Origin: Clostridiales bacterium
GTDB taxonomy: Bacteria; Bacillota; Clostridia; Lachnospirales; Lachnospiraceae
Length of the DNA stretch: 64,000 bases
Direction of reading: 5' to 3'
NCBI GenBank assembly: GCA_021204025.1
Contig: JAJQAC010000033.1
Location: forward strand, 1-64,000
A program made the translations under genes and the position numbers. Below the pieces are notes generated by a model that did not search any database, was not told where the DNA came from, and saw only the letters and a list, made by a program, of their open reading frames with translations. Within the stretch, counting starts at the first letter, position 1. Every line of letters begins with the position of its first letter. This document shows, in pieces, positions 1-64,000 of the stretch.

Positions 1-159
1 GTATTTATAAGGGATTGCACCTCTTTTCTAATCTTAAAGTGTCGAAAACGGGATTTTACCCTTATTATTTTCATTTGTCAATCTGTTTTTACAAATCAAA
101 ATTTATCGAATCAAAACTTATCTGAATTAAAAACAGCTCCGTCTGGGTGTCCGGCAACG
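1..159. other. 3' flank of the amidohydrolase gene, no gene seen
   Basis: This AT-rich stretch lies downstream of the minus-strand amidohydrolase. No open frame with a ribosome binding site and no clear terminator was found. A T-run on the minus strand near 126-131 follows only a weak inverted repeat. Confidence 0.4.
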
Positions 160-1305
160 TCAGTTTACACGTCTGCCGTCAATATAAACCTGTTCCGGTG
201 CGGTCACACCGTTGAGAGGATCGCCGGAATAAATCTGAATATCAGCGTCTTTGCCTGCTTCCAGAGAACCGACACGGTCTGAAATACCCAGATGCTTCGC
301 CGGGTTAATCGTAATCGCCTTAAGAGCGTCCGCGCGATCCATGCCGGCGCTGACAGCCATCGCGGCACAAAGCCGCAGATGCTGCTGCGGGATCACCGGC
401 GCATCAGTGATGATGGACACCTGGCAGCCGGCAGCCGCGAGAATCCCCGGTGTCTTCCAGGTCTTATTCTGCAACTCAAATTTGCTGGCATGGCCAAGGC
501 TTGGCCCTACTGCACAGGGGAAGCCGGACGCTGCCATCTCATCAACAATCAGGTGTCCCTCCGTGCAGTGTTCCAGGGTCATACGGACATCAAACTCCTT
601 CGCGATCCGGATTGCTGTCAGCAGATCGTTTGCCTGATGAGCATGAGCCTTAAGAGGAATCTCTTTTTTCAGAACCGGAATCAGCGCCTCCAGCTTCATA
701 TCGTAGGCCGGACGTTTCAGGACATCCTCACCGGCGGCTTCCTTACGCTCCATATAATCCTTTGCCCGTAACAGCATCTCTCGCAGCTTACCTGCCGTAG
801 ACATCCTGGCAGAGTTATTTTTCTCTTTATAACAGCGTTTCGGGTTCTCTCCGAACGCACACTTCATGGCAATCGGATTGCGGACAATCATATCGTCCAC
901 ACATCTTCCGGTAGTCTTCACCGCAAAAAAAGTACCTCCCAGAACATTCGCGCTCCCTGGACCGGTTCCAACACAGGTTACGCCGCCGGCCGCCGCCATG
1001 GAAACTGTCGGATCAAAGGGATTGAAACTGTCGATCCCGCGAAGCTGTGGACAACAGATATCATTCATCTCATTATAGTCCTGTCCCTCGTAACCAATCC
1101 CATATCCGTCCAGGCCAAGATGACTGTGAGCATCCACAAACCCCGGATAAACGTCTTTTCCGGACGCATCAACAATCTCTGCTCCCTCCGGCGCAGCGAT
1201 GTCCGCTCCGATCTGCGCGATCTTTCCGTCTTTTACGAGGATATCGCCCTCATAACTCTCCGAAGACACCAGATCATGGATCCGGCCATTTTTAATCAAA
1301 AGCAT
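160..1305 (-). CDS. Metal-dependent amidohydrolase (imidazolonepropionase/prolidase-like)
   Basis: This 381-residue protein has the amidohydrolase-superfamily TIM-barrel layout. An N-terminal beta-sandwich segment is followed by the metal motif VDAHSHLG (His60, His62). Further metal or catalytic residues are His221 and His223 in KAHAHQ, His246 in LEHCTE and Asp301 in IITDAPV, and the C-terminal part completes the composite domain with the usual GSLEAGKDAD motif. These proteins hydrolyse C-N bonds in cyclic amides or dipeptides in the cytoplasm. The gene is last in a run behind two S9 peptidases (3 bp after the second), next to a Dpp-type importer, so a role in breaking down imported peptides or cyclic peptide derivatives is likely. 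The exact substrate cannot be read from the sequence. It resembles the imidazolonepropionase-like/Xaa-Pro dipeptidase branch rather than dihydroorotase or urease. Confidence 0.85.
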   Translation of the reverse strand: MLLIKNGRIHDLVSSESYEGDILVKDGKIAQIGADIAAPEGAEIVDASGKDVYPGFVDAHSHLGLDGYGIGYEGQDYNEMNDICCPQLRGIDSFNPFDPTVSMAAAGGVTCVGTGPGSANVLGGTFFAVKTTGRCVDDMIVRNPIAMKCAFGENPKRCYKEKNNSARMSTAGKLREMLLRAKDYMERKEAAGEDVLKRPAYDMKLEALIPVLKKEIPLKAHAHQANDLLTAIRIAKEFDVRMTLEHCTEGHLIVDEMAASGFPCAVGPSLGHASKFELQNKTWKTPGILAAAGCQVSIITDAPVIPQQHLRLCAAMAVSAGMDRADALKAITINPAKHLGISDRVGSLEAGKDADIQIYSGDPLNGVTAPEQVYIDGRRVN

Positions 1306-1308
1306 TGT

Positions 1309-3330
1309 TTACTCCTCCTTTATTATGTGTAAATATTTTTCAAACCACCCCATTAATTCCTCCATCCGTTTCATGCGGTTTTGGGGTTTTCCGCTCCGGG
1401 AAAGCTCATGGTTTTCTCCATGGAACAGGACAAGTCGCGTATCTGCGCCGGCTCTTTTCACCGCCGAAAACATCTGGATGGCGTCGCCCTGCCAGCACCG
1501 GTAATCTTCATCCGACTGTAACAGCAACAGCGGTGTCTTTGCGGATGGCGCCTCCTTCAACGGCGACATCGACCAGATTTTATCAAAATCTTCCCACGGA
1601 TATGCGCCCATCTGCAGCCAGTTCGCATAATATCCGATATCCGTATACAGGCATTTCGTCAGGTAATTAGAAATCGAACGCTGCGACACTGCCGCCGCGA
1701 AACGATCCGTGTGGCCCACCATCCAGTTGCACATAAAACCACCATACGAACCTCCGCAGATGCCCACGCGGGTTTCATCGATATCCGGATAACGGGAAAG
1801 GACTTCATCAAACAACTCCATCAGATCATTGAAATCATCCGTTCCAAATACTTCCGTGATATCCGCATATTTTTCTCCGCGCCCGTCTGAACCTCTGGGA
1901 TTTCCGTAAAATACAAAGCATCCCATCGAGGCAAGGCACTGAAATTCATGAAAAAACGCGGTTCCGAGAACACCCTTAGGTCCTCCGTGGATTTCAAAGA
2001 CTGCCGGATACTTCTTACCCGGCTCATAATCTGCCGGGCAGATCACATAAGCCTCCATCTCATACCCATTCTTTCCCATATAACGGAATGATTGCGGTTC
2101 CTGCACCGTATGAGACTTCAGATACTCATCATTAAAAAATGTCAGTCTGGTCTCCACGCCTGACTCCAGATCAACCTGGTATAACTCGGCCAGGTGCTGG
2201 CCACGCATAGCCGTAATCACACAAACCGGTCTTCCGCCTTCCTGCGGATACCTGATGTCAAAACCACAGACTGCCCCTGGCTCTCTTGTGATGACTGTGA
2301 TCGCGCCTTCCCGGTCAAGAGCCGCCAGAGAAGAGTCGCCCCAGGATGTACGAATCATGTACAGAAGTCCGTCCTCCTGCTGCCAGCCCATAGCCTTTCC
2401 TGCACCCATCTTTGCATCGCTTCCCACAGAATTTCCGATCATCATATCATGGAAAGGCAGCTCTGTCACAATATCTTTCTCCAGATCATACCGGTAAAAC
2501 CGCGGATTTTTTCCCATCCGTTCCCTGGTCATTCCTGCATAAAACAGCTCGTGATTTCCTGTAAAGCAGACATGATCCGTATTATGCTTTCCAACACCGG
2601 AAAGTTCCCGGATCGTCCCGTTTACCAGATCATAGATAAGAATCCCCCATTCCGTAGGACGGATGCTGTCATAACAGGGACCACAAAACGCCACATGTCG
2701 ATGATCCGGAGATACATCCCAGGAGATAGTCTCAAAATATTCCGGTGTGATCCGCTCCATCTTAGTTTCTCCCTCCCGGAAAATATAGAGAGCCGGACGT
2801 TTTTTATTGACAACACCTTTTCCATTAAACCGGAACGGAAGTTCATCAAAGATATGATAATCTTTTCCCTCCACAGCCATTTCCCGGCTGTCTTCGGTCT
2901 GTCTCTTTGCAGGCGTATCATCCGCCGTTTCCGCAACAAGCCATCTGCCTTCTCCCAGAGAAAAGATTTTATCAGCCTTTCCCGGAACAGTCATATATCC
3001 TTCCGCCTCGCCGCCCTTTACTGAAATCGAGTAGAACTTTGTTTCTTTTGTGTCCTCTTTGCCCTGTACGTCACGGTCAGAGGCAAACAGGATCGTCTCC
3101 GCATCCAGCCATACGGCTGTCCTTACCCCGCCGCACTCAGCCATGAGGCGGTTCGTCCGGTCTGCAAGGTCAGTCATCCAGAGCGCACTGTGATAGCTGT
3201 TTTCTTCGGCATCTGCCTGCTTCACGATATAGCATACCTTCGCAGCATCCGGTGAAAGAACTGCTTCTGAAAGGAACCGGAACTGCATCAGATCTTCCTT
3301 CACAACCGGTAATGTTTCTTTGCTGTTCAC
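1309..3330 (-). CDS. S9 family (prolyl oligopeptidase) serine peptidase, copy 2
   Basis: This 673-residue cytoplasmic peptidase has no signal peptide. The first ~400 residues form a beta-propeller-like region and the C-terminal part is an alpha/beta hydrolase. The triad is visible as Ser528 in CGGSYGGFM, Asp609 in SDEDYRC and His641 in GENHELSRSGKP, as in acylaminoacyl-peptidase/S9C relatives. The start is GTG at 3330, one base after the stop of the upstream S9 gene, so the two are translationally coupled. Triad spacing (81 and 32 residues) is identical to the upstream paralogue, which indicates tandem duplication. With the dpp importer upstream and the amidohydrolase downstream, it probably trims imported oligopeptides. 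The precise cleavage preference is unknown. Confidence 0.88.
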   Translation of the reverse strand: MNSKETLPVVKEDLMQFRFLSEAVLSPDAAKVCYIVKQADAEENSYHSALWMTDLADRTNRLMAECGGVRTAVWLDAETILFASDRDVQGKEDTKETKFYSISVKGGEAEGYMTVPGKADKIFSLGEGRWLVAETADDTPAKRQTEDSREMAVEGKDYHIFDELPFRFNGKGVVNKKRPALYIFREGETKMERITPEYFETISWDVSPDHRHVAFCGPCYDSIRPTEWGILIYDLVNGTIRELSGVGKHNTDHVCFTGNHELFYAGMTRERMGKNPRFYRYDLEKDIVTELPFHDMMIGNSVGSDAKMGAGKAMGWQQEDGLLYMIRTSWGDSSLAALDREGAITVITREPGAVCGFDIRYPQEGGRPVCVITAMRGQHLAELYQVDLESGVETRLTFFNDEYLKSHTVQEPQSFRYMGKNGYEMEAYVICPADYEPGKKYPAVFEIHGGPKGVLGTAFFHEFQCLASMGCFVFYGNPRGSDGRGEKYADITEVFGTDDFNDLMELFDEVLSRYPDIDETRVGICGGSYGGFMCNWMVGHTDRFAAAVSQRSISNYLTKCLYTDIGYYANWLQMGAYPWEDFDKIWSMSPLKEAPSAKTPLLLLQSDEDYRCWQGDAIQMFSAVKRAGADTRLVLFHGENHELSRSGKPQNRMKRMEELMGWFEKYLHIIKEE

Positions 3331-3331
3331 C

Positions 3332-5263
3332 TTATTCCACCCCGCTTTCCCGGTCGCCCTTCAAATGGACGTCCATCCAGTTTAAAATCTCCCGCATCCG
3401 CACAATCCGGTTTCCTGGTTTGCCGGAACGCGATAACTCATGATTTTCCCCATGAAGCAGGCACAGACGCGTTTCCACCCCCAGAATCTTGAGCGCCGCA
3501 AACATCTGCATCCCTTCCGCCATGTTACAACGGTAATCCTCGTCCGAGTGAACAAACAGCGTCGGCGTGTGGCAGTTTCCTATATATCGAATGGGTGAAT
3601 GAAACCACAGTTTCGCCGCATCCTCCTTTGTAAAAACTGCCTGATTATCCTTAGTAAATGTATGACCGATATCGGACATATGTTCAAACGAAATCCAGTT
3701 GGCAATGGATCGCTGCGAAGCCGCAGCCGCAAACCGATCGGTATGACCGATGATCCAGTTTGTCATAAATCCGCCGTAGGAACCGCCGGTGACTCCTACT
3801 CTGGATGGATCAATATCCGGCTCTTTTTCCAGAACATGATCGGTAAATTCCATCAGATCCTCATAATCCACTGTACCATACCGGCCATTAATATCACCAA
3901 ATTCCGTTCCAAAACCATCCGAACCATGCGGATTGGTATAAAAAACGAAATACCCCTCTGAGGCCCACATCTGCATCTCATGATGAAACACTGTGCCAAA
4001 GACTGTCCTCGGACCACCATGAATATTTAAAATCGCCGGATATTTCTTTCCCTGCTCATATCCTGCTGGTTTCATGATCCAACCTGTGATCTTGCTGCCA
4101 TTTTTTGCCGTAAAACTTAATTCTTCCGGAACCGATATCTGCCACCGTCCCATATCGTTCCGATCCGTGATCCGTTCTCCATCCAGATAAAGTTCCGCCA
4201 GCCGGTTATCGTAAAAACCGCAGCAGACAACGCTTCCATCCGGAGCAACATCAAAGCTGTCGCACGAACCTTCTTTTGTAACAACGCTTTCCAGATCTCC
4301 GCTCCGGTTAATGGAATACAGATACGCGGAATGGCCGTGCGTAGTCACGAACCAGCAGACACCGTCCCCGGTTTTCACTGTCCTTCCGCCGCCAAGTCTC
4401 GCATCGCTCCCGACGCTGCTGCTCCCGCTTCCAAAATCATAACCAGTCAGGAATCTCATCTCCCCGGTTTTCAGATCCATCCTGTAAAAATCCATATATT
4501 TCGAATTTCCATGTGGATTATCTTCTGCTGAAGTAATTAATGCTTCATCGTCTGCCCAGAAAGAGAGAAGTCCGGTACGCCTTACATCCTTTTCCAGCAG
4601 GCAGCGTTTCTCCCCCGTTTCACTATCGTAGAGATATACGCCCGGCCAGGCACCGCGAACATCACGCCACGGATAAGCCTGGTAAAGTACGCGGCTCCCA
4701 CGGACAGAAAACTCACTGACCTCCTCGGTATCTCCGGATATCTTTGTCAGCTTTCCGCTCCTCTTATCCCACAGATACAGACCTCTCCGCTTTCCGTTGG
4801 TAAATCCTTTTCCATTAAACCAAAACGGTATCTCGTCCACGATCTCCCAGGCAGGATCTGTCTCCTCGCTTCCTTCCATCTGTTCCATGGCAGTCACAAG
4901 GTAACGATCCTCTCCCACATAATACACGCTGTCTGTCCGGACAGGGAGCTCAAAACTTTTTCCGGCTTCGCCTCCATTCAGAAAAATCTCATAAAAGCAG
5001 GTTCCTGTATCCTTTTTCTCTCTGCCGGCCGGGAATATCAGACTTTGATCTCCGGTCCAGGCATAACTTTTCACATCCCCTGCGGTTGTAAGACGTAATG
5101 TTTTTTTCTCCGCCCTGTCATAAACGTAAAGATCGCCCTGATAGGCATTCTTTTCTTCGTCCACTCGAGAAACGACAAATGCGATCTTTGTTCCATCCGG
5201 AGAAAATCCCGGCTGGCTGACAAACTGAAAGTCGCACAAGCTCTCGATCTTTATTGGTTCCAA
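3332..5263 (-). CDS. S9 family (prolyl oligopeptidase) serine peptidase, copy 1
   Basis: This is a peptidase of about 643 residues, paralogous to the next gene, with triad Ser495 (TGGSYGGFM), Asp576 (SDEDYRC) and His608 (GENHELSRSG), numbered from the start chosen here. The open frame runs back to 5464, but its first ~67 codons are translated from intergenic repeats A and B and resemble no S9 sequence. A TTG at 5261-5263 lies 7 bases behind a perfect AGGAGG (minus strand, 5271-5276). The protein then begins MEPIKIESLCDFQFVS, a normal S9 start. TTG at 5263 is therefore preferred. A terminator and repeat separate it from dppF, so it may have its own promoter. Confidence 0.88.
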   Translation of the reverse strand: MEPIKIESLCDFQFVSQPGFSPDGTKIAFVVSRVDEEKNAYQGDLYVYDRAEKKTLRLTTAGDVKSYAWTGDQSLIFPAGREKKDTGTCFYEIFLNGGEAGKSFELPVRTDSVYYVGEDRYLVTAMEQMEGSEETDPAWEIVDEIPFWFNGKGFTNGKRRGLYLWDKRSGKLTKISGDTEEVSEFSVRGSRVLYQAYPWRDVRGAWPGVYLYDSETGEKRCLLEKDVRRTGLLSFWADDEALITSAEDNPHGNSKYMDFYRMDLKTGEMRFLTGYDFGSGSSSVGSDARLGGGRTVKTGDGVCWFVTTHGHSAYLYSINRSGDLESVVTKEGSCDSFDVAPDGSVVCCGFYDNRLAELYLDGERITDRNDMGRWQISVPEELSFTAKNGSKITGWIMKPAGYEQGKKYPAILNIHGGPRTVFGTVFHHEMQMWASEGYFVFYTNPHGSDGFGTEFGDINGRYGTVDYEDLMEFTDHVLEKEPDIDPSRVGVTGGSYGGFMTNWIIGHTDRFAAAASQRSIANWISFEHMSDIGHTFTKDNQAVFTKEDAAKLWFHSPIRYIGNCHTPTLFVHSDEDYRCNMAEGMQMFAALKILGVETRLCLLHGENHELSRSGKPGNRIVRMREILNWMDVHLKGDRESGVE

Positions 5264-5270
5264 TCTTTTA

Positions 5271-5276
5271 TCCTCC
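5271..5276 (-). promoter_or_regulatory. Ribosome binding site deciding the TTG start of S9 copy 1
   Basis: A perfect AGGAGG on the minus strand sits 7 bases before TTG 5263. The longer frame's ATG at 5464 lies inside repeat A and has no comparable site. Confidence 0.75.
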
Positions 5277-5296
5277 TGATTTCCATATCCGTCCCC

Positions 5297-5488
5297 GTGA
5301 TCGAGCAGGAGGCAGTTTTTTCGCATCCTGCTCGCCGCTCGGTTGCTGTGTGCCAGTGGCATCTGCACTCCGTTTCGGTCCGTCCTTAACGTGTGCCACT
5401 GGCACACAGGACCGTTTAGCAACGACCGAAGCGGAGCGTAGAACGGGTGCGGCATAAGCCGCAAAATTCCTTACCCGGCCCTGCGCAT
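5297..5488 (+). repeat. Family A repeat, copy A1, carrying a family B insertion
   Basis: It begins GTGATCGAGCAGGAGGC and ends CTGCGCAT. Stem 1 is GAGCAGGA/TCCTGCTC, stem 2 is TGCGGC/GCCGCA, and an outer stem brings together CGGGT and ACCCGG. A ~100-bp family B palindrome interrupts it at 5342-5441. The CTGCGCAT end lies directly against the dpp terminator. Other copies are at 36074, 53451, 58150 and 63535. Confidence 0.7.
5342..5441 (+). repeat. Family B palindromic repeat, copy B1
   Basis: It contains GTTGCTGTGTGCCAGTGGCA and later TGTGCCACTGGCACACA, then TTTAGCAACGACCGAAGCG. The arm CTCCGTTTCGGTC pairs with GACCGAAGCGGAG with one wobble. A shorter copy lies at 50297-50349. Confidence 0.6.
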
Positions 5489-5493
5489 AAAAA

Positions 5494-5524
5494 GCCGATC
5501 AGAACACACTGCGCTCTGACCGGC
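5494..5524 (-). terminator. Rho-independent terminator of the dpp operon
   Basis: On the minus strand, GCCGGTCAGA and TCTGATCGGC pair (one G-U) around an 11-base loop and are followed by TTTTTATG. It starts 9 bases after the dppF stop. Confidence 0.85.
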
Positions 5525-5532
5525 AAAAATGA

Positions 5533-6486
5533 TCATTCGCTGAGGAAACACGATACAACATGTCCCGGGCTGACTTCTTTTAACTGAGGCTCCGCTCCAT
5601 GACATTTTTCTGTCGCGTAAGCGCAACGATTTGCAAAACGGCAGGCCGCGGGCGGTTCAATCGGTGACGTAATCTCGCCCTTTAAAAGGATCCTTTCTCT
5701 CCGATTATCCAGAGACGGGATCGGGATCGCCGACAGCAGTGCCTGCGTATAGGGATGTGTCGGATGGGCAAACAATTCCTCCGCCGGTGCCATTTCAATC
5801 AGTTTACCCAGATACATAACGGCAATATCATCCGAAAAATGGTTTACGACCGACAGATCATGGGTAATAAACATATAAGTCAGTCCCATCTTCTTCTGCA
5901 GTTCTTTCATCAGATTCAGAATCTGTGCCTGAATCGATACATCCAGTGCCGATACCGGCTCATCGCATACAATGAACTTGGGATTTAACGCCAGCGCGCG
6001 GGCAATCCCGATTCTCTGACGACGTCCGCCGTCCAGTTCGTGAGGATAGGTATTGATCAGCCGGTTTGCAAGTCCAACTGTCTCCATCAGCTCCTTCACA
6101 CGCTCCAGACGCGCGTTCGGGTCACGGATGATTTTATTGATCTTCAGTGGATCTGCAATGATCTGACCCACGGTTTTGCGCGGATTCAGACTGGAAAACG
6201 GGTCCTGGAAGATGATCTGCATCTCGGTACGTTTCCTGCGCATCTGTTCTTTGGAAAGTTTCAGCACATCCTGTCCTTCAAAAAGCACTTCTCCGGAAGT
6301 CGGCTCCAGCAGACGCAGAATCGCGCGACCGGTCGTCGATTTTCCGCATCCGGACTCGCCTACAACGCCGAGTGTCTTGCCATGATCAATAGAAAAGGTG
6401 ACATCATCGACTGCATGCAGCATCCCTTTGGGTGTCTGGAAATATTTCTTCAGATTTTTCACTTCAAGCAACGGCTGTGTACTCAT
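5533..6486 (-). CDS. dppF: Oligo/dipeptide ABC transporter ATP-binding protein (DppF/OppF type)
   Basis: This 317-residue ATPase powers the Dpp-type peptide importer. Walker A is GESGCGKST near residue 44 and Walker B is FIVCDEPVSALD. The C-terminal Opp/Dpp extension has the Cys cluster CRFANRCAYATEKCHG, typical of the family's Fe-S-binding tail. The signature loop reads LDGGRRQR instead of LSGGQ. I have seen this variant only as a feature of DppF/OppF-like subunits, and it may mark an asymmetric ATP site. It overlaps the upstream dppD by four bases (ATGA), so the two are coupled. It is the last gene of the dpp operon, before the terminator at 5494-5524. Confidence 0.93.
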   Translation of the reverse strand: MSTQPLLEVKNLKKYFQTPKGMLHAVDDVTFSIDHGKTLGVVGESGCGKSTTGRAILRLLEPTSGEVLFEGQDVLKLSKEQMRRKRTEMQIIFQDPFSSLNPRKTVGQIIADPLKINKIIRDPNARLERVKELMETVGLANRLINTYPHELDGGRRQRIGIARALALNPKFIVCDEPVSALDVSIQAQILNLMKELQKKMGLTYMFITHDLSVVNHFSDDIAVMYLGKLIEMAPAEELFAHPTHPYTQALLSAIPIPSLDNRRERILLKGEITSPIEPPAACRFANRCAYATEKCHGAEPQLKEVSPGHVVSCFLSE

Positions 6487-7526
6487 CGCGTTCCCACCTT
6501 CCTTTCACCGATATTATCTTTATTGTACAGATGGCATTCCACATAATGAGTATCGTTGCGATACGTACGCTGCGGTTTTTCCGTCTTGCAGATCTCCATC
6601 GCATACTCACACCGCGGGCAGAAAGCGCATCCCTTCGGCAGATTACTGGGATCCGGCATCAGGCCACGGATGGGCTTCAACTCTGCCTGACGATTCTCCA
6701 GATTTGGCAGGGAGTTAAACAACCCTTCTGTGTATGGATGACGCGTCTCACGGAAAATATCTTCCAACGTGCCGTGCTCGATCACATGCCCGGCGTAAAT
6801 AACCGAAACCTTATCACAGATCTCAGCAACGATTCCCAGATCATGTGTGATCATCAGCATTGAAGTGTTGTATTTTTCTCTCAGTTCCTTCATCATCTCA
6901 AGGACCTGAGCCTGAATCGTCACGTCAAGAGCTGTCGTCGGCTCATCGGCAATCAGGAGCTCCGGGTTGCAGGCAAGAGCCATGGCGATTACCACACGCT
7001 GCTTCATACCGCCGGAGAACTGATGCGGATATTCAATGCCACGGGCTGCCGGTATTCCAACCAGCTCCAGCATCTCCCTTGCCCGCTTGATTGCCGCCTG
7101 CTCACCGCCCTTTTCATGAAGTTTGATAACCTCAGCAATCTGCTTTTCCACTGTCACTACCGGATCCAGAGACGTCATCGGATCCTGGAAAATCATCGCG
7201 ACAACTTTGCCTCGCAGATCATGCATTTCCTTCTCACTCATGGAAAGGATGTCCTTTCCGTCAACCTTGATGCTGCCGGATACGACAACTCCCGGAGGAG
7301 ACTGGATCAGCTTTAGCAACGACAATCCCGTCGTCGTCTTTCCGGCGCCGGTCTCTCCCACCAGACCGAGCGTCTGTCCGCGCTCGATCTCCAGATCCAG
7401 CCCGTTTAATGCCTGAACCACGCCGTAATCGGTGCGGAACTCTACTACAAGGTCTTTGATCTCAGCGGTCAGATCCTTTTCTCCGGCTGCCGCTCCTGTA
7501 TTTTCCTTCTTTTTATCTTCGCTCAT
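6483..7526 (-). CDS. dppD: Oligo/dipeptide ABC transporter ATP-binding protein (DppD/OppD type)
   Basis: This 347-residue protein carries Walker [10 protein letters not shown], the canonical signature FSGGMKQRV and Walker [13 protein letters not shown]. The C-terminal Opp/Dpp domain contains the cysteine cluster [15 protein letters not shown]. The first ~20 residues are a charged, low-complexity leader ([11 protein letters not shown]) not needed for the fold. It pairs with DppF as a heterodimeric ATPase on the two permeases. It lies between dppC (12 bp upstream) and dppF (4-bp overlap). Confidence 0.93.
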
Positions 7527-7538
7527 CCTGGCACCTCC

Positions 7539-8432
7539 TTAACGCAGTCTGGGATCGAGCGCATCACGAAGTCCGTCACCCAGCAGATTCAGAGAAAGGA
7601 TCGTAATCATGATGGCAAGTCCCGGGAACAGGCACATGTAGCTGTAATCACGGATATATGTACGCGCGGACGACAGCATGGCCCCCCACTCTGGTCTGGG
7701 AGCCGGGATACCAAGTCCCAGGAAAGAAAGACCGGCAATCGACAAAATTACACTTGCTACTTCCAGAGTAGTCTGGACAATAATCGGCGCCAGACTGTTT
7801 GGCAGGACATCATGGAAAATGATCGTACTGTCTTTCGCCCCGATCGCCCGCGCAGCCTCCACATACTCCGCGTCACGCACCGGCATGACCGCGCCGCGGA
7901 CAACACGGGCAAATTTAGGTACGGACGAAACCGCCATCGCGATAATCAGGTTGGTAATCGAGTTTCCCAGAGACGCAACGATACATATCGCCAGGAGGGT
8001 ACCCGGTATCGCCAGAAAAATATCCATAATACGCATGATAACCATATCAACCCTACCGCCGAAATATCCTGACGCAGAGCCCAGAACCAGACCAATCGCC
8101 AGGGAGATAATAACCGTAATAACTCCAATCGACAAAGACGTCGACGTTCCGTAAAGCACACGGATCAGGATATCCCGTCCCATCTCATCTGTCCCAAACG
8201 GGTGCTGTGCAGAAGGACCCTGTAATGTATTGGCATAATCCGTTTTAATCACCTGTGTATCATAATCAAATACGATCGGAGCAAATATTCCGATCAGAAC
8301 CAGCATAATCACAATAATCAGGCCCAGAACAGCTGTTTTATTCCGGCAAAGACGTTTCCAGACTTCCAGAACCTGACTTTTTTTCTTTTCCGAACCGATA
8401 TCGGCAGTTGTATTTCCAGCATCTTTGTTCAT
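7539..8432 (-). CDS. dppC: Oligo/dipeptide ABC transporter permease (DppC type)
   Basis: This 297-residue membrane protein has about six predicted helices. It has the DppC N-terminal segment (NKTAVLGLIIVIMLVLIGIF) and the conserved loop GTDEMGRDILIRVLYGTS. The binding-protein-dependent transport EAA motif reads EAARAIGAKDSTIIFHDVLP and contacts the ATPases. It forms the translocation pore with DppB. It starts 15 bp after dppB ends. Confidence 0.93.
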   Translation of the reverse strand: MNKDAGNTTADIGSEKKKSQVLEVWKRLCRNKTAVLGLIIVIMLVLIGIFAPIVFDYDTQVIKTDYANTLQGPSAQHPFGTDEMGRDILIRVLYGTSTSLSIGVITVIISLAIGLVLGSASGYFGGRVDMVIMRIMDIFLAIPGTLLAICIVASLGNSITNLIIAMAVSSVPKFARVVRGAVMPVRDAEYVEAARAIGAKDSTIIFHDVLPNSLAPIIVQTTLEVASVILSIAGLSFLGLGIPAPRPEWGAMLSSARTYIRDYSYMCLFPGLAIMITILSLNLLGDGLRDALDPRLR

Positions 8433-8447
8433 GGCTTTTCCTCCTTT

Positions 8448-9377
8448 CTATTTGTACTGTGCCTTGATACGCGGATCAACAAATCCGTAGATCAGGTCTA
8501 CCAGCAGATTGACAAGCGCAAAGCCAATAGCGAAAATGATGATACAGCCCATGACAGAAGGGATATCACGTCCCTGGATCGACTGAATCATATAACGGCC
8601 AATGCCAGGCCACGCAAACACGCTTTCCGTCAATACGGAACCGCCCAGCATCTGTCCGATCTGGATACCAATGACCGTGATCGTCGGAATCAGCGCATTT
8701 TTTAACGCATGATCTGTGATAACCTCACGCTCCGGCAGACCCTTCGCCCGAACAGTACGGATATAGTCCTGACGAATGGTTTCCAGCATCGAGCTTCTCG
8801 TCGTACGGGCGATTGACGCCATATGCATAAATCCAAGGGCAATGGAAGGCAGTACCAGACTTCGTATGCCCTGATCCGCACCGGAGACAGGAAACCATCC
8901 CAGCGTAACCGCGAACAGAAGGATCAGAAGAAGTCCCATCCAGAACACCGGCATAGATATACCGATCAGTGATATAAACATACTGATGCCGTCAAATAAC
9001 GTATTTTGTTTAATCGCAGCCAATACTCCCAGAGGAAGCGCGAGAATAATGGCAACCACTGTAGAAGTCAGAGCAAGTACAATCGTATTGGGCAGACGTG
9101 CCCACACCTCCTCGCTCACCGGATCGCCGGTTTTATAAGAAGTACCCAGATCTCCCTGCACCAGACCGGCCATATAACGGCCATAACGGACCAGCAGCGG
9201 GTCATCCAGTCCCATTTCCTCACGCAAAGCCTCGATCGCCTCCACGCTCGCCTCCTCGCCGAGAATCGTTTTCGCGGGATCACCCGGCGCGAGATCGAGA
9301 ATACAAAATACCAGCAGTGTAACGCCGATCAGAACCGGGATCAGAGCTAACAGACGTTTTATGATAAATTTGGTCAT
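8448..9377 (-). CDS. dppB: Oligo/dipeptide ABC transporter permease (DppB type)
   Basis: This 309-residue permease begins MTKFIIKRLLALIPVLIGV, the typical first helix of the DppB family. It has the signature loop DLAPGDPA (residues ~28-35) and the EAA-like motif RTVRAKGLPEREVITDHALK that docks on the ATPase. About six membrane segments are visible. It follows dppA after a ~165-bp gap holding an inverted repeat, which could lower downstream expression relative to the binding protein. Confidence 0.93.
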   Translation of the reverse strand: MTKFIIKRLLALIPVLIGVTLLVFCILDLAPGDPAKTILGEEASVEAIEALREEMGLDDPLLVRYGRYMAGLVQGDLGTSYKTGDPVSEEVWARLPNTIVLALTSTVVAIILALPLGVLAAIKQNTLFDGISMFISLIGISMPVFWMGLLLILLFAVTLGWFPVSGADQGIRSLVLPSIALGFMHMASIARTTRSSMLETIRQDYIRTVRAKGLPEREVITDHALKNALIPTITVIGIQIGQMLGGSVLTESVFAWPGIGRYMIQSIQGRDIPSVMGCIIIFAIGFALVNLLVDLIYGFVDPRIKAQYK

Positions 9378-9427
9378 CTCTTGTGCATTTCTCCTTCCTG
9401 CATATTGAAAAACTTTCTTATTATAAG

Positions 9428-9461
9428 AACGGGAAATCCAAATAGATTCAGATTTCCCGTT
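9428..9461 (-). terminator. Hairpin between dppA and dppB (weak terminator or mRNA stabiliser)
   Basis: AACGGGAAATC and GATTTCCCGTT form a perfect 11-bp stem with a 12-base loop. No good T-tract follows on the minus strand. A partial terminator or 3'-end-stabilising hairpin that keeps the binding protein in excess is a common arrangement; here it is inferred. Confidence 0.5.
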
Positions 9462-9541
9462 CCCATAAGACAGAGGGAACCTTCTGCATCTGACCCCCTC
9501 GCCTGTTCTTTATTCAACAATCGGTTCGTAATCCCGTCTTA

Positions 9542-11131
9542 TCAGTTCCATCCAAACAGCTCGTAACGAGTATTGCCTCCCGCGTTCAGATTGAAGCCTG
9601 TGATATCAGAATTATATGCGCGCATATTGTTGGTCATATACAGCGGAACCTGCGGGCAGTTTTCATTCAGAGCCTTACTGAGTTCTTCAAGCACTGCCAC
9701 GTTTTCTTCCGGATCAACCGTAGCCTTCGCCTTTTCGATCAGAGCGTCAATCTCCGGATCGTTGGTACGGGTCTTGTTAGAAGCGCCGATCGAACTGGAA
9801 TGATATACGCCCTGTACGTACTGCAGCAGGGTATTTGCCGTGTATCCACCAATTGCCGCATCATAATCACCTTCCGCGGTCTTATCAAGGTAGGTAGCCA
9901 GATCCATGGACTCCAGCTCGATATCGATACCAAGGTTTTCCTTTAAGCAGCTCTGTACCACCTGACCGGCACGCAGCTTTCTGTCATCGGAGCAGATCAG
10001 CTTAAAGCCACAGTTTGCCGGATCTAATCCAGAAGCAGCCAGATACTCCTTCGCCTTTTCCACATCATAAGTCGGAGCACCCTCATCCGTAGTACCAGGG
10101 AAGGTTGTAGGAGTCATCGAATCACAGGAGCTGCCGCCGCCGTTTAACGCAACCTGCACAATCGCATCCTTATCGATTGCGGAAGCAATCGCTCTGCGGA
10201 AATCGATATTGTCGAACGGAGCTCTCTCATTATTGATCATCATCCAGCTCTGAGAAGTACTCTCCGCATTATATACGGTTACGCCATCTGTCTCAGCAAG
10301 ACGGCTCATATCCGCGGTCTCAACCTCAACGATCAGATCAACCTCACCGGCTTCCAGAGCCATCGTCCGGGATGCGCCCTCCGGAATGATCTTCCAGGTT
10401 ACTTTCTTAATCTCCGGCTCGCCCTTAAAGTAATCCGCATACGCTTCAAATTCGAGACTCTCGCCCTTATTCCATGCCGTCATAATATAAGGACCGGTAC
10501 CAATGGGTTCCTTGTTAAAATCATGACCGCTCTCAATCAGATCTGCCGGAAGAATGGCATTGCCGTGATGAGTCAGTGCTGCGAGCAGTCCGGAATCCGG
10601 GCCATCTGTGATGATCTTAACCGTGTAGTCATCAACAACCTCTACTTCTCCTGCCGCATACTGGGAAACCTGTGGAGACTCTGTGCAAAGATCCAGAGAA
10701 GCCTTAACGTCCTTTGCGGTCATTTCTTCTCCGTTATGGAACTTCACGCCCTCTTTCAGATGGATAATCCACTCGGTATCGCTGGCAATCTCATAACTGT
10801 CAGCCAGATCCTCTTTTACTTCCTGATTCTCATCCATGTAGAACAGGCAGTTATAAGTCATCTTATTGATATAATCGCCGGCTACCGCATTATGAAGATT
10901 GGATGTAACACTCGGAGTTTCATTTGCCGTAGCAATGATAAGTGTGTCCTTTCCGCTGGAGCCACCCTCCGTAGAAGCAGCCGTATCACCGCTTGCAGCC
11001 GCCTGGGTTGTCGTTGTTCCGGAAGAAGAGCCACCTGAGGAAGAGGAAGATCCGGAACCGCAGCCTGCCAGCAGACCGGCAGCCAGTGAAAGAGCTAAAA
11101 CCGGCGCCAGAAGCCTAAAACTTTTTTTCAT
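9542..11131 (-). CDS. dppA: Peptide-binding lipoprotein of the Dpp-type importer (SBP family 5)
   Basis: This 529-residue extracellular solute-binding protein starts MKKSFRLLAPVLALSLAAG and has a lipobox LLAGC, so it is lipid-anchored outside the membrane. A Ser/Gly/Thr-rich linker follows. The mature part is of SBP family 5 (DppA/OppA), with conserved features such as VKFHNGEEMTAKDV and DFRRAIASAID. An upstream in-frame ATG (11170) would add 13 residues, but GGAGAT lies correctly before ATG 11131. It is first in the operon, with a good promoter at 11307-11335 and a ~170-base leader. Confidence 0.93.
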   Translation of the reverse strand: MKKSFRLLAPVLALSLAAGLLAGCGSGSSSSSGGSSSGTTTTQAAASGDTAASTEGGSSGKDTLIIATANETPSVTSNLHNAVAGDYINKMTYNCLFYMDENQEVKEDLADSYEIASDTEWIIHLKEGVKFHNGEEMTAKDVKASLDLCTESPQVSQYAAGEVEVVDDYTVKIITDGPDSGLLAALTHHGNAILPADLIESGHDFNKEPIGTGPYIMTAWNKGESLEFEAYADYFKGEPEIKKVTWKIIPEGASRTMALEAGEVDLIVEVETADMSRLAETDGVTVYNAESTSQSWMMINNERAPFDNIDFRRAIASAIDKDAIVQVALNGGGSSCDSMTPTTFPGTTDEGAPTYDVEKAKEYLAASGLDPANCGFKLICSDDRKLRAGQVVQSCLKENLGIDIELESMDLATYLDKTAEGDYDAAIGGYTANTLLQYVQGVYHSSSIGASNKTRTNDPEIDALIEKAKATVDPEENVAVLEELSKALNENCPQVPLYMTNNMRAYNSDITGFNLNAGGNTRYELFGWN

Positions 11132-11306
11132 AATACTTAATCTCCTTTCTTTTTTGTAACAAGTTTGCAATTATGCCAGAAGCAGATCCCATGACCATCC
11201 CCCTGAGCCACCATGATCACCTGTCATATATGTCTCTAATATTAAAAAACATGGGAACTGAGCGATTCTGCTATCACGATAATCATACAACACTTTACTA
11301 GACAAA

Positions 11307-11335
11307 AGTATAAAAGCCGATGGCTCCTTTATCAA
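11307..11335 (-). promoter_or_regulatory. Sigma-A promoter of the dpp operon
   Basis: On the minus strand, TTGATA (11330-11335) and TATACT (11307-11312) are 17 bases apart. The predicted start is near 11300, giving a ~170-base leader to dppA. Confidence 0.6.
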
Positions 11336-11419
11336 GCATATTTTTCTTTTTCCTGAACAACCATGTTTCTTTCTGTCACAATTTTCGTTTACTAATCCAG
11401 ATTTATTTTATCAATAAAA

Positions 11420-11450
11420 GGGGGCTATTCCATAAGATATACTTCCCCGC
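11420..11450 (-). repeat. Family D-like motif, copy D4 (weak)
   Basis: The minus strand reads GGGAAGTATATCTTATGG then AATAGCCCC, resembling D1 (GGAAAATACATCCTATGG). It follows the histidine kinase terminator, as the other D copies follow terminators. Confidence 0.35.
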
Positions 11451-11486
11451 TGACTTTTTATTTGCAGGCTATGGAACAAAAATATA

Positions 11487-11523
11487 CGGCCGACCGGAAA
11501 CTGCCATTGTCTCCTGTCAGCCG
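11487..11523 (-). terminator. Terminator of the two-component operon
   Basis: On the minus strand CGGCTGAC pairs with GTCGGCCG (one mismatch/bulge), followed by TATATTTTTG. It lies 18 bases after the histidine kinase stop. Confidence 0.6.
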
Positions 11524-11540
11524 TAATCCATCCGTTGCAA

Positions 11541-13229
11541 TTATTCTGTTCTGCTGTCTTTATCTGCCATTTCTTTTACGGTTTCCTCATCCACCAACGC
11601 CAGAGTAAACCAGAACTCAACGCCGCCATCGACATTCTGTACTCCACAGCTCTGATGATGGGCATCCATAATCGCCCTGACAATCGACAGGCCAATCCCG
11701 CTGCCGCCATATTCCCGGGTCCTTGCTTTATCTACCTTATAAAATTTCGTCCACAGATTGGGGATGGATTCCTCCGGGATGGATTCGCCCGTGTTATACA
11801 CCGTGACTCTCGCAAGGTCTCCGATCTTCTCAACCGTAAAGCGGATCCTGCGCCCGTCATTCACATGATTCAGCGCATTATTAAAATAATTAATAACAAC
11901 TTCCTCAATCTTAAACTCATCCGCATAGACATAAACCGGCTCCTCACAGACGACCTCCACCTCCACTTCTTTCTGCTGTGTCAGAATCGAAGCAGAATTG
12001 ATCAGACTGCGAATCAGCTCCGCAATATCAAATGTCTCAAATACGGGAGTGTCATTTCCAAATTCCAGGGCTGTCAGTGTCAGCAGCTGCTTTACCATCT
12101 TGTTCATCTTGTTGGCTTCATCCATGATAACTTCACAATAATAATTGCGGCTGTCTTCATCCTCCGCCATACCCTCGGTCAGACCCTCGGCATATCCCTG
12201 AATCAGCGCGATCGGCGTTTTCAACTCATGCGACACATTGGCAATAAACTCCTTGCGCATATCGTCAATCTCGATTTTCTCCTGGATATCATGCTGAAGC
12301 CGGATATTGGCCTCCTTCAGTTCTCCGATAGTCTCCTTTAACTTCTCGGAGAGCACATTCATACTGTGACCCAGCACTCCTACCTCATCCAGCTCATTGC
12401 CTTCATAATGCACGTCAAAATCCAGTTCAGACATCCGCTCGGAAAGCGTAGCCAGCTTCATGATTGGCTCCGTCATGCGGCGCGTCACAAAATACATGAT
12501 CACACAGCCCAAAACCAGAATTACGATGCCGACACCACTTGTAAATTTATTTGCCAGTCCCACACTTTCACGAATACTTGCCAGAGGCATCTGCATCATA
12601 AACTGTGTGTTCATATCAGAGAAATATCCCCATGCCTCCAGATAACTGGCATTGTATCGCGGATCGTTGGTTCTGATGATCTGATAATTATCATATTCGG
12701 CAAGTACCGTTTCACTGTTGTCGCCCTGTCCCAGGATATATCTCACAAGCTTTTGTGCCAGAAAATCGCTTTCTCTCCCAAAATCCAGCATGACCTTTCC
12801 GGTTGAGCTGTCAATCAAAATGATCTTGATATTATTTTTTTCGCTGTAATCGCGAATGGTACTGATCAGAAATCCCTGCAGTTCCTCCTGGACATCTTCA
12901 TCTACAGAATCTTCCGCAAAAGCATCTTCATTAGCGGCAGCCGGCCGGTCACCCTTTTTGATCGTCTTCTGCGGCGGAGCCAGTTCGCTCCAGAGGTCCC
13001 ATTCACGGGTAAGTTCCCGGCTGAGCACATCTTCAATCGATTCGCCGTTATTTACCCGTTCCATAATCGCCGCGTTCATATCGTCATAAGCGCGTTCCAT
13101 CACCTTTAACTTCTGGTTCGTGTAATAATTTTCCAGAAAACAGTTATTCACCGCCAGAATCGCCAGAAGCATCACCGCCACCAGCCCGATGAAGATCAGC
13201 ATGATCCTGGTTCTGATTGACCGTTTCAT
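11541..13229 (-). CDS. Membrane sensor histidine kinase (HAMP, HisKA, HATPase)
   Basis: This 562-residue kinase has a first membrane helix at about 9-28, a ~190-residue extracellular sensor and a second helix near 225-245. These are followed by HAMP, a HisKA box NVSHELKTPI (phosphoacceptor His near 340), and an ATPase domain with N box (NYFNNALNH), G1 (VYNTGESIPEE) and G2 (GGSGIGLSI). The extracellular domain has no recognised ligand fold. It overlaps its response-regulator gene by four bases, so they are co-translated. The adjacent dpp operon is a possible target, but no shared site was found. Confidence 0.92.
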   Translation of the reverse strand: MKRSIRTRIMLIFIGLVAVMLLAILAVNNCFLENYYTNQKLKVMERAYDDMNAAIMERVNNGESIEDVLSRELTREWDLWSELAPPQKTIKKGDRPAAANEDAFAEDSVDEDVQEELQGFLISTIRDYSEKNNIKIILIDSSTGKVMLDFGRESDFLAQKLVRYILGQGDNSETVLAEYDNYQIIRTNDPRYNASYLEAWGYFSDMNTQFMMQMPLASIRESVGLANKFTSGVGIVILVLGCVIMYFVTRRMTEPIMKLATLSERMSELDFDVHYEGNELDEVGVLGHSMNVLSEKLKETIGELKEANIRLQHDIQEKIEIDDMRKEFIANVSHELKTPIALIQGYAEGLTEGMAEDEDSRNYYCEVIMDEANKMNKMVKQLLTLTALEFGNDTPVFETFDIAELIRSLINSASILTQQKEVEVEVVCEEPVYVYADEFKIEEVVINYFNNALNHVNDGRRIRFTVEKIGDLARVTVYNTGESIPEESIPNLWTKFYKVDKARTREYGGSGIGLSIVRAIMDAHHQSCGVQNVDGGVEFWFTLALVDEETVKEMADKDSRTE

Positions 13230-13903
13230 GCCGTCACCTCGAATTTATAGCCCATCCCCCATATGGTCTTGATATAATCGCCCTTTTCTCCCATCTTGCT
13301 GCGCAGCTTCTTTACATGCGTGTCAATCGTACGGGCGTCGCCAAAATAATCATAATTCCAGACATGGTTGAGAATCTTCTCCCGTGACAACGCGATCCCC
13401 TGATTTTCAATAAAATAGGTCAGAAGCTCAAATTCCTTAAAACTAAGCTCAATCGGTTTCCCATCAACGGTAACCTGATGCGCCGCCTTATCCAGACGGA
13501 TACCACCCACCTCAGTTGCCTCCGTCACCGAGACCTGGCTTCGCCTGAGGATCGCCTCGACCCGGGCCACCAGAATCTTGGGACTGAATGGTTTGGAAAT
13601 ATATTCATCAACCCCCAGGTCAAACCCCTGAAGTTCATCTCTTTCCTCTCCACGCGCCGTCAGCATGATAATCGGCACCTTTGAGTACTGGCGGATCGTC
13701 TTGCAGACCTCCCATCCATCCATCTTTGGCATCATAACATCCAGAATAATCAGAGTAATATCCTTATCTTTAAAAAAAAGGTCGACAGCCTGCTTGCCGT
13801 TCTCCGCTTCCAGAACAATGAATCCTTTCACTGTCAGAAAGTCTTTTACAAGTTTACGCATCCGGGCTTCATCATCGACCATAAGTATTTTCAGCTGTTC
13901 CAT
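13226..13903 (-). CDS. OmpR/PhoB-type response regulator
   Basis: This 225-residue regulator has a receiver domain with acidic pocket VDDEAR, phosphoacceptor Asp in ILDVMMPKMDGWEV (about residue 54), Thr in MLTARGEE and Lys in ISKPF. A C-terminal winged helix (TIDTHVKKLRSKMGEKG, IWGMGYKFE) binds DNA. It is the first gene of the pair with the kinase at 11541. Regulon unknown. Confidence 0.93.
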   Translation of the reverse strand: MEQLKILMVDDEARMRKLVKDFLTVKGFIVLEAENGKQAVDLFFKDKDITLIILDVMMPKMDGWEVCKTIRQYSKVPIIMLTARGEERDELQGFDLGVDEYISKPFSPKILVARVEAILRRSQVSVTEATEVGGIRLDKAAHQVTVDGKPIELSFKEFELLTYFIENQGIALSREKILNHVWNYDYFGDARTIDTHVKKLRSKMGEKGDYIKTIWGMGYKFEVTA

Positions 13904-14012
13904 AATAATAACCTCCTTGTGCGACTATTTTAACAAATCACTTTCATGATTTCCACCTTTTCACAGACATTTCACAAAGAAGATTGGGATGAGCTTCCCT
14001 ATAAGATAAAAA

Positions 14013-14038
14013 GCGGTGAGAGATCAGACTCCCACCGC
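14013..14038 (-). terminator. Terminator after aspS
   Basis: On the minus strand GCGGTGGGAG and CTCTCACCGC form a near-perfect stem followed by TTTTTATC. It lies 7 bases after the aspS stop. Confidence 0.85.
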
Positions 14039-14044
14039 ATCATT

Positions 14045-15829
14045 TTAAATTTCGGAAATCTCGATACCCAGCTCCTCCAGCTGCTTTGCGTCTACCGGTG
14101 ACGGCGCCTCCGTCATCAGACAGGACGCATCCTTAACCTTCGGAAATGCGATTACTTCACGAATACTGTCACAGCCGCCCATCAGCATTGCCACACGGTC
14201 AAGGCCGTAGGCAAGACCGGCATGAGGCGGAACTCCGTACTTAAACGCCTCCAGCAGGAATCCAAACTGTTCCTGTGCCTTCTCCGGTGTAAAGCCCAGC
14301 ACTTCAAACATCTTAGACTGAATATCGCTCTGGTGGATACGAACTGAACCACCGCCAAGTTCCGTACCGTTCAGCACGATATCGTACGCTTTCGCGCGAA
14401 CAGCTCCCGGATCAGAGTCGATCAGATGCCAGTCCTCATCCATAGGCATCGTAAATGGGTGATGCATCGCCACAAAACGCCCCTGTTCCTCGGAATATTC
14501 CAGCAGCGGGAATTCAGTCACCCAAAGGAAACGGAAGTCATCTTTCTTAAGCAGACCAAGCTGACCGGCAAGCTCCACGCGTAGTGCGCCCAGCACATCC
14601 CATACAACTTTCTTTTTATCTGCCGCAAAGAGCAGCAGATCTCCAGGCTCTCCGCCCATGGCGGCAATCAAGGCCGTCATCTCTTCCTCCGTCATAAATT
14701 TGGCAAACGAAGACTTGCGGCTGCCGTCCGGCTGGATCGCAATATAAGCCAGTCCCTTTGCTCCGTATCCCTTCGCGAACTCAACCAGCGCGTCGATCTT
14801 TTTGCGGGGCATCGCGCCCTGCCCCTTCGCGTTGATTCCACGCACCGTACCGCCAGCCTCAAGTGCATTACGGAACACAACAAACTCACTGCCTTTTACC
14901 ACCTCGGAAACGTCGGTAAGTTCCATGCCAAAACGAATATCCGGCTTATCGGAGCCATAACGGTCCATCGCTTCCTGCCAGGTCATCCGCGGTATCGGCA
15001 GCGGGATCTCAATATTTAAAATTTCCTTAAACAGCTTATGAATCAGGCGTTCATTGACATCCAGCACATCATCGACATCTACAAAGGAAAGCTCCATGTC
15101 GATCTGGGTAAACTCCGGCTGCCGGTCCGCCCTCAGATCCTCATCCCGGTAACATCTCGCAAGCTGAAAATAGCGGTCGTATCCCGCGCACATCAGCAGC
15201 TGCTTGAACAGCTGCGGGGACTGCGGCAACGCGTAAAAACACCCCGGATGTACACGGCTCGGCACCAGATAATCGCGGGCGCCCTCCGGCGTACTCTTAA
15301 TCAAGGTAGGAGTTTCAATCTCTAAAAATCCCTCCTCCGCAAGAAACTGGCGGGTCAGAACCGCGATCCGACTGCGAAGCATCAGATTTCTCTGCAGATC
15401 CGGCCGGCGCAGATCGAGGAAACGGTATTTCAGACGAAGTTCCTCTTTGGTCTTTGAATTTTCTTCAATCGGGAACGGCGGTGTCTCAGACTCAGAGAGG
15501 ATACGCAGGCTCTCCGCGCGCACCTCGATGGATCCGGTTGCCAGATTCTGATTGACCGCGCCGGTACGGGCTTCCACCCGTCCCACGACAGCGATAACAA
15601 ACTCGCTTCTCAGTTTTTCTGCTTTTGCGAAGCTCTCAGTCCCACAATCCTTTTCCTCAAAAATAATCTGCAGAATCCCGGAGCGGTCTCTCAGATCTAC
15701 AAAGATGATTCCGCCCTTATTTCTGTTTTTCTGCACCCAGCCCATAACAGTCACTTTCTGGCCGATATCGGCAGTGCCAAGTTCCGTACACCGATGAGAC
15801 CGTTTCAGTCCCAGCATTGATTCTGGCAT
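14045..15829 (-). CDS. aspS: Aspartate--tRNA ligase
   Basis: This 594-residue class II synthetase charges tRNA-Asp. The N-terminal OB-fold (residues ~5-110) contains GWVQKNRNKGGIIFVDLRDR. Motif 2 is CYRDEDLRADRQPEFTQID. The bacterial GAD insertion lies in the middle, and motif 3 is GLAYGLDRVAMLMGG near the C terminus. Length and the insertion mark it as bacterial type. It is the last gene of the relA-MBL-hemZ-hisS-aspS block, followed by a terminator. The start is supported by AGAAGGA upstream. Confidence 0.97.
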   Translation of the reverse strand: MPESMLGLKRSHRCTELGTADIGQKVTVMGWVQKNRNKGGIIFVDLRDRSGILQIIFEEKDCGTESFAKAEKLRSEFVIAVVGRVEARTGAVNQNLATGSIEVRAESLRILSESETPPFPIEENSKTKEELRLKYRFLDLRRPDLQRNLMLRSRIAVLTRQFLAEEGFLEIETPTLIKSTPEGARDYLVPSRVHPGCFYALPQSPQLFKQLLMCAGYDRYFQLARCYRDEDLRADRQPEFTQIDMELSFVDVDDVLDVNERLIHKLFKEILNIEIPLPIPRMTWQEAMDRYGSDKPDIRFGMELTDVSEVVKGSEFVVFRNALEAGGTVRGINAKGQGAMPRKKIDALVEFAKGYGAKGLAYIAIQPDGSRKSSFAKFMTEEEMTALIAAMGGEPGDLLLFAADKKKVVWDVLGALRVELAGQLGLLKKDDFRFLWVTEFPLLEYSEEQGRFVAMHHPFTMPMDEDWHLIDSDPGAVRAKAYDIVLNGTELGGGSVRIHQSDIQSKMFEVLGFTPEKAQEQFGFLLEAFKYGVPPHAGLAYGLDRVAMLMGGCDSIREVIAFPKVKDASCLMTEAPSPVDAKQLEELGIEISEI

Positions 15830-15907
15830 GGTAGTTTTCCTTCTTTCTTAAATTCGGTCAAGATTTTGATCCCAACACCATTTTTCCATAAATAATAATC
15901 AATTGAT

Positions 15908-17170
15908 CTATTTTAATGCTTCCCGGTAAAATTCCACAAATTCTGTATAACCATCCTTTGACAGCTGATCCTTCTGGAATTTTTTATTTTTATTCATCTG
16001 AGACACCAGAATCTGGCAGCCCGCTTTCCGTTCCTCCATCGCCTGCTTCATGATACCGGTCAGGCGTTCGTGATCCATCCCCTTTTCGATCAGATAAGCT
16101 TTCCTCGGCGCCTGTCTGGCATCAACACCGCCCTGATCCATGAGGATCGTGATGATACGCTCAAAGCCAATGGAAAACCCACAGGCCGGAGTTTTCTGAC
16201 CGGTAAACTTACCGATCATCTCATCATAACGTCCTCCGCCGGCGACCGAACCACCAAAGCCCTCCATCGAAACCTCAAAAATCGTTCCCGTATAATAAGA
16301 CATTCCTCGTACTAAGGTCGGATCAAATTCCAGTTTAAATTCCGTCTCGGCCACTCCGGTCACCGTGTCCATGATGCCGGCAAGATTCTCCGTTACCGCT
16401 TTGGGCATCACGCTGTCCAGTCTGTCGCCAAGCGCACGCACAGCCGCAACAGACGTGCCGGTATCCGCCAGAAGACTGACGTATTTCTCCACGCTGTCCG
16501 CCTCATAACCCAGCTCCAGAAGTTCCGCTTTCACACCGTCCGCGCCGATCTTGTCCATCTTGTCCAGCGTAATGAAGACCTGATCCATCGATTCCTCCGG
16601 GAACCCGCTGTAAAGCGCCATCCCCTTTAAGATCCTGCGGTCATTGATCCGTACAGTAAACGCGTTTTTCGGGCAGATTTTCCCCAGAGCCGCCGTCGTT
16701 GCCAGGATCAGTTCGATCTCCGCCATGCTTCCGGCCTCGCCAAGGATATCGATATCACACTGGGTAAACTGGCGAAATCTTCCCTTCTGAGGACGATCCG
16801 CACGCCATACGCTCCCCATCTGAAGCGCCTTGAACGGCGACTGCAGCTGTGACGTGTTATTGGCATAATAGCGGGAAAGGGGCAAGGTCAGATCATACCG
16901 CAGACCACTGTCAGCAAGATCATTTTCCTCCCGGGCCGCTTCCAGGTTCAGCTTCTCTCCGCGTTTTAATATTTTAAATATCAGCTTTTCATTGTCTCCC
17001 CCCTGCTTGCTGGTCAGATTCTCAATGTGTTCCACACAGGGAGTCTCTATCTGAGTAAATCCAAAACTCTGATAGGTCTCACAGATCTGGTTCATCACAT
17101 ATTCGCGGACCCTCATCTCTGCCGGAAGTACATCCCGCATTCCGGTTACAGGTTTCTTTTTTAATGCCAT
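15908..17170 (-). CDS. hisS: Histidine--tRNA ligase (divergent subclass)
   Basis: This 420-residue class II synthetase starts MALKKKPVTGMRDVLPAEM; the frame extends 15 codons upstream, but GGAG is placed for ATG 17170. Substrate motifs include GLRYDLTLPLSRYYANN and motif 2 KGRFRQFTQCDIDILGE. The histidine-binding loop reads LVRGMSYYTGTIFEV, not the usual bacterial RGLDYYTG. The TQCDIDILG segment is closer to archaeal/eukaryotic HisRS than to typical bacterial enzymes. Motif 3 is FSIGFERIITIL. The leader upstream contains three strong hairpins. Confidence 0.94.
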   Translation of the reverse strand: MALKKKPVTGMRDVLPAEMRVREYVMNQICETYQSFGFTQIETPCVEHIENLTSKQGGDNEKLIFKILKRGEKLNLEAAREENDLADSGLRYDLTLPLSRYYANNTSQLQSPFKALQMGSVWRADRPQKGRFRQFTQCDIDILGEAGSMAEIELILATTAALGKICPKNAFTVRINDRRILKGMALYSGFPEESMDQVFITLDKMDKIGADGVKAELLELGYEADSVEKYVSLLADTGTSVAAVRALGDRLDSVMPKAVTENLAGIMDTVTGVAETEFKLEFDPTLVRGMSYYTGTIFEVSMEGFGGSVAGGGRYDEMIGKFTGQKTPACGFSIGFERIITILMDQGGVDARQAPRKAYLIEKGMDHERLTGIMKQAMEERKAGCQILVSQMNKNKKFQKDQLSKDGYTEFVEFYREALK

Positions 17171-17204
17171 GATTCTTGTTTCTCCATTATTCTGTCTTTT
17201 TATA

Positions 17205-17239
17205 GGAAACGTCATAAATCTTTTCCTTATGATGTTTCC
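17205..17239 (-). promoter_or_regulatory. Leader hairpin 3 before hisS
   Basis: On the minus strand, GGAAACATCATAA pairs with TTATGACGTTTCC (one mismatch or wobble) around a ~9-base loop, then TATAAAAAG. It ends about 34 bases before the hisS start. It may be an attenuator or a structured mRNA element. Confidence 0.45.
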
Positions 17240-17240
17240 T

Positions 17241-17294
17241 GCGCCGATTTTTGCTGCATGTAAATGCAGATTCTACCTCTCAAAAATCGTGCGC
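17241..17294 (-). promoter_or_regulatory. Leader hairpin 2 before hisS
   Basis: On the minus strand, GCGCACGATTTTTG pairs with CAAAAATCGGCGC (one bulge). Inside it a second hairpin forms from CTGCAT and ATGCAG. The nested shape is more elaborate than a simple terminator. Confidence 0.45.
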
Positions 17295-17308
17295 ATCCTC
17301 CCGGAGGG

Positions 17309-17348
17309 ATTATAGTAAACGGCAAATTTATTTGTCGTTTACTATAAT
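17309..17348. repeat. 40-bp near-perfect palindrome between hemZ and hisS
   Basis: Arms ATTATAGTAAACGGCAAAT and ATTTGTCGTTTACTATAAT are 19 bp with one mismatch and a 2-base centre. A TATAAT on the minus strand lies in one arm, so a promoter/operator overlap is possible. A bidirectional structural role is the alternative. Confidence 0.6.
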
Positions 17349-17442
17349 TCGGGTATGCTGCCGGATTTTCCTTCGCTCCCCTGTGCAGCTACCATGCTCA
17401 AAGATACCACGAATTTCCACAAATATCAAGACTGTAACAGCG

Positions 17443-18867
17443 CTACAGCAGACTCTCTTTTCTCGCAATCATTTCATCGATACGCGCAATATACTGCTCC
17501 ACGTTCTTGACATTTTCTACCCGTTCGATCCTGCTCTCTCCCGCGAATACCCTTTTTGTCGAAGTCCCCGCTCCGCAGCCGATAATCGTCTGCCGTTCTT
17601 CCATAATCAGAATGTTATACAGACACGCCTTCCCCGGCGCCGCATAACCGACATTTTCAAAATTACCGGCCATATTTTTCTGCCGGTACAGATAATAAGG
17701 TTCCAGACCCATCCCACGCGCACAGGCAGCGGTCAGATCGATCATCTCCTGGGTATTCGTAATCTTCAGATCCCGGTACACCTCTTTCATTGTATTCAGC
17801 CGGGCCGCGCGTTTGATTGCAAGCGAATGAACCGTGACGCTGTCCGGGGCAAGTTCGCGGACCTGCTCCATCGTGTCCCGCAGATCGTCCAGATCTTCCT
17901 CCGGCAAACCGCAGATCAGATCCATATTGATATTATCAAAACCCAGACTTCTGGCCAGCCAGAATTTATCCTTTACTTCCTGCACGGTATGCCTGCGCCC
18001 GATCAGATCCAGCGTCGCCTGCTTCATCGTCTGCGGATTGATCGAGATCCGCGTGACCCCGTACCTTTTCAACACACGCAGTTTTTCCTCCGTAATGCTG
18101 TCCGGGCGGCCCGCCTCTACCGTAAACTCCCGCACAGATGTAAAATCAAAAGTTCCCCTCACTTTTGCCAGCAGCCGGTCCAGATCCTCCGCGGGCAGAG
18201 AAGTCGGCGTCCCTCCTCCAAAATAAACCGTATTCAGCGTACAGCCACGTTTCTTTGCCGCGATATAATCCAATTCCCGAAACAGAGCTGTGAAATAATC
18301 ACTGATCTTATCCTTCCACTGACTGATCGGATACGATGTAAAAGAACAGTACAGGCATGTCGTCGGACAGAAGGGAATCCCTACATAAAGACTGTACCCA
18401 TCCGTATAATCAATCGAAGAGAGAAGTTCCCGCTCACGACAGGCGATTTCTACGCTGAGCGCTGCCTTTTCGTCGCTGCACTCATAACATTCCTTCATAT
18501 GCCGGAAAATGGTTTGCGGCTCCCAGCCCTCATCCAGCTTTGTCATAGCGATCTTGGTCGGCCGGATCCCCGTCAGACTCCCCCAGGGCAGCGTCCTTTG
18601 GGTACGCGCGGTCAGCATCTCATAAAATCTGCGCTTAATGCGGTTTTTGGTCTCAACACGCTGATCCGGAACTGCTTCGATAGTCACCGGCTCTTCCCCG
18701 GAAAAGCCAAGCCGTAAAACACTTCTGTCCTCATTCCAGACACCCTCAACAGAAAATTCCATCTCAGGCTCTGCCTCATGGCAAAAAGTCCGGCCCGGAT
18801 AAAAAGCCATCAGAAGCTCCCGGATATCCTGTTCAAACCGCTCATCGTTTAGTAAAATCCCTATCAT
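17443..18867 (-). CDS. hemZ: Radical SAM coproporphyrinogen dehydrogenase-like protein HemZ
   Basis: This 474-residue protein has the radical SAM cluster FCPTTCLYCSF (CxxxCxxC) near residue 172 and HemN-like motifs VYFGGGTPTSL and DNINMDLICGLPEE. The N-terminal ~160 residues are the HemZ-specific extension. HemZ belongs to the oxygen-independent coproporphyrinogen III oxidase-like family. In Clostridia the exact reaction is often unproven. It sits 12 bp after the MBL gene in the conserved relA-hemZ-hisS-aspS order. A long antisense frame over it is a shadow. Confidence 0.9.
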   Translation of the reverse strand: MIGILLNDERFEQDIRELLMAFYPGRTFCHEAEPEMEFSVEGVWNEDRSVLRLGFSGEEPVTIEAVPDQRVETKNRIKRRFYEMLTARTQRTLPWGSLTGIRPTKIAMTKLDEGWEPQTIFRHMKECYECSDEKAALSVEIACRERELLSSIDYTDGYSLYVGIPFCPTTCLYCSFTSYPISQWKDKISDYFTALFRELDYIAAKKRGCTLNTVYFGGGTPTSLPAEDLDRLLAKVRGTFDFTSVREFTVEAGRPDSITEEKLRVLKRYGVTRISINPQTMKQATLDLIGRRHTVQEVKDKFWLARSLGFDNINMDLICGLPEEDLDDLRDTMEQVRELAPDSVTVHSLAIKRAARLNTMKEVYRDLKITNTQEMIDLTAACARGMGLEPYYLYRQKNMAGNFENVGYAAPGKACLYNILIMEERQTIIGCGAGTSTKRVFAGESRIERVENVKNVEQYIARIDEMIARKESLL

Positions 18868-18879
18868 CTCAAATACCTG

Positions 18880-19536
18880 TTATCTTCCGCCACGACCATA
18901 ATAAACCGCAACCGGATTGTATTTCTTTTCATATTTTATCACAGTCGGATCTCCGTGCCCCGGATAAACCATCGTGTCCTCCGGCAATGTCAGCAGACGG
19001 TCACGAATCGAACGAACAATCTCTGAGGAACTTCCGGTCGGCAAGTCTGTCCGTCCCAGGCTCCCCTCAAAGAGCGTATCTCCGCTGATGAGAATCTCCT
19101 CCGACTCGATATAGTAGCAAACGGAACCGGCCGTATGTCCCGGAGTTTCTAACACCGTCCACTCCATATCAATCAGCGAAATGACATCATTATCATGTAC
19201 CAGGTGATCTGCGCGGATACTGACCTGCTTCACCCCCTGAAAACCCGTAAGATTGAGCGACGGATCCAAAAGCATCTTTTCTTCTTTCCATCCTGCCCAG
19301 ATCTCACAGTCATACATTTTCTTTATCTCAGTTACCGCCATAATATGGTCAAAATGGCCGTGCGTCAGGAGGATCGCCTCCGGTCTGACCGCAAGTTCCT
19401 CACATTTTCTCCGAATCCGTTCCGCATCATCCGCCGGATCTACAATCACTGCCTGTTTCGTCTGGTTATGATACAGGACATAACAATTGGTGCTGACTGC
19501 TCCCAGCACCAATGTTTGTATTCGCAAATCGCTCAT
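18880..19536 (-). CDS. MBL-fold metallo-hydrolase (glyoxalase II-like)
   Basis: This 218-residue protein has the metallo-beta-lactamase motif THGHFDHI near residues 58-65. Further metal ligands are seen in ETPGHTAGS, ISGDTLFEGS and VYPGHGDPT. The set matches the hydroxyacylglutathione-hydrolase-like group, which usually hydrolyses thioesters, and two zinc ions are expected. It lies between relA and hemZ, as in many Clostridia; the dtd gene often found here is absent. Substrate unknown. Confidence 0.9.
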   Translation of the reverse strand: MSDLRIQTLVLGAVSTNCYVLYHNQTKQAVIVDPADDAERIRRKCEELAVRPEAILLTHGHFDHIMAVTEIKKMYDCEIWAGWKEEKMLLDPSLNLTGFQGVKQVSIRADHLVHDNDVISLIDMEWTVLETPGHTAGSVCYYIESEEILISGDTLFEGSLGRTDLPTGSSSEIVRSIRDRLLTLPEDTMVYPGHGDPTVIKYEKKYNPVAVYYGRGGR

Positions 19537-19582
19537 CGTTCATCCTTTCCGTCACTGCCACTGCCTGGAGCGCAATCCGGTT

Positions 19583-21862
19583 TCACCCCACCGTCCGGCC
19601 AATATCCAGCACGCCTTCAATCTGACGCAGCTTCTCAGTTAGCTGGGCAAGTTCCTCTTTGCCGTGAATATCAAATGTCATCACAATCGTTGCTTTTCCC
19701 TGTTTATTTGTCCGCACATTCAAAGACGTGATATCGATCTGACGCTCGGTAAATACCTTCGAGATATCCACAAACATACCGATACGGTTATTCGCATAAA
19801 TCTGAATCTCCGTCGAATACCGTTCTCCGGAGGCATCCCCCTCCGTCTTTGACCACTCCGCGTCAATCAGACGGACTCTCTCATCCTCAGGCAGATTAAT
19901 AATATTGATACAGTCTGTGCGGTGGATCGACACGCCGCGCCCACGCGTAATAAAGCCGACAATCTCATCTCCCGGCACCGGACTGCAGCACCTGGAGAAA
20001 CGGACTGCCACGTCATGAATCCCCTTTACCACGATCCCGCTCTTTGATTTTTTTGCAACCGGCGCCTTACTGGACATATTTTCCAGTTCATCCAGCACTT
20101 TCTTATCGGTGACGTCTTTCTTTTGCTTTTTCTTTAATTCCTCCTGCATCTTGTTGATGACCTGACCTTCCTTCAGGCCGCCGTGTCCCACAGACGCAAG
20201 CACGGAATCCCAGTCGCGAAACGCGTAGCGCGTCATCACCTTTTCCTGGAATTCAGGTTTATTTAATTCGGCAAAGTTGATGCCTTTGGCCTTACAGTAA
20301 CGGTCAATCATCTCTTTGCCCTTGATGATATTGTCTTCTTTTAATTCATTCTTAAACCACTGGTTGATCTTATTTCTCGCCTGCGTCGATTTGACCAGAC
20401 CCAGCCAGTCACGGCTCGGTCCCTTGGAATTCTGCGAAGTAATGATCTCGACACGGTCGCCGTTCTGGATCACATAATCAATATTGACCAGTTTGCCGTT
20501 AACACGCGCCCCTACCATCTTATTTCCTACCGCGCTGTGTACCGCATAGGCAAAATCAATCGGTGTGGAGCCACTCGGCAGATTTTTAACATCCCCCGTC
20601 GGAGTGAAACAATATACGGTATCCGAAAAAAGATTCAGGTCGTTTTTGATCAGGCTTAAGAATTCTTTGCTATCAGACGAATCATTCTGCCACTCCAGGA
20701 TCTGACGCAGCCATGACATCTTTGCCGCTTCATCTCCCGCGGCGATCTTGCCGCTCCCGCTCTCTTTATATTTCCAGTGCGCGGCGATACCGTATTCTGC
20801 GGTCCGGTGCATCTCGTACGTGCGGATCTGGATCTCAAACGGCTGTCCGTTTGTCCCGATCAGCGTCGTATGCAGAGACTGGTACATATTGGGCTTGGGC
20901 ATCGCGATGTAATCCTTGAAACGGCCGGGGATCGGCTTATACATCTCATGGATTACTCCCAGAGCCGCATAACAGTCCATCACCGTATCCACGATAATGC
21001 GCACCGCAAACAGATCATAGATCTGATCCAGTGTCTTATCCTGATTGACCATCTTACGGTAGATACTGAAAAAGTGCTTCACCCGGCCGTCTACTTTAGC
21101 CTTGATGCCCGCCTCTTTCATATGCTCGTTCACTTCACTGACAATATCCTGCACGAAAGATTCCCGCGCGCTTTTTGTCAGCGTAATCTTTTCCGATAAT
21201 TCCTGATAAACATCCGGATGCAGATACTTTAAGGTCAGATCATCCAGTTCTACCTTGATCTTGGAAATACCCAGCCGGTCCGCGATCGGAGCGTAGATAT
21301 CCAGCGTTTCCTTTGCCTTATCTCTCTGCTTCGCCGGAGACATATACTGGAGAGTGCGCATATTGTGCAGGCGGTCGGCCAGTTTTACGATAACCACCCG
21401 GATATCCTTTGACATGGCAAGGAACATCTTACGGAGATTTTCCGCCTGAATCTCCACCTTGTCCATGGACCAGGACAGCTGTGTCAGCTTGGTGACGCCA
21501 TCCACCAGCAGGGCGACCTCAGCGCCGAATATCTTCGTCACATCATCCAGCGTCATGGACGTATCTTCCACAACATCATGAAGGATGCCCGCCATGATCG
21601 TCTCTTTATCCATCTCCAGATCCGCAAGAATAATAGCGACACAAAGCGGATGGATAATATACGGTTCACCCGACTTGCGTCGCTGATCCTTGTGAGCGTC
21701 CCTCGCCACCTGATACGCCTTCTCAATCATGGAAATATCATCCGAGGGATGATACTGGCGGATCTTATCAATCAGCTCCTGGTATAATACCTCCGGCCTG
21801 GTAAAGTCATCTGGTTTTTCCAGCTCGGTATCCATTTTTTTCTCTGTTGTTTCATCTATCAT
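19583..21862 (-). CDS. relA: Bifunctional (p)ppGpp synthetase/hydrolase, RelA/SpoT family
   Basis: This 759-residue protein has the long RSH architecture. An HD hydrolase domain (ILHDVVEDT near residue 90) is followed by a synthetase domain with GRFKDYIAMPKPNMYQSLHT (RxKD type, as in bifunctional enzymes). Then come a TGS domain (VYCFTPTGDVKNLPSG), a helical/CC region with conserved SRCCSPVPGDEIVGF, and a C-terminal ACT domain. Both active sites look intact, so it should make and degrade (p)ppGpp in the stringent response. It heads the block transcribed toward hemZ, hisS and aspS. Confidence 0.96.
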   Translation of the reverse strand: MIDETTEKKMDTELEKPDDFTRPEVLYQELIDKIRQYHPSDDISMIEKAYQVARDAHKDQRRKSGEPYIIHPLCVAIILADLEMDKETIMAGILHDVVEDTSMTLDDVTKIFGAEVALLVDGVTKLTQLSWSMDKVEIQAENLRKMFLAMSKDIRVVIVKLADRLHNMRTLQYMSPAKQRDKAKETLDIYAPIADRLGISKIKVELDDLTLKYLHPDVYQELSEKITLTKSARESFVQDIVSEVNEHMKEAGIKAKVDGRVKHFFSIYRKMVNQDKTLDQIYDLFAVRIIVDTVMDCYAALGVIHEMYKPIPGRFKDYIAMPKPNMYQSLHTTLIGTNGQPFEIQIRTYEMHRTAEYGIAAHWKYKESGSGKIAAGDEAAKMSWLRQILEWQNDSSDSKEFLSLIKNDLNLFSDTVYCFTPTGDVKNLPSGSTPIDFAYAVHSAVGNKMVGARVNGKLVNIDYVIQNGDRVEIITSQNSKGPSRDWLGLVKSTQARNKINQWFKNELKEDNIIKGKEMIDRYCKAKGINFAELNKPEFQEKVMTRYAFRDWDSVLASVGHGGLKEGQVINKMQEELKKKQKKDVTDKKVLDELENMSSKAPVAKKSKSGIVVKGIHDVAVRFSRCCSPVPGDEIVGFITRGRGVSIHRTDCINIINLPEDERVRLIDAEWSKTEGDASGERYSTEIQIYANNRIGMFVDISKVFTERQIDITSLNVRTNKQGKATIVMTFDIHGKEELAQLTEKLRQIEGVLDIGRTVG

Positions 21863-21979
21863 AGATCATGCCACCTTTACTGCGCAAACGATGAACAGTT
21901 AAGACTGATTATAAATATTTTTGTCATAAATTGCAAGCCTATCTTCTTTCTACGCACAGATACAGTTACAGGCCACACG

Positions 21980-22630
21980 TCAGCCAACTGACGTGTAACC
22001 TGTAACCAGATACATCAGCGCGTTGCAGATCGCCGCGGCGATATTGCTGCCACCCTTTCGCCCTCTCGCGACGATACAGGGGACCCCGGAGCGGATAATG
22101 GCTTCTTTGGATTCGATCACATTGACAAAGCCAACCGGTACGGCGATGACGATCTCCGGATGGATCCTGTCTGCAGCCATCAGTTCATTCAGCCGGATTA
22201 ACGCGGTCGGCGCGTTTCCAGACGCAATCATCAGGGGACCGGACAATGCGGCCGCGTGCTCCATACTGACTGCAGCGCGGGTAATCCCGCGTTCTTTCGC
22301 CTCTCTGTCGACATCAGCATCTGCCATAAAGCAGCGAACCTGTCCATGCAAAGCCGCAAGCGCCCGTTTATTGATCCCGGACGCAGCCATATTCGTGTCC
22401 GTAACGATCGTAAATCCGCCTTTTTTCAGGACCTGTAACGCATGCTCCACAGCCTCCTGTGAGAAATACAGGTTCTTCGCATAGTCAAAATCTGCGGAGG
22501 TATGAATACAACGCCGGACAACCTGGCGTTCCTCCCAAGACCAGGAGCCTGAAGGCATTTCCTGTTCGATCAGTTCCATACTCCTTGCTTCAATTTCCTC
22601 GGGTTTCACCCACGTTATCTTATGATCCAT
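21980..22630 (-). CDS. cbiC: Precorrin-8X methylmutase (CbiC/CobH)
   Basis: This 216-residue enzyme moves the C11 methyl group to C12 to give hydrogenobyrinic acid or its cobalt form cobyrinate. Family motifs include VVRRCIHTSADFDYAKNL and the catalytic-His region RAAVSMEHAA, with SGNAPTALIRL. It is the last gene of the cobalamin operon and starts 38 bp after the CbiF-CbiP fusion, with AGGAGAAGG before the ATG. Confidence 0.94.
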   Translation of the reverse strand: MDHKITWVKPEEIEARSMELIEQEMPSGSWSWEERQVVRRCIHTSADFDYAKNLYFSQEAVEHALQVLKKGGFTIVTDTNMAASGINKRALAALHGQVRCFMADADVDREAKERGITRAAVSMEHAAALSGPLMIASGNAPTALIRLNELMAADRIHPEIVIAVPVGFVNVIESKEAIIRSGVPCIVARGRKGGSNIAAAICNALMYLVTGYTSVG

Positions 22631-22668
22631 CTGCCTTCTCCTGACTCCTGTAACCGAAATTACTGCTT

Positions 22669-25086
22669 TTACTGTTCACTTTCCCTGAGGATCCGGTAAA
22701 CCGCGTCCATATCGAGAGAACGGCGCACCAGATCGGCCAGTTTATCATATTGGGAATTTTTGTAATCATGGACATTCTCCGGAGAAGTTTCCAGAGAAAG
22801 TCCTTTTTTGTCAGCGAGGCGACCAATCAGCTTCTCTGCCATACCCTCATGGTCGAAAAGTCCATGCAGATAGCTGCCAAAAACAAGTCCGTCCTCCCGC
22901 ACCAGTCCGTCCATTCTGCCGTCCGCAAGGAGAAATACCGGAAATGCTTTCCTTTCGGCAGAGCTTTCCTCCGGCCTGACCAGATCCGTTGTCCCCATAT
23001 GGATCTCATAACCGCTTACTTCAAAATCCCCGCTGTCAGGATCCAGCCGGCCGGCCGCTTCCGCGGTCAGCTTCCCCCTGATCCGTGTCCGGGTCTTCTG
23101 CTCCTCAAATACCGTGACCGACGGCAGCAGTCCCATGCCATGCGCCACCTCTCCGGCCGCACCCTCCACACCGAGAGGATCCTCCAGCCACTCTCCGAGC
23201 ATCTGATATCCGCCGCAGATCCCGATAACCAGCGTCTGCTCCTCATCATTCCGGCGACGGATCTCTTCCTCAATGCCGGATGAACGAAGCCATCTGAGAT
23301 CTTCCATGGTATTTTTCGTCCCGGGAATCAGGATGCAATCCGGATGACCCAGCAGATCTTTCCTTCCTACATAACGGAGCGAAACGCCATCCATCCGCTC
23401 AAATACATTGTAATCCGTAAAATTGGCAATGTGAGGCAGGCGAATCACTGCGATATCTACCACCTCTTCTGCTTCCTTCCCACGCTCTGACTCACTCAGA
23501 CGCGACGACAGGCTGTCCTCATCTTCCAGATCAATCTTCTCCATCGGGATCACTCCGATCACCGGGATGTGCAGTCTCTCTTCAATCATCCGCAGACCCG
23601 GTTCCAGAATCTTACCGTCGCCGCGGAATTTATTGATCACCAGTCCCCGGATCCGTGCGCGCTCTTCTGGTTTCAGCAATTCCACCGTCCCATAAAGGGA
23701 AGCAAAGACTCCGCCCCGGTCAATATCCGCCACCAGGATCACCGGCGCCTCCGCGATTTCAGCCATCCCCATATTAACAATGTCATTCTCCCGCAGATTA
23801 ATCTCCGCCGGGCTTCCCGCCCCCTCCAGTACAATCACATCGTATTCCCCGGCCAGACGGTCAAAGGATTCCCGGATCACCGGAATCATCTCCGGCTTTC
23901 TCCGGTAATATTCCATTGCGCGCATATTTCCGATCACCTCTCCCCGCACAATCACCTGGCTGCCCATCTGGCTCGTGGGTTTGAGCAGGATCGGATTCAT
24001 ATCCACCGTCGGTTCGATACCGGCCGCTTCCGCCTGCATTACCTGCGCGCGCCCGATCTCAAGACCATCCGCTGTGATATAAGAATTAAGCGCCATATTC
24101 TGAGACTTAAACGGAGCCGCATGCAGGCCGTCCTGCATAAAGATGCGGCAGAGCGCCGCTGTGAGAAAACTTTTTCCGGAATTCGACATCGTACCCTGAA
24201 TCATGATACGTTTTGCCCGGACTCTTTTCTCTTTCTGATCCTTTTTGATTCGCTCTGTCTCTGTGATGGTTTTTTCATCTGAACCAGTCTCCAAAGAATT
24301 CTCTTTTAAAACACGTCTCAGAGTGCCCTTCCGATACCCGTGGCTGAACTCTTCATCATAAAGACAGGAACAGGCAAACTCATCCCCCAGAAACTGCCCC
24401 ACCATCACGAGCGCAGTTTTGCGGATCCCCGCCGCAGCCACCTTTTGTGCAAGATGACTCAGGTCACCGGCCACCCGCTTTTCATCCTCCCAGGACGCCT
24501 TATAAACGACCGCCGCCGGAGTATCTGCCGGATACCCACCATCCATCAGTCTCCTGCACAGCGTCTCAATCTCGCTCACACTTAAAAAAATGACCATCGA
24601 CGCCTGATGCGCAGCGAGAGTTTCGATCTGTTCGCCCTGCGGCACCGCCGTTCTGCCCTCCATCCGGGTCAGGATAACCGTCTGGCTGACTCCCGGCAGG
24701 GTATATTCGCGATTCAAAGAGGCCGCTGCAGCCAGAAATGAACTCACGCCCGGCACGACCTCATACCCAATTCCCAGATGATCCAGTTCCCTCATCTGTT
24801 CCCGGTGTGCACCATAAATCGACGGATCGCCGGTATGCACACGAACCACACGTTTTCCTGCACGGATTCCCGCCTCCATTACAGCAATCACCTCCGGCAG
24901 CGTCATCGTCGCGCTGTTGTAAACCACGGCGTCCTGCCGGATGTCCGATAAAATCTCCGGATTAACCAGAGAACCGGCATAGATGATGATATCCGCCTGA
25001 TCGATCAGCCTTTTCGCCCGGATGGTGAGAAGATCCGGTGCTCCCGGCCCTGCCCCTATAAATACTATTTTTCCCATATTTTCCAA
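22669..25086 (-). CDS. CbiF-CbiP fusion: precorrin-4 C11-methyltransferase + adenosylcobyric acid synthase
   Basis: This 805-residue protein joins two cobalamin enzymes. Residues ~4-260 are a SAM methyltransferase of CbiF/CobM type (FIGAGPGAPDLLTIRAKRL, VHTGDPSIYGA, GVSSFLAAAA). A charged linker (~260-290) follows. From ~290 the rest is CobQ/CbiP, with P-loop GTMSNSGKSFL, DIDRGGVFASLYGT and the class I glutamine amidotransferase site GICGGYQML. The steps are not consecutive (C11 methylation mid-pathway, four peripheral amidations late). TTG 25086 is favoured over ATG 25077 because GGAG lies 6 bases before it. It begins 2 bp after cobT. Confidence 0.92.
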   Translation of the reverse strand: MENMGKIVFIGAGPGAPDLLTIRAKRLIDQADIIIYAGSLVNPEILSDIRQDAVVYNSATMTLPEVIAVMEAGIRAGKRVVRVHTGDPSIYGAHREQMRELDHLGIGYEVVPGVSSFLAAAASLNREYTLPGVSQTVILTRMEGRTAVPQGEQIETLAAHQASMVIFLSVSEIETLCRRLMDGGYPADTPAAVVYKASWEDEKRVAGDLSHLAQKVAAAGIRKTALVMVGQFLGDEFACSCLYDEEFSHGYRKGTLRRVLKENSLETGSDEKTITETERIKKDQKEKRVRAKRIMIQGTMSNSGKSFLTAALCRIFMQDGLHAAPFKSQNMALNSYITADGLEIGRAQVMQAEAAGIEPTVDMNPILLKPTSQMGSQVIVRGEVIGNMRAMEYYRRKPEMIPVIRESFDRLAGEYDVIVLEGAGSPAEINLRENDIVNMGMAEIAEAPVILVADIDRGGVFASLYGTVELLKPEERARIRGLVINKFRGDGKILEPGLRMIEERLHIPVIGVIPMEKIDLEDEDSLSSRLSESERGKEAEEVVDIAVIRLPHIANFTDYNVFERMDGVSLRYVGRKDLLGHPDCILIPGTKNTMEDLRWLRSSGIEEEIRRRNDEEQTLVIGICGGYQMLGEWLEDPLGVEGAAGEVAHGMGLLPSVTVFEEQKTRTRIRGKLTAEAAGRLDPDSGDFEVSGYEIHMGTTDLVRPEESSAERKAFPVFLLADGRMDGLVREDGLVFGSYLHGLFDHEGMAEKLIGRLADKKGLSLETSPENVHDYKNSQYDKLADLVRRSLDMDAVYRILRESEQ

Positions 25087-25088
25087 AA

Positions 25089-26165
25089 TTACTCCATCCT
25101 CTCGTAGGCCACAATATGAATATCCTCAAAGGTCGGGTTTTCCTTATATACCGCGTGCGTCATCTCCAGCAGCGGAAAGAGCATCACCGCACCCGTCCCC
25201 TCGCCAAGCGCCATCCGTGCATGAATGACCGGTTCCAGCCCCAGTGCCTGCATTGCGTGTCTGCAGACCGGTTCCTTCCCCATATGAGACGCCAGCAGAT
25301 AATCCGTTACCAGTGGGCAGAACTTCTTTGCCAGAAGAGCCGCCGACGCCGAGATCATCCCGTCCATCACAACCGGTATCCCATAGATGGCTCCGCCAAG
25401 CATCAGTCCGCAAATCCCGCCGATATCGAAGCCGCCGACACAGGCAAGCACCGCCAGCGGATCCTCCGGATCCGGATGGTGGATTTCCAGCCCCTGACGA
25501 ATCACCTCCGTTTTGCGCGCCAGCCCCTCCGTAGAAAGGCCGGCACCCCGGCCTGCCACTGCCTTGGCTCCAAGCCCCAGCATAGCCGCCGCCACCGCGC
25601 CGGACGTCGTCGTATTACCGATTCCCATCTCTCCGACTGCAATCAGACAATATCCCATATCTTTCATCTGTCCGGCAATCCGGATCCCCGTATGAAGTGC
25701 CTCCAGCGCCTGCTCTGCCGTCATCGCCGGTCCCTTCAGGAAATTTTCCGTCCCCGCTGCCACCTTACAGTCCCAGACGCCTGTCTCATGAATCTCTCCC
25801 GATACGCCGATATCAACCGGAAAGACATCTGTATCTGCCAGAGCAGCCATGCGGTTCACACTCGCAATGCCTTTGGCGAAATTATCAGTCACAACCGCCG
25901 TCACGCTGCTGTCTGTCTGAGTCACACCCTCCTCCACGACACCATTGTCCGCGCAGAAAATCACCAGTGCTTTCTTATCAATCCTGACCTCCGGCGTTCT
26001 CTGGATCCCGGCGATCTTAATAATCAGCTCCTCCATCTCTCCCAGACCACCGATTGGCTTGGCAATCCCATCCCAGTGACGGCGGCTTTGCTCCATGCTT
26101 GCCGCGTCCGCCGTGCGCACGCCACGAAGCATCACATCTAACTGTTGTCTGTATAATGATTCCAT
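25089..26165 (-). CDS. cobT: Nicotinate-nucleotide--dimethylbenzimidazole phosphoribosyltransferase
   Basis: This 358-residue CobT activates the lower-ligand base of cobalamin as an alpha-ribazole phosphate. Family motifs include KPIGGLGEMEELIIKIAGI, CADNGVVEEGV, GEMGIGNTTTSGA, CVGGFDIGGICG and the catalytic-Glu segment MALGEGTGAVM near residue 325. Length is normal for the family. It lies between cobJ/cbiH and the CbiF-CbiP fusion, with GGGAG before the ATG. Which base it attaches cannot be told from sequence; no bluB or bza genes are present. Confidence 0.95.
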   Translation of the reverse strand: MESLYRQQLDVMLRGVRTADAASMEQSRRHWDGIAKPIGGLGEMEELIIKIAGIQRTPEVRIDKKALVIFCADNGVVEEGVTQTDSSVTAVVTDNFAKGIASVNRMAALADTDVFPVDIGVSGEIHETGVWDCKVAAGTENFLKGPAMTAEQALEALHTGIRIAGQMKDMGYCLIAVGEMGIGNTTTSGAVAAAMLGLGAKAVAGRGAGLSTEGLARKTEVIRQGLEIHHPDPEDPLAVLACVGGFDIGGICGLMLGGAIYGIPVVMDGMISASAALLAKKFCPLVTDYLLASHMGKEPVCRHAMQALGLEPVIHARMALGEGTGAVMLFPLLEMTHAVYKENPTFEDIHIVAYERME

Positions 26166-26198
26166 AGATATTTTCTCCCGATGTATTACATGATCCGA

Positions 26199-26981
26199 TT
26201 ACTCCACCTTTTCCGCCGCATATCCCCGCGGAGTTACCATACGTCCGTCGATGATTCTGGTCTGAGAATTACCGATATACACGGTCGTAAACATGTCTGC
26301 CGGATACTCACGCAGTTCCTGCAACGTCATAACCTCCGCCCGTTCTTCCTCCCTGCTGATCTGCCGCACGACGCCGCAGACCCGGTTTGCCTCCATCACT
26401 GTCAGCAGGATGTTACAGGCCCGTTTCAGATAATCCGCCCGTCTGCGGCTGGCAGGATTATACAGGCAGATCACCAGATCCGCCTCTGCCGACACACGCA
26501 GCCGCTTCTCGATCTTTTCCCAGGGCGTCATCAGATCGCTCAGGCTGATCACCGCAAAATCATGCATCAGCGGCGCTCCCAATACAGCCGCTCCGGCTGT
26601 CGCCGCAGTCACACCGCTCAGGATCTTTAGCCCGCACTCAGGATACTCCGGCAAAAGCGAAATCATCAGTCCCGCCATCCCATAGACTCCGGCATCTCCG
26701 CTGCACACCATCACGACACGTTTTCCCGTCCTTGCCTGCTCAAAAACCAGACGGCATCGTTCTTCTTCTCGACGCATCGGCGTTGAGAGATATTCCTTAT
26801 CCGGGAAATACCGCTTCATCAGTTCCGTATAGACGGTATACCCGATAATGATATCACACGCTTCCAGTTCACGCCAGACCTCCCGCGTGATTGAGCCCTC
26901 GCCCCCTGGTCCGATGCCGGCTATGATAATCGTATCACTTCCCGGAACCGGTGTTTTTTTCTCAGAACTGTCCTGCTCCAT
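26199..26981 (-). CDS. cbiH: Precorrin-3B C17-methyltransferase (CbiH/CobJ)
   Basis: This ~260-residue SAM-dependent methyltransferase performs C17 methylation and ring contraction of the corrin macrocycle. Motifs are IIAGIGPGGEGSITREV, VMVCSGDAGVYGMAGL, LSGVTAATAGAAVLGAPL and LYNPASRRR. The frame extends 17 codons upstream, but AGAGG stands 10 bases before ATG 26981 and the extra residues are not family-like. It follows the CbiK-CbiL fusion and precedes cobT. Confidence 0.92.
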   Translation of the reverse strand: MEQDSSEKKTPVPGSDTIIIAGIGPGGEGSITREVWRELEACDIIIGYTVYTELMKRYFPDKEYLSTPMRREEERCRLVFEQARTGKRVVMVCSGDAGVYGMAGLMISLLPEYPECGLKILSGVTAATAGAAVLGAPLMHDFAVISLSDLMTPWEKIEKRLRVSAEADLVICLYNPASRRRADYLKRACNILLTVMEANRVCGVVRQISREEERAEVMTLQELREYPADMFTTVYIGNSQTRIIDGRMVTPRGYAAEKVE

Positions 26982-27052
26982 TCTTTTTGTTCCTCTTTCT
27001 GTATCCATATGAATCTTGATCCGGTTTACCACAAATCAGTTTTCTGTCCCTG

Positions 27053-28681
27053 TCATTCTTTCACAATCAGTATCGTATAGTACCCGGCGTGTTTATCCAG
27101 CTTTTCTGCTCCTTCACAAATCCGCTCTCCCGGCATCCCGCAGTTTTCTACCATCCAGACACGCTGACCGGACGCGGCGAGCAGACGCTGCACTTCTCCG
27201 ATATTTTTTCCCATCTTCATGATAATCTTAGTCCCGGGAAGCTGTAAGCCCGTCCTGATCTGCTCCGGCTGTGAGAGGATATGAATCTGCTCCGCACCCT
27301 CCGCAAGACCCAGATTCAAAGCCGCAGCCGCCGCGCAAAATGAAAGTACGCTATTTACCAGACGTGTCTCATATCCGCGGGACGTTACGATCTGATGAAC
27401 ATACAGATATGACGCGTATAGCGTCACATCGCCAAGATTCAGAAAGCCTACGTTCTTACCCGCATTCAGATACTGACAGACTCGATCCGCAGCATTCCTG
27501 TGAGAACGCTCTCTCACCTGTGGATCGCGGGTCATCGGAAAAGGGACTCCGACACATTCTTTTCTTTCGATCTCAGGCAATGCCCGCAGGGCAATCTGCC
27601 AGGCGATACTGCTGCGGTAATCCTCGCCGGGAGTCATGATAATATCGCATTCCCGCATCACGCGCACCGCCTTGAGTGTCAGGTATTCCGGATCGCCGGG
27701 GCCGACTCCGATACCATAGAGAATGCCGTTAATCCATTTGCCGGCCGCTGTCACACACGCTCTTACTCTTCCGTCTCTATTCCGATCCGGATCTTCGGAT
27801 GATCCCGCATTTTGTAATAACCCATTCGTTTCGGTCATTTCGGAATATCGCGTAAACTCCGCGTTTTTGTCCTTTTTTGCTTTTTGATCTGACAGCCCTT
27901 TCTCCCAGGCACGCACCGCATGCGAAACGTAGATTTCACGGATACCGGCATATTCTCCCAGACCTTTTAAAACACAGGTGACATCACAACCGTCTCTGAT
28001 CAAACGGGACTTCCAGGAGTCCTCTCCGTCTCCCGCCATATCGTTGCGGGCATGATCCCCCGCCACGACAAGAAACGGAGCCAGGATAACCCTGCGCCTC
28101 CCGCGGGATCGCACGATCTCCAGCATGTTTTGACAGGTCGGGGAAGCCTCCACGGTACCGATTTGAATATCCGGATAACCGGCGTCATGAAAAACCCGCT
28201 GAAGCCGCTCATACGAAAAATTCGCCACATGCTCCGTCCCATGCCCCATCAGGATGATATCTGTCCTTGCATTCCGGCGACTTGCAAATTCCTCACCAAT
28301 CACTTCCACGACCCGTCGGTAGTCCGCCTCATCTGTCAGAAGCGGTTCCCCGCACACAAATACCGCAAACTCATCCCGAAACCTGCGGATGGTCGCCATC
28401 ATCCGGTCATATTCAAATCCACGGATCACATGCGTCGGCTGCACCAGCACATGAGTAAAACCTTCCCGGACAAGCCGCGTAAGCGCCGTCTCCACATCAT
28501 CAATCTCTATCCCATCGCGTTCCCGCAGGATGCGCCGGATCGTCGGACTCGTAAAAGCCCTGCGAAATGTATATCCCGGAAACGCCGCCCGGATATCCGC
28601 CTCTATCGCTCCTATCGTCCGCTCTCTTGTTTCCTGATAACTGGTGCCAAAACTGATCACCAGAACTGCTGTTTTCATCAT
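27053..28681 (-). CDS. CbiK-CbiL fusion: cobaltochelatase + precorrin-2 C20-methyltransferase
   Basis: This ~542-residue protein joins consecutive steps. Residues ~1-275 are anaerobic sirohydrochlorin cobaltochelatase CbiK (VLVISFGTSYQETRERTIGA; metal-binding His in QPTHVIRGFEYD and MGHGTEH; VVAGDHARNDMAGD). After a ~40-residue linker, residues ~315-540 are CbiL/CobI (YGIGVGPGDPEYLTLKAV, FLNLGDVTLYASY). Cobalt is inserted into sirohydrochlorin and the product is methylated at C20, so direct hand-over is plausible. It heads the operon. AGGCGG is too close to ATG 28687 but well placed for ATG 28681 (or 28678). Confidence 0.92.
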   Translation of the reverse strand: MMKTAVLVISFGTSYQETRERTIGAIEADIRAAFPGYTFRRAFTSPTIRRILRERDGIEIDDVETALTRLVREGFTHVLVQPTHVIRGFEYDRMMATIRRFRDEFAVFVCGEPLLTDEADYRRVVEVIGEEFASRRNARTDIILMGHGTEHVANFSYERLQRVFHDAGYPDIQIGTVEASPTCQNMLEIVRSRGRRRVILAPFLVVAGDHARNDMAGDGEDSWKSRLIRDGCDVTCVLKGLGEYAGIREIYVSHAVRAWEKGLSDQKAKKDKNAEFTRYSEMTETNGLLQNAGSSEDPDRNRDGRVRACVTAAGKWINGILYGIGVGPGDPEYLTLKAVRVMRECDIIMTPGEDYRSSIAWQIALRALPEIERKECVGVPFPMTRDPQVRERSHRNAADRVCQYLNAGKNVGFLNLGDVTLYASYLYVHQIVTSRGYETRLVNSVLSFCAAAAALNLGLAEGAEQIHILSQPEQIRTGLQLPGTKIIMKMGKNIGEVQRLLAASGQRVWMVENCGMPGERICEGAEKLDKHAGYYTILIVKE

Positions 28682-28734
28682 AATCATACCGCCTGATATT
28701 CTGTTATATTTTCCAATATAAACACATTGAGAAT

Positions 28735-28763
28735 AGAATAACAGATTTTTCCCGTTTGGGCAA
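28735..28763 (-). promoter_or_regulatory. Candidate promoter of the cobalamin operon
   Basis: On the minus strand, TTGCCC (28758-28763) and TATTCT (28735-28740) are 17 bases apart. The predicted start leaves a ~50-base leader before cbiK-cbiL, too short for a cobalamin riboswitch. Confidence 0.45.
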
Positions 28764-28796
28764 TATCAGATATCCGGATTGAAACATCAGGGGAAA

Positions 28797-28830
28797 CAGC
28801 AACAGGACGTACTTTCCTACAGAACAAAAA
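28797..28830 (-). repeat. Family D-like motif, copy D3 (short)
   Basis: The minus strand reads TAGGAAAGTACGTCCTGTTG, sharing the core GGAAARTAYRTCCT with D1 and D2. It lies directly behind the terminator hairpin at 28831-28867. Confidence 0.4.
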
Positions 28831-28910
28831 TCCCGCCAGATGTCGAAAATCATAACATCTGGCAGGATGATATATCCTGATGCCCCCGCTATATAACCTG
28901 CCAACGGCAG
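28831..28910 (-). terminator. Terminator with competing antiterminator-like pairings
   Basis: On the minus strand, a strong terminator forms from ATCCTGCCAGATGT and ACATCTGGCGGGA, then TTTTTG. Its left arm contains CCTGCC, which can instead pair with GGCAGG upstream (28897-28902), extended by TATAT/ATATA. GGCAG can also pair with CTGCC (28906-28910). The three alternatives resemble a transcription attenuator. It lies between apt and the cobalamin operon. No leader peptide or known ligand-binding consensus was recognised. Confidence 0.5.
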
Positions 28911-28940
28911 TTTTTTCATATGCTATGATTAAAAGCAGAA

Positions 28941-28974
28941 GGGACAATGATGAAAAATCGATCATCGTTGTCCC
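28941..28974 (-). terminator. Terminator of apt
   Basis: GGGACAACGATGA and TCATCATTGTCCC pair on the minus strand with one mismatch or wobble and an AT-rich loop. It lies 23 bases after the apt stop. The T-tract is weak (TTCTGCTTTT). Confidence 0.65.
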
Positions 28975-28997
28975 TTCCGTGATTTTAAAAATGAGAT

Positions 28998-29522
28998 TTA
29001 TTTCCCTTCATAAACAATCGCTGATTCTACCGGATATCCCTCCAGCACACTACGCCCATTCAGACCTGCGAGTTCCATGATAAAGCAGATCTTGACGACC
29101 TCTCCGCCAAGCTGCTCGATCATACCTGTGATCGCTTTGATCGTCCCGCCGGTGGCGATCAGATCGTCGATCACGACTACCTTCTGCCCCGGTTTAATCG
29201 CATCTCTGTGCATCTCGATCTCCGCCGAACCATACTCAAGATCGTATTTCGCAGAAATCGTCTCCCGCGGGAGTTTCCCCTTCTTGCGAACCGGGATAAA
29301 CGGCTTCTTCTCGGCATAGGCAACCGGCATCCCAAAGATAAATCCGCGGGACTCCGGACCCACAATCACATCATAGTCGATACCCTTCAGCATGGACCGC
29401 AGACTATCGATCGCCAATGTCAGGCCATCCGCGTCCTGGATGATGGACGTCACATCCCGGAACATAATCCCCGGTTCCGGGAAATCCGGGATACAGGTTA
29501 CATAATCTTCCAGTGTTTTCAT
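28998..29522 (-). CDS. apt: Adenine phosphoribosyltransferase
   Basis: This 174-residue purine-salvage enzyme converts adenine and PRPP to AMP. The PRPP loop is VVVIDDLIATGGT at about 120-132. Other type I PRTase features are PDFPEPGIMFRDVT, GPESRGFIFG and VRKKGKLPRET. Length is typical. In many Clostridia apt directly precedes relA; here a ~7-kb cobalamin operon lies between them. Confidence 0.96.
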   Translation of the reverse strand: MKTLEDYVTCIPDFPEPGIMFRDVTSIIQDADGLTLAIDSLRSMLKGIDYDVIVGPESRGFIFGMPVAYAEKKPFIPVRKKGKLPRETISAKYDLEYGSAEIEMHRDAIKPGQKVVVIDDLIATGGTIKAITGMIEQLGGEVVKICFIMELAGLNGRSVLEGYPVESAIVYEGK

Positions 29523-29574
29523 AAAATCACAATCCCCTTTTTGTCATAATTTATCCTGAGCGGCTTCATCAGCC

Positions 29575-30819
29575 TCACTGAAAAACTTTCATCAGATTAG
29601 CCACTTCCTGTCGGCTCTCGGCCTCCTGAAAGGAGCTGTACGAATAAAAACAATAGCCGGACACCTCTCCGCTTTCCCGGCCAGCCAACACCTGACGTTC
29701 AATGATATCGTTCCGGCGCAGCCACTCGGGCACGGTATTGTTATCCTTACTGCCGGAACCGGCTTTATACATCGCCAATCCCAAGTAAAGTTTCACCTTA
29801 CCCTGATTTTTCAGGTCAATCCATGTCTGCAGATTATTTTCAAACGCATACGGTGCCAACGTCCCATCGGATAATTTAGCCTCAAAACCCCAGTAAATCT
29901 GCGGCATCACATAATCAATATAACCGGATTGCGACACCCAGGTATCAATATCCACAAACAAACGCTCATCACTGCGCAGATCATCCACATAACCTTCCGG
30001 GCTGATACCAAACTGTACATGGCGATTGACCTTTTTTACCGCCGCGTAAACACCCCGAACCAAGGCGCTTACATTATCTCTCCGCCATTCGCTGATATCT
30101 TTCGTGCTTCCTGACGCTTCATACTCTGGTTTGTCAAACCATTTGTCCGGATTATCGTTATCTACAGACGGATAAAAATAATCATCAAAATGGATGCCGT
30201 CCACATCATAATTCTCCACGATCTCCGTCACACCATCGATAATCAGCTGTCTCACTTCCGGAACCGAAGGATTAAAATAATATTCCCCACCCTGTTTTAA
30301 TAGCCAGCGGTCATTCGACGAATCCTTATCATACAGCCATTGCTTGGCAGGATTATCTTCCGAAACCTGTTCCCAGCGGTTGTGATATCCAGTGACCCGA
30401 TAAGGATTGATCCAGGCATGAAACTCCAGATTTCTCTCATGAGCCGCGTCCGTAAAATAAGCAAGCGGATCATACCCGGGTGCTTCCCCCTGTGTACCCG
30501 TAATAAATCGCGACCAAGGAAAATAATCCGACTCATACATCGCGTCCGCGTCCGCCCTGACATGGACAAACACAGCATTCATCTTTAATTCGACGCAACG
30601 ATCCAGGATCTCATCCACTGCTTCCTCAAACGCGACCTGTCTCCAGGGCAGCTTCTCCCAGTCCAGATAGGAGATCCAGACACCGCGTAGTTCTTCTGTC
30701 TGTCCGGATTTTGAAGTAGTTTCTGCCCACGCCGTACCTGTCAGAACATTTACTGATAACAAGAAAACTGCCAGCAGGACTCCCAGGAACCGCCGGCAAT
30801 TCATCTGTCGAAAAATCAT
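29575..30819 (-). CDS. Secreted GH10-like (GHL10/DUF187, YngK-type) glycoside hydrolase
   Basis: This is a ~414-residue exported protein. The start at 30819 is chosen because GGGAG precedes it and it begins a clear signal peptide (MIFRQMNCRRFLGVLLAVFL... cleavage near AWA-ET). The longer frame to 30918 adds a non-hydrophobic tail. The mature part has the GHL10 motifs ELRGVWISYLDW, MNAVFVHVRADADA, FHAWINPYR and DGIHFDDYFYP, with acidic residues of the TIM-barrel active site. Family members are poorly characterised; some act on peptidoglycan or polysaccharide. Position after the LacI regulator suggests it belongs to the pectin locus, but housekeeping wall turnover is also possible. Confidence 0.82.
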   Translation of the reverse strand: MIFRQMNCRRFLGVLLAVFLLSVNVLTGTAWAETTSKSGQTEELRGVWISYLDWEKLPWRQVAFEEAVDEILDRCVELKMNAVFVHVRADADAMYESDYFPWSRFITGTQGEAPGYDPLAYFTDAAHERNLEFHAWINPYRVTGYHNRWEQVSEDNPAKQWLYDKDSSNDRWLLKQGGEYYFNPSVPEVRQLIIDGVTEIVENYDVDGIHFDDYFYPSVDNDNPDKWFDKPEYEASGSTKDISEWRRDNVSALVRGVYAAVKKVNRHVQFGISPEGYVDDLRSDERLFVDIDTWVSQSGYIDYVMPQIYWGFEAKLSDGTLAPYAFENNLQTWIDLKNQGKVKLYLGLAMYKAGSGSKDNNTVPEWLRRNDIIERQVLAGRESGEVSGYCFYSYSSFQEAESRQEVANLMKVFQ

Positions 30820-30883
30820 AGCCGTCTCCCTTTTTTTCAGTCTTTCCCAAAGTATAGCAAACCAGGGAAATGCAGGCAACGAC

Positions 30884-31909
30884 CTATCGTTTAATTTTTT
30901 CTGTAGGTTTTCTTTCATTTCTTAAATCTTTAACAGATTCACGCTCAATCAGCCGGTTATCCAGGAAAGTTTTTGAATTATCAACGATTCCCTCCTCGAT
31001 CCTGGCAATCAGCCGCCTGGTTCCTTCCCGTGCCAGTGCGTTCATACTGCGTTCCACTGTCGTCAGACGCATATTTCCGTAAGCGGACATATCCCAGTTG
31101 TCAAATCCAATCAGAGACACATCATCCGGAACCGATAATCCTCTGTCGACAATCGCCTGTCTGGCGCCAAACGCCATCTCATCATTAAAACACAGAATCG
31201 CTGTCGGCTGATAATGCAGCAGCTCCATCGCCCCCCGATACCCGCTGTTATAACGATAATTACCGTAAACATAGGGGATCTCATAGGGATCAATCCCATG
31301 GCTGCGCACAGAATCCTCCCACCCCTTATGACGCAGTCTCGTAGAATCCAGATCTGCATTTCCTTCAATCACACAGATATTGCGGTGTCCATGCTCCAGC
31401 AGATAGTCCATGGCCCAGCTCATCGAGAGACGCTCATCCGTCGTCACATTCGCCATGTTATCGATAAAAACCTCGCGGCAGATCACTACCGCCGGGATCT
31501 GCTTTGACATCACTTCCTCGATAAACTTCAGGTCGTCATCCAGCTGACTCAGAACAACAATCCCGTCAAAATGACTGGGGTTGAGCGTTCCCGGCTCATG
31601 CATATCGATCCCCTTGACCACCACGTTGTACTTGCTCCCGACGACACTGTATACGCCGGTAATCACATCGTGAAGAACAAACGGAGAAGTCAGCTTACTA
31701 ATCGTAGAAAAATACAGACCCAGCACGCCGGCACGTGACGATTGCAGGTTGACTGCCGCCTGATTTTTCACATATCCCATTTCCTGGGCAATTTGCAAGA
31801 TTTTTTTACTCCTGCCTCCCTTATCGCTGCCGATCCCGTTGAGCGCGCGGGAAACGGTAGAATAAGAAACACCGGCTTTTTTCGCAATATCCTTGATAGT
31901 GACTGACAT
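30884..31909 (-). CDS. LacI-family transcriptional regulator
   Basis: This 341-residue regulator starts MSVTIKDIAKKAGVSYSTVSRAL, the LacI helix-turn-helix. A hinge helix and a periplasmic-binding-like effector domain (~60-335) follow. ATG 31909 is preferred over 31927 because GAGG lies 8-9 bases upstream and the extra residues precede the HTH. It sits among GH28, GHL10, GH105 and a sugar ABC importer. It probably represses these through palindromes TGCAAAGGTTTGCA (37651) and TGCAAACGTTTGAA (37877); binding is inferred. The inducer is likely a galacturonide breakdown product. Confidence 0.92.
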   Translation of the reverse strand: MSVTIKDIAKKAGVSYSTVSRALNGIGSDKGGRSKKILQIAQEMGYVKNQAAVNLQSSRAGVLGLYFSTISKLTSPFVLHDVITGVYSVVGSKYNVVVKGIDMHEPGTLNPSHFDGIVVLSQLDDDLKFIEEVMSKQIPAVVICREVFIDNMANVTTDERLSMSWAMDYLLEHGHRNICVIEGNADLDSTRLRHKGWEDSVRSHGIDPYEIPYVYGNYRYNSGYRGAMELLHYQPTAILCFNDEMAFGARQAIVDRGLSVPDDVSLIGFDNWDMSAYGNMRLTTVERSMNALAREGTRRLIARIEEGIVDNSKTFLDNRLIERESVKDLRNERKPTEKIKR

Positions 31910-32043
31910 GGGGGTGTCCTCTTTCACTCGAATGGATCTACAGGAACCGTTTAAGCCGTAATGGAAAAGTCATTGAAAGTTTACCTGTATTTTTCCGAAC
32001 TGTTACATAAATACAACAAATAATACAATGGACAAATTTAAGG

Positions 32044-33594
32044 TTACATCCATTTTTCCAACTTGTCAATATGATTTAATTCAAAAGTTTCTCCAATCTG
32101 CCCATTAACGGAAACATCATGTAAAACCAGCGTCTTAATATTATCTGCATAGATACCTTTCTTGCAGCAGAGATCCATTCCCTCCATCATCGCCGGGTAT
32201 CCCGCCTCAGCCTGATCGGCAAAATAGATATGAACGTTATCCATCATCACTCTCCGGATCTTCATCTCAGGCAGTCCGTACATATATGCTCCCGCTACAT
32301 GGCAGTTCGTCGCCTCAATATTCATAAAGCTCAGTTCCTTGATCTCCGGTGTACGCTCATCAACAGGAAGTCTCTCTTTAGATGAGACATATTCGGAGTA
32401 TCCGTCCGGATCGCAATTGTAAAAGCAGTTAATGACAAACGGAGTCTTCACCTCATCCATAAGAATATTTTCAAAATGAATCCGGTCGATCACAGCATCC
32501 TGTCCCCGACCTCTGCGCGACTTGATCCGCAGTCCGCGGTCCGTGTTCAGGAAACGGCAGTTTTTCACCACTACGTCCTTAATACCACCTGCCATCTCAC
32601 TGCCCAACGTGATGGAACCATGGCCATCTCTCATGCAGCACTGATGGATCACAATCTTCTGACAGGGCACTTTATACTTACGTCCCATATAAATCTTCCC
32701 GGACTTGATCGCGATGCAGTCATCGCCAAGCGAGAAATAGACGCCGACGATGTCCACATCCCGGCAGGACTCCGGATCCAGGCCATCGGTATTCGGGGAA
32801 TTGGCCGGATTGAGGATCTGCATATCGACAAACCGCAGCCTCTCAGAAAAATATGGATGAACGTTCCAGCTCGGACTATTCTGCACCGTAATTCCCTGTA
32901 CCACAATATCTTTGCACCGGTTCAGGAAAATCATGCGGGGCCGCCATGCGATCCGCATCTTTTTCGCATCATACCACCAGTTATCCGGATCCGCGGAGGC
33001 ATTCCCGTCGATCGTTCCCTCTCCGTATATCACCACGTGGCGACATTCAACGCCGGTAATGATGCCGGTAAACATCGGGAGCGGATTGCCCTCCCAGGAA
33101 CCAAGATTGTACTCCTTTTTCTCATCATAGCTCTGGATCATCCCCGGGAAAACCGGGAATTGTGTCCGATCCGTGATCCCTGACAGGACCGCACCCTTCG
33201 CGATCTCCAGACGCAGATCATCTTTCAGGAAAATACTGGTAACCTTGTACTCTCCCTCCGGGATCAGCACACGGCTGTCCTTCGGACACGCCATGATCGC
33301 TGCCTGAATGTAAGCTGTATCATTCTGCACGCCGTCTCCTTTGGCTCCGAAGTCGCGGACATTCAGTGTAATAAATTCTGGATCCGTCTCCACAAAGGTT
33401 TCGACCTCACCGATACGAATCGTATACTCGCTGGCCGGTTTCAGATTGTAGATACTAGTAATTACCTTTTCCGTCATTCCATACAAACTGTCATTCACAT
33501 AAATCTCATATTCCCGGTTCGTATGATAAATTCCTCCGTCCCGTATCTCAACGGTCACACTTCTCGCGGTCTTAAAGACAACTTTAACCTGCAT
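32044..33594 (-). CDS. GH28 polygalacturonase/exo-polygalacturonosidase
   Basis: This 516-residue protein lacks a signal peptide, so it is probably cytoplasmic and acts on imported oligogalacturonides. An N-terminal fibronectin III-like segment (~1-75) precedes the GH28 beta-helix, which opens with LNVRDFGAKGDGVQNDT. The catalytic motifs are all present: PNTDGLDPES, GDDCIAIKSG, GHGSITLGSE and RGLRIKSRRGRG. It should hydrolyse alpha-1,4-galacturonic linkages (exo-acting forms often have this N-terminal domain). Its likely promoter lies beyond the 144-bp family C palindrome, so the palindrome would be in its 5' leader. Confidence 0.92.
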   Translation of the reverse strand: MQVKVVFKTARSVTVEIRDGGIYHTNREYEIYVNDSLYGMTEKVITSIYNLKPASEYTIRIGEVETFVETDPEFITLNVRDFGAKGDGVQNDTAYIQAAIMACPKDSRVLIPEGEYKVTSIFLKDDLRLEIAKGAVLSGITDRTQFPVFPGMIQSYDEKKEYNLGSWEGNPLPMFTGIITGVECRHVVIYGEGTIDGNASADPDNWWYDAKKMRIAWRPRMIFLNRCKDIVVQGITVQNSPSWNVHPYFSERLRFVDMQILNPANSPNTDGLDPESCRDVDIVGVYFSLGDDCIAIKSGKIYMGRKYKVPCQKIVIHQCCMRDGHGSITLGSEMAGGIKDVVVKNCRFLNTDRGLRIKSRRGRGQDAVIDRIHFENILMDEVKTPFVINCFYNCDPDGYSEYVSSKERLPVDERTPEIKELSFMNIEATNCHVAGAYMYGLPEMKIRRVMMDNVHIYFADQAEAGYPAMMEGMDLCCKKGIYADNIKTLVLHDVSVNGQIGETFELNHIDKLEKWM

Positions 33595-33629
33595 GAATGG
33601 TCCCCCTTTTCGTCATATGCGAAGAGTCC

Positions 33630-33773
33630 GTCTCTGCGGGGGAAGAATATCCTCCGAGGACCGTTCGCACTTAGGTTTTCACGTAACGGTGCTAAGTTCG
33701 CCGGAAAAACATCCGGCTCACTAAGAACCGACGTGAAAAATGTCCTCTGCGGATATTCTTCCCCCGCAGAGAC
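33630..33773 (+). repeat. Family C structured repeat, copy C1 (144 bp)
   Basis: The outer arms at 33630-33652 and 33751-33773 are perfect 23-bp complements. Inside, TTTTCACGT pairs with ACGTGAAAA, and GCCGG/CCGGC closes a loop AAAAACAT. C2 at 39128 has the same length and plan with compensated changes. Flank GACTACTTTGTTGGC is also shared. It is non-coding. Confidence 0.8.
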
Positions 33774-33786
33774 TACTTTGTTGGCA

Positions 33787-33814
33787 TATATAATCGACTT
33801 ATCAGCAATGGTAA
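33787..33814 (-). promoter_or_regulatory. Candidate promoter for GH28
   Basis: Minus-strand TTACCA (33809-33814) and TATATA (33787-33792) are 16 bases apart. If used, copy C1 would be transcribed as the GH28 leader. Confidence 0.35.
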
Positions 33815-33860
33815 TTCTAATGAAATTCCCATTAAAATTTCCTACTTTTGCCTGTGAAAA

Positions 33861-33890
33861 AAGAGGGCTTCGTTTCACAGAAGCCCTCTT
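33861..33890 (-). terminator. Terminator of the pectin-locus ABC importer operon
   Basis: AAGAGGGCTTC and GAAGCCCTCTT form an 11-bp perfect stem with loop TGTGAAAC (minus), followed by TTTTTTCAC. It lies 40 bases after the permease stop. Confidence 0.88.
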
Positions 33891-33930
33891 CTCTGCTCTT
33901 ATCTTAATAACAATACAAGCATACCGGGCA

Positions 33931-34782
33931 TCAGCCTTTGACACCGCCGGCTGCGATACCTTCTACGAACGAATCCTGAGATGCAAAGAATACGATCAGA
34001 GAAGGAATGATGGAAATCAGTGACATCGCCAGAACTCGGTTCCACTGGAAACCAACATCACCGTCCATGGACATACGCAGGTAAATGGAGTTCGTATATT
34101 TCGTCATCGTAGAAATATAGATCAACGGTCCCTGGAAGTCGTTAGACGTCCACATGAACTGGAACAGTGCGCAGGAAACCAGCGACGGCTTCAGCATCGG
34201 AACGATGACATACCAGAGCGTCTGGATCGCATTACATCCATCAATCTTTGCTGCTTCCTCAAGCTCTCTCGGAATACCGCGCAGGAACTGGTTCAGCATG
34301 AATACAAAATATGTATCACAGGCAAACAGTGACGGAATTACCAACGGTAAATAGCTGTCGACCCATCCCCACTTGTTGAACATGATGTACTGCGGCGCAT
34401 TCAATACTACCTGCGGCAGGAACAGCGTACACATCAACAGAGCGAAGAAAATATTTTTTCCCTTGAAATTAAATCTTGCAAAACCATAAGCCGTGATCGT
34501 CGCGGAAACCAGAGTAAAGATAACCTTCGGGATAACGATCTTATAAGTATTGATCATGGACTTGATCAGGTCGATCTTGCCGCCGTAGCTCTTAAACGCA
34601 TCATTATAACCGTCAAATACCGGATTCTTCGGCCAGAACCACGCGCTGGTGAAGATCTCAGAGTTGGTCTTAAAAGTAGCGCCTACCATCCAGATCAGAG
34701 GATAGACCATGATAATCCCGACCAGGATCAGAACAATATAACGCAATACGGTACTGATTTGATTTTTCTGTTCTCTTGTCAT
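33931..34782 (-). CDS. Carbohydrate ABC transporter permease (MalG/LplC-like)
   Basis: This 283-residue inner-membrane permease of the CUT1 family has about six helices. The first is IVLILVGIIMVYPLIWMVGA. The EAA loop is EELEEAAKIDGCNAIQTLWYVIVP, seen here as ELEEAAKIDG. It pairs with the permease encoded 6 bp upstream and the lipoprotein at 36242. No ATPase gene is in the operon, so a shared MsmK-type ATPase elsewhere is expected. Substrate is probably oligogalacturonide or a similar pectin fragment, judged by GH28 and GH105. Confidence 0.93.
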   Translation of the reverse strand: MTREQKNQISTVLRYIVLILVGIIMVYPLIWMVGATFKTNSEIFTSAWFWPKNPVFDGYNDAFKSYGGKIDLIKSMINTYKIVIPKVIFTLVSATITAYGFARFNFKGKNIFFALLMCTLFLPQVVLNAPQYIMFNKWGWVDSYLPLVIPSLFACDTYFVFMLNQFLRGIPRELEEAAKIDGCNAIQTLWYVIVPMLKPSLVSCALFQFMWTSNDFQGPLIYISTMTKYTNSIYLRMSMDGDVGFQWNRVLAMSLISIIPSLIVFFASQDSFVEGIAAGGVKG

Positions 34783-34788
34783 GTCCGA

Positions 34789-35688
34789 TTACCTCCCATC
34801 TTCATCCGAATAGTAAACCCATCTGTTCTGGCTGATAAATGCGACTGCGGTCATAACAGCGGTAATAATGAACAGAACCCACGCCTGCGCACTCGCCATA
34901 CCCATCTTATGACGAAGGAAAGCGTTGTTATAGATCAACAGGGAGATCAAGGTCGTAGCGCCGTTCGGTCCGCCCTTGGTTACCAGGAACGGTCCGTTGA
35001 ATTCCTGGAATGCCTGGCAAAGCTGTGTAACCAGATTGTAGAAAATGATCGGTGTGATCAGTGGTACGGTAATCTGGAAAAACTGGGTCCATTTGGTCGC
35101 GCCATCGATGGAAGCCGCCTCATAAAGGTCAACCGATACGCCTTTCAAAGCGGCCAGGAAAATAACCATTGATGAACCAAACTGCCATACACGCAGCAAT
35201 ACGATTACAAACAATGCGCCATTTGCCGTAGCCATCCAGTTAATATTCGGAACTCCAAACATACCGAGTACGGTATTTACCAGACCTTCGGTATTCCAGA
35301 CTGCTCTCCACAGAATCGCGATTGCGATAGAGCCACCGAGAATCGACGGAATATAGTAAGCGGTACGGAACAGGTTCACGCCCTTCAGTTTGAAATTCAG
35401 AATGTAGGCGATAAACAACGCAAATACCAGCTTTAACGGTACGTCAAAAATCGCATACTTAAAAGTTACCAGGAAAGCCCGGACAATATCCTCGTCCGTA
35501 AAAATCTTCTGATAGTTCATAAGACCCGTCTGAGAGATACCGGAGAACAGATCATAGTTCGTGAAGCTGTAATACAGCGATGACGCAAACGGATATACCT
35601 TAAACAGTAAAAATCCGATCAGCCACGGAATTATGAAGAAAAAGCCAACGTTCTCACTCAGGGTCTTTTTAAAACTCTTTTCCTGCAT
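34789..35688 (-). CDS. Carbohydrate ABC transporter permease (MalF/UgpA-like)
   Basis: This 299-residue CUT1 permease begins with a helix at ~14-35 (FFFIIPWLIGFLLFKVYPF) and carries the EAA-loop motif YEAASIDGATKWTQFFQITVP. It forms the heterodimeric channel with the next gene. A 112-residue unknown gene lies 19 bp upstream. Operon order is lipoprotein, unknown, MalF-like, MalG-like. Confidence 0.93.
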   Translation of the reverse strand: MQEKSFKKTLSENVGFFFIIPWLIGFLLFKVYPFASSLYYSFTNYDLFSGISQTGLMNYQKIFTDEDIVRAFLVTFKYAIFDVPLKLVFALFIAYILNFKLKGVNLFRTAYYIPSILGGSIAIAILWRAVWNTEGLVNTVLGMFGVPNINWMATANGALFVIVLLRVWQFGSSMVIFLAALKGVSVDLYEAASIDGATKWTQFFQITVPLITPIIFYNLVTQLCQAFQEFNGPFLVTKGGPNGATTLISLLIYNNAFLRHKMGMASAQAWVLFIITAVMTAVAFISQNRWVYYSDEDGR

Positions 35689-35707
35689 GTGTGTTTCCCC
35701 TCCTGTT

Positions 35708-36046
35708 TTATTTGTTTAATTCACCGAGCAGTTCCTCATACCGTTCCGGCAGGACGGCCCTTAACTCACACGCCCTCGAAACCACATAAGCCAGCTGCTC
35801 CCTCATCGAATCCTCCGGGAATGCTTCCCTGCACCCCTTTTCCCGGCAGATCCGTCTGATTCGCTGCAAGTGATTTTTCAGCATATCGCACAGCGCGCGG
35901 TAATGCTCATAAATCTGATCTGACATCTCGCTGATCGTATCCACCAGCAACACAAGCTGTTCCGGATCCGGATCCTTCACGGCCGAAAACCACCTTACAA
36001 TATCAGCATAATTTGCCTGATCTTTCACAGCTTCTTTAATGTCCAT
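35708..36046 (-). CDS. Small conserved-looking protein of unknown function in the sugar ABC operon
   Basis: This 112-residue soluble, mostly helical, charged protein starts MDIKEAVKDQANYADIVRW. GGAGAGGG precedes ATG 36046; an ATG five codons earlier (36061) lacks room for that site. No membrane segment, signal peptide or recognised domain is seen. It contains a few Cys and many Arg/Glu/Leu, compatible with a helical bundle. It is tightly packed (19 bp) ahead of the permease genes and behind repeat A2, so it is probably co-expressed with the importer. I do not recognise its family. Confidence 0.65.
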   Translation of the reverse strand: MDIKEAVKDQANYADIVRWFSAVKDPDPEQLVLLVDTISEMSDQIYEHYRALCDMLKNHLQRIRRICREKGCREAFPEDSMREQLAYVVSRACELRAVLPERYEELLGELNK

Positions 36047-36073
36047 AAGATCCCTCTCCAAACGAATTCATCT

Positions 36074-36165
36074 GTGATCGAGTAGGAGGCAGCTTTTTGC
36101 CTCATACTCGCTGCGCGAGCCGGGTGCGGCGTCAGCCGCAAAATACCCTGCCCGGCTCTGCGCAT
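36074..36165 (+). repeat. Family A repeat, copy A2
   Basis: It reads GTGATCGAGTAGGAGGCAGC at one end and CTCTGCGCAT at the other. Stems are GAGTA/TACTC with GAGGC/GCCTC, TGCGGC/GCCGCA and outer GAGCCGGG/CCCGGCTC. It directly follows the SBP terminator on the minus strand. Confidence 0.75.
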
Positions 36166-36170
36166 TTAAC

Positions 36171-36201
36171 GGAAGCCGCCAGACTTACTTCGGCGGCTTC
36201 C
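36171..36201 (-). terminator. Hairpin after the SBP gene
   Basis: GGAAGCCGCC and GGCGGCTTCC form a perfect 10-bp stem with an 11-base loop. The following T-tract is weak (GTTAAAT), so partial read-through into the permease genes is likely. Confidence 0.6.
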
Positions 36202-36241
36202 TGTCACCTGTCAAAACAAGTTTTTCTCAAACAAATCCTTC

Positions 36242-37609
36242 TTAGTTGCCAAGGCACTCATTGATACCGTCAACCAGAGCTTCCGCCGCTTTCGCGCTGT
36301 CATAATCGCCGCTGCTCAGCTTGCCGAATACCTTGTAGTAAACGCCGTCCGGATTTGCCTTCAGATCGTTATGCTCAAACTTCTCATCCAGCTGGAACGG
36401 GTTGTTTGCGATTGCCTGTGCGTTTGCTTCCTTAACCAGCTCGTCGCCCAGCCCCTTCTCATTCAGAACCGCTACTGCAGCCTCCGAACACGGAATACCA
36501 CGCTCAGTAGACAAGATCTCAGCACCTTCCGGATCATTCAGCATATAGTTGATCAGCATCGCTGCTTCCTTCGGATGCGCGCAGTTCTTGGTGATCGCAA
36601 ATGCCATGGAGATCTTGGTAAAGCCGCCCTTGTAATCGCCAAACTCAAGGTCATCGCCGATGACAAATTCCTGATTCGGCTTGTTGGTGGACTCTACGAT
36701 TGCCTGCTGGAACTTGGTAGCGGAAGAATCCCACTCAAGGATACCTGCGTACTTACCATCGATCCACTTTGCGTTCTTATCGATGGAGTCAGCCATATCA
36801 CCGCTCAGAACCGCGATCGTCGGCATTACATGCTCTTCTTCCAGCTTGCAGACGAAATCCAGACCTTCCTGGATCTCTTCTACTGAATACTGGAGCTGAT
36901 TGTCTTCTACCCATGCTTTGTTGTACTTAGACTCCAGATAATGTACCAGGAAGATCGCACGGTCATACTCGCCCATCGCCAGCGGATAATAGCTGTCGTC
37001 ATAAGCCTTGAACGCTGCGCCTGCCGCCAGCAGGGAATCCTCATCCGTCGGAAGAGCTGCGCCCACCTCATCAAACGTGGTCTTATTCCAGTAGAACAGA
37101 CGTCCGGTCAGAGAAATCGGAACCGCCACCTGCTTGCCGCCCGCTACACATGCATCGAGAGAAGACTGCGGGAACTGAGTCAGATCCAGAACATCCGAAT
37201 AATCGTTCAGATCCAGGAAGTTCTCGCCGTTGTTGGAATAGGACTCAATCCAGTTCCAGTTGATCTGCATCACATCCGCCGCGCTGCCGCCAAGGATATT
37301 CATAGACTGAGCTTCCTCCCAGCCGTTCCATGCGCCGTACTCAGCCTCAATGGTGATATACGGATACTTCTCCTCAAACTTTGCAATCGCTGCCTCAGTT
37401 GCCTCATGTCTGGAGTCGCCGCCCCACCATGAGAAACGCAGGCTTACCGGCTCCTCAGCGCCCGCCTCGGTCTCCGCCGGAGCTGCCGCGCCGCCTGAGC
37501 TCGAACCACTGTCACTGCTGCTACTGCTGCTGCCGCCGCATGCTGCCAAGGACAGCACCATTACAGACGCCAGCGATAATGAAATTGCTTTCGTAACGTT
37601 TTTCCTCAT
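36242..37609 (-). CDS. Sugar-binding lipoprotein of an ABC importer (SBP family 1)
   Basis: This 455-residue extracellular lipoprotein has signal MRKNVTKAISLSLASVMVL and lipobox LSLAAC. A Ser/Gly linker (~25-45) follows, then a family 1 solute-binding fold (SLRFSWWGGDSRHEATEAAI near 60). It captures the sugar for the permeases at 34789 and 33931. The strong promoter at 37760-37788 gives a ~140-base leader that contains a palindromic operator. The hairpin and repeat A2 downstream may set its higher expression over the permeases. Confidence 0.93.
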   Translation of the reverse strand: MRKNVTKAISLSLASVMVLSLAACGGSSSSSSDSGSSSGGAAAPAETEAGAEEPVSLRFSWWGGDSRHEATEAAIAKFEEKYPYITIEAEYGAWNGWEEAQSMNILGGSAADVMQINWNWIESYSNNGENFLDLNDYSDVLDLTQFPQSSLDACVAGGKQVAVPISLTGRLFYWNKTTFDEVGAALPTDEDSLLAAGAAFKAYDDSYYPLAMGEYDRAIFLVHYLESKYNKAWVEDNQLQYSVEEIQEGLDFVCKLEEEHVMPTIAVLSGDMADSIDKNAKWIDGKYAGILEWDSSATKFQQAIVESTNKPNQEFVIGDDLEFGDYKGGFTKISMAFAITKNCAHPKEAAMLINYMLNDPEGAEILSTERGIPCSEAAVAVLNEKGLGDELVKEANAQAIANNPFQLDEKFEHNDLKANPDGVYYKVFGKLSSGDYDSAKAAEALVDGINECLGN

Positions 37610-37650
37610 AAATAAATTCTCCCTTTCTTATAAAATGGTCTGAATCCAGG

Positions 37651-37664
37651 TGCAAAGGTTTGCA
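37651..37664. promoter_or_regulatory. Palindromic LacI-type operator 1
   Basis: TGCAAAGGTTTGCA is a perfect inverted repeat apart from its centre. It lies in the SBP leader, about 90-100 bases after the predicted start. It matches operator 2 at 37877 in 12 of 14 positions. Confidence 0.6.
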
Positions 37665-37759
37665 TCTAAACTCAAAAATATTATGCAACTCTGCTACATT
37701 TCTTGTCCCCTTAGCAGTATCTCATGAAGCATTATTGCACGTACTTTGTAGATATTTTT

Positions 37760-37788
37760 ATAATAACACCTTTGCCCAGTGATGTCAA
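37760..37788 (-). promoter_or_regulatory. Sigma-A promoter of the sugar ABC operon
   Basis: Minus-strand TTGACA (37783-37788, consensus) and TATTAT (37760-37765) are 17 bases apart. The predicted start is near 37753. Confidence 0.75.
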
Positions 37789-37856
37789 TTAGTGATTTTG
37801 CTCAGTTTGAGATTTTTTAATTTGTTACATTTGGCTAATTCTTTTCTGCCAATTTT

Positions 37857-37866
37857 GTGCTATTAT
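37857..37866 (+). promoter_or_regulatory. Extended -10 promoter of GH105
   Basis: TGTGCTATTAT supplies an extended -10 (TGC then TATTAT at 37861-37866). No good -35 is seen. The start would be near 37873, just before operator 2. Confidence 0.5.
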
Positions 37867-37876
37867 TTCAATAGGG

Positions 37877-37890
37877 TGCAAACGTTTGAA
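37877..37890. promoter_or_regulatory. Palindromic LacI-type operator 2
   Basis: TGCAAACGTTTGAA is centred on AACGTT and lies at the predicted start of the GH105 transcript, a position where a bound repressor would block transcription. Confidence 0.65.
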
Positions 37891-37938
37891 ATTAAAATGA
37901 CACAGTTGGTATTTTTCAGAAAAAAGGAGAAGATGTTT

Positions 37939-39072
37939 ATGCAGATTTTAGACCGCTATATCGAGCAGCTACTGGAAAAGAGCAGCCCGCAGATGCCCAT
38001 ATGGAATATTGAGAAGATCAAAGCCGGTGCCGAGCCCTCGTGGAACTATATGGACGGCTTCATGATCCATGCGATCCTTGAGCTGTATCATATGACGAAA
38101 AAGGAAGAGTATCTTACCTTTGCCGACAATTTTATTGATTATTTTGTCAATGACGACGGCTCCATCCAGTCCTATGATCCCTATGAGTATAATCTCGACA
38201 ATGTCAACGCCGGCAAGACTCTTTTTGATCTCTATGAACTGACCGGCAAAGAGAAATACCGCCGTGCCATCGACACCGTATACAGTCAGCTGAAAGGCCA
38301 GCCGCGTACTTCGACCGGCAATTTCTGGCACAAGCTGATCTACCCGAACCAGATCTGGCTGGACGGCACCTATATGGCACAGCCTTTCTATATGCAGTAT
38401 GAGGTTACGTTTAACGACTGCGCCAACTGTCTAGACAGCTATAATCAGTTTCTGAATGTCTATAACCTCATGCGGGATACCCGGAACGGTCTCTATTATC
38501 ACGCTTATGATGATTCCAGACAGATGTTCTGGTGTGACAAGGTAACCGGTCTCTCGGATAATTTCTGGCTGCGCGCGCTGGGCTGGTACGCGATGGCTCT
38601 GATCGATACGATGGATGTCATGCCGGATGATAAACTCGGCAAGGAAAAGAAGGAACTGAACCGCATCTACAAAGAACTCATTGACGCCATGATCCCCTAT
38701 CAGGATGAGGAGTACGGCATGTGGTATCAGGTCGTCAACCGCGGCGGTATCAAGCCGAACTACCTGGAAACTTCCGGCTCCGCGATCTTCGCTTACGCGA
38801 TCATGCGCAGTGTGAGAATGGGTTATCTGGATGAGTCTTATTATCAATATGGAAGAAAAGCGTTTGACGGCATCTGCCGCAAGTACCTGTCGGAAAAAGA
38901 TGGCGAGTTACAGCTCGACGGTATCTGTCTGGTAGCTGGACTCGGCAATAAGCAGATGAGAGAGGGAACCTTTGAATATTATATGAGGGAACCGATCGTC
39001 CAGAACGAGGCGAAGGGTGTTGCTCCGCTGATTCAGGCGTATATTGAGATTATGCACCGCGGAGAGAACTGA
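37939..39072 (+). CDS. GH105 unsaturated rhamnogalacturonyl/galacturonyl hydrolase
   Basis: This ~377-residue cytoplasmic (alpha/alpha)6-barrel enzyme has GH88/GH105 features. These include WNYMDGFMIHAILELY, the catalytic-Asp segment WLDGTYMAQPFY, RALGWYAMALIDTMD and ETSGSAIFAYAIMR. It removes the unsaturated uronic acid left on pectin fragments by lyases. The open frame runs back to 37792, but those codons are promoter and operator. AGGAG fits ATG 37939 (nine bases) better than ATG 37933 (three). It is divergent from the ABC operon and shares its operator motif. Confidence 0.92.
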   Translation: MQILDRYIEQLLEKSSPQMPIWNIEKIKAGAEPSWNYMDGFMIHAILELYHMTKKEEYLTFADNFIDYFVNDDGSIQSYDPYEYNLDNVNAGKTLFDLYELTGKEKYRRAIDTVYSQLKGQPRTSTGNFWHKLIYPNQIWLDGTYMAQPFYMQYEVTFNDCANCLDSYNQFLNVYNLMRDTRNGLYYHAYDDSRQMFWCDKVTGLSDNFWLRALGWYAMALIDTMDVMPDDKLGKEKKELNRIYKELIDAMIPYQDEEYGMWYQVVNRGGIKPNYLETSGSAIFAYAIMRSVRMGYLDESYYQYGRKAFDGICRKYLSEKDGELQLDGICLVAGLGNKQMREGTFEYYMREPIVQNEAKGVAPLIQAYIEIMHRGEN

Positions 39073-39127
39073 TTGGAGATAAGATACTTATAGATATTAT
39101 TAAATATTATTTATTGGCGGGCGGTCC

Positions 39128-39271
39128 GTCCCTGAGAAGAAAACATATCCTCCGAGGACCGCTCGCGCTTAGGTTTTCACGTAGCGGTACTAAACTCACC
39201 GGAAAAACATCCGGTTCGTTAAGTGCCGACGCGAAAAATGTCCTCTGCGGATATGTTTTCTTCTCAGGGAC
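39128..39271 (+). repeat. Family C structured repeat, copy C2 (144 bp)
   Basis: Arms 39128-39150 and 39249-39271 are perfect 23-bp complements. Length equals C1. The inner 98 positions differ from C1 at about 13, mostly transitions, and ACCGG/CCGGT replaces GCCGG/CCGGC. It lies downstream of GH105. Confidence 0.8.
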
Positions 39272-39360
39272 TACTTAATTGGCGAATTTTTAACTTAATT
39301 CTTCAAATGTTTTGCCAATTATTAATAATACATCATATTTTATTATCAGAATTTTTCTTA

Positions 39361-39390
39361 AAGCCCCCGATGCAATATCATCGAGGGCTT
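39361..39390. terminator. Bidirectional terminator between GH105 and MATE genes
   Basis: AAGCCCCCGATG and CATCGAGGGCTT pair with one mismatch. ATTTTATG follows on the plus strand and TAAGAAAAATTC on the minus strand. It ends 22 bases from the MATE stop. Confidence 0.7.
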
Positions 39391-39411
39391 ATTTTATGCA
39401 CACTTTCCATT

Positions 39412-40794
39412 TCAAATCCCCGCCGTGCGTCTCCACACGCCACTCCGGTACTGGAGGACGAAGCAGATGCTGCGCGCAATCCAGTCTATAACCATTGCAA
39501 TCCATACGCCGATAGCTCCCATCCCCAGACGCACGCCAATCACATAACTCAATAACACCCGGAACAGGATCATGGAAGAGATTGACACTATCATCGGATA
39601 CCGCACGTCGTTCGACGCTCTCAGCACGTTGCTCAGTGTAAAGGAAAGCGGCCACAGCAGGATCGCGCATCCATCATGGATCGTCACCAGAACCGCTGCC
39701 AGCGACAGCGCTTCCTGTGAAAGTGCGTACAGCCGCATCGTAAGCGGCATCGTCGCGATGATCAGCACACAACAGCCGCCAAGCAGCACATATGTGATCT
39801 TTAACATCTTTTTCGCATAGTATCTCACCTGATCGTAATCACCCGCTCCGACGCACTGGCCGATCACGGTGATCATTGCCAGGTTCATCGCCTGGCCGGG
39901 CAGGATCCCCATGCCGTCCAGATTGTTCGCGACCGCATTTGCCGCAATCTGCACAGTGCCAAATGTCGCGATAATGCTGACTACCAGCACACGCCCCAGC
40001 TGAAAGATACTGTTTTCAATACCGCCGGGGATGCCGATATGTAAGATCCGACGGATCATCCCGCCGTTCCAGCTAAACGGCTCATCACCGATATGGATCG
40101 GCAGGCTGCGGTCGGTCAACCGGAAACATAAAATCAGACATGCAGTCATGCGGGAAATCAACGAGGCCAGAGCAGCTCCTGCTACTCCCCACTTCATGAC
40201 AAAGATAAAAAACGCGTTTCCGCACGCATTCATCAGATTCATCAGTATCGAAACTTTCATCGAGATTTTGGAATTTTCCATCGACCGGAAAAGCGCCGCG
40301 CAGGAATTATACACGGCAAGGAATGGGTAGGACAACGCGGAAAGCCAGAAATAGACCAGCGCATTTCTCATTACATCCTCTTCCACCCCGTGGTACAGGA
40401 GTTCCAGAATCCCTCTACGGAAGATGATGGTAAGCGCCGCGATGCCGACCGAGATCAGCCCTGTGACCAGCAGCAGCTGCTGCGCCGACTCACAGCTTTT
40501 CTTTTCATCTTTATGACCCAGATACTGAGATGCCACGACTGCGCCGCCGGTTGATACCGCGGCGAAAACATTGATCATCAGATTATTGATCATATCGACC
40601 AGTGATACTCCGGACGTCGCTGCTTCCCCGGCGCTCGATACCATCATAGTATCCACCATGCCTACCGTGATCGCCAGCACCTGCTCCACGATCAACGGCG
40701 CGATCAGTACCGCGAGCGCTCGATTGGAAAACATCCGATTGTCCTTCCGTTCATCCGAAAACAACGCCGAAAGCTGAAATCCCTGTCCTTTCAT
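39412..40794 (-). CDS. MATE family multidrug/cation antiporter
   Basis: This 460-residue membrane protein has about 12 helices in two MatE halves. The first half opens with LIAPLIVEQVLAITVGMVDT and contains VSQYLGHKDEKKS, the second contains IGQCVGAGDYDQ, the usual repeat-related motifs. It exports organic cations or drugs using a Na+ or H+ gradient. Cargo is not predictable. It is monocistronic between a terminator and the RpiR gene's terminator. Confidence 0.93.
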   Translation of the reverse strand: MKGQGFQLSALFSDERKDNRMFSNRALAVLIAPLIVEQVLAITVGMVDTMMVSSAGEAATSGVSLVDMINNLMINVFAAVSTGGAVVASQYLGHKDEKKSCESAQQLLLVTGLISVGIAALTIIFRRGILELLYHGVEEDVMRNALVYFWLSALSYPFLAVYNSCAALFRSMENSKISMKVSILMNLMNACGNAFFIFVMKWGVAGAALASLISRMTACLILCFRLTDRSLPIHIGDEPFSWNGGMIRRILHIGIPGGIENSIFQLGRVLVVSIIATFGTVQIAANAVANNLDGMGILPGQAMNLAMITVIGQCVGAGDYDQVRYYAKKMLKITYVLLGGCCVLIIATMPLTMRLYALSQEALSLAAVLVTIHDGCAILLWPLSFTLSNVLRASNDVRYPMIVSISSMILFRVLLSYVIGVRLGMGAIGVWIAMVIDWIARSICFVLQYRSGVWRRTAGI

Positions 40795-40933
40795 TCATCT
40801 CATCCCCTTTTGTAAAACTCCTGTAAAATCTCTGCAAAACAACAGACTAGCACAACCGGAAATAAAAGTCAACAATTTACGCGGCCCTTTCCCGGAACGG
40901 CAAACAGTCAGAACGGCCTGTAAATAAAAACAG

Positions 40934-40962
40934 GCCTGCTTTCCATTTGACGGAAAACAGGC
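40934..40962 (-). terminator. Terminator of the PTS/RpiR operon
   Basis: On the minus strand, GCCTGTTTTCC and GGAAAGCAGGC form an 11-bp stem with one mismatch around GTCAAAT, followed by CTGTTTTTATTT. It lies 14 bases past the RpiR stop. Confidence 0.85.
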
Positions 40963-40975
40963 ACATCTTTTTAAA

Positions 40976-41821
40976 TTAAACACGATAATCCAGCTTTGTT
41001 ACATAATGAAGTCTGGTAACTTCTCTTTCGTATCGCTCAAAATCACGCTTCACCAGATTTAAAAACAGCATGTCCAAAATACACAAAACGGATATCCGTA
41101 TAATACTGTTGCGTAAAAATGTTCTCAACCCATAATCAGCAAGTTTTAAGTTCTTATCCGCCTCCATCTGAAGCGTATTTTTTGAAACTCTGGTGATGGA
41201 AATCACCTTCACGCCACGCTGTTTCGCAATTTTCGCGAAATTTATCAAATCTCTGGTTTCACCCGATTCAGACAGAATCACGATTGCATCGTTTTCTTCG
41301 CACTGATAAAGATGTGCATAAATCATCGACATGCTCGTATTTGCGTAGGCATCAATCCCTATCGAAGATAATCTGTAAGCAAAGTACTGCATAAAATATA
41401 TATTTCTCTCCGAAAATCCACAACAGATAATTTTTCTGGCTTTGAACAGATAATCTACCGCTTCATCTATATCGGCATCTGTATTATGTGAAAATGTGCG
41501 ATCAAGAATCGCCTCATATTGCACCATGAGTTTTTCCTTAGTTGCCCTGGTGTCTTCGTGTTCATCAATCTCCAAATCAATCGACTGATCCGGATGATCA
41601 GAGGTAATATCCGCAATCATTTTTTTAAAGGTTCCATATCCGAGTTTCTGAGAAAAACGAATAACCGTAGACTGTCCGATCCCCACTTTATCTGCAAGCT
41701 GTTGCGACGTAATATCCCTGATTTCTTCACGATGATCATCAATATACTGTGCTAATTTTTCCTCTGAATAAGTTAAATCACCAAATATCGTCTTTAGTTT
41801 CTGCGAATAAGAAATTGCCAT
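40976..41821 (-). CDS. MurR/RpiR-family transcriptional regulator
   Basis: This 281-residue regulator has an N-terminal HTH_6 domain (LADKVGIGQSTVIRFSQKLG, ~40-62). A SIS sugar-phosphate-binding domain (~115-260) follows, with ILSESGETRDLINFAK as the phosphosugar loop. It is the last gene of the eight-gene PTS operon, so it likely senses the phosphorylated product of that pathway and autoregulates. A candidate operator is the palindrome at 47628. Confidence 0.92.
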   Translation of the reverse strand: MAISYSQKLKTIFGDLTYSEEKLAQYIDDHREEIRDITSQQLADKVGIGQSTVIRFSQKLGYGTFKKMIADITSDHPDQSIDLEIDEHEDTRATKEKLMVQYEAILDRTFSHNTDADIDEAVDYLFKARKIICCGFSERNIYFMQYFAYRLSSIGIDAYANTSMSMIYAHLYQCEENDAIVILSESGETRDLINFAKIAKQRGVKVISITRVSKNTLQMEADKNLKLADYGLRTFLRNSIIRISVLCILDMLFLNLVKRDFERYEREVTRLHYVTKLDYRV

Positions 41822-41884
41822 ACTTTGTCAGTCTCCACTGTTTTTGTTTGATTATAGCGAATCCGGAAAAAAAATGGTAGTATT

Positions 41885-42304
41885 TTAAATAATTTCCTCA
41901 TCCTCCCAGTCTAAACTCCGATCTTCCGCCATCATACACAAGCCGTTCCTGGCCTCGACTAAAATTTCTTCAATCGCGTCATCATCCAATATCCCATCTG
42001 TCAGATAAAGTCCTATTACCGCTGGAAGATTCATACCCTGAATCAATTTCACCTGTTCATAAGCAGCCAACCGCGTTATACTGTTAGAAACACTCCCTCC
42101 CCGAATATCAACCAGAATCAGGTACTGATTCTCCGGCTCCGCTTTTAACATTCTTTCGACTGCTTCCGTAATCATCTCCGGATCTTCTCCTGGCATCAGG
42201 CCAAAATACTGTAAATCCCCTGTAGCGCCGATCACCATCTGCATTGCGTTTACAATTCCCTCTGCCAATCTTCCGTGTGATGCCAAAATCATCTTTTTTC
42301 TCAT
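41885..42304 (-). CDS. PTS mannose/fructose/sorbose-family EIIA component
   Basis: This 139-residue cytosolic EIIA of the mannose family carries the phosphorylated His in ILASHGRLAEG (His ~10) and the motif ILVDIRGGSVSNSI. It takes phosphate from HPr and passes it to EIIB (47092). Unusually it lies at the far end of the operon, four metabolic genes away from EIIB, EIIC and EIID. Confidence 0.93.
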   Translation of the reverse strand: MRKKMILASHGRLAEGIVNAMQMVIGATGDLQYFGLMPGEDPEMITEAVERMLKAEPENQYLILVDIRGGSVSNSITRLAAYEQVKLIQGMNLPAVIGLYLTDGILDDDAIEEILVEARNGLCMMAEDRSLDWEDEEII

Positions 42305-42321
42305 ACATTTTTCCTCATCTT

Positions 42322-43524
42322 TTATCCATCAAACGGATCCTCTTTTTTAATGTCCAAATAAGCTGCATAAATCAGATCATACACCACTTTTTCTTCGGTC
42401 CTGTCTGTCTGAAGTCCGCAATATTTTCCTATTGCCTCTTCAATTCCATGCCTTTTGATCAGTTTCTGCATTTCTACTGACTCAGGGTCTTCGTCATTTT
42501 TGTAGAAAAATGCATACGCCAGACATTTTGTAATATAATACGGCAGAATTCCATGACGCATGCAACACAATGCCGGACCGATGAACCTGTCGTTTCTTCC
42601 TATCTTGCGTATCGGATCCCTCACAATCCGATACAGACTGTCAGAAAACTCCGGGTTCCGAAATATAGTCACCATACGCCTGTCATCTCTGGGTTCCAAT
42701 CCATATTCTACCGCCACTGCACGATAACCTTCTACTGAAGCATAGTAAGCATATCTGGCGGCATTTTTGTCATAAGCAGCCGCATATGTATCTGTGTGTC
42801 CATTTTTCAAACCAACAAATGCCATCGAGCACTGCACAAGATTTCCTGTCCAGATTTTAATCGCCATAGCTGCTCCCAGATTTTCTTCCGGGTGAAAGAA
42901 GGAAGGAAGTCCCTTAAATTTCCTCAATTCATCACTGTCTTCCACCCTCAGGACATTTTTATTATCACCTATGACACGAAAAGCATCTTCTGTTTGTTCC
43001 GTCTCTTCCGGCAACAGATTTTTGCGATTCACAATGCTCAACACCAGCCGGATATATCGCTCAAAATAGATTTGATCCTCGTCGGAAAGAAGTTCCCGCA
43101 AATGACTGTCAAAATATTCGTACAATCCCACATAATTTGCTCCCAATGTAATAAACTGCCGTTCCTGAATCCCTATTTCATTTCTTCTCCTGATCTCTTT
43201 TGCCAGATCTCCAATAACCGAATCAAAATCCTTTGGCAACAATGCTGTGGAAATTAATTGTGTCCTTGCAAGAAGATCCACATATTGTTTCTTTTCACGA
43301 TTCACATGAATTACGTCATAATTTTCTATTTTCCGCTCCTCGCATCCTCCTTTTTCCAAATCCGTCATCTGTACAGTATAATATCCCTGTCTTCTCAGTC
43401 CGTCTACCAGCTCGTCACGGATATCCGCAAACGTGATCTTATAACCATCCCGATCATATAGTTCTCCCAACATTCCTCGTCCGCTTCTTCCTGCGCCGAT
43501 AATAACAACTCTTTTTTGTTTCAT
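42322..43524 (-). CDS. Mannitol-dehydrogenase-family NAD(P)-dependent oxidoreductase
   Basis: This ~400-residue protein begins with a Rossmann motif VVIIGAGRSGRGML. The C-terminal half fits the mannitol-dehydrogenase domain, where IKIWTGNLVQCSMAFVGLKN aligns with the active-site Lys helix of MtlD-type enzymes. The usual polyol-binding residues are not all recognisable, so it may act on an unusual polyol- or sugar-phosphate. ATG 43524 overlaps the upstream stop as ATGA and has AAGGAAAGG 8 bases before it; 43548 is the longest frame. It is co-translated with the phosphotriesterase-family gene. Confidence 0.8.
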   Translation of the reverse strand: MKQKRVVIIGAGRSGRGMLGELYDRDGYKITFADIRDELVDGLRRQGYYTVQMTDLEKGGCEERKIENYDVIHVNREKKQYVDLLARTQLISTALLPKDFDSVIGDLAKEIRRRNEIGIQERQFITLGANYVGLYEYFDSHLRELLSDEDQIYFERYIRLVLSIVNRKNLLPEETEQTEDAFRVIGDNKNVLRVEDSDELRKFKGLPSFFHPEENLGAAMAIKIWTGNLVQCSMAFVGLKNGHTDTYAAAYDKNAARYAYYASVEGYRAVAVEYGLEPRDDRRMVTIFRNPEFSDSLYRIVRDPIRKIGRNDRFIGPALCCMRHGILPYYITKCLAYAFFYKNDEDPESVEMQKLIKRHGIEEAIGKYCGLQTDRTEEKVVYDLIYAAYLDIKKEDPFDG

Positions 43525-44495
43525 TGACATTCCTTTCCTTGTTGCCATTCACTGGAAAAAATCCGCCTTGGATTATTAATAAAAATCATGTTAATCTCTT
43601 CTTTTGTTACTCCACGCTCCATTAATTTCGGAATCACCTCCCGAATCATGTAACTTAAAGAATTCGGCGCATAGTTAATATAACTTTTATGATCCCAGTC
43701 TGTCCATCGTGTATGGTTATAGCAGATTACGGCATCATGCGAAAGTATCAGGCGATCCGCATATCCGCGCCTGATCAGCTCCGGAATTAATTTCAGATTG
43801 TATTCAAGCTGATGAGCATTAAAATTCATCTGATCAATGGCAATATAACTTCCCCGGCGCATCACGTTTTCCGCATAATCAATCGGATCGCCATTCCGAT
43901 AATGTCCGATAACTACTCTCTGAAGATCAACGCCATGCTCTTCAAAAATATCCTGCTGAAAAAGTCCCTGCCTCGTTCCCTGAGGCCTGCAATGTGTAAT
44001 AATCGGCAAACCGGTTTCTCTTTGTGCACGTGCACATGCACGAAGCAATTTCTTATTATTTTCTGTAAACCCGCATTCTCCCGTCCCGCATTTAATGACA
44101 CCACAACGAATCTTCTCTTTTCCAACACCCTCCATCGCTTCCCGGACAATCATTTTCGCCAAATTGTCCTCCGATATTTTTGAAAAATACCCCGATTCAT
44201 CCACATAAACGCCGGTCGAGGCAATAATCTGTATTCCCGTTTTCTCTGCCGCCTCTCTGATCAGATCAATATCTCTTCCCATATTGCGCGTTGTAACATC
44301 GACCAGCGTTTTCACTCCTGACATTTTTGCGTCCTTCAGGACTCCAACAATCATTTCCAGTGCTTCCTCATGCTGAAACCATTCCGGATCAGACATGCGA
44401 TTATTCCAGTCTCCCAGATACAAATGTTCGTGCATAAGAGCAAAGCCCAAATCTTCCGGAAACACAGAGCCGGTTACCGTCTCAATCCCTATCAT
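43521..44495 (-). CDS. Phosphotriesterase-family (PHP/lactonase-like) hydrolase
   Basis: This 324-residue TIM-barrel protein has the binuclear-metal motifs of the phosphotriesterase family. They are HEHLYLG (His ~23, ~25), a bridging-Lys segment GVIKCGTGE, His in LPIITHCRP and VIGHYRNGD, and Asp in LILSHDAV. Bacterial homologues include lactonases and phosphotriesterase homology proteins. It overlaps the isomerase gene by 14 bp and the dehydrogenase gene by 4 bp, so it is part of one catabolic unit. A lactonase or sugar-phosphate ester hydrolase role is inferred. Confidence 0.85.
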   Translation of the reverse strand: MIGIETVTGSVFPEDLGFALMHEHLYLGDWNNRMSDPEWFQHEEALEMIVGVLKDAKMSGVKTLVDVTTRNMGRDIDLIREAAEKTGIQIIASTGVYVDESGYFSKISEDNLAKMIVREAMEGVGKEKIRCGVIKCGTGECGFTENNKKLLRACARAQRETGLPIITHCRPQGTRQGLFQQDIFEEHGVDLQRVVIGHYRNGDPIDYAENVMRRGSYIAIDQMNFNAHQLEYNLKLIPELIRRGYADRLILSHDAVICYNHTRWTDWDHKSYINYAPNSLSYMIREVIPKLMERGVTKEEINMIFINNPRRIFSSEWQQGKECQ

Positions 44496-45444
44496 CTTTT
44501 GTTCTCTCCTGGCATTTATCCCGATACGAAATCAGATACAATCGCATATTTCCTTCCAGGCTCAACCGTCCCCACTGCGCTGGTACAAAAACAGTCTCTC
44601 CGGAATCAATCGTCGTATTTCCGGCTATTCCTCCCCCCTCGCTGCAAAAAAGGAAATAGAATTCTTTTCGTTCATAACTGCCCTCACCATGGATATCCAA
44701 TCTCTGCGCCGTGTACTCGCCCTCTTTGTCATAAAAATCGTATATGCGAATCCCATCCCTCTCGATCGGTTTTGGATGAATCGTCGCAAGGGGAACTTCT
44801 GGTATATTTACACAGTCATAAACCTGTTTCAGATGCAGATGCCGGCTCGGATCATTTCTCCCATAATCATAAAACCGATAGGTAATATCTGAATTTGTTG
44901 AAAAGGTCATCGTCATCTTTCCTCCACCGCCCCCACCATGAATGACACCGGCCGGTGTATGAAGAAAATCTCCTTCTTTCTGATGAATTGTTCCAAATAA
45001 ATCTTCCCAGTTTTCTGCTTCAACCATCTGCTTGAACTCATCCAGAGTCTGTGCCTTATTTCCAAATAATATCTCATTTACACGGTCAGATTCCTCCATT
45101 GCTACACTGCCAGTCATTTTTCCTCTGGTTCCCTCATGTGCAAAAGCATAATCATCGCCCGGGTGCAGATGATACGACATTTTATCTTCTCCGCATGAAG
45201 TTGTCATCCTCACGGGAAAATATCTCGACCGGCACCCAAACAGTTCCCTGTGCCTCTGATAAAAGTCCGAAAGACATTCCCCTGTTTCTTTTATCCGGCA
45301 ATCCAGCTTCCCCGGAATTGCAATCACATGATACATGATTCCTACATTTTCCAGGTCAGTTTTCAGATGAAATTTATCTATGATCTTTCTGCCTCCCCAG
45401 ATAAATGATTCTAAAACCGGCTCCATATGATATATGGCTTTCAT
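44482..45444 (-). CDS. Class I mannose-6-phosphate isomerase-like cupin protein
   Basis: This 320-residue protein has the type I phosphomannose isomerase plan: LESFIWGGRKI at the N terminus, metal motif SYHLHPGDDYAF and HTPAGVIHGGGGGG. In typical ManA the metal motif is QVHPDD; here Gln is replaced by His, and a Gly-rich run follows the last His. It probably isomerises an unusual sugar phosphate made by the PTS. It starts 22 bp after EIID ends. Confidence 0.82.
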   Translation of the reverse strand: MKAIYHMEPVLESFIWGGRKIIDKFHLKTDLENVGIMYHVIAIPGKLDCRIKETGECLSDFYQRHRELFGCRSRYFPVRMTTSCGEDKMSYHLHPGDDYAFAHEGTRGKMTGSVAMEESDRVNEILFGNKAQTLDEFKQMVEAENWEDLFGTIHQKEGDFLHTPAGVIHGGGGGGKMTMTFSTNSDITYRFYDYGRNDPSRHLHLKQVYDCVNIPEVPLATIHPKPIERDGIRIYDFYDKEGEYTAQRLDIHGEGSYERKEFYFLFCSEGGGIAGNTTIDSGETVFVPAQWGRLSLEGNMRLYLISYRDKCQERTKDDRD

Positions 45445-45466
45445 AATATATCTTCACCTCCCTGTT

Positions 45467-46285
45467 TTACACAACCCCAACCAGAGACAGAATGATAACA
45501 GCCACCATGGTAATATAAAATAAATTCTGCATTTTTACTTTCTTCACTTTCATCAGCCAGTAAAAGAACATGATGATCAGCAAACTTAACAGATTCGGGA
45601 AAATAGTCTCAATCATGTCCTGCAGCATTACACTTTCTCCATCACTAAGAAAAGACAGTTTGGTAGTAATACTCACACGATTTGCCGACAAACAGCCAAC
45701 GACAATCAATCCAAACACCGCAATTGCTTTTGTAATATCGCTGATCCCACTTTCACTGAAGAAGTTCAACGATGCTTTACCCAGATTATAGCCATTTTTA
45801 TAAAGAACATAGCCAAATGGCAGGATAATAGCCAGCAACGCTATCACGTAAAATAACGGACCGATAATACTTCCATTTTCACCGCTTATCGCAACAGTAA
45901 GAGTAATCAGAATCGGAATCAACGTTGCCTGAATCAAACTGTCTCCAATCCCGGCCACCGGTCCCATAAGTCCGGACTTGATCGCCAGTATCGTTTCCGG
46001 GTCCACATTTCCATAAATTGCCTTTTCCTCTTCCATACCCAAAACAATTCCAAAGATCAATGAACCGGCAATCGGCTCTGTATTGTACCATGTAAAGTGA
46101 CGCACTACATTTTCCTTAACCTCGTCCGCAGTATAATAAAGACGGAAGAAAGGAAGCAACCACCATGGCCAGCTTTTTCCCTGAATGTAAATAGCGTCAA
46201 CACCCGGGCAACCAAACAACAGATAGCGAATGTACAAGCGATTAATTTCTTTTTTTGTAAGGGGTGTTTTCCTCATCTCGTTCAT
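45467..46285 (-). CDS. PTS mannose-family EIID component
   Basis: This 272-residue membrane subunit has the ManZ-family features MGPVAGIGDSLIQATLIPILI and EEKAIYGNVDPETILAIKSGLMGP (shown in part), with several C-terminal helices. It forms the transport channel with EIIC, whose gene overlaps it by four bases. Confidence 0.93.
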   Translation of the reverse strand: MNEMRKTPLTKKEINRLYIRYLLFGCPGVDAIYIQGKSWPWWLLPFFRLYYTADEVKENVVRHFTWYNTEPIAGSLIFGIVLGMEEEKAIYGNVDPETILAIKSGLMGPVAGIGDSLIQATLIPILITLTVAISGENGSIIGPLFYVIALLAIILPFGYVLYKNGYNLGKASLNFFSESGISDITKAIAVFGLIVVGCLSANRVSITTKLSFLSDGESVMLQDMIETIFPNLLSLLIIMFFYWLMKVKKVKMQNLFYITMVAVIILSLVGVV

Positions 46286-47073
46286 ATAATCTCCTCCTCG
46301 TCATCAATGGCAGTCTCGCCCTTACGGGTCCGCCCCATAGTTCTATAATACAAATAAGCCACAACAACCGCGATAAAAATAATACCAGTTGTGGATAGCC
46401 CAAGATATTCGTAACAGGCAAAACCAAACAGAAAAAACACAATTCCCCATATGTCATCCACCAGGTATCCCATCAGCGCCGCCATACCAATTGCCGGAAG
46501 GAACTTTGCAACCGCTGAAAACGCAGTAATAATGCCCGCAGGAAGCAGCCCCATAACCGCATCTACCGCACCCGTTCCAAAATAAATCAGCAAAAAGCTC
46601 GGAACTCCACGCTCTAACAAATAGAAGATCGTCGGAAAGCCTACATAGAACCAGCCGAATTCTGTCCATTTTCCTTCTTTCGCTGCTTTTTCCATATAGT
46701 TTCCACATACAGCACAGAATGCCCGGACAATATAGTCCACCGATGTAAATAAAGTCGCAAGCCCTGTTGCCAGAGCAATTGCCGCTGTAGTATCAATATC
46801 TGCCGCAATCGCCAGAGCTACACACGGAAATGAAATAATTCCCATATCCATGGAACCAACACCACCAACCTGAAAATACCCAATATACACAAGCTGCATT
46901 GCACACCCGACAATAATCCCTTCTCTGACATCACCCAGAATCAATCCGCAGAGCAAACCTCCTATAAAGGGACGTTGAAATATATATTTAAGCGGATAAC
47001 CACCAATCGGTGCTGAACCGGATGCCGCAAAAGTCGTTAACAATGCAATTAAAAAACATTGAAATGCAAACAT
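46282..47073 (-). CDS. PTS mannose/sorbose-family EIIC component
   Basis: This 263-residue membrane subunit has the EIIC-Man motif PFIGGLLCGLILGDVREGII near residue 35 and about seven helices. It carries the sugar-binding site. It lies 18 bp after EIIB and overlaps EIID by four bases. Confidence 0.93.
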   Translation of the reverse strand: MFAFQCFLIALLTTFAASGSAPIGGYPLKYIFQRPFIGGLLCGLILGDVREGIIVGCAMQLVYIGYFQVGGVGSMDMGIISFPCVALAIAADIDTTAAIALATGLATLFTSVDYIVRAFCAVCGNYMEKAAKEGKWTEFGWFYVGFPTIFYLLERGVPSFLLIYFGTGAVDAVMGLLPAGIITAFSAVAKFLPAIGMAALMGYLVDDIWGIVFFLFGFACYEYLGLSTTGIIFIAVVVAYLYYRTMGRTRKGETAIDDEEEII

Positions 47074-47091
47074 ATTGATTTCCCTCCTTAT

Positions 47092-47598
47092 TTACTTTTC
47101 GTGAATACTGTCATAAGCCTTCTTTGCTTCTTCAAACGTAATATTATCAAACCTGCAGCTTGGATCGAAAACGATATCCGTACCGTGATCATAGGCAAAC
47201 CTGATTGCTGCGAACTCCTCTTCCGTGTTTCCACAGGCAGGCAAATATTTCGGAGCATTCTGCCGGATCGCCTGTTGCCCGATCGTTAAAGTGCCCTTAA
47301 AATGATATCCCATCTCGATCAGGCGTTTCACCGTCAGCGGCGTCTTAAATATCACGAAGTAATTCAACTGTGATTTTTCCGCTTTCTGCAAATCTGCAAA
47401 GCCATGTTCCACATCGCGAATATGTACCTTAATAGAACTCGGAACAACACTTGCATAAAGATTACCCATAAATTTATCCCTTGCGATCTCATCATCAATC
47501 ACAATGATACGGTTTAATGGAAATGATTTTTTTAATATCGTAACCGTCTGTCCATGAACTACCCGCATATCAACCCTGTAGTGAGTTATCATACACAT
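47092..47598 (-). CDS. PTS mannose/fructose/sorbose-family EIIB component
   Basis: This 168-residue cytosolic subunit carries the phosphorylated His in RVDMRVVHGQTV (His ~15), where most homologues read RVDDRLIHGQV. The conserved IIVIDDEIARD follows. It phosphorylates the incoming sugar. It is the first gene of the eight-gene operon, with AAAGGAG before the ATG and a promoter at 47656-47684. Confidence 0.93.
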   Translation of the reverse strand: MCMITHYRVDMRVVHGQTVTILKKSFPLNRIIVIDDEIARDKFMGNLYASVVPSSIKVHIRDVEHGFADLQKAEKSQLNYFVIFKTPLTVKRLIEMGYHFKGTLTIGQQAIRQNAPKYLPACGNTEEEFAAIRFAYDHGTDIVFDPSCRFDNITFEEAKKAYDSIHEK

Positions 47599-47627
47599 TC
47601 TCCTTTCTTTGAATAATTTGAATATTT

Positions 47628-47637
47628 TGAGCGCTCA
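47628..47637. promoter_or_regulatory. Palindrome in the PTS operon leader (candidate RpiR operator)
   Basis: TGAGCGCTCA is a perfect 10-bp palindrome about 12-21 bases after the predicted start. Near it are direct repeats of ATTCAAA. A repressor site is plausible but unproven. Confidence 0.4.
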
Positions 47638-47655
47638 TTCTGTTTCTTTGCTTCG

Positions 47656-47684
47656 ATTTTAACATAAATCTCCCTCAATATCAA
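47656..47684 (-). promoter_or_regulatory. Sigma-A promoter of the PTS operon
   Basis: Minus-strand TTGATA (47679-47684) and TAAAAT (47656-47661) are 17 bases apart. The predicted start is near 47649. Confidence 0.65.
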
Positions 47685-47826
47685 CCATTTTATTCATCGT
47701 TTTTTATTTATATTTAGAATAATTTGGTTTATTTATCTCATAAAATTCATTTTATTCATATCGTTAATTCAAAGCCATTCCTTTTATTTTCAACTCTTGA
47801 GCTGTGCTTGAAAGGGACGAATGGTC

Positions 47827-47855
47827 TTGTAATTCCTTTTCATTCCCTTTATAAT
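47827..47855 (+). promoter_or_regulatory. Sigma-A promoter of the aldose epimerase gene
   Basis: TTGTAA (47827-47832) and a consensus TATAAT (47850-47855) are 17 bases apart, about 33 bases before the start codon's leader end. Confidence 0.7.
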
Positions 47856-47894
47856 GGATATAAAGAGCAAATGCTAAATGACGGGAGGTTTTAC

Positions 47895-48779
47895 ATGAGA
47901 TACGTAATTGAAAATGACATTCTGCGCGCAGAGATTGATTCTTTCGGAGCCGAGCTGAAATCGGTGCGCAGAAAAGAGAACGACCGTGAGTATATGTGGT
48001 ATGCGGACAAAAAATACTGGGGCCGCACTTCACCGGTACTCTTCCCCTTTGTGGGAAGCCTGAAAAACAAAGAGTACATCTATCAGGGGCAGCACTACCC
48101 GATGGGGCAGCATGGCTTTGCTCGCGACATGGAGCATACGTTAACCTCTCAAACCGACCACGAGATCTGGTTTGAGCTGGTTTCCACGCAGGAGACGCTG
48201 GCAAAATATCCCTTCGCTTTCATTCTCCGCATCGGATATGCCCTTGACGGGGCCGAACTCAAAGTCATGTGGAAAGTTGAGAATCCCGCTGATCAGACGA
48301 TGTATTTTTCCATCGGCGCTCATCCTGCTTTTCTCTGCCCGGTTCACGGAGAAAGCAGCAAAGCCGGATATCGCCTGTACTTTGGCGGCGTCGATGAGAT
48401 CCACCATCACGGCAATACCGTTGATACCGGTCTGGCCATTAAGACAGAGGATATCGTGATCCCGCTTGCTGACCACCGCGTATCCATCACGGAAGATTTC
48501 TTTGACCGCTGCACCTATATGATCGAGGGGGCGCAGACCGGCGAGGTCGGTCTCGAAGATCCCGAAGGCAATCGCATCATCACGATGACTTTTGACACTC
48601 CACTCTTTGCCATCTGGTCCCCCGAAGGCAAAAACGCGCCTTTCCTCTGTATCGAACCGTGGTACGGCCGCTGTGACGCCACCGACTTTGACGGTACTCT
48701 GGAGGAACGCGATTATACCAATGTTCTCAAAGCAGGCGAAACCTTCAGCGCAGCGTATACGATTCGCTATGAAGAATAA
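47895..48779 (+). CDS. Aldose 1-epimerase family protein
   Basis: This 294-residue galactose mutarotase-like protein (LacX/YeaD-like branch) starts MRYVIENDILRAEIDSFGAE. Family motifs are PVLFPFVGSLKN, GQHGFARDM and FSIGAHPAF (His of the active site), with IWSPEGKNAPFLCIEPWYG near the C terminus. It interconverts anomers of an aldose or sugar phosphate. The frame continues to 47724 but crosses the promoter; GGGAGG lies 7-8 bases before ATG 47895. It is divergent from the PTS operon. Confidence 0.9.
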   Translation: MRYVIENDILRAEIDSFGAELKSVRRKENDREYMWYADKKYWGRTSPVLFPFVGSLKNKEYIYQGQHYPMGQHGFARDMEHTLTSQTDHEIWFELVSTQETLAKYPFAFILRIGYALDGAELKVMWKVENPADQTMYFSIGAHPAFLCPVHGESSKAGYRLYFGGVDEIHHHGNTVDTGLAIKTEDIVIPLADHRVSITEDFFDRCTYMIEGAQTGEVGLEDPEGNRIITMTFDTPLFAIWSPEGKNAPFLCIEPWYGRCDATDFDGTLEERDYTNVLKAGETFSAAYTIRYEE

Positions 48780-48795
48780 GTAAAACCTGCAAAAA

Positions 48796-48835
48796 GCCCG
48801 AAGCCAGATGTACGTGAAAGTACCTGGCTTCGGGC
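48796..48835 (+). terminator. Terminator of the aldose epimerase gene
   Basis: GCCCGAAGCCAG and CTGGCTTCGGGC form a perfect 12-bp stem, with a small inner GTAC/GTAC stem, followed by GTTTTTGC. Confidence 0.92.
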
Positions 48836-48994
48836 GTTTTTGCGTGCTTACGCAGAACTATATTTATGGAAACCTGCCAGCGCAAACCCCATAATCGGAT
48901 GAGCAGGGCTTACGCCCCCTTTTATCGGCAATTGCTGACACAACTTCCGATAAGTTATATTATATACACCAATAAAGTAATCTCCGCAAGGAAA

Positions 48995-50086
48995 TCACCA
49001 GTTCTCCTTCAGAAATTCCACCATATCTGCCGCTTTCGGCGGGCACCCTTTCAGCGTCTTTGCAAAACACGACGTACACTGCCCGACACCGATCTCCCCG
49101 CTCTGTCCTTTATACCCCTGACCGATCGCGATCTGCGGACGGCCTTTGTGGAGCATCCCCGCGTCGTTTGCCCGATCGAGCGCATAAATCAGAGCGCCGT
49201 AACAGGCACTGCAGGCATCCTTCGGCGCGGTATAAGCGGCCAGATTCTGCACCCGGCGCGACATGCGGAATTTTGCGCCCGCCTCCGTAGGCTGGTTCAG
49301 GTAGATCAGATTGGCGTGTTCCACGTCGGTGCTGCCAACACCCAGCTGCTCCGCCATGCGGATATAGGGAATATCGTCCACCGAATATCCCATGCAGTCG
49401 CAGACAAAGGCATCGCAGAGCACCGGATCCTTGAAGCCCAGGATGCGGTTCATCACGACAGGGTTTCCGCCTTCCTCAAAATCCAGATCTCCGCAGATAT
49501 TATCAACCAGAATAAAATCGTTGCGCGCGATCGTATTCAGATGCGCAATCGGCTTGTGCAGGCCCAGTGTATGGAAACGGCGCTTCTCCGAATTCGGAAT
49601 AATTCCCTTATTATTTTTCAGCGCACAGGTAACTGTTGTCTGACAGTGGCCTTTTAACACCGGCATATTGATCATATACTCGACGGCACGCGCCTGGTCA
49701 CAGAGTTTGATCCTCATACCCTTCGCCTCGTATTCTTTGTAAGAATCGCGCTGAAGATCCACAAAGGGGACGTTATATTTTTTGCACACTCTGTCGTAGC
49801 CGGCGGCACGGAACGCTGACCCGGTCCGGTCTCCCACCCAGGATCCCTCCATAATCGTGATATCATGAAAACCATGCTCCTGCAGATACTCGACAGTGCC
49901 GGCCAGAAGCTCGCTGTGCGTGGTCGCCCCGCTCGAGGGTTCGCGCGCCGTCACGAGATTGGGCTTCATCGCGATCTTTTTATCCTTTGACCCGATGTCT
50001 CCGGCCAGATCGACCTTTTCCAGAAGGCGTTTTGTCATTTCCTTATAATCCGTTCCGTGAATCAGATAAATATCATTTTTATTCAT
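48995..50086 (-). CDS. DUF362-domain protein with C-terminal Cys cluster
   Basis: This ~363-residue cytoplasmic protein has DUF362 features: AMKPNLVTAREPSSGATTHSE, then MPVLKGHCQTTVTCALKNNKG (shown in part: VLKGHCQTTVTCALKN). Near the C terminus are cysteines in KDACSACYGAL and GVGQCTSCFAKTLKGCPP, which could bind an Fe-S cluster. Function of the family is unsettled; some members are ferredoxin-like fusions. GGAGG precedes ATG 50086, so the frame's upstream ATG (50113) is rejected. It is monocistronic behind a repeat-rich region. Confidence 0.8.
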   Translation of the reverse strand: MNKNDIYLIHGTDYKEMTKRLLEKVDLAGDIGSKDKKIAMKPNLVTAREPSSGATTHSELLAGTVEYLQEHGFHDITIMEGSWVGDRTGSAFRAAGYDRVCKKYNVPFVDLQRDSYKEYEAKGMRIKLCDQARAVEYMINMPVLKGHCQTTVTCALKNNKGIIPNSEKRRFHTLGLHKPIAHLNTIARNDFILVDNICGDLDFEEGGNPVVMNRILGFKDPVLCDAFVCDCMGYSVDDIPYIRMAEQLGVGSTDVEHANLIYLNQPTEAGAKFRMSRRVQNLAAYTAPKDACSACYGALIYALDRANDAGMLHKGRPQIAIGQGYKGQSGEIGVGQCTSCFAKTLKGCPPKAADMVEFLKENW

Positions 50087-50182
50087 AACACATCCTCCAA
50101 TATTTCTTCGCATCCAGTATGACGAACCGACTTCTGCAGCACGAAAAACCGCCCCTTATCCGTAAGCCATCAGAAGCCATCC

Positions 50183-50210
50183 GTTCCTGAGAGGAAAGAA
50201 TATCCTCTAC
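50183..50210 (+). repeat. Family C remnant, copy C4
   Basis: GTTCCTGAGAGGAAAGAATA then TCCTCTAC keeps one arm and loop of the short C form; the end of the second arm has decayed. It lies ~100 bases upstream of the DUF362 start. Confidence 0.45.
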
Positions 50211-50262
50211 GGCATAGTATAAACGAAGCACGATGAGATTTTCAATAGCATATACACAAAAA

Positions 50263-50283
50263 GAATCCTGCAAAGCAGGATTC
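50263..50283 (-). terminator. Second terminator in the ECF/DUF362 intergenic region
   Basis: GAATCCTGC and GCAGGATTC form a perfect 9-bp stem with a 3-base loop, followed on the minus strand by TTTTTGTG. No coding gene ends just before it, so it may end a non-coding transcript that includes D1 and B2. Confidence 0.75.
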
Positions 50284-50296
50284 TCCGCCTGCGGTG

Positions 50297-50349
50297 GTTG
50301 CTGTGTGCCAGTGGCACACGTTTAGCAACGACCGAAGCGGAGCGTAGAC
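50297..50349 (+). repeat. Family B palindromic repeat, copy B2
   Basis: GTTGCTGTGTGCCAGTGGCA, CACGTTTAGCAACGACCGAA and GCGGAGCGTAGA match copy B1 with the middle missing. TGTGCCA-G-TGGCACA is a perfect inner palindrome and GTTGCT/AGCAAC the outer one. Confidence 0.65.
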
Positions 50350-50361
50350 GCTTTAGCGACA

Positions 50362-50437
50362 TATTTCCACTCCGCCGCAGTGCGATCCTGCCCGGAGGGC
50401 TTTTTGTCCCATAGGATGTATTTTCCTATGGACAAAA
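50362..50437 (-). repeat. Family D repeat, copy D1
   Basis: On the minus strand the core is TAGGAAAATACATCCTATGG inside a stem of TTTGTCC/GGACAAA, followed by GCCCTCCGGGCAGGATCGC and GCGGCGGAGTGGAAATA. D2 at 55817 aligns along the whole length. It directly follows the ECF S-component terminator. Confidence 0.6.
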
Positions 50438-50439
50438 TT

Positions 50440-50469
50440 GCACCTGAGAAAATCTGTCTTCTCAGGTGC
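50440..50469 (-). terminator. Terminator of the ECF S-component gene
   Basis: GCACCTGAGAA and TTCTCAGGTGC form a perfect 11-bp stem, followed by AATTTTG on the minus strand. Confidence 0.8.
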
Positions 50470-50533
50470 AACTGCACTTTTTTCAAAAATTCATTCTTTT
50501 CATTCATTTGAAACCGACGCGCCGGACAACTCC

Positions 50534-51163
50534 TCACCGTATCATTTCAAACAGTCCCGATCTCTTCAGCACGCTCCTCAACGGCATATAAACCACCACA
50601 GCGGCTATCGTCGAGATTACGGCATTGATGGAGGTAGACGCGACATTCCATGCCAGTACCAGCTCCGCCACGGGTTTCCCCATGATCAGCAGCTTATAAT
50701 AATACCCCACCAGCGGGTCAAAGATTACATTAAACAACAGCCCGCATACCGAAGCCGCCAGTACATAACGGTAAATATGTCCTTTATCAGTGCTGTCATT
50801 GATCCTGCCCAGTCTGTGGGCAACGAAACCGGTAATCAGCCCGATGCACAACTTCAGGATAAAGGTCTTAGGCGCATACGCCACGTAAACCGGGTCAAAG
50901 AGATCCCCGATCGACATGCCGATGGCTCCGCCCAGACCGCCGTAAAAGCCGCCCAGGAGCAATGCTCCCAGCACGCAGACCGCATTGCCCAGATGGATGG
51001 AAGTAGCATCTCCTCCCGGCAGAGTGATCTTTACCTGAAGGAAGGTAAAGACAACATAAGATAATGCCGCAAACAACCCTGTCAATGCAAGTTTATAAAC
51101 ATAACGGTCCGAACCCGCTCTTCCTCCTGCTGCTACTTTATGATTTGCATTCATTCTGCACAC
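50534..51163 (-). CDS. ECF transporter S-component (vitamin uptake, ligand unknown)
   Basis: This ~209-residue membrane protein has six predicted helices and the S-component motif IHLGNAVCVLGALLLGGFYG near residue 75. A second typical segment is YAPKTFILKLCIGLITGFVA. It would bind a vitamin or precursor and pair with a shared EcfAAT module encoded elsewhere. Residues before ~25 are hydrophilic, and the start could be ATG 51154 (GAGGAGTG lies ahead of both). A folded leader precedes it (51199-51252), but no known riboswitch was recognised. Confidence 0.85.
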   Translation of the reverse strand: MCRMNANHKVAAGGRAGSDRYVYKLALTGLFAALSYVVFTFLQVKITLPGGDATSIHLGNAVCVLGALLLGGFYGGLGGAIGMSIGDLFDPVYVAYAPKTFILKLCIGLITGFVAHRLGRINDSTDKGHIYRYVLAASVCGLLFNVIFDPLVGYYYKLLIMGKPVAELVLAWNVASTSINAVISTIAAVVVYMPLRSVLKRSGLFEMIR

Positions 51164-51198
51164 TCCTCGCTTTCCTGTACGTTACAAAATTTCCCGTA

Positions 51199-51252
51199 CA
51201 CTCCATTTATTTCATCCCGGCCGGATGCTGGAGTAATCGTAGCACCGGAGTG
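51199..51252 (-). promoter_or_regulatory. Folded leader before the ECF S-component
   Basis: On the minus strand CACTCC pairs with GGAGTG to close a 54-base domain. Inside, GGTGCT pairs with AGCATC. There is no T-tract, so it is not an evident terminator. It might be a ligand-binding leader; no TPP, FMN or preQ1 consensus was found. Confidence 0.35.
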
Positions 51253-51286
51253 GCTTGTTATAAATATCCAGTTTAAATTATTTTAA

Positions 51287-53422
51287 TCAGTCCAGTTTAA
51301 GTGCTTCTTCAATGTCTGCCAATGCGGCCGGCTTCTCCAATGCTTCATTCACTATGCCATTATCCAGATACCATGGAACATTCTCATCCAGATTGCCGGA
51401 AATCAGCAATATCTTACCGGTATATCCCAGACTCCTTAAAATCCCGGAAAACTCCAGTCCATTCATCATTTCCATGATGTAATCTGTAATCACGACATCC
51501 CATTTCGTTATATCCTGGCGCATCCTGGACAAAGCCTCCTCCGGGCGGGTAAAGACTTCGCAATGCCGGCAGACCGAATGCAGGGATTTTCCGTAAGCGG
51601 CCGCCGTTTTACTGTCATCATCCAGAACCAATACAGTGCAATTCTCCAGATAATGTCTCCCCGGTCGATCCGATTTCTCTCCGGATATAGGAAACAGCGG
51701 CAGAAGTACGTCAAACCTGGTACCTTTTCCCTCAACGGAAACTACATTAATATCCCCCGATGCCTTATGAATCAGATCCTGCACCACGGACAAACCTAGT
51801 CCCGTACCTTCTCCCTGTCTTTTTGTTGTAAAAAACGGAGTGAATATCCGCTTCAATACCTCCTCAGACATACCCAGTCCATCATCAGCTACCGTAAACG
51901 CATACTTAACGGAGTCGCCATCTCTCAGCAGTGTCCCCTTTACTGTGAGACAGCCACCAGTCTTTTCCATAGCCTGAATGGCATTATTGCACAGATTAAC
52001 AATAATCTGATTCACCATACCGGCACTTCCCATCAGTCCGTAGCCTTCGTCTGATTCCAGATGCTGTTCCAGCCGAATCCCCACAGGTAAGGTCTGATCC
52101 AGCATTGTCAGACTCCGTTCAATCTCCTCTACCACATGTAACACGGTATTCTTTCCGCTCCCTTTGCCACTGTGGCCATATCGTGATAATTCTCCCGTCA
52201 GTCCTTTCGCCTTTTCTGCTGCGCTTACTATTTCCCTGACCAGCGCCCGATTTTCCTCGCTGATCTCCTCATCGCCCGCCAGAATATCTCCATAGAGAAT
52301 AATCGGTGTCAGGAAATTATTAAATTCATGAGAAATCCGGCTTGTCATAATACCAAGTGTCTGAATCTTATCCTGATGACGGATCTGTTCTTCCCTTTTA
52401 TGAAGCTCCTCCCAGGTGGCGTTCATCTCAGTCAGATGCTTCATCTCCAGTTCCATGGTTCTGCTTTTTTGCATATTCCGGAGACTGAAGCCGGCCAGCC
52501 CGCCAAATCCGGCAAAAATCACCAGCGACGTAAACAGGACATACCACTGAGCGTCCGAAATCGGCTGCTGCAGTTCCCCATAATCCAGTGTGCAGTTCAC
52601 AATCCAGATTTCCCTGCCAATCTGCTCCTGAATATAGGCAACCACTTTTTTCGTGCTTACCGGTTCCTTCTCATCATCCCACCAGTAGCTTTCCAGGATT
52701 CTGCTCCCGCTCGGATTTTGCCGCTGTTCTGCCACCCATACTTCCAGATCCTCCAGATTCAGATCATACTCACTGTATTGCTGTCTCCTGCTGCCTTCTA
52801 CCGCGTCCAGACCAATCTGAGACTTAGAGCCATGCATCAGAATCATCCCGTCATAGGTCTTTACCATGGAATAACCATATGCGCCAATCTGAATCGGCTG
52901 GACGATCTGTTCGTAAACCCGTTCCGTTTCAATCACAGCGGTCAGCCATACCTGCCGCTCGTCTATCAGCAACCGTTTTGCCAGAAGCTCGATAAAATGC
53001 CCCTCCTCTATGAGAATCGGCGGCAACAGCAGGGCTCCCTGTTCCCACGCTTCTTGATCTGCACACTGTTCCAGAAGCCATTCCGCCAGCCCGGCATACT
53101 CCGTTCCCCTGCTCCACAGCAGATTTCCGTCTGGCTCTATTACATTCACAGAAGAAATTGCGGGATACCGCTGCAGATATTCCTCTACACGTTCTAAATC
53201 TGCCTCGCTCTGAAATAACAGATCAAAATTATTAATCTGGCCGTCATAATAATCTTTCAGGCTGTCTCCCACTACCTTTGCCGTGGTTAGCAAATGATTT
53301 TCCTGCTGTCCCAGCAAATGATCCCGGAAATTTCGAAAAATCAAAAGATTGCAAACCAGCAGCACAACTATGGCCACCACCGCGATCCCGATTATCCTGA
53401 GCTCTGATCGTCTTTTCTTCAT
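51287..53422 (-). CDS. Hybrid sensor histidine kinase with C-terminal receiver domain
   Basis: This 711-residue protein has a first membrane helix at ~9-28, a ~265-residue extracellular sensor (Cache-like size), and a second helix near 295-315. A HisKA box follows (TSRISHEFNNFLTPIILY, phosphoacceptor His ~365), then an ATPase domain (N box NLCNNAIQAMEK; G boxes DDGLGMSEE and GEGTGLGLSV). The C-terminal receiver (~595-711) has VLDDDSK, Asp in VVITDYIME and Lys in EKPA. No Hpt domain is present. It belongs with the OmpR-type regulator upstream; repeat A3 lies between them. The nearby CitMHS carrier is a possible target. Confidence 0.92.
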   Translation of the reverse strand: MKKRRSELRIIGIAVVAIVVLLVCNLLIFRNFRDHLLGQQENHLLTTAKVVGDSLKDYYDGQINNFDLLFQSEADLERVEEYLQRYPAISSVNVIEPDGNLLWSRGTEYAGLAEWLLEQCADQEAWEQGALLLPPILIEEGHFIELLAKRLLIDERQVWLTAVIETERVYEQIVQPIQIGAYGYSMVKTYDGMILMHGSKSQIGLDAVEGSRRQQYSEYDLNLEDLEVWVAEQRQNPSGSRILESYWWDDEKEPVSTKKVVAYIQEQIGREIWIVNCTLDYGELQQPISDAQWYVLFTSLVIFAGFGGLAGFSLRNMQKSRTMELEMKHLTEMNATWEELHKREEQIRHQDKIQTLGIMTSRISHEFNNFLTPIILYGDILAGDEEISEENRALVREIVSAAEKAKGLTGELSRYGHSGKGSGKNTVLHVVEEIERSLTMLDQTLPVGIRLEQHLESDEGYGLMGSAGMVNQIIVNLCNNAIQAMEKTGGCLTVKGTLLRDGDSVKYAFTVADDGLGMSEEVLKRIFTPFFTTKRQGEGTGLGLSVVQDLIHKASGDINVVSVEGKGTRFDVLLPLFPISGEKSDRPGRHYLENCTVLVLDDDSKTAAAYGKSLHSVCRHCEVFTRPEEALSRMRQDITKWDVVITDYIMEMMNGLEFSGILRSLGYTGKILLISGNLDENVPWYLDNGIVNEALEKPAALADIEEALKLD

Positions 53423-53450
53423 TCACGTTTCCTCATTTTTATTTTAGAGT

Positions 53451-53544
53451 GTGATCGAGTAGGAGGCGGCTTTTTCGCCTCATACTCGCTGCGCCTGGCG
53501 GATGCAGCGTCAGCTGCAAAATTTCCATATTCGCCCGTGCGCAT
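53451..53544 (+). repeat. Family A repeat, copy A3
   Basis: It starts GTGATCGAGTAGGAGGCGGC and ends GTGCGCAT. Stem 2 is TGCAGC/GCTGCA, a compensated change from TGCGGC/GCCGCA in A2. The outer stem is GGCGGAT/ATTCGCC. It follows the response-regulator terminator. Confidence 0.75.
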
Positions 53545-53557
53545 AAAAATGCAGTAA

Positions 53558-53581
53558 GAGGCATAGGACATCCTATGCCTC
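53558..53581 (-). terminator. Terminator-like hairpin after the response regulator
   Basis: GAGGCATAGGA and TCCTATGCCTC are perfect 11-bp arms separated by two bases. The T-tract on the minus strand is delayed (TTACTGCATTTTTATG), so termination may be partial, allowing the kinase gene to be reached. Confidence 0.6.
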
Positions 53582-53587
53582 CCTTGA

Positions 53588-54280
53588 TTACTCTTTCGCA
53601 TCAAAAAGATAACCAAGACCACGAACTGTTTTTAAATACCGGGGATTTCTCGCATCTTCTTCAATTTTATCACGAACTCTTTTGATATAGACCATAATCG
53701 TGTTATCATCCACCAGATTTTCATTCCATACCTGATGATAAAGTTGTTCTTTTGTAAATACCTGGCCGGGATGTTCCATAAAAAAGCGAAACAGCAAAAG
53801 CTCTCTTGCCGTAAAATTCAGCGCCTGACCATCCTTGCTGCATTCCAGTTTCATCAGATCAAAGCGAAAAGGTCCAACCGAGATCTCGTTCATATGGCTC
53901 TGGCTGTAAATGCGGTTCCTGCGTATCAACGCTTTCACCTTCTGAATCAGCACCGGCAACCGAAAGGGTTTCGTCAGATAATCATCCGCTCCCATCCCCA
54001 GTCCCAGCACCTGATCGACGTCTTCCTGCCTGCCGCTGAGCATGAGAACCGGCGTCATATCACCTTTTCCACGAAGGCGCTGCAGGATCGAATACCCATC
54101 CATATCGCTCATCATCACATCAAGCACGATCAGATCAAATTGCTCCTTTTCCAGAGTATTCATGGCTTCATATCCGCCGGAAGCCTCTGTGACTTCCATT
54201 CCTTCTCGTATAAACGCTGTCCGCAAGGCCAACCGGACGGATAATTCGTCATCTACTACCAAAATTTTCTCTTTTGCCAT
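53588..54280 (-). CDS. OmpR/PhoB-type response regulator
   Basis: This 230-residue regulator has acidic pocket VVDDELS, phosphoacceptor Asp in IVLDVMMSDMDGYSI (~54), LMLSGRQED and Lys in YLTKPFRLP. A winged-helix domain follows (NTIMVYIKRVRDKIEED, VRGLGYLFD). Its own promoter lies at 54317-54345. The hybrid kinase gene is 165 bp downstream. Confidence 0.93.
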   Translation of the reverse strand: MAKEKILVVDDELSVRLALRTAFIREGMEVTEASGGYEAMNTLEKEQFDLIVLDVMMSDMDGYSILQRLRGKGDMTPVLMLSGRQEDVDQVLGLGMGADDYLTKPFRLPVLIQKVKALIRRNRIYSQSHMNEISVGPFRFDLMKLECSKDGQALNFTARELLLFRFFMEHPGQVFTKEQLYHQVWNENLVDDNTIMVYIKRVRDKIEEDARNPRYLKTVRGLGYLFDAKE

Positions 54281-54316
54281 CCTGTTTTCCCCCGGTTTTT
54301 GTTCATACTAATCATT

Positions 54317-54345
54317 ATTATAGTTTTTAATTACCGCAAATACAA
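54317..54345 (-). promoter_or_regulatory. Sigma-A promoter of the response-regulator/hybrid-kinase unit
   Basis: Minus-strand TTGTAT (54340-54345) and consensus TATAAT (54317-54322) are 17 bases apart, ~35 bases before the start codon. Confidence 0.7.
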
Positions 54346-54379
54346 GAATTTTCACAAATGATACAGAAACGCATTCTTA

Positions 54380-55678
54380 TCAAACCGGAACAAGCCCAAT
54401 CAAAACACCAAGCACCAGCATGCAAAGACTGACAATCCAGTAAACGGGGATACTGAACTTCATATGATCTTTCAATTCCACACCGCCAAGACCGATCGCA
54501 AGGTAAGTCGCCGGGGTCAGCGGGCTGACCATCAGCGCCAGGTTTTTACCAATAATCATTGTCACAGCCGTACTCAGGGAAGCCACTCCATAGGTTTCGC
54601 CCACTTCCATAACCAGCGGCATAATCCCATAGAAGTATGCATCTGTACCAATACACAGTCCCAACGGCATTGCCAGCACACCAAAAATAATATGAATGAA
54701 CCGGCCCAAGAAATCCGGGATAATTGCAATAATGACACCGGCCAGTTCCGTCAGCATTCCGGTTCCGTCAAAGATACCTACCATCGCGCCAGCACTGAAC
54801 AATGTCGCAGAAATAATCAATGCAGACGGCGCATGCTTTTTGATCAGCTTATCCTGAAGTTTCAGATCCGGATAGTTGACGGCCAGAGCAAGACACAGCG
54901 CAAGCAGGAAGGACACATAGCTGGTCACAATTCCCATCGATAATACTACAATCAAAGCCACTGTAAGAGCCAGATTAAACAGCAACAGCTTCGGGCGTCT
55001 TAAAGCATCCTCTTCTTCCTTTGCTTTCTGATCCGTTGTTACATTTTCCCCTCTGCCTGCGCCGGCACCCTGTTTGACAGCCATCATACCTAACAGCACC
55101 GCTACAACAATATTAAACACCAGGCCGATTAACTGAACCGGTATCAGAATATGCCACAGATCATTGGCATCCATGGAAAGAACCGTTGCCGCTCTGGCTA
55201 CCGGGCCTCCCCACGGCAGCAGATTCATAACGCCCATGCAGGCTCCGGTCAGACACAAAAGGATTTTCGGATCAATTTTCATTGACTTGTAAACCGGATA
55301 CAGCGCGGGAATCGTGATTAATACTGTCGTTGCTGTCGTTCCGTCCAGATGAGCAATTGTCGCGATAATTGCCGTCGCTACGGTTACGGCAATTACACTG
55401 TTTCCCGCTCTTTTTACCAGGAAATTTACAATAACGTCAAACATTCCGGTATCTGACATCACACCAAAATAAATTACGGAAAAAATAAACAGGATACCAT
55501 TGCTGGTGGTAGTGCCAATTCCTTCCTTGATAAAACCTGCTACCTCGATCGGACCATGTCCAAGAATCAATGCCGCAATGGTGGGAATCAGTGACAAAAC
55601 CACAATCGGCGACATTTTCCCTTTCAACAGGAGTACCACGATCAGAACAATCATTATAAAGCCAACAAGCGCAATCAT
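54380..55678 (-). CDS. CitMHS-family citrate/carboxylate transporter
   Basis: This 432-residue membrane protein has about 11 helices and the CitMHS signature region NLLPWGGPVARAATVLSMDA. An acidic cytoplasmic loop (~215-235) divides the two halves. Family members co-transport metal-citrate with H+; the exact carboxylate and metal are not predictable. AGGAGG precedes the ATG. It sits just upstream of a two-component system, which may control it. Confidence 0.88.
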   Translation of the reverse strand: MIALVGFIMIVLIVVLLLKGKMSPIVVLSLIPTIAALILGHGPIEVAGFIKEGIGTTTSNGILFIFSVIYFGVMSDTGMFDVIVNFLVKRAGNSVIAVTVATAIIATIAHLDGTTATTVLITIPALYPVYKSMKIDPKILLCLTGACMGVMNLLPWGGPVARAATVLSMDANDLWHILIPVQLIGLVFNIVVAVLLGMMAVKQGAGAGRGENVTTDQKAKEEEDALRRPKLLLFNLALTVALIVVLSMGIVTSYVSFLLALCLALAVNYPDLKLQDKLIKKHAPSALIISATLFSAGAMVGIFDGTGMLTELAGVIIAIIPDFLGRFIHIIFGVLAMPLGLCIGTDAYFYGIMPLVMEVGETYGVASLSTAVTMIIGKNLALMVSPLTPATYLAIGLGGVELKDHMKFSIPVYWIVSLCMLVLGVLIGLVPV

Positions 55679-55816
55679 TGTTACCTCCTACGTATTTGAT
55701 AGATTTTATCTCGTGCGCACATGTCCTGGGCGATTTCCACCCTGATAATTTTATCCTATCAAAACCCGATAAATAAACTATGACTGCTTTCTTACAGCAC
55801 GTTAAGAATTGCTCTG

Positions 55817-55888
55817 TTTCATACTCCACCGTAGCGCGATCCGTCGGAGACTTTTCATTTCGCAGGATATACTTTCCCGTGAAATAAA
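55817..55888 (-). repeat. Family D repeat, copy D2
   Basis: On the minus strand GGGAAAGTATATCCTGCG is followed by AAATGAAAAGTCTCCGACGG, then ATCGCGCTACGGTGGAGTAT. It aligns with D1 over ~70 bases, with the flanking stem changed from TTTGTCC to ATTTC-type pairing. It directly follows the AGCS terminator. Confidence 0.6.
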
Positions 55889-55893
55889 AGACA

Positions 55894-55938
55894 GCCCGCA
55901 GGTTATCTGTTTCATCAAAACAAAATAACCTCACGGGC
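55894..55938 (-). terminator. Terminator of the AGCS symporter gene
   Basis: Minus-strand GCCCG plus GGTTAT pair with ATAACC plus CGGGC, with a small internal loop. TGTCTTTTATTTC follows. It lies 49 bases after the stop. Confidence 0.75.
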
Positions 55939-55986
55939 CGTAAATATTATCGTATGAAAAATATCCTGTTACAGACGTTCACCGCA

Positions 55987-57477
55987 TCAGTCGCTCTCGC
56001 CCAGTCCCTTCTCTTCTTCTGCCTGAATATCCGGGAATGCGGACAGCATCGGCTTGATATTCTGACCGCCCATATGACGCGCGACATAGTTCGCCGTGAT
56101 CTTCATGACGATCGGGGACAGACTCAGCACACCGATTAAGTTCGGGATTGCCATCAGGCCGTTAAAGGTATCTGACAGATCCCAGGCAAGGCTCAGGCTC
56201 ATCGTCGCGCCGCAGAGGATAAACACGATAAAGACTACCCGGTAAATCATCGTAGCGCCCGTGCCAAACAGATAGACAAAAGCGGTTGTCCCGTAATGGC
56301 TCCAGCCAAGCACGGTTGAAAACGCGAACAGCAGGATCGCCACCGCGATAAACGCCGGGCCTACACTGCCAAATACCGTCGCGAAAGCCTGCCCGACCAG
56401 TGCCGAACCGGACGCCTCCGAGATCACTTCCCCGGTCTCCAGATCAACCAGACCGGAAGTCAGCACGGTAAACGCTGTCAGTGTACACACGACAATCGTA
56501 TCCGCAAATACCTCAAAGATGCCCCACATACCCTGGCGGACCGGCTCCTTGACGTTTGAACTTGAATGAACCATAACAGAAGAACCAAGACCGGCTTCAT
56601 TTGAGAATACACCTCGTTTCATACCCCAGGTCACAGCCAGCGCCACGCCCGAACCGACGATGCCGCCGCCGACTGCCTTCATCGCGAACGCGCCCTTAAT
56701 AATTGCGATAAACGCCGCCGGGATATTCGCACAGTTGAGTGCACAGATCACAATTGCCCCAATAATGTAAAAGACCGCCATAAACGGCACCAGCTTCTCC
56801 GTAACCGTTGCGATTCTCTTGATACCGCCTACAACCACAAGTCCGGCAAAGACCATCAGCACAACGCCGGTTACAAGGTTCGGTACGCCAAACGCGGATT
56901 TCATATTTTCCGCGATGGAGTTAATCTGGCTCATATTGCCGATACCAAAGGACGCGAGCAGACAGAACAGAGAAAATAACACCGCCAGAACCGCGCCGAT
57001 CCCCTTCATGCCCGGCTTTGCTCCAAGACCGTCGCGCAGATAGTACATCGCGCCTCCACACCACTCGCCGCGATCATTTTTGCGCCGGTAATAGATACCA
57101 AGTACGTTTTCCGAATAGTTCGTCATCATCCCGAAAAACGCTACGATCCACATCCAGAAGATCGCGCCCGGGCCTCCGGCCACCAGCGCTGTCGCAACGC
57201 CAACGATATTACCTGTGCCGATCGTCGCCGCCAGCGCCGTACATAACGACTGGAACTGCGAGATCGACTGATCGCCGGCCGCCGTATGCTGGGTGATGTG
57301 CTTATCCGTAAAGATACTTCCCAGTGTGTGTTTCATCCAGTAGCCAAAATGGCTGACCTGGAAAACCTTAGTCAGCAATGTCATCAAGATGCCCGTCCCG
57401 ACCAGCAGGACCAGCATGGGCAGTCCCCAGACAAAGCTGTTAATCTGCCCGTTTACCTGTGTAATAAGATCAATCAT
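55987..57477 (-). CDS. Alanine/glycine:cation symporter (AGCS family)
   Basis: This ~496-residue, ~11-helix Na+ (or H+)-coupled amino-acid importer has the AGCS motifs ALAATIGTGNIVGVATAL and FSNEAGLGSSVMVHSSSN, with YCRR-type loop YYRRKNDRGEWCGGAMYYL. The open frame runs to 57594 but starts in the promoter. AGAGGGG stands 7 bases before ATG 57477, which begins MIDLITQVNGQINSFVWG. Its leader contains a terminator-like hairpin, so expression may be attenuated. Confidence 0.93.
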   Translation of the reverse strand: MIDLITQVNGQINSFVWGLPMLVLLVGTGILMTLLTKVFQVSHFGYWMKHTLGSIFTDKHITQHTAAGDQSISQFQSLCTALAATIGTGNIVGVATALVAGGPGAIFWMWIVAFFGMMTNYSENVLGIYYRRKNDRGEWCGGAMYYLRDGLGAKPGMKGIGAVLAVLFSLFCLLASFGIGNMSQINSIAENMKSAFGVPNLVTGVVLMVFAGLVVVGGIKRIATVTEKLVPFMAVFYIIGAIVICALNCANIPAAFIAIIKGAFAMKAVGGGIVGSGVALAVTWGMKRGVFSNEAGLGSSVMVHSSSNVKEPVRQGMWGIFEVFADTIVVCTLTAFTVLTSGLVDLETGEVISEASGSALVGQAFATVFGSVGPAFIAVAILLFAFSTVLGWSHYGTTAFVYLFGTGATMIYRVVFIVFILCGATMSLSLAWDLSDTFNGLMAIPNLIGVLSLSPIVMKITANYVARHMGGQNIKPMLSAFPDIQAEEEKGLGESD

Positions 57478-57517
57478 AATCATTCCCCTCTCTTGAAAAA
57501 TTGAAAGAATAAGAAAA

Positions 57518-57553
57518 GGCAAAGAAAGCGTCCCTCCTGTGCGCTTCTTTGCC
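57518..57553 (-). terminator. Attenuator-like hairpin in the AGCS leader
   Basis: Minus-strand GGCAAAGAAGCG pairs with CGCTTTCTTTGCC (one bulge) around CACAGGAGGGA and is followed by TTTTCTTATTC. It begins only ~5 bases after the predicted start site. Confidence 0.6.
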
Positions 57554-57564
57554 CAACTTGCGTT

Positions 57565-57594
57565 AGCATAACATAAATTTTCTGCTTTTGTCAA
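57565..57594 (-). promoter_or_regulatory. Sigma-A promoter of AGCS
   Basis: Minus-strand TTGACA (57589-57594, consensus) and TATGCT (57565-57570) are 18 bases apart. Confidence 0.65.
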
Positions 57595-57754
57595 TAGCAG
57601 AGTGCTAATTTCATTCGTTAATCGGCTAAATCAGCTGGCTCCCTTATGTACCACCCATGCTCTCCGCTCCCGCTCAGGTCGATGTTTGACCAGTACCACC
57701 AGTGTTCAGCACTGCAGCGCGGTTGCGCAGCATGGATGTGACATATAATCTGAA

Positions 57755-58129
57755 TCAGTCCTCCTCGATATGCTCCAGTCCCTGATTAATAATCGTGCGG
57801 ACATGGGCATCTGCCAGTGAGTAGAAGACCGATTTCCCTTCTCTCCGGCTCTTGACGAGCTTATTCTGCTTCAGGATCCGCAGCTGGTGCGAGATCGCGG
57901 ACTGTGTCATATTAAGCGCCTGCGCCAAGTCACACACACACACCTCCGCCTCAAAGAGTACAAAAAGGATCCGGATCCGCGTAGAATCACCAAAGATTTT
58001 AAAAAGCTCCGCGAGATCATAAAGTTCTTCTTCTTTCGGCAGCTTTTCCCTGACCGTTTTCAGCAGATTCTCATGTACTTCCGTGATCTCGCAGCATTCA
58101 CATTCTGCGTCCCGTTCATAATACGCCAT
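57755..58129 (-). CDS. ArsR/SmtB-family metal-sensing repressor (CadC-like)
   Basis: This 124-residue winged-helix repressor starts MAYYERDAECECCEITEVHE. The frame runs to 58291, but those codons come from repeat A4; GGAG lies 6 bases before ATG 58129. N-terminal cysteines (CECCE) and ELCVC-type EVCVCDLAQ in the alpha3 region match CadC-like Cd/Pb/Zn sensors. The HTH is MTQSAISHQLRILKQNKLV. It is third in the HMA-ATPase-ArsR operon and likely binds the operator at 60493-60512, releasing on metal. Confidence 0.92.
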   Translation of the reverse strand: MAYYERDAECECCEITEVHENLLKTVREKLPKEEELYDLAELFKIFGDSTRIRILFVLFEAEVCVCDLAQALNMTQSAISHQLRILKQNKLVKSRREGKSVFYSLADAHVRTIINQGLEHIEED

Positions 58130-58149
58130 GCTCTCACTCCTTCTTTTTG

Positions 58150-58238
58150 ATGCGCAGAGCCGGATAAGGAATTTTGCGGCATACGCCACACCCGGCTTGC
58201 GCGGCGGGCATGAGGCCAAAAGCCGCCTCCTGCCCGAT
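58150..58238 (-). repeat. Family A repeat, copy A4 (opposite orientation)
   Basis: Read on the minus strand it is ATCGGGCAGGAGGCGGC ... CTGCGCAT. Stem 1 is GGGCA/TGCCC where A2 has GAGTA/TACTC, a compensated change. It is inside an operon between the ATPase and ArsR genes, with no terminator next to it. Confidence 0.75.
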
Positions 58239-58244
58239 TTTTTC

Positions 58245-60116
58245 TTACACCTTCTCGACATCCAGCGCCCGGATCGCGTTAAGCACCGCAATCACCATCA
58301 CGCCGACATCCGCAAAGATCGCCATCCACATATTGGCATAACCGACCGTGCCGAGGATCAGACACAGGATCTTGATCCCGATCGCAAAATAAATATTCTG
58401 ATAGACAATCCCGATACATTTACGGGAAATGCGGATCGCCTTGGATATTTTGAGCGGATCATCATCCATCAGCACGATGTCCGCCGCCTCTATCGCCGCA
58501 TCCGAGCCCATCGCGCCCATCGCGATCCCGATATCCGCCCTTGACAGCACCGGCGCGTCGTTGATCCCGTCTCCGACAAACGCTACCTTTTCCCTGCTAC
58601 CCTTAGCTGCGAGAACCTTCTCCAGTGCGTTCACCTTATCCGACGGCAGCAATTCGGCATGCACCTCGTCAATACTCAGCTGCGCAGCTACAGCCTGAGC
58701 GGCCTCTCTGCGGTCTCCGGTCAGCATAACGGTTTTCTTTACTCCGGAATTTTTCAGCGCGTACACGGCTTCCTTCGCGTGGGACTTCAACCGGTCAGAG
58801 ATCCGGATCCAGCCGCCGTAGACGCCGTCGACAGCGATATGTACCAGCGTACCCTGCCCCTCGCATGCTTCCGGTTCGATGCCTTCCCGTCTCATCAGTC
58901 CATCATTTCCCGCCGCGACCCGTCTGCCGTCCACCTTCGCACAGACTCCATGGCCGCTGATTTCTTCTACCTCTGTCACGCGGGCCGGATCGACAGTCTT
59001 TCCATAGGCTTTTTTCAGACTCTTACTGATCGGATGTGTCGAATAGCTCTCCGCCAGCGCCGCATACTCCAGAAGCTCTCGTTCCTCCATACCGGACGGA
59101 TGTGTCTCCGTCACCTCAAATACGCCCTGAGTCAGGGTACCGGTTTTATCAAAAACCACATATTTTGTCTCTGACAAAGCCTCCAGGTAATTGGAACCTT
59201 TTACCAGCACGCCCTGCCTGCTTGCTCCGCCGATCCCCGCAAAGAAACTTAACGGAATGCTGATGACTAACGCGCACGGACAGCTGATGACCAGGAATGT
59301 CAGTGCGCGGAAAATCCAGTCTGCCCACTCCAGAGCCAGTCCCATCCCAAGCATCCGCACTAACGGCGGCAGGATCGCCAGTGTCACCGCGCCATAACAG
59401 ACTGCCGGCGTATAATAATGGGCAAAGCGCGAGATAAAATTCTCAGAACGGGATTTCCTTGAGCTCGCGTTTTCCACCAGTTCCAGGATTCTGGATACGG
59501 TAGACTCACCGAATTCACGGGTCGTACGTATCTTCAGAAGTCCGTTTAAATTAATGCAGCCGCTGATCACCTCATCACCGGCCCCGGCTGACCGCGGCAC
59601 ACTCTCTCCCGTCAGCGCGCTGGTATCCAGAGACGCTTTTCCTTCTGTCACGACACCGTCGATCGGAATCTTTTCCCCCGGCTGTACCACAATCACCGTA
59701 CCCACCGCGATCTCATCCGGGTCCGCCTGCTCCAGTCTGCCGTCCTCTGTCTCAATATTGGCATAATCCGGACGGATATCCATCAGCTGACTGATATTGC
59801 GCCGGCTCCGACCGACCGCGCAGCTCTGAAAAAGCTCGCCGATCTGATAAAAAAGCATAACGGCCACGCCTTCCCGATATTCGCCCAATGCGATCGCCCC
59901 GACTGTCGCAACCGCCATCAGAAAGTTCTCATCAAACACCTGATGATTGCGGATCCCTTTCCCTGCTTTCAGGAGGATATCATGACCGATCGTAAGATAT
60001 GGAACCATGTAGAGAATGAACTTAAGGAGTTCATCGACCGGCAGACATTCAATCCCGATCATCAGAACTGCCGCTGCGATAATCCTCCTTAAAACTTTTT
60101 TCTGTTTCTTATTCAT
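58245..60116 (-). CDS. P1B-type heavy-metal (Zn/Cd/Pb) exporting ATPase
   Basis: This ~623-residue ATPase lacks an N-terminal metal-binding domain; that domain is encoded separately just upstream (60232). Motifs are TGES in the actuator domain, the membrane CPC in VISCPCALVISIPLS, the phosphorylation site DKTGTLTQG and GDGINDAPVLSRADIGIAMG. Conserved polar residues of the last helices fit the Zn/Cd/Pb group. AGGAGA precedes ATG 60116, so the frame's first 25 codons are excluded. It should pump toxic divalent metals out of the cell. Confidence 0.94.
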   Translation of the reverse strand: MNKKQKKVLRRIIAAAVLMIGIECLPVDELLKFILYMVPYLTIGHDILLKAGKGIRNHQVFDENFLMAVATVGAIALGEYREGVAVMLFYQIGELFQSCAVGRSRRNISQLMDIRPDYANIETEDGRLEQADPDEIAVGTVIVVQPGEKIPIDGVVTEGKASLDTSALTGESVPRSAGAGDEVISGCINLNGLLKIRTTREFGESTVSRILELVENASSRKSRSENFISRFAHYYTPAVCYGAVTLAILPPLVRMLGMGLALEWADWIFRALTFLVISCPCALVISIPLSFFAGIGGASRQGVLVKGSNYLEALSETKYVVFDKTGTLTQGVFEVTETHPSGMEERELLEYAALAESYSTHPISKSLKKAYGKTVDPARVTEVEEISGHGVCAKVDGRRVAAGNDGLMRREGIEPEACEGQGTLVHIAVDGVYGGWIRISDRLKSHAKEAVYALKNSGVKKTVMLTGDRREAAQAVAAQLSIDEVHAELLPSDKVNALEKVLAAKGSREKVAFVGDGINDAPVLSRADIGIAMGAMGSDAAIEAADIVLMDDDPLKISKAIRISRKCIGIVYQNIYFAIGIKILCLILGTVGYANMWMAIFADVGVMVIAVLNAIRALDVEKV

Positions 60117-60231
60117 CACCAGGTCTCCTCTTTTTCTATCAGATATTACAGTTTTACAGCAAATGGGAATCTGCCGACCCGTCACGTTCACAATATTTTG
60201 TCAACATGTATTTTCTGTGGATCCCAGCCTC

Positions 60232-60447
60232 TTACATAAAGATCTCACAGTCATCCTCGACCTTTTTACAGTTTACCAGCACATCCTGCATCACCGATTT
60301 TACATTCGCTCCATCCTCAAACTCAACAGTCATCTTCAACGCCATAAAATTCACTACCGCATCCTTCACCCCGGCCGTCTTCTTTGTGGCTTCTTCCATC
60401 TTATTCGCGCAGTTCGCGCAGTCGACATCAATCTTGTAGGTCTTCTT
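60232..60447 (-). CDS. Stand-alone heavy-metal-associated (HMA) protein
   Basis: This 71-residue protein starts MKKTYKIDVDCANCANKMEE, a ferredoxin-like HMA domain with metal-binding motif DCANCANK (GMTCxxC variant). A C-terminal acidic/Cys tail (NCKKVEDDCEIFM) could help bind metal. AGGAGG lies 11 bases before ATG 60447. The longest frame (60510) starts in the operator at the transcription start, so it is rejected. It probably delivers metal to the ATPase, which has lost its own HMA domain. Confidence 0.9.
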   Translation of the reverse strand, partial: KKTYKIDVDCANCANKMEEATKKTAGVKDAVVNFMALKMTVEFEDGANVKSVMQDVLVNCKKVEDDCEIFM

Positions 60448-60492
60448 CATTGTGGTAAAATCCTCCTCTTTTTTAATCTCGTTCATTTTTTC

Positions 60493-60512
60493 ATATGAAC
60501 AATCATTCATAT
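60493..60512. promoter_or_regulatory. ArsR/SmtB-type operator of the metal-efflux operon
   Basis: ATATGAACAATCATTCATAT is an inverted repeat with 7-bp perfect arms (ATATGAA/TTCATAT) and fits known SmtB/CadC operators. It begins at the predicted transcription start. Confidence 0.8.
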
Positions 60513-60522
60513 TTATAAAATT

Positions 60523-60550
60523 ATTCTACCACACAGAAATAGATTGTCAA
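60523..60550 (-). promoter_or_regulatory. Sigma-A promoter of the metal-efflux operon
   Basis: Minus-strand TTGACA (60545-60550) and TAGAAT (60523-60528) are 16 bases apart. Confidence 0.75.
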
Positions 60551-60559
60551 GCATTATTT

Positions 60560-60587
60560 AAGGCTCCGGAAATATTTCCGAAGCCTT
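60560..60587. terminator. Palindromic hairpin after the aldo/keto reductase gene
   Basis: AAGGCT-CGGAAAT and ATTTCCG-AGCCTT pair with one mismatch over 28 bp. The T-tract is poor on the minus strand. It is probably a terminator insulating the metal promoter just downstream. Confidence 0.55.
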
Positions 60588-60608
60588 GTCTTACTGCTCT
60601 TTTGCCTT

Positions 60609-61634
60609 TCAGACCGTTACCTCTCCTGCCAGAACCCGTTTATAATCTTCATAATTTTTTTCCAGCAGCGCCGGCGTATCCAACCCATACGGACAGCGGC
60701 TCTTACACTGGTTGCAATGCAGGCAGTTCTCAATCTTTTTCATCTTAGCCTGTCCGGTCTCGCTCAGATGAGACGCGGACGGTGAGCGCCGGATCAGCAG
60801 CGACATACGCGCGCAGGTATTGATCTCGATGCCGGCCGGGCAGGGCATACAATATCCGCACCCACGGCAAAATTCTCCGCCAAGTTCTTTCCGGTCCCTG
60901 GCAATCAGCGCTTCGATCTCCTTCGTCATGGCTGGAGGATTATCCATATAGGATAAAAATTCATCGAGCTCTGTCTCCCGCTGCATGCCCCAGATCGGGA
61001 TCACATTGTCAAACTGCGACTCGAATGCATAAGCGGCCGCCGAATTGGTAATCAAACCTCCAGACAACGCTTTCATCGCGATGAATCCCATGTTTTTCTC
61101 TTTACATTTGCTCACAAGTTCCAGATCCGGCTCGCTGCATATGTAGCTGAATGGAAACTGCAGCGTCTCGTACAGGCCGGATTCGATCGCTTCATTCGCT
61201 ACGGACAAACGATGATTTGTGATACCGATATGGCGGATCTTCCCCTGCTGCTTTGCTTCCAGCATCGCCTCATACAGTCCCGTCCCATCGCCCGGCTTCG
61301 GACACCAGGACGGATTGTGAAACTGATAGATATCTACGTATTCCGTGCGCAGATTTGTAAGCGAAGTTTCCAGATCCTTCCAGAATCCTTCCGGAGTTTT
61401 TGCCATGGTCTTGGTGGCAAGGAAAATCTGTTCCCTCATACCGTCAAATGCAGCGCCCAGCTTGCTCTCACTATCCGTGTACGCGCGTGCTGTGTCAAAG
61501 AAACGGATGCCGCCGTCGTACGCCCTTCTTGCCAGCCGTACCGCAGCCTCCATCGAGATTCGCTGCATCGGCAGGGCGCCGAAACCGTTTTTACTGACTG
61601 TGATGCCTGTTGACCCCAGTGTGACCTGATTCAT
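60609..61634 (-). CDS. Aldo/keto reductase with C-terminal 4Fe-4S domain
   Basis: This 341-residue oxidoreductase starts MNQVTLGSTGITVSKNGFGALPM. The AKR barrel has Asp in FFDTARAYTDSE and Lys in LATKTMAKT, and a shortened HNPS/HIGITNHR loop. The C-terminal ~80 residues hold cysteines GGEFCRGCGYCMPCPAGIE and CLHCNQCKSRCPYGLD, ligands for two Fe-S clusters. GGAGGAG precedes ATG 61634; the frame's earlier 49 codons include a family C hairpin. Substrate unknown; monocistronic. Confidence 0.92.
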   Translation of the reverse strand: MNQVTLGSTGITVSKNGFGALPMQRISMEAAVRLARRAYDGGIRFFDTARAYTDSESKLGAAFDGMREQIFLATKTMAKTPEGFWKDLETSLTNLRTEYVDIYQFHNPSWCPKPGDGTGLYEAMLEAKQQGKIRHIGITNHRLSVANEAIESGLYETLQFPFSYICSEPDLELVSKCKEKNMGFIAMKALSGGLITNSAAAYAFESQFDNVIPIWGMQRETELDEFLSYMDNPPAMTKEIEALIARDRKELGGEFCRGCGYCMPCPAGIEINTCARMSLLIRRSPSASHLSETGQAKMKKIENCLHCNQCKSRCPYGLDTPALLEKNYEDYKRVLAGEVTV

Positions 61635-61730
61635 ACTGCTCTCCTCCTTATATATTGTATCATAAATTTTTGACTGACCGGTTCCCGGTGTGGCTAATGA
61701 ATCGACAACTATGTTATTGGTGAAGCGCCC

Positions 61731-61763
61731 GTCCCTGAGAGGAAAACATATCCTCTCAGGGAC
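61731..61763 (+). repeat. Short family C element, copy C3
   Basis: GTCCCTGAGAGGA and TCCTCTCAGGGAC are perfect 13-bp arms around AAACATA, followed by TACTTTTTT. It equals the outer part of C2 with the ~110-bp interior removed, and shares the flank GACTACTTT. Confidence 0.7.
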
Positions 61764-61818
61764 TACTTTTTTAGCGTGCACTCCTGTCGATAAAAGTGGC
61801 TCCAGCTCTATAACATTT

Positions 61819-62634
61819 TCATTTCTTCAAAATAATTACCACAACCTCCGGCGGATTACATACCCGAAAGAGGAAGTGATTGCCCAGCCCGCGGCTGACG
61901 ATCATCTGCTTTCCCTTTTCCTCAAAATATCCCGCATCATATTTTGGAAAAAGGGTCAGATCCGGCGAGAGTAATCCACCCAGCCACGGAATGCGCAGGA
62001 TCCCTCCGTGAATATGCCCGGACAGGGTCAGATCGGCTCCCCAGTCGCGATAAGACGGAAAATAAAGCGGATTGTGCGCAAGAAGCAGGTTAAAACTGTC
62101 TGTTGCTGCTCTGCCCAGCAGCTCTTTCGTATCTTCCGCCGAAAAATGCGCGCCCCGCCGATATTCTCCCAGCGGATCTTTATAGTAGACCATACCTGTT
62201 GTAAGGCCATAAAGCCGGATCAACGAGCCGCGCCTGGGGACCGTCTCCTGGCTGTTATCCAGCACATGAACTCCCTGTCCGCGCAGGTCGCGCAGAAAAT
62301 CCGGCGGAGTCGTATCCGTCCGCAGCGTCTGTTCATGATTGCCAATGCTGTAATAAACAGGAAAATCCTTCGTCAGCTGCCCGCATAAACGGAGTGCCCC
62401 GGATACCGCGTTTCTGGAATTATCCGCCATATCTCCGGTCATCGCAATCAGGTCCGGACAAATTTTCTGTACTGCACGGATCAGATTCTCATTTCTCCTG
62501 CCGAAAACTGCTCCATGCAAATCCGACAAATGCACGATCCGGTATCCGTCAAAGACTGCCGGAAGTTTCTCTGACTGAATCGTATAATAGCTGATCTGAA
62601 ATCCCATTCCTGCTCCCATCTGATTTTCAACCAC
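61819..62634 (-). CDS. Metallophosphoesterase (YkuE/calcineurin-like)
   Basis: This ~271-residue protein has the five phosphoesterase blocks HLSDLHG, MTGDMADN, IGNHEQ, LLAHNPLY and LSGHIHGGI, which hold two metals. No clear signal peptide is seen; similar proteins act on lipids or nucleotides near the membrane. The start is uncertain: GTG 62634, ATG 62619 or ATG 62607 (GGAG five bases upstream). Confidence 0.88.
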   Translation of the reverse strand: MVENQMGAGMGFQISYYTIQSEKLPAVFDGYRIVHLSDLHGAVFGRRNENLIRAVQKICPDLIAMTGDMADNSRNAVSGALRLCGQLTKDFPVYYSIGNHEQTLRTDTTPPDFLRDLRGQGVHVLDNSQETVPRRGSLIRLYGLTTGMVYYKDPLGEYRRGAHFSAEDTKELLGRAATDSFNLLLAHNPLYFPSYRDWGADLTLSGHIHGGILRIPWLGGLLSPDLTLFPKYDAGYFEEKGKQMIVSRGLGNHFLFRVCNPPEVVVIILKK

Positions 62635-62865
62635 CCTCTTTCGCCCATTGTATCACGGATTGACGGTCAGGGCAAGCAATGACAATCCCTTCGCAAATCT
62701 GTTTGATCCACCACAGTGATATCGGATACACAACTGGGCAAACGTAAAATTCGCCGGGAAGCCTTGGAAAATATGGATGTTTATAGTAAACTAAAGACAC
62801 CTGAAAAAAGAACACCTGATAAGCTATTACTATTGATCCATGATTGAGAAAGGGGAACTGAAAGA

Positions 62866-63534
62866 ATGATAAAAGCCGTAATCTTTGATATGGATGGTCT
62901 GATGATAGACAGTGAACGCGTCACCTATGACGGATATGTCATTGAATTTGGGAAACTGGGATATCCCTATACGAAAGAATTCTATAAAAAGCTGCTCGGC
63001 AAACGGATGCCGCAGATCTATGAGATTCACCGCCAGGCATTTGGAGAAGATATTGATGCCGAAGGGATCTCTGCCAATGTTCACAAATATATGGCTGACC
63101 GCTTTGAAACAGAGGGCGTGCCGCTTAAAAAGGGGCTGACTGAACTGCTGCAGTTTTTAAAGGAACAGCAGATTAAGACCGTCGTGGCAACTTCTTCGAC
63201 AAGAAACCGAGTTGACCATATCTTTGAACTGGCACAGATCGCTGACTATTTTGACGCGTCTGTCTGCGGAGACGAAGTCACCCACAGCAAACCGGATCCG
63301 GAAACCTTTCTCAAAGCCTGTGAGAAGATCGGCGTGTCTCCCTCGGAGGCAATCGTACTGGAGGACAGTGAGGCCGGCATTGAAGCCGCTTATAACGGCC
63401 ACATCCCGGTCATCTGTGTCCCGGATATGAAATATCCGGAGCCGCGTTTTGAACAGATGGCATGGAAAATCGCCGGTTCGCTGCTGGACGTGAGGGATAT
63501 CCTGGCAAAATTCCTGTCGTCAGAACCAGCATAA
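62866..63534 (+). CDS. HAD-superfamily phosphatase (beta-phosphoglucomutase-like)
   Basis: This 222-residue enzyme has the HAD motifs VIFDMDGLMIDSE (Asp8, Asp10), VVATSSTRN, HSKPDPETF (Lys) and VLEDSEAGIEAA. The helical cap between residues ~15 and 85 puts it in subfamily IA/CbbY. It likely dephosphorylates or isomerises a small sugar phosphate. GGGGAAC is ahead of the ATG. Divergent from the metallophosphoesterase, with a 231-bp gap lacking other genes. Confidence 0.92.
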   Translation: MIKAVIFDMDGLMIDSERVTYDGYVIEFGKLGYPYTKEFYKKLLGKRMPQIYEIHRQAFGEDIDAEGISANVHKYMADRFETEGVPLKKGLTELLQFLKEQQIKTVVATSSTRNRVDHIFELAQIADYFDASVCGDEVTHSKPDPETFLKACEKIGVSPSEAIVLEDSEAGIEAAYNGHIPVICVPDMKYPEPRFEQMAWKIAGSLLDVRDILAKFLSSEPA

Positions 63535-63587
63535 ATCGAGCAGGAGGCAGCATCAGCTGCAAAATTTCCATATCCGCCCGCGCGCAT
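63535..63587 (+). repeat. Family A repeat, copy A5 (short)
   Basis: It reads ATCGAGCAGGAGGCAGC then ATCAGCTGCAAAATTTCCAT and ends CGCGCAT. Stem 1's second arm and the outer stem are missing. It starts one base after the HAD stop. Confidence 0.65.
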
Positions 63588-63620
63588 CCATCGCGTGATG
63601 CTGGAAACAGATTCCCGGAA

Positions 63621-64000
63621 TCATCGCGCTCCGCTTTCTTCCAGCGACATCGCGCAGGTAACCATCATTCCCAGCAGCATATATTCTCTTACATTCGTGA
63701 TCAGAACGACTTCGGGGATATAGGCTCTGGGTATGTACTCCTCCAGCTTTTTTACCAGCGAATCCGCATGGATAATCAGCTGGCTGGAGAGGATGATCAG
63801 TTCCGGTCCGAGGATGGAAATCAGGGTCGCCATGATCTGTGTGGCGAGCTGAACCGAACCCTCCGGAGTCTTCCAGAGCGCAGCAAGCTCCGAGTTGCGG
63901 TAAAAGGGCAGGTACTGCACCTCGCCTGCGACATGATGCAGTCCGGTGATGATCTGACCATTGTGGATACTTCCGACTCCCCCGGACGACCCGATCGACG
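63621..64000 (-). CDS. ROK-family sugar kinase or regulator (partial)
   Basis: Only the C-terminal ~126 codons are in the window; the frame stays open to the edge. Reading back from the edge gives GSSGGVGSIHNGQIITG and then HVAGEVQYLPF, matching the ROK glycine-rich ATP region and the AGE motif. The characteristic zinc Cys cluster is not seen in this part, so a divergent ROK regulator is possible. The C-terminal portion is LGPELIILSSQLII. Confidence 0.75.
   Translation of the reverse strand, partial: SIGSSGGVGSIHNGQIITGLHHVAGEVQYLPFYRNSELAALWKTPEGSVQLATQIMATLISILGPELIILSSQLIIHADSLVKKLEEYIPRAYIPEVVLITNVREYMLLGMMVTCAMSLEESGAR

Follow-up and report, generated by a model that had tools for sequence, protein, structure and literature searches.

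The closest described counterparts of the element reported here are the REP sequences. The GTAG and CGTC super-families of REPs are simple palindromes of 20-40 bp (Di Nocera et al. 2013, PMC3733652), which the main text of that paper places in dispersed intergenic positions, mostly past the 3' ends of genes and in co-directional or convergent settings, partly as opposite-orientation dimers; that main text contains no match for 'Firmicutes' or 'Clostridi'. A second relevant case is that of RNA hairpins maintained by template switching, a mutation mechanism that rewrites the two sides of a stem together; for RNA genes it was deduced from reconstructed ancestors (Monttinen and Loytynoja 2022, PMC8794818). 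We analysed a window of 64,000 nt (the whole stretch of contig JAJQAC010000033.1 under study) from a Lachnospiraceae genome, G000 below, that contains two complete copies, C1 and C2, of an intergenic hairpin element. The element shares with REPs, as described in PMC3733652, the dispersed intergenic distribution and gene settings, the opposite-orientation dimers, GTAG- and CGTC-like junctions in this genome, and core-deleted relics near REP size. Unlike the REPs of that description, it is 144-200 nt long, has a branched RNA core with a GNRA loop, combines the two motifs in a single copy, with part of each lying in the stem, and lacks a RAYT, a lack that it has in common with the CGTC REPs (PMC3733652). 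Where PMC8794818 treats RNA genes, the present element provides about 100 dispersed copies, orthologous pairs among them.

Rechecking the sequence reproduced the initial annotation of the two copies (Table 1). Each is 144 nt long with a perfect outer stem (P1) of 23 bp; the arms of C1 and C2 differ at left-arm positions 4, 8, 10, 11, 13, 16 and 17, all seven changes being matched on the opposite arm, and 13 further differences, 12 of which are transitions, lie in the inner 98 nt. Folding of either strand gave -79 to -91 kcal/mol (z -11.4 to -13.3), and none of 200 shuffles was as low. The minus-strand fold was the more stable one for both C1 (-89.8 versus -85.7 kcal/mol) and C2 (-82.7 versus -79.3 kcal/mol). 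This predicted minus-strand structure leads from a long P1 of free sequence through a 3x3 internal loop, which keeps P1 and P2 apart in C1, to P2, a GNRA-capped P3 and an apical arm that holds a conserved core. The plus-strand consensus of the core is ACGTAGCGGTACTAAG ... CTAAGTGCCGACGT, from which C1 departs slightly. At the junctions of foot and stem in G000, one strand has GTAG and the opposite one CGTC. The final G of GTAG is already the first stem base, as in C1, where the foot ends with GTA on the minus strand and the following G opens the stem, and CGTC overlaps the stem; elsewhere the foot motif is degenerate, often (T/C)AG, and it is missing from distant copies. Coding use of the region is not supported, as none of the three open reading frames (110-166 aa) that cross C1 or C2 matched a Pfam family.

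Table 1. Features of the hairpin element within the 64,000-nt window
Feature	Position	Strand	Remark
Segment missing from the orthologous spacer of G006	33611..33831		221 nt, C1 and flanks
C1, complete short-form element	33630..33773	-	RNA features on the minus strand
C1 P1 left arm	33630..33652		pairs with 33751-33773; 23-bp perfect inverted repeat
C1 P1 right arm	33751..33773		pairs with 33630..33652
C1 P2 left arm GAGGAC	33656..33661		pairs with 33742-33747
C1 P3 mini-hairpin	33663..33670	-	GU-GCGA-AC on the minus strand, a GNRA tetraloop
C1 apical arm P4 to P7 and conserved core	33676..33739	-	
C1 conserved foot TACTTTGTTGGCA	33774..33786		
C2, complete short-form element	39128..39271	-	RNA features on the minus strand
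C2 P1 left arm	39128..39150		pairs with 39249-39271
C2 P1 right arm	39249..39271		pairs with 39128..39150
C2 P3 mini-hairpin	39161..39168	-	GC-GCGA-GC on the minus strand, a GNRA tetraloop
C2 conserved foot TACTTAATTGGCG	39272..39284		
Third copy in the window, core-deleted relic	61726..61768		both feet and a bare P1 hairpin left

Further copies, on which the initial annotation had staked its interpretation, were found both in the same genome and across the family. G000 holds at least 63 complete dispersed copies (43 short and 20 long, C1 and C2 included); the element was detected in 18 of 60 relatives, this genome not counted, and in 99 of 299 Lachnospiraceae genomes with this genome included, and in none of the 24 genomes from other families of the order. 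Complete copies cover 147-198 nt of the model, feet included, and core-deleted relics about 43-61 nt, so that only the relics come near the size of a REP. Like the families in Rfam 15, the element would be a structured RNA, yet it matched none of them above the family cut-off: permissive E-values gave no match for window positions 33000-40000, and nine matches with E up to 1 at seven other loci, all far below the cut-off, were to miRNA, sRNA and one Plasmodium RNase P model. We found no published title or abstract naming this hairpin family in a search that was thin on subscription journals. In viral_contigs, phage carriage was sought by exact pattern matching and rejected with 0 matches.

The copies are mainly intergenic and lie more often in the sense direction and downstream of a gene. 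Of 109 full copies, 100 have genes on the two sides according to our own ORF caller. In this set, which takes in orthologous copies from both species, 62 lie between co-directional genes (47 sense and 15 antisense in the RNA frame), 28 between convergent and 10 between divergent genes; 90 of 100 thus share the uni- or convergently transcribed setting of REPs. No recurrent neighbouring gene pointed to a function, the largest ORF cluster occurring at 8 of 80 loci and, in 19 low-copy genomes, at 4 of 20 loci. By eye, the ORF cluster at the 8 loci looks like an ABC ATPase. C2 lies 140 nt past the 3' end of a MatE gene at 39412-40794(-), in the same sense. Insertion behind terminators, at which C1 and C2 hinted, is not general, since by our own heuristic only 13 of 102 copies have a sense terminator upstream.

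The presence of the element varies between species, copy by copy. The nearest relative, G006, lacks 221 nt in its orthologous spacer, which marks C1 as a recent insertion, and the orthologous spacers of G011, G002 and G020 likewise have no element at this site. C2 is common to G006, with its orthologue at C22:35549-35702. The pectin segment that the two copies were said to bracket is therefore meaningless as a unit, C1 being a recent arrival and C2 older. Among the other empty sites, site A is the only near-exact one and has no target duplication; sites B, C and K are partial deletions, and D, H, I and J are ragged. In G023, hairpin pairs occur in a unit estimated at about 490 bp (9 of 10 fetched loci aligned, L134 left out) with inverted, TIR-like ends ATACCTTRTCGTGCRG, reminiscent of a MITE. 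Unlike MITEs, the outer sequences vary between species, and neither TIR nor duplication is established for C1 or C2.

Judged from the alignments, the minus strand of the element probably specifies a structured RNA. Read at fixed model columns, 91 of 96 distinct copies have a GNRA tetraloop on that strand, and 93 of 96 have one when a 3-bp stem was allowed and the GNRA option was taken wherever several mini-hairpins were possible; the plus strand gave none. These counts exclude 5 of 101 rows without the mini-hairpin, four of which match the opposite strand of a copy and one of which is a fragment. The P3 loops are of six types, closed by GC/GC (70), GT/AC (19), AC/GT (4), CC/GG (2) or AT/AT (1). 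Across the family, covariation scored 0.750 against 0.171 for shuffles in a shuffle test other than R-scape, in keeping with the selection on folding proposed initially. Paired cells made up 94.2% against 60.5% in shuffles and at most 42.4% in slid versions, in an alignment fitted to the model's own structure. Further pair types (159) were not above shuffles (164.2). Wobble asymmetry was weak (G.U 56 versus A.C 37 in the minus frame, p 0.06), and in 42 copies one core pair is T.G when read on the plus strand, so that the presumed RNA strand has C.A there. The minus-strand tetraloop and the family-wide covariation support selection on an RNA.

How the outer stem keeps its pairing was examined in 12 orthologous stems from two species, three of them assigned by one flank. 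These come from 17 orthology rows, with 43/33 and 51/38 (unparsed), 21/40 (arms unreadable), 60/40 (a run of N) and 48/38 (loci repeated elsewhere) left out. Of 252 pairs, 200 were the same, 43 had changed on both sides, 8 on one side, and 1 on both sides without pairing. If selection on RNA structure were the sole agent, arm copying would play no part, and a second, separate mutation would have restored pairing after each stem change. In favour of this, the GNRA loops and the covariation are genuine RNA features, and 8 pairs have changed on one side only. Against it, 20 of the 43 double changes are transversion-type (23 are transition-type) and hence have no G.U intermediate, which favours arm-to-arm copying over stepwise compensation, and neither strand has a clear surplus of G.U among its mispairs. 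The mispair tally omitted 3 of 109 full copies for register or missing anchors, many of its 14 C/T counts arise in stems shorter by one base, in which a foot base faces pair 23, and it shares a few G006 copies with the wobble count. The mix of transitions and transversions differs between stems and flanks only at p 0.09. The 52 of 252 changed pairs also exceed the flank divergence of 9.7% per site (10.4% at 20-80 nt from the element), but this rate argument is weak because the flanks were compared in alignable stretches only and bound neutral change merely from below. The compensated changes in the outer stem thus look more like arm-to-arm copying, and we regard purely stepwise compensation as rather unlikely. 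The inner part tells a different history. The P3 loop base is C in 59 of 61 copies versus T in 42 of 44, and differs at 14 of 14 orthologous sites, four of which (11/31, 21/40, 40/5 and 48/37) rest on one flank; the long and short forms are switched at 6 of the 14. Apical divergence is 0.158 at orthologues and 0.169 in random cross-genome pairs (p 0.26), whereas P1 arm divergence is 0.187 at orthologues versus 0.286 in random pairs (p 0.0002). By this comparison the cores are homogenised within a genome and P1 retains locus identity, and homogenisation is incomplete, as P2-P6 are slightly locus-specific (p 0.007). Parallel adaptation of the loop to an altered partner, in place of gene conversion, would fit the fact that both loop forms are GNRA and function was kept through the change. 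We consider it very improbable, as the same substitution would have had to arise independently about 60 times within a single lineage, and as the long/short form also switches and the apical part is scrambled among loci. Structure selection and arm copying were originally posed as alternatives; each seems to be at work, but in its own part of the element.

The hairpin could instead be the DNA substrate of a Y1 (HUH) transposase, conserved for that enzyme and not as RNA, in a REP/RAYT or IS200/IS605-type single-stranded DNA transposon. The junctions in this genome resemble the tags of the two REP super-families (PMC3733652), although partly in the stem here, the pairs in opposite orientation resemble REP dimers, and the near-exact empty site lacks a duplication. 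Y1 presence does not track the element in 16 genomes, so a Y1 transposase was rejected as mobiliser: the carriers G034 and G025 gave no Y1 domain, and G009, G013 and G018 have one but yielded no copy of the element. The two Y1 genes of G000 look broken and are on contigs without a copy among those listed, and a RAYT (Y1) gene of the element's own, bordered by its copies, was not found. Moreover, a GNRA loop has by definition a purine at its third base, and only 3 of 96 loops are non-GNRA; DNA hairpins are not known to require a purine there. We hold this DNA-based explanation to be rather unlikely. A non-autonomous IS200/IS605 element with an omega RNA was rejected for want of its TnpB partner, since neither of the copy-rich genomes G000 and G006 gave a TnpB zinc-ribbon match. 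A retron or group II intron derivative was also rejected, as reverse transcriptase neither tracks nor adjoins the element: RVT_1 had no match in the carriers G020 and G034, and its single match in G000 is on a contig without a copy among those listed. A SINE-like selfish RNA, whose GNRA transcript would be needed for RNA-templated or RNA-guided insertion by a putative enzyme, whose active form would overwrite the cores at old sites and whose P1 would drift by arm copying, seems improbable to us. Finally, C1 might be an ordinary cis-regulatory leader or terminator, namely an attenuator of the GH28 gene (assigned by Pfam). The start codon of GH28 follows 35 nt downstream of C1 in the same sense, and the initial placement of C1 in the GH28 5' leader would fit in position and strand. 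An attenuator is nevertheless highly unlikely, since no neighbouring gene is recurrent among the copies, C1 is missing from the orthologous GH28 leaders examined, and the RNA strand of C1 and C2 has no U-run after P1.

The reading that we favour, with a probability of roughly 0.6 and from sequence comparison, is that of a dispersed REP-like element, non-autonomous and Lachnospiraceae-wide, that would encode a structured RNA, undergo arm copying in P1 and experience conversion in the core. In this REP-like element, pairing of P1 would be kept mainly by template switching during replication at the palindrome, with one arm copied onto the other, and the apical part may be exchanged by ectopic gene conversion, perhaps begun by breakage at the hairpin tip. 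The folded RNA, located in mRNA 3' ends or between cistrons, would be the target of selection as well as of a putative mobiliser, and the element would work like REP/BIME elements. It represents an apparently uncatalogued structured-RNA family in about one third of the sampled genomes of the Lachnospiraceae, a major gut and rumen group. Its dispersed copies are bacterial repeats evolving in concert, chiefly in the core. With dozens of copies, some orthologous in two species, the family provides a natural test of one-event arm copying against stepwise compensation, a question that bears on the reading of covariation as proof of selection.

The initial annotation described two intergenic hairpins, C1 and C2, both of 144 nt with 23-bp perfect outer stems, and this description holds. 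Their stems differ at seven positions, each changed on both arms, and 12 of the 13 differences in the inner part are transitions. The folding energies of C1 and C2 are far below those of shuffled sequences on either strand, and the minus strand gives the more stable fold in both. Three ORFs of 110-166 amino acids cross C1 or C2, with no match to a Pfam family.

C1 and C2 belong to a dispersed repeat family (the element). In a whole-genome DNA search of the window's own genome, G000 (40 of 89 candidates scored), the first 40 listed matches were copies or copy parts of at least 110 nt. A covariance model built from 32 copies (150 of 1116 candidates scored) found at least 43 complete copies of the short form (147-156 nt) and at least 20 of the long form (191-198 nt) in G000, plus fragments, these counts being lower bounds tallied from the match list. 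The long form is the short form with an additional hairpin within the apical arm. In the long copies of G000 (L093-L112), this hairpin of about 43 nt has TAC/TAAG direct repeats at its ends and has been added or removed at fixed sites, in at least one case (orthologous site pair 21/40) without change in the remaining core. Under strict filters, the model matched 19 of 61 genomes, G000 included, and 6 of 38 genera, with no match in the 24 genomes outside Lachnospiraceae. In a wider draw within the family, with scoring limited to 10 candidates from each genome, 99 of 299 genomes, again including G000, carried the element. A pattern scan of named genomes gave at least 104 stretches; among the matches listed, the titles were mainly Lachnospiraceae (Butyrivibrio, Oribacterium sinus, Coprococcus comes and Dorea among them), and some carried the labels Eubacteriaceae, Clostridiaceae or Clostridiales.

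The element looks like an RNA encoded on the minus strand. Among the 96 distinct copies of a cross-species set of 112 matches from 81 loci, 91 carry a minus-strand GNRA tetraloop on the mini-hairpin P3 when read at fixed model columns, and 93 do so when a 3-bp stem is allowed (GAGA 52, GAAA 15, GCAA 13, GGGA 8, GCGA 4 and GGAA 1; the non-GNRA loops are GCGC 2 and AAAA 1), while none of the same 96 copies has a GNRA loop of P3 on the plus strand. Covarying pairs close this loop, and the conserved core reads ACGUCGGYACUUA ... CUUAGUACCGCUACGU on the RNA strand. Co-directional gene spacers hold 47 copies in sense and 15 in antisense orientation, convergent spacers 28 and divergent spacers 10. Wobble asymmetry (56 vs 37, p = 0.06), suggestive at most, and one core pair that is T.G on the plus strand in 42 copies count against the minus-strand reading. 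Two-sided changes were seen at all 23 pairs of the outer stem P1; paired cells amounted to 94.2% overall, compared with 60.5% in shuffles and at most 42.4% in slid registers, and the covariation score was 0.750 against 0.171 for shuffles, in an alignment that was fitted to the model structure and thus leans toward it. Further pair types (159) were no more numerous than in shuffles (164.2).

To follow the stems at fixed loci, orthologous copies in G000 and its nearest relative, G006, were paired up through their flanks. Over 12 orthologous stems of 21 pairs each, 200 pairs are unchanged, 43 changed on both sides and are still Watson-Crick, 8 changed on one side and 1 changed on both sides without pairing. 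Changed pairs thus make up 20.6% (52/252), next to a divergence of 9.7% (497/5145 bases) in the flanks of the same loci and 10.4% (101/967) at 20-80 nt from the element, flank values that cover alignable stretches only, so that neutral divergence is at least this high; change in the stems is at least not visibly slower. Replication template switching predicts double changes, few intermediates and many transversion-type changes, and the pattern in the orthologous stems fits, with 20 of the 43 double changes being of transversion type against 162 of the 497 flank substitutions (p = 0.09). The same argument is made for RNA genes in PMC8794818. Template switching may be the source of the two-sided stem changes.

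The cores evolve in concert. On the plus strand, 59 of 61 G000 copies have C as the second P3 loop base and 42 of 44 G006 copies have T, with a difference at all 14 orthologous sites; since two copies read in another relative, G020, have T, the change probably happened in the window's lineage. Orthologous sites are no closer in the apical part (divergence 0.158) than random cross-genome copies are (0.169, p = 0.26), the P1 arms retain locus identity (0.187 vs 0.286, p = 0.0002), and P2-P6 falls in between (0.066 vs 0.080, p = 0.007). At 6 of the 14 sites, one genome has the long form and the other the short. We suggest that ectopic gene conversion, with its centre at the tip of the hairpin, lies behind the concerted cores. 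SbcCD cleaves hairpins, and if a copy cut in this way were repaired from another one, the apical-to-P1 gradient in locus identity would result.

The presence of copies also varies between genomes. C1 is absent from the orthologous G006 spacer, where the window aligns on both sides and 221 nt are missing, and the orthologous spacers of G011, G002 and G020 are without the element; C2 is present in G006. One G006 site is near-exactly empty and contains the CGTCCG foot (feet are conserved flanks beyond P1), and other differences include palindrome deletions with one arm or the feet left. In G023, nine aligned loci (L133 and L135-L142) each have two different hairpins with their RNA 5' ends facing. 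The surrounding unit measures about 490 bp and has the inverted ends ATACCTTRTCGTGCRG, of which both are kept in some but not all of the nine; L136 has two such hairpin pairs in a row. None of the mobiliser enzymes searched tracks the element, the neighbour genes of copies show no wide recurrence, and the exact element pattern was not found in viral contigs. Two Y1 transposase genes in G000 look broken, and no convincing copy is listed on either contig.

Other repeats were also seen. The GTCTCTGC stem subfamily (G000 L001, L003, L005, L009, L014 and others) is often inside a third palindromic repeat (AACTTATCGGAAGTT..., CTGACGCAAC...), seen in the outer flanks, so the element rides in differing outer sequences. 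A second dispersed palindromic repeat, GC-rich, consists of GAGTAGGAGGC..GCCTCATACTCGC and then a GCGAGCCGGG..CCCGGCTC hairpin; it has three matches in G006 (91-96%), and its region in the window, 36065-36185, has a fold z of -5.6.

Coordinates of the hairpin elements, core-deleted relics and neighbouring features
Feature	Locus	Sequence	Position
Hairpin element	C1	window	33630-33773
Hairpin element	C2	window	39128-39271
Core-deleted relic		window	61726-61768
Core-deleted relic	L125	G000 C83	22284-22344
Core-deleted relic	L126	G000 C51	74969-75029
Core-deleted relic	L127	G000 C66	60600-60646
Second repeat		window	36071-36179
Second repeat	L312		around 1425-1521 and 10111-10274
Y1 transposase gene		G000 C55	11863-12224
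Y1 transposase gene		G000 C14	23927-24255

Compared with REPs, short dispersed bacterial palindromes, as characterized in PMC3733652, the element is alike in position, dimers and junction motifs but differs in its size, its branched GNRA core and the absence of a RAYT, the Y1 transposase tied to REPs, which places it outside the REP class. The core-deleted relics, including the one in the window, have both feet left, with a bare P1 hairpin between them, and are close to REP size; their likely breakpoints look like short direct repeats, e.g. CCTC. From the sequence comparisons, we conclude that this widespread element family appears to be a new structured-RNA type among REP-like mobile repeats and that it may have a role at mRNA 3' ends.
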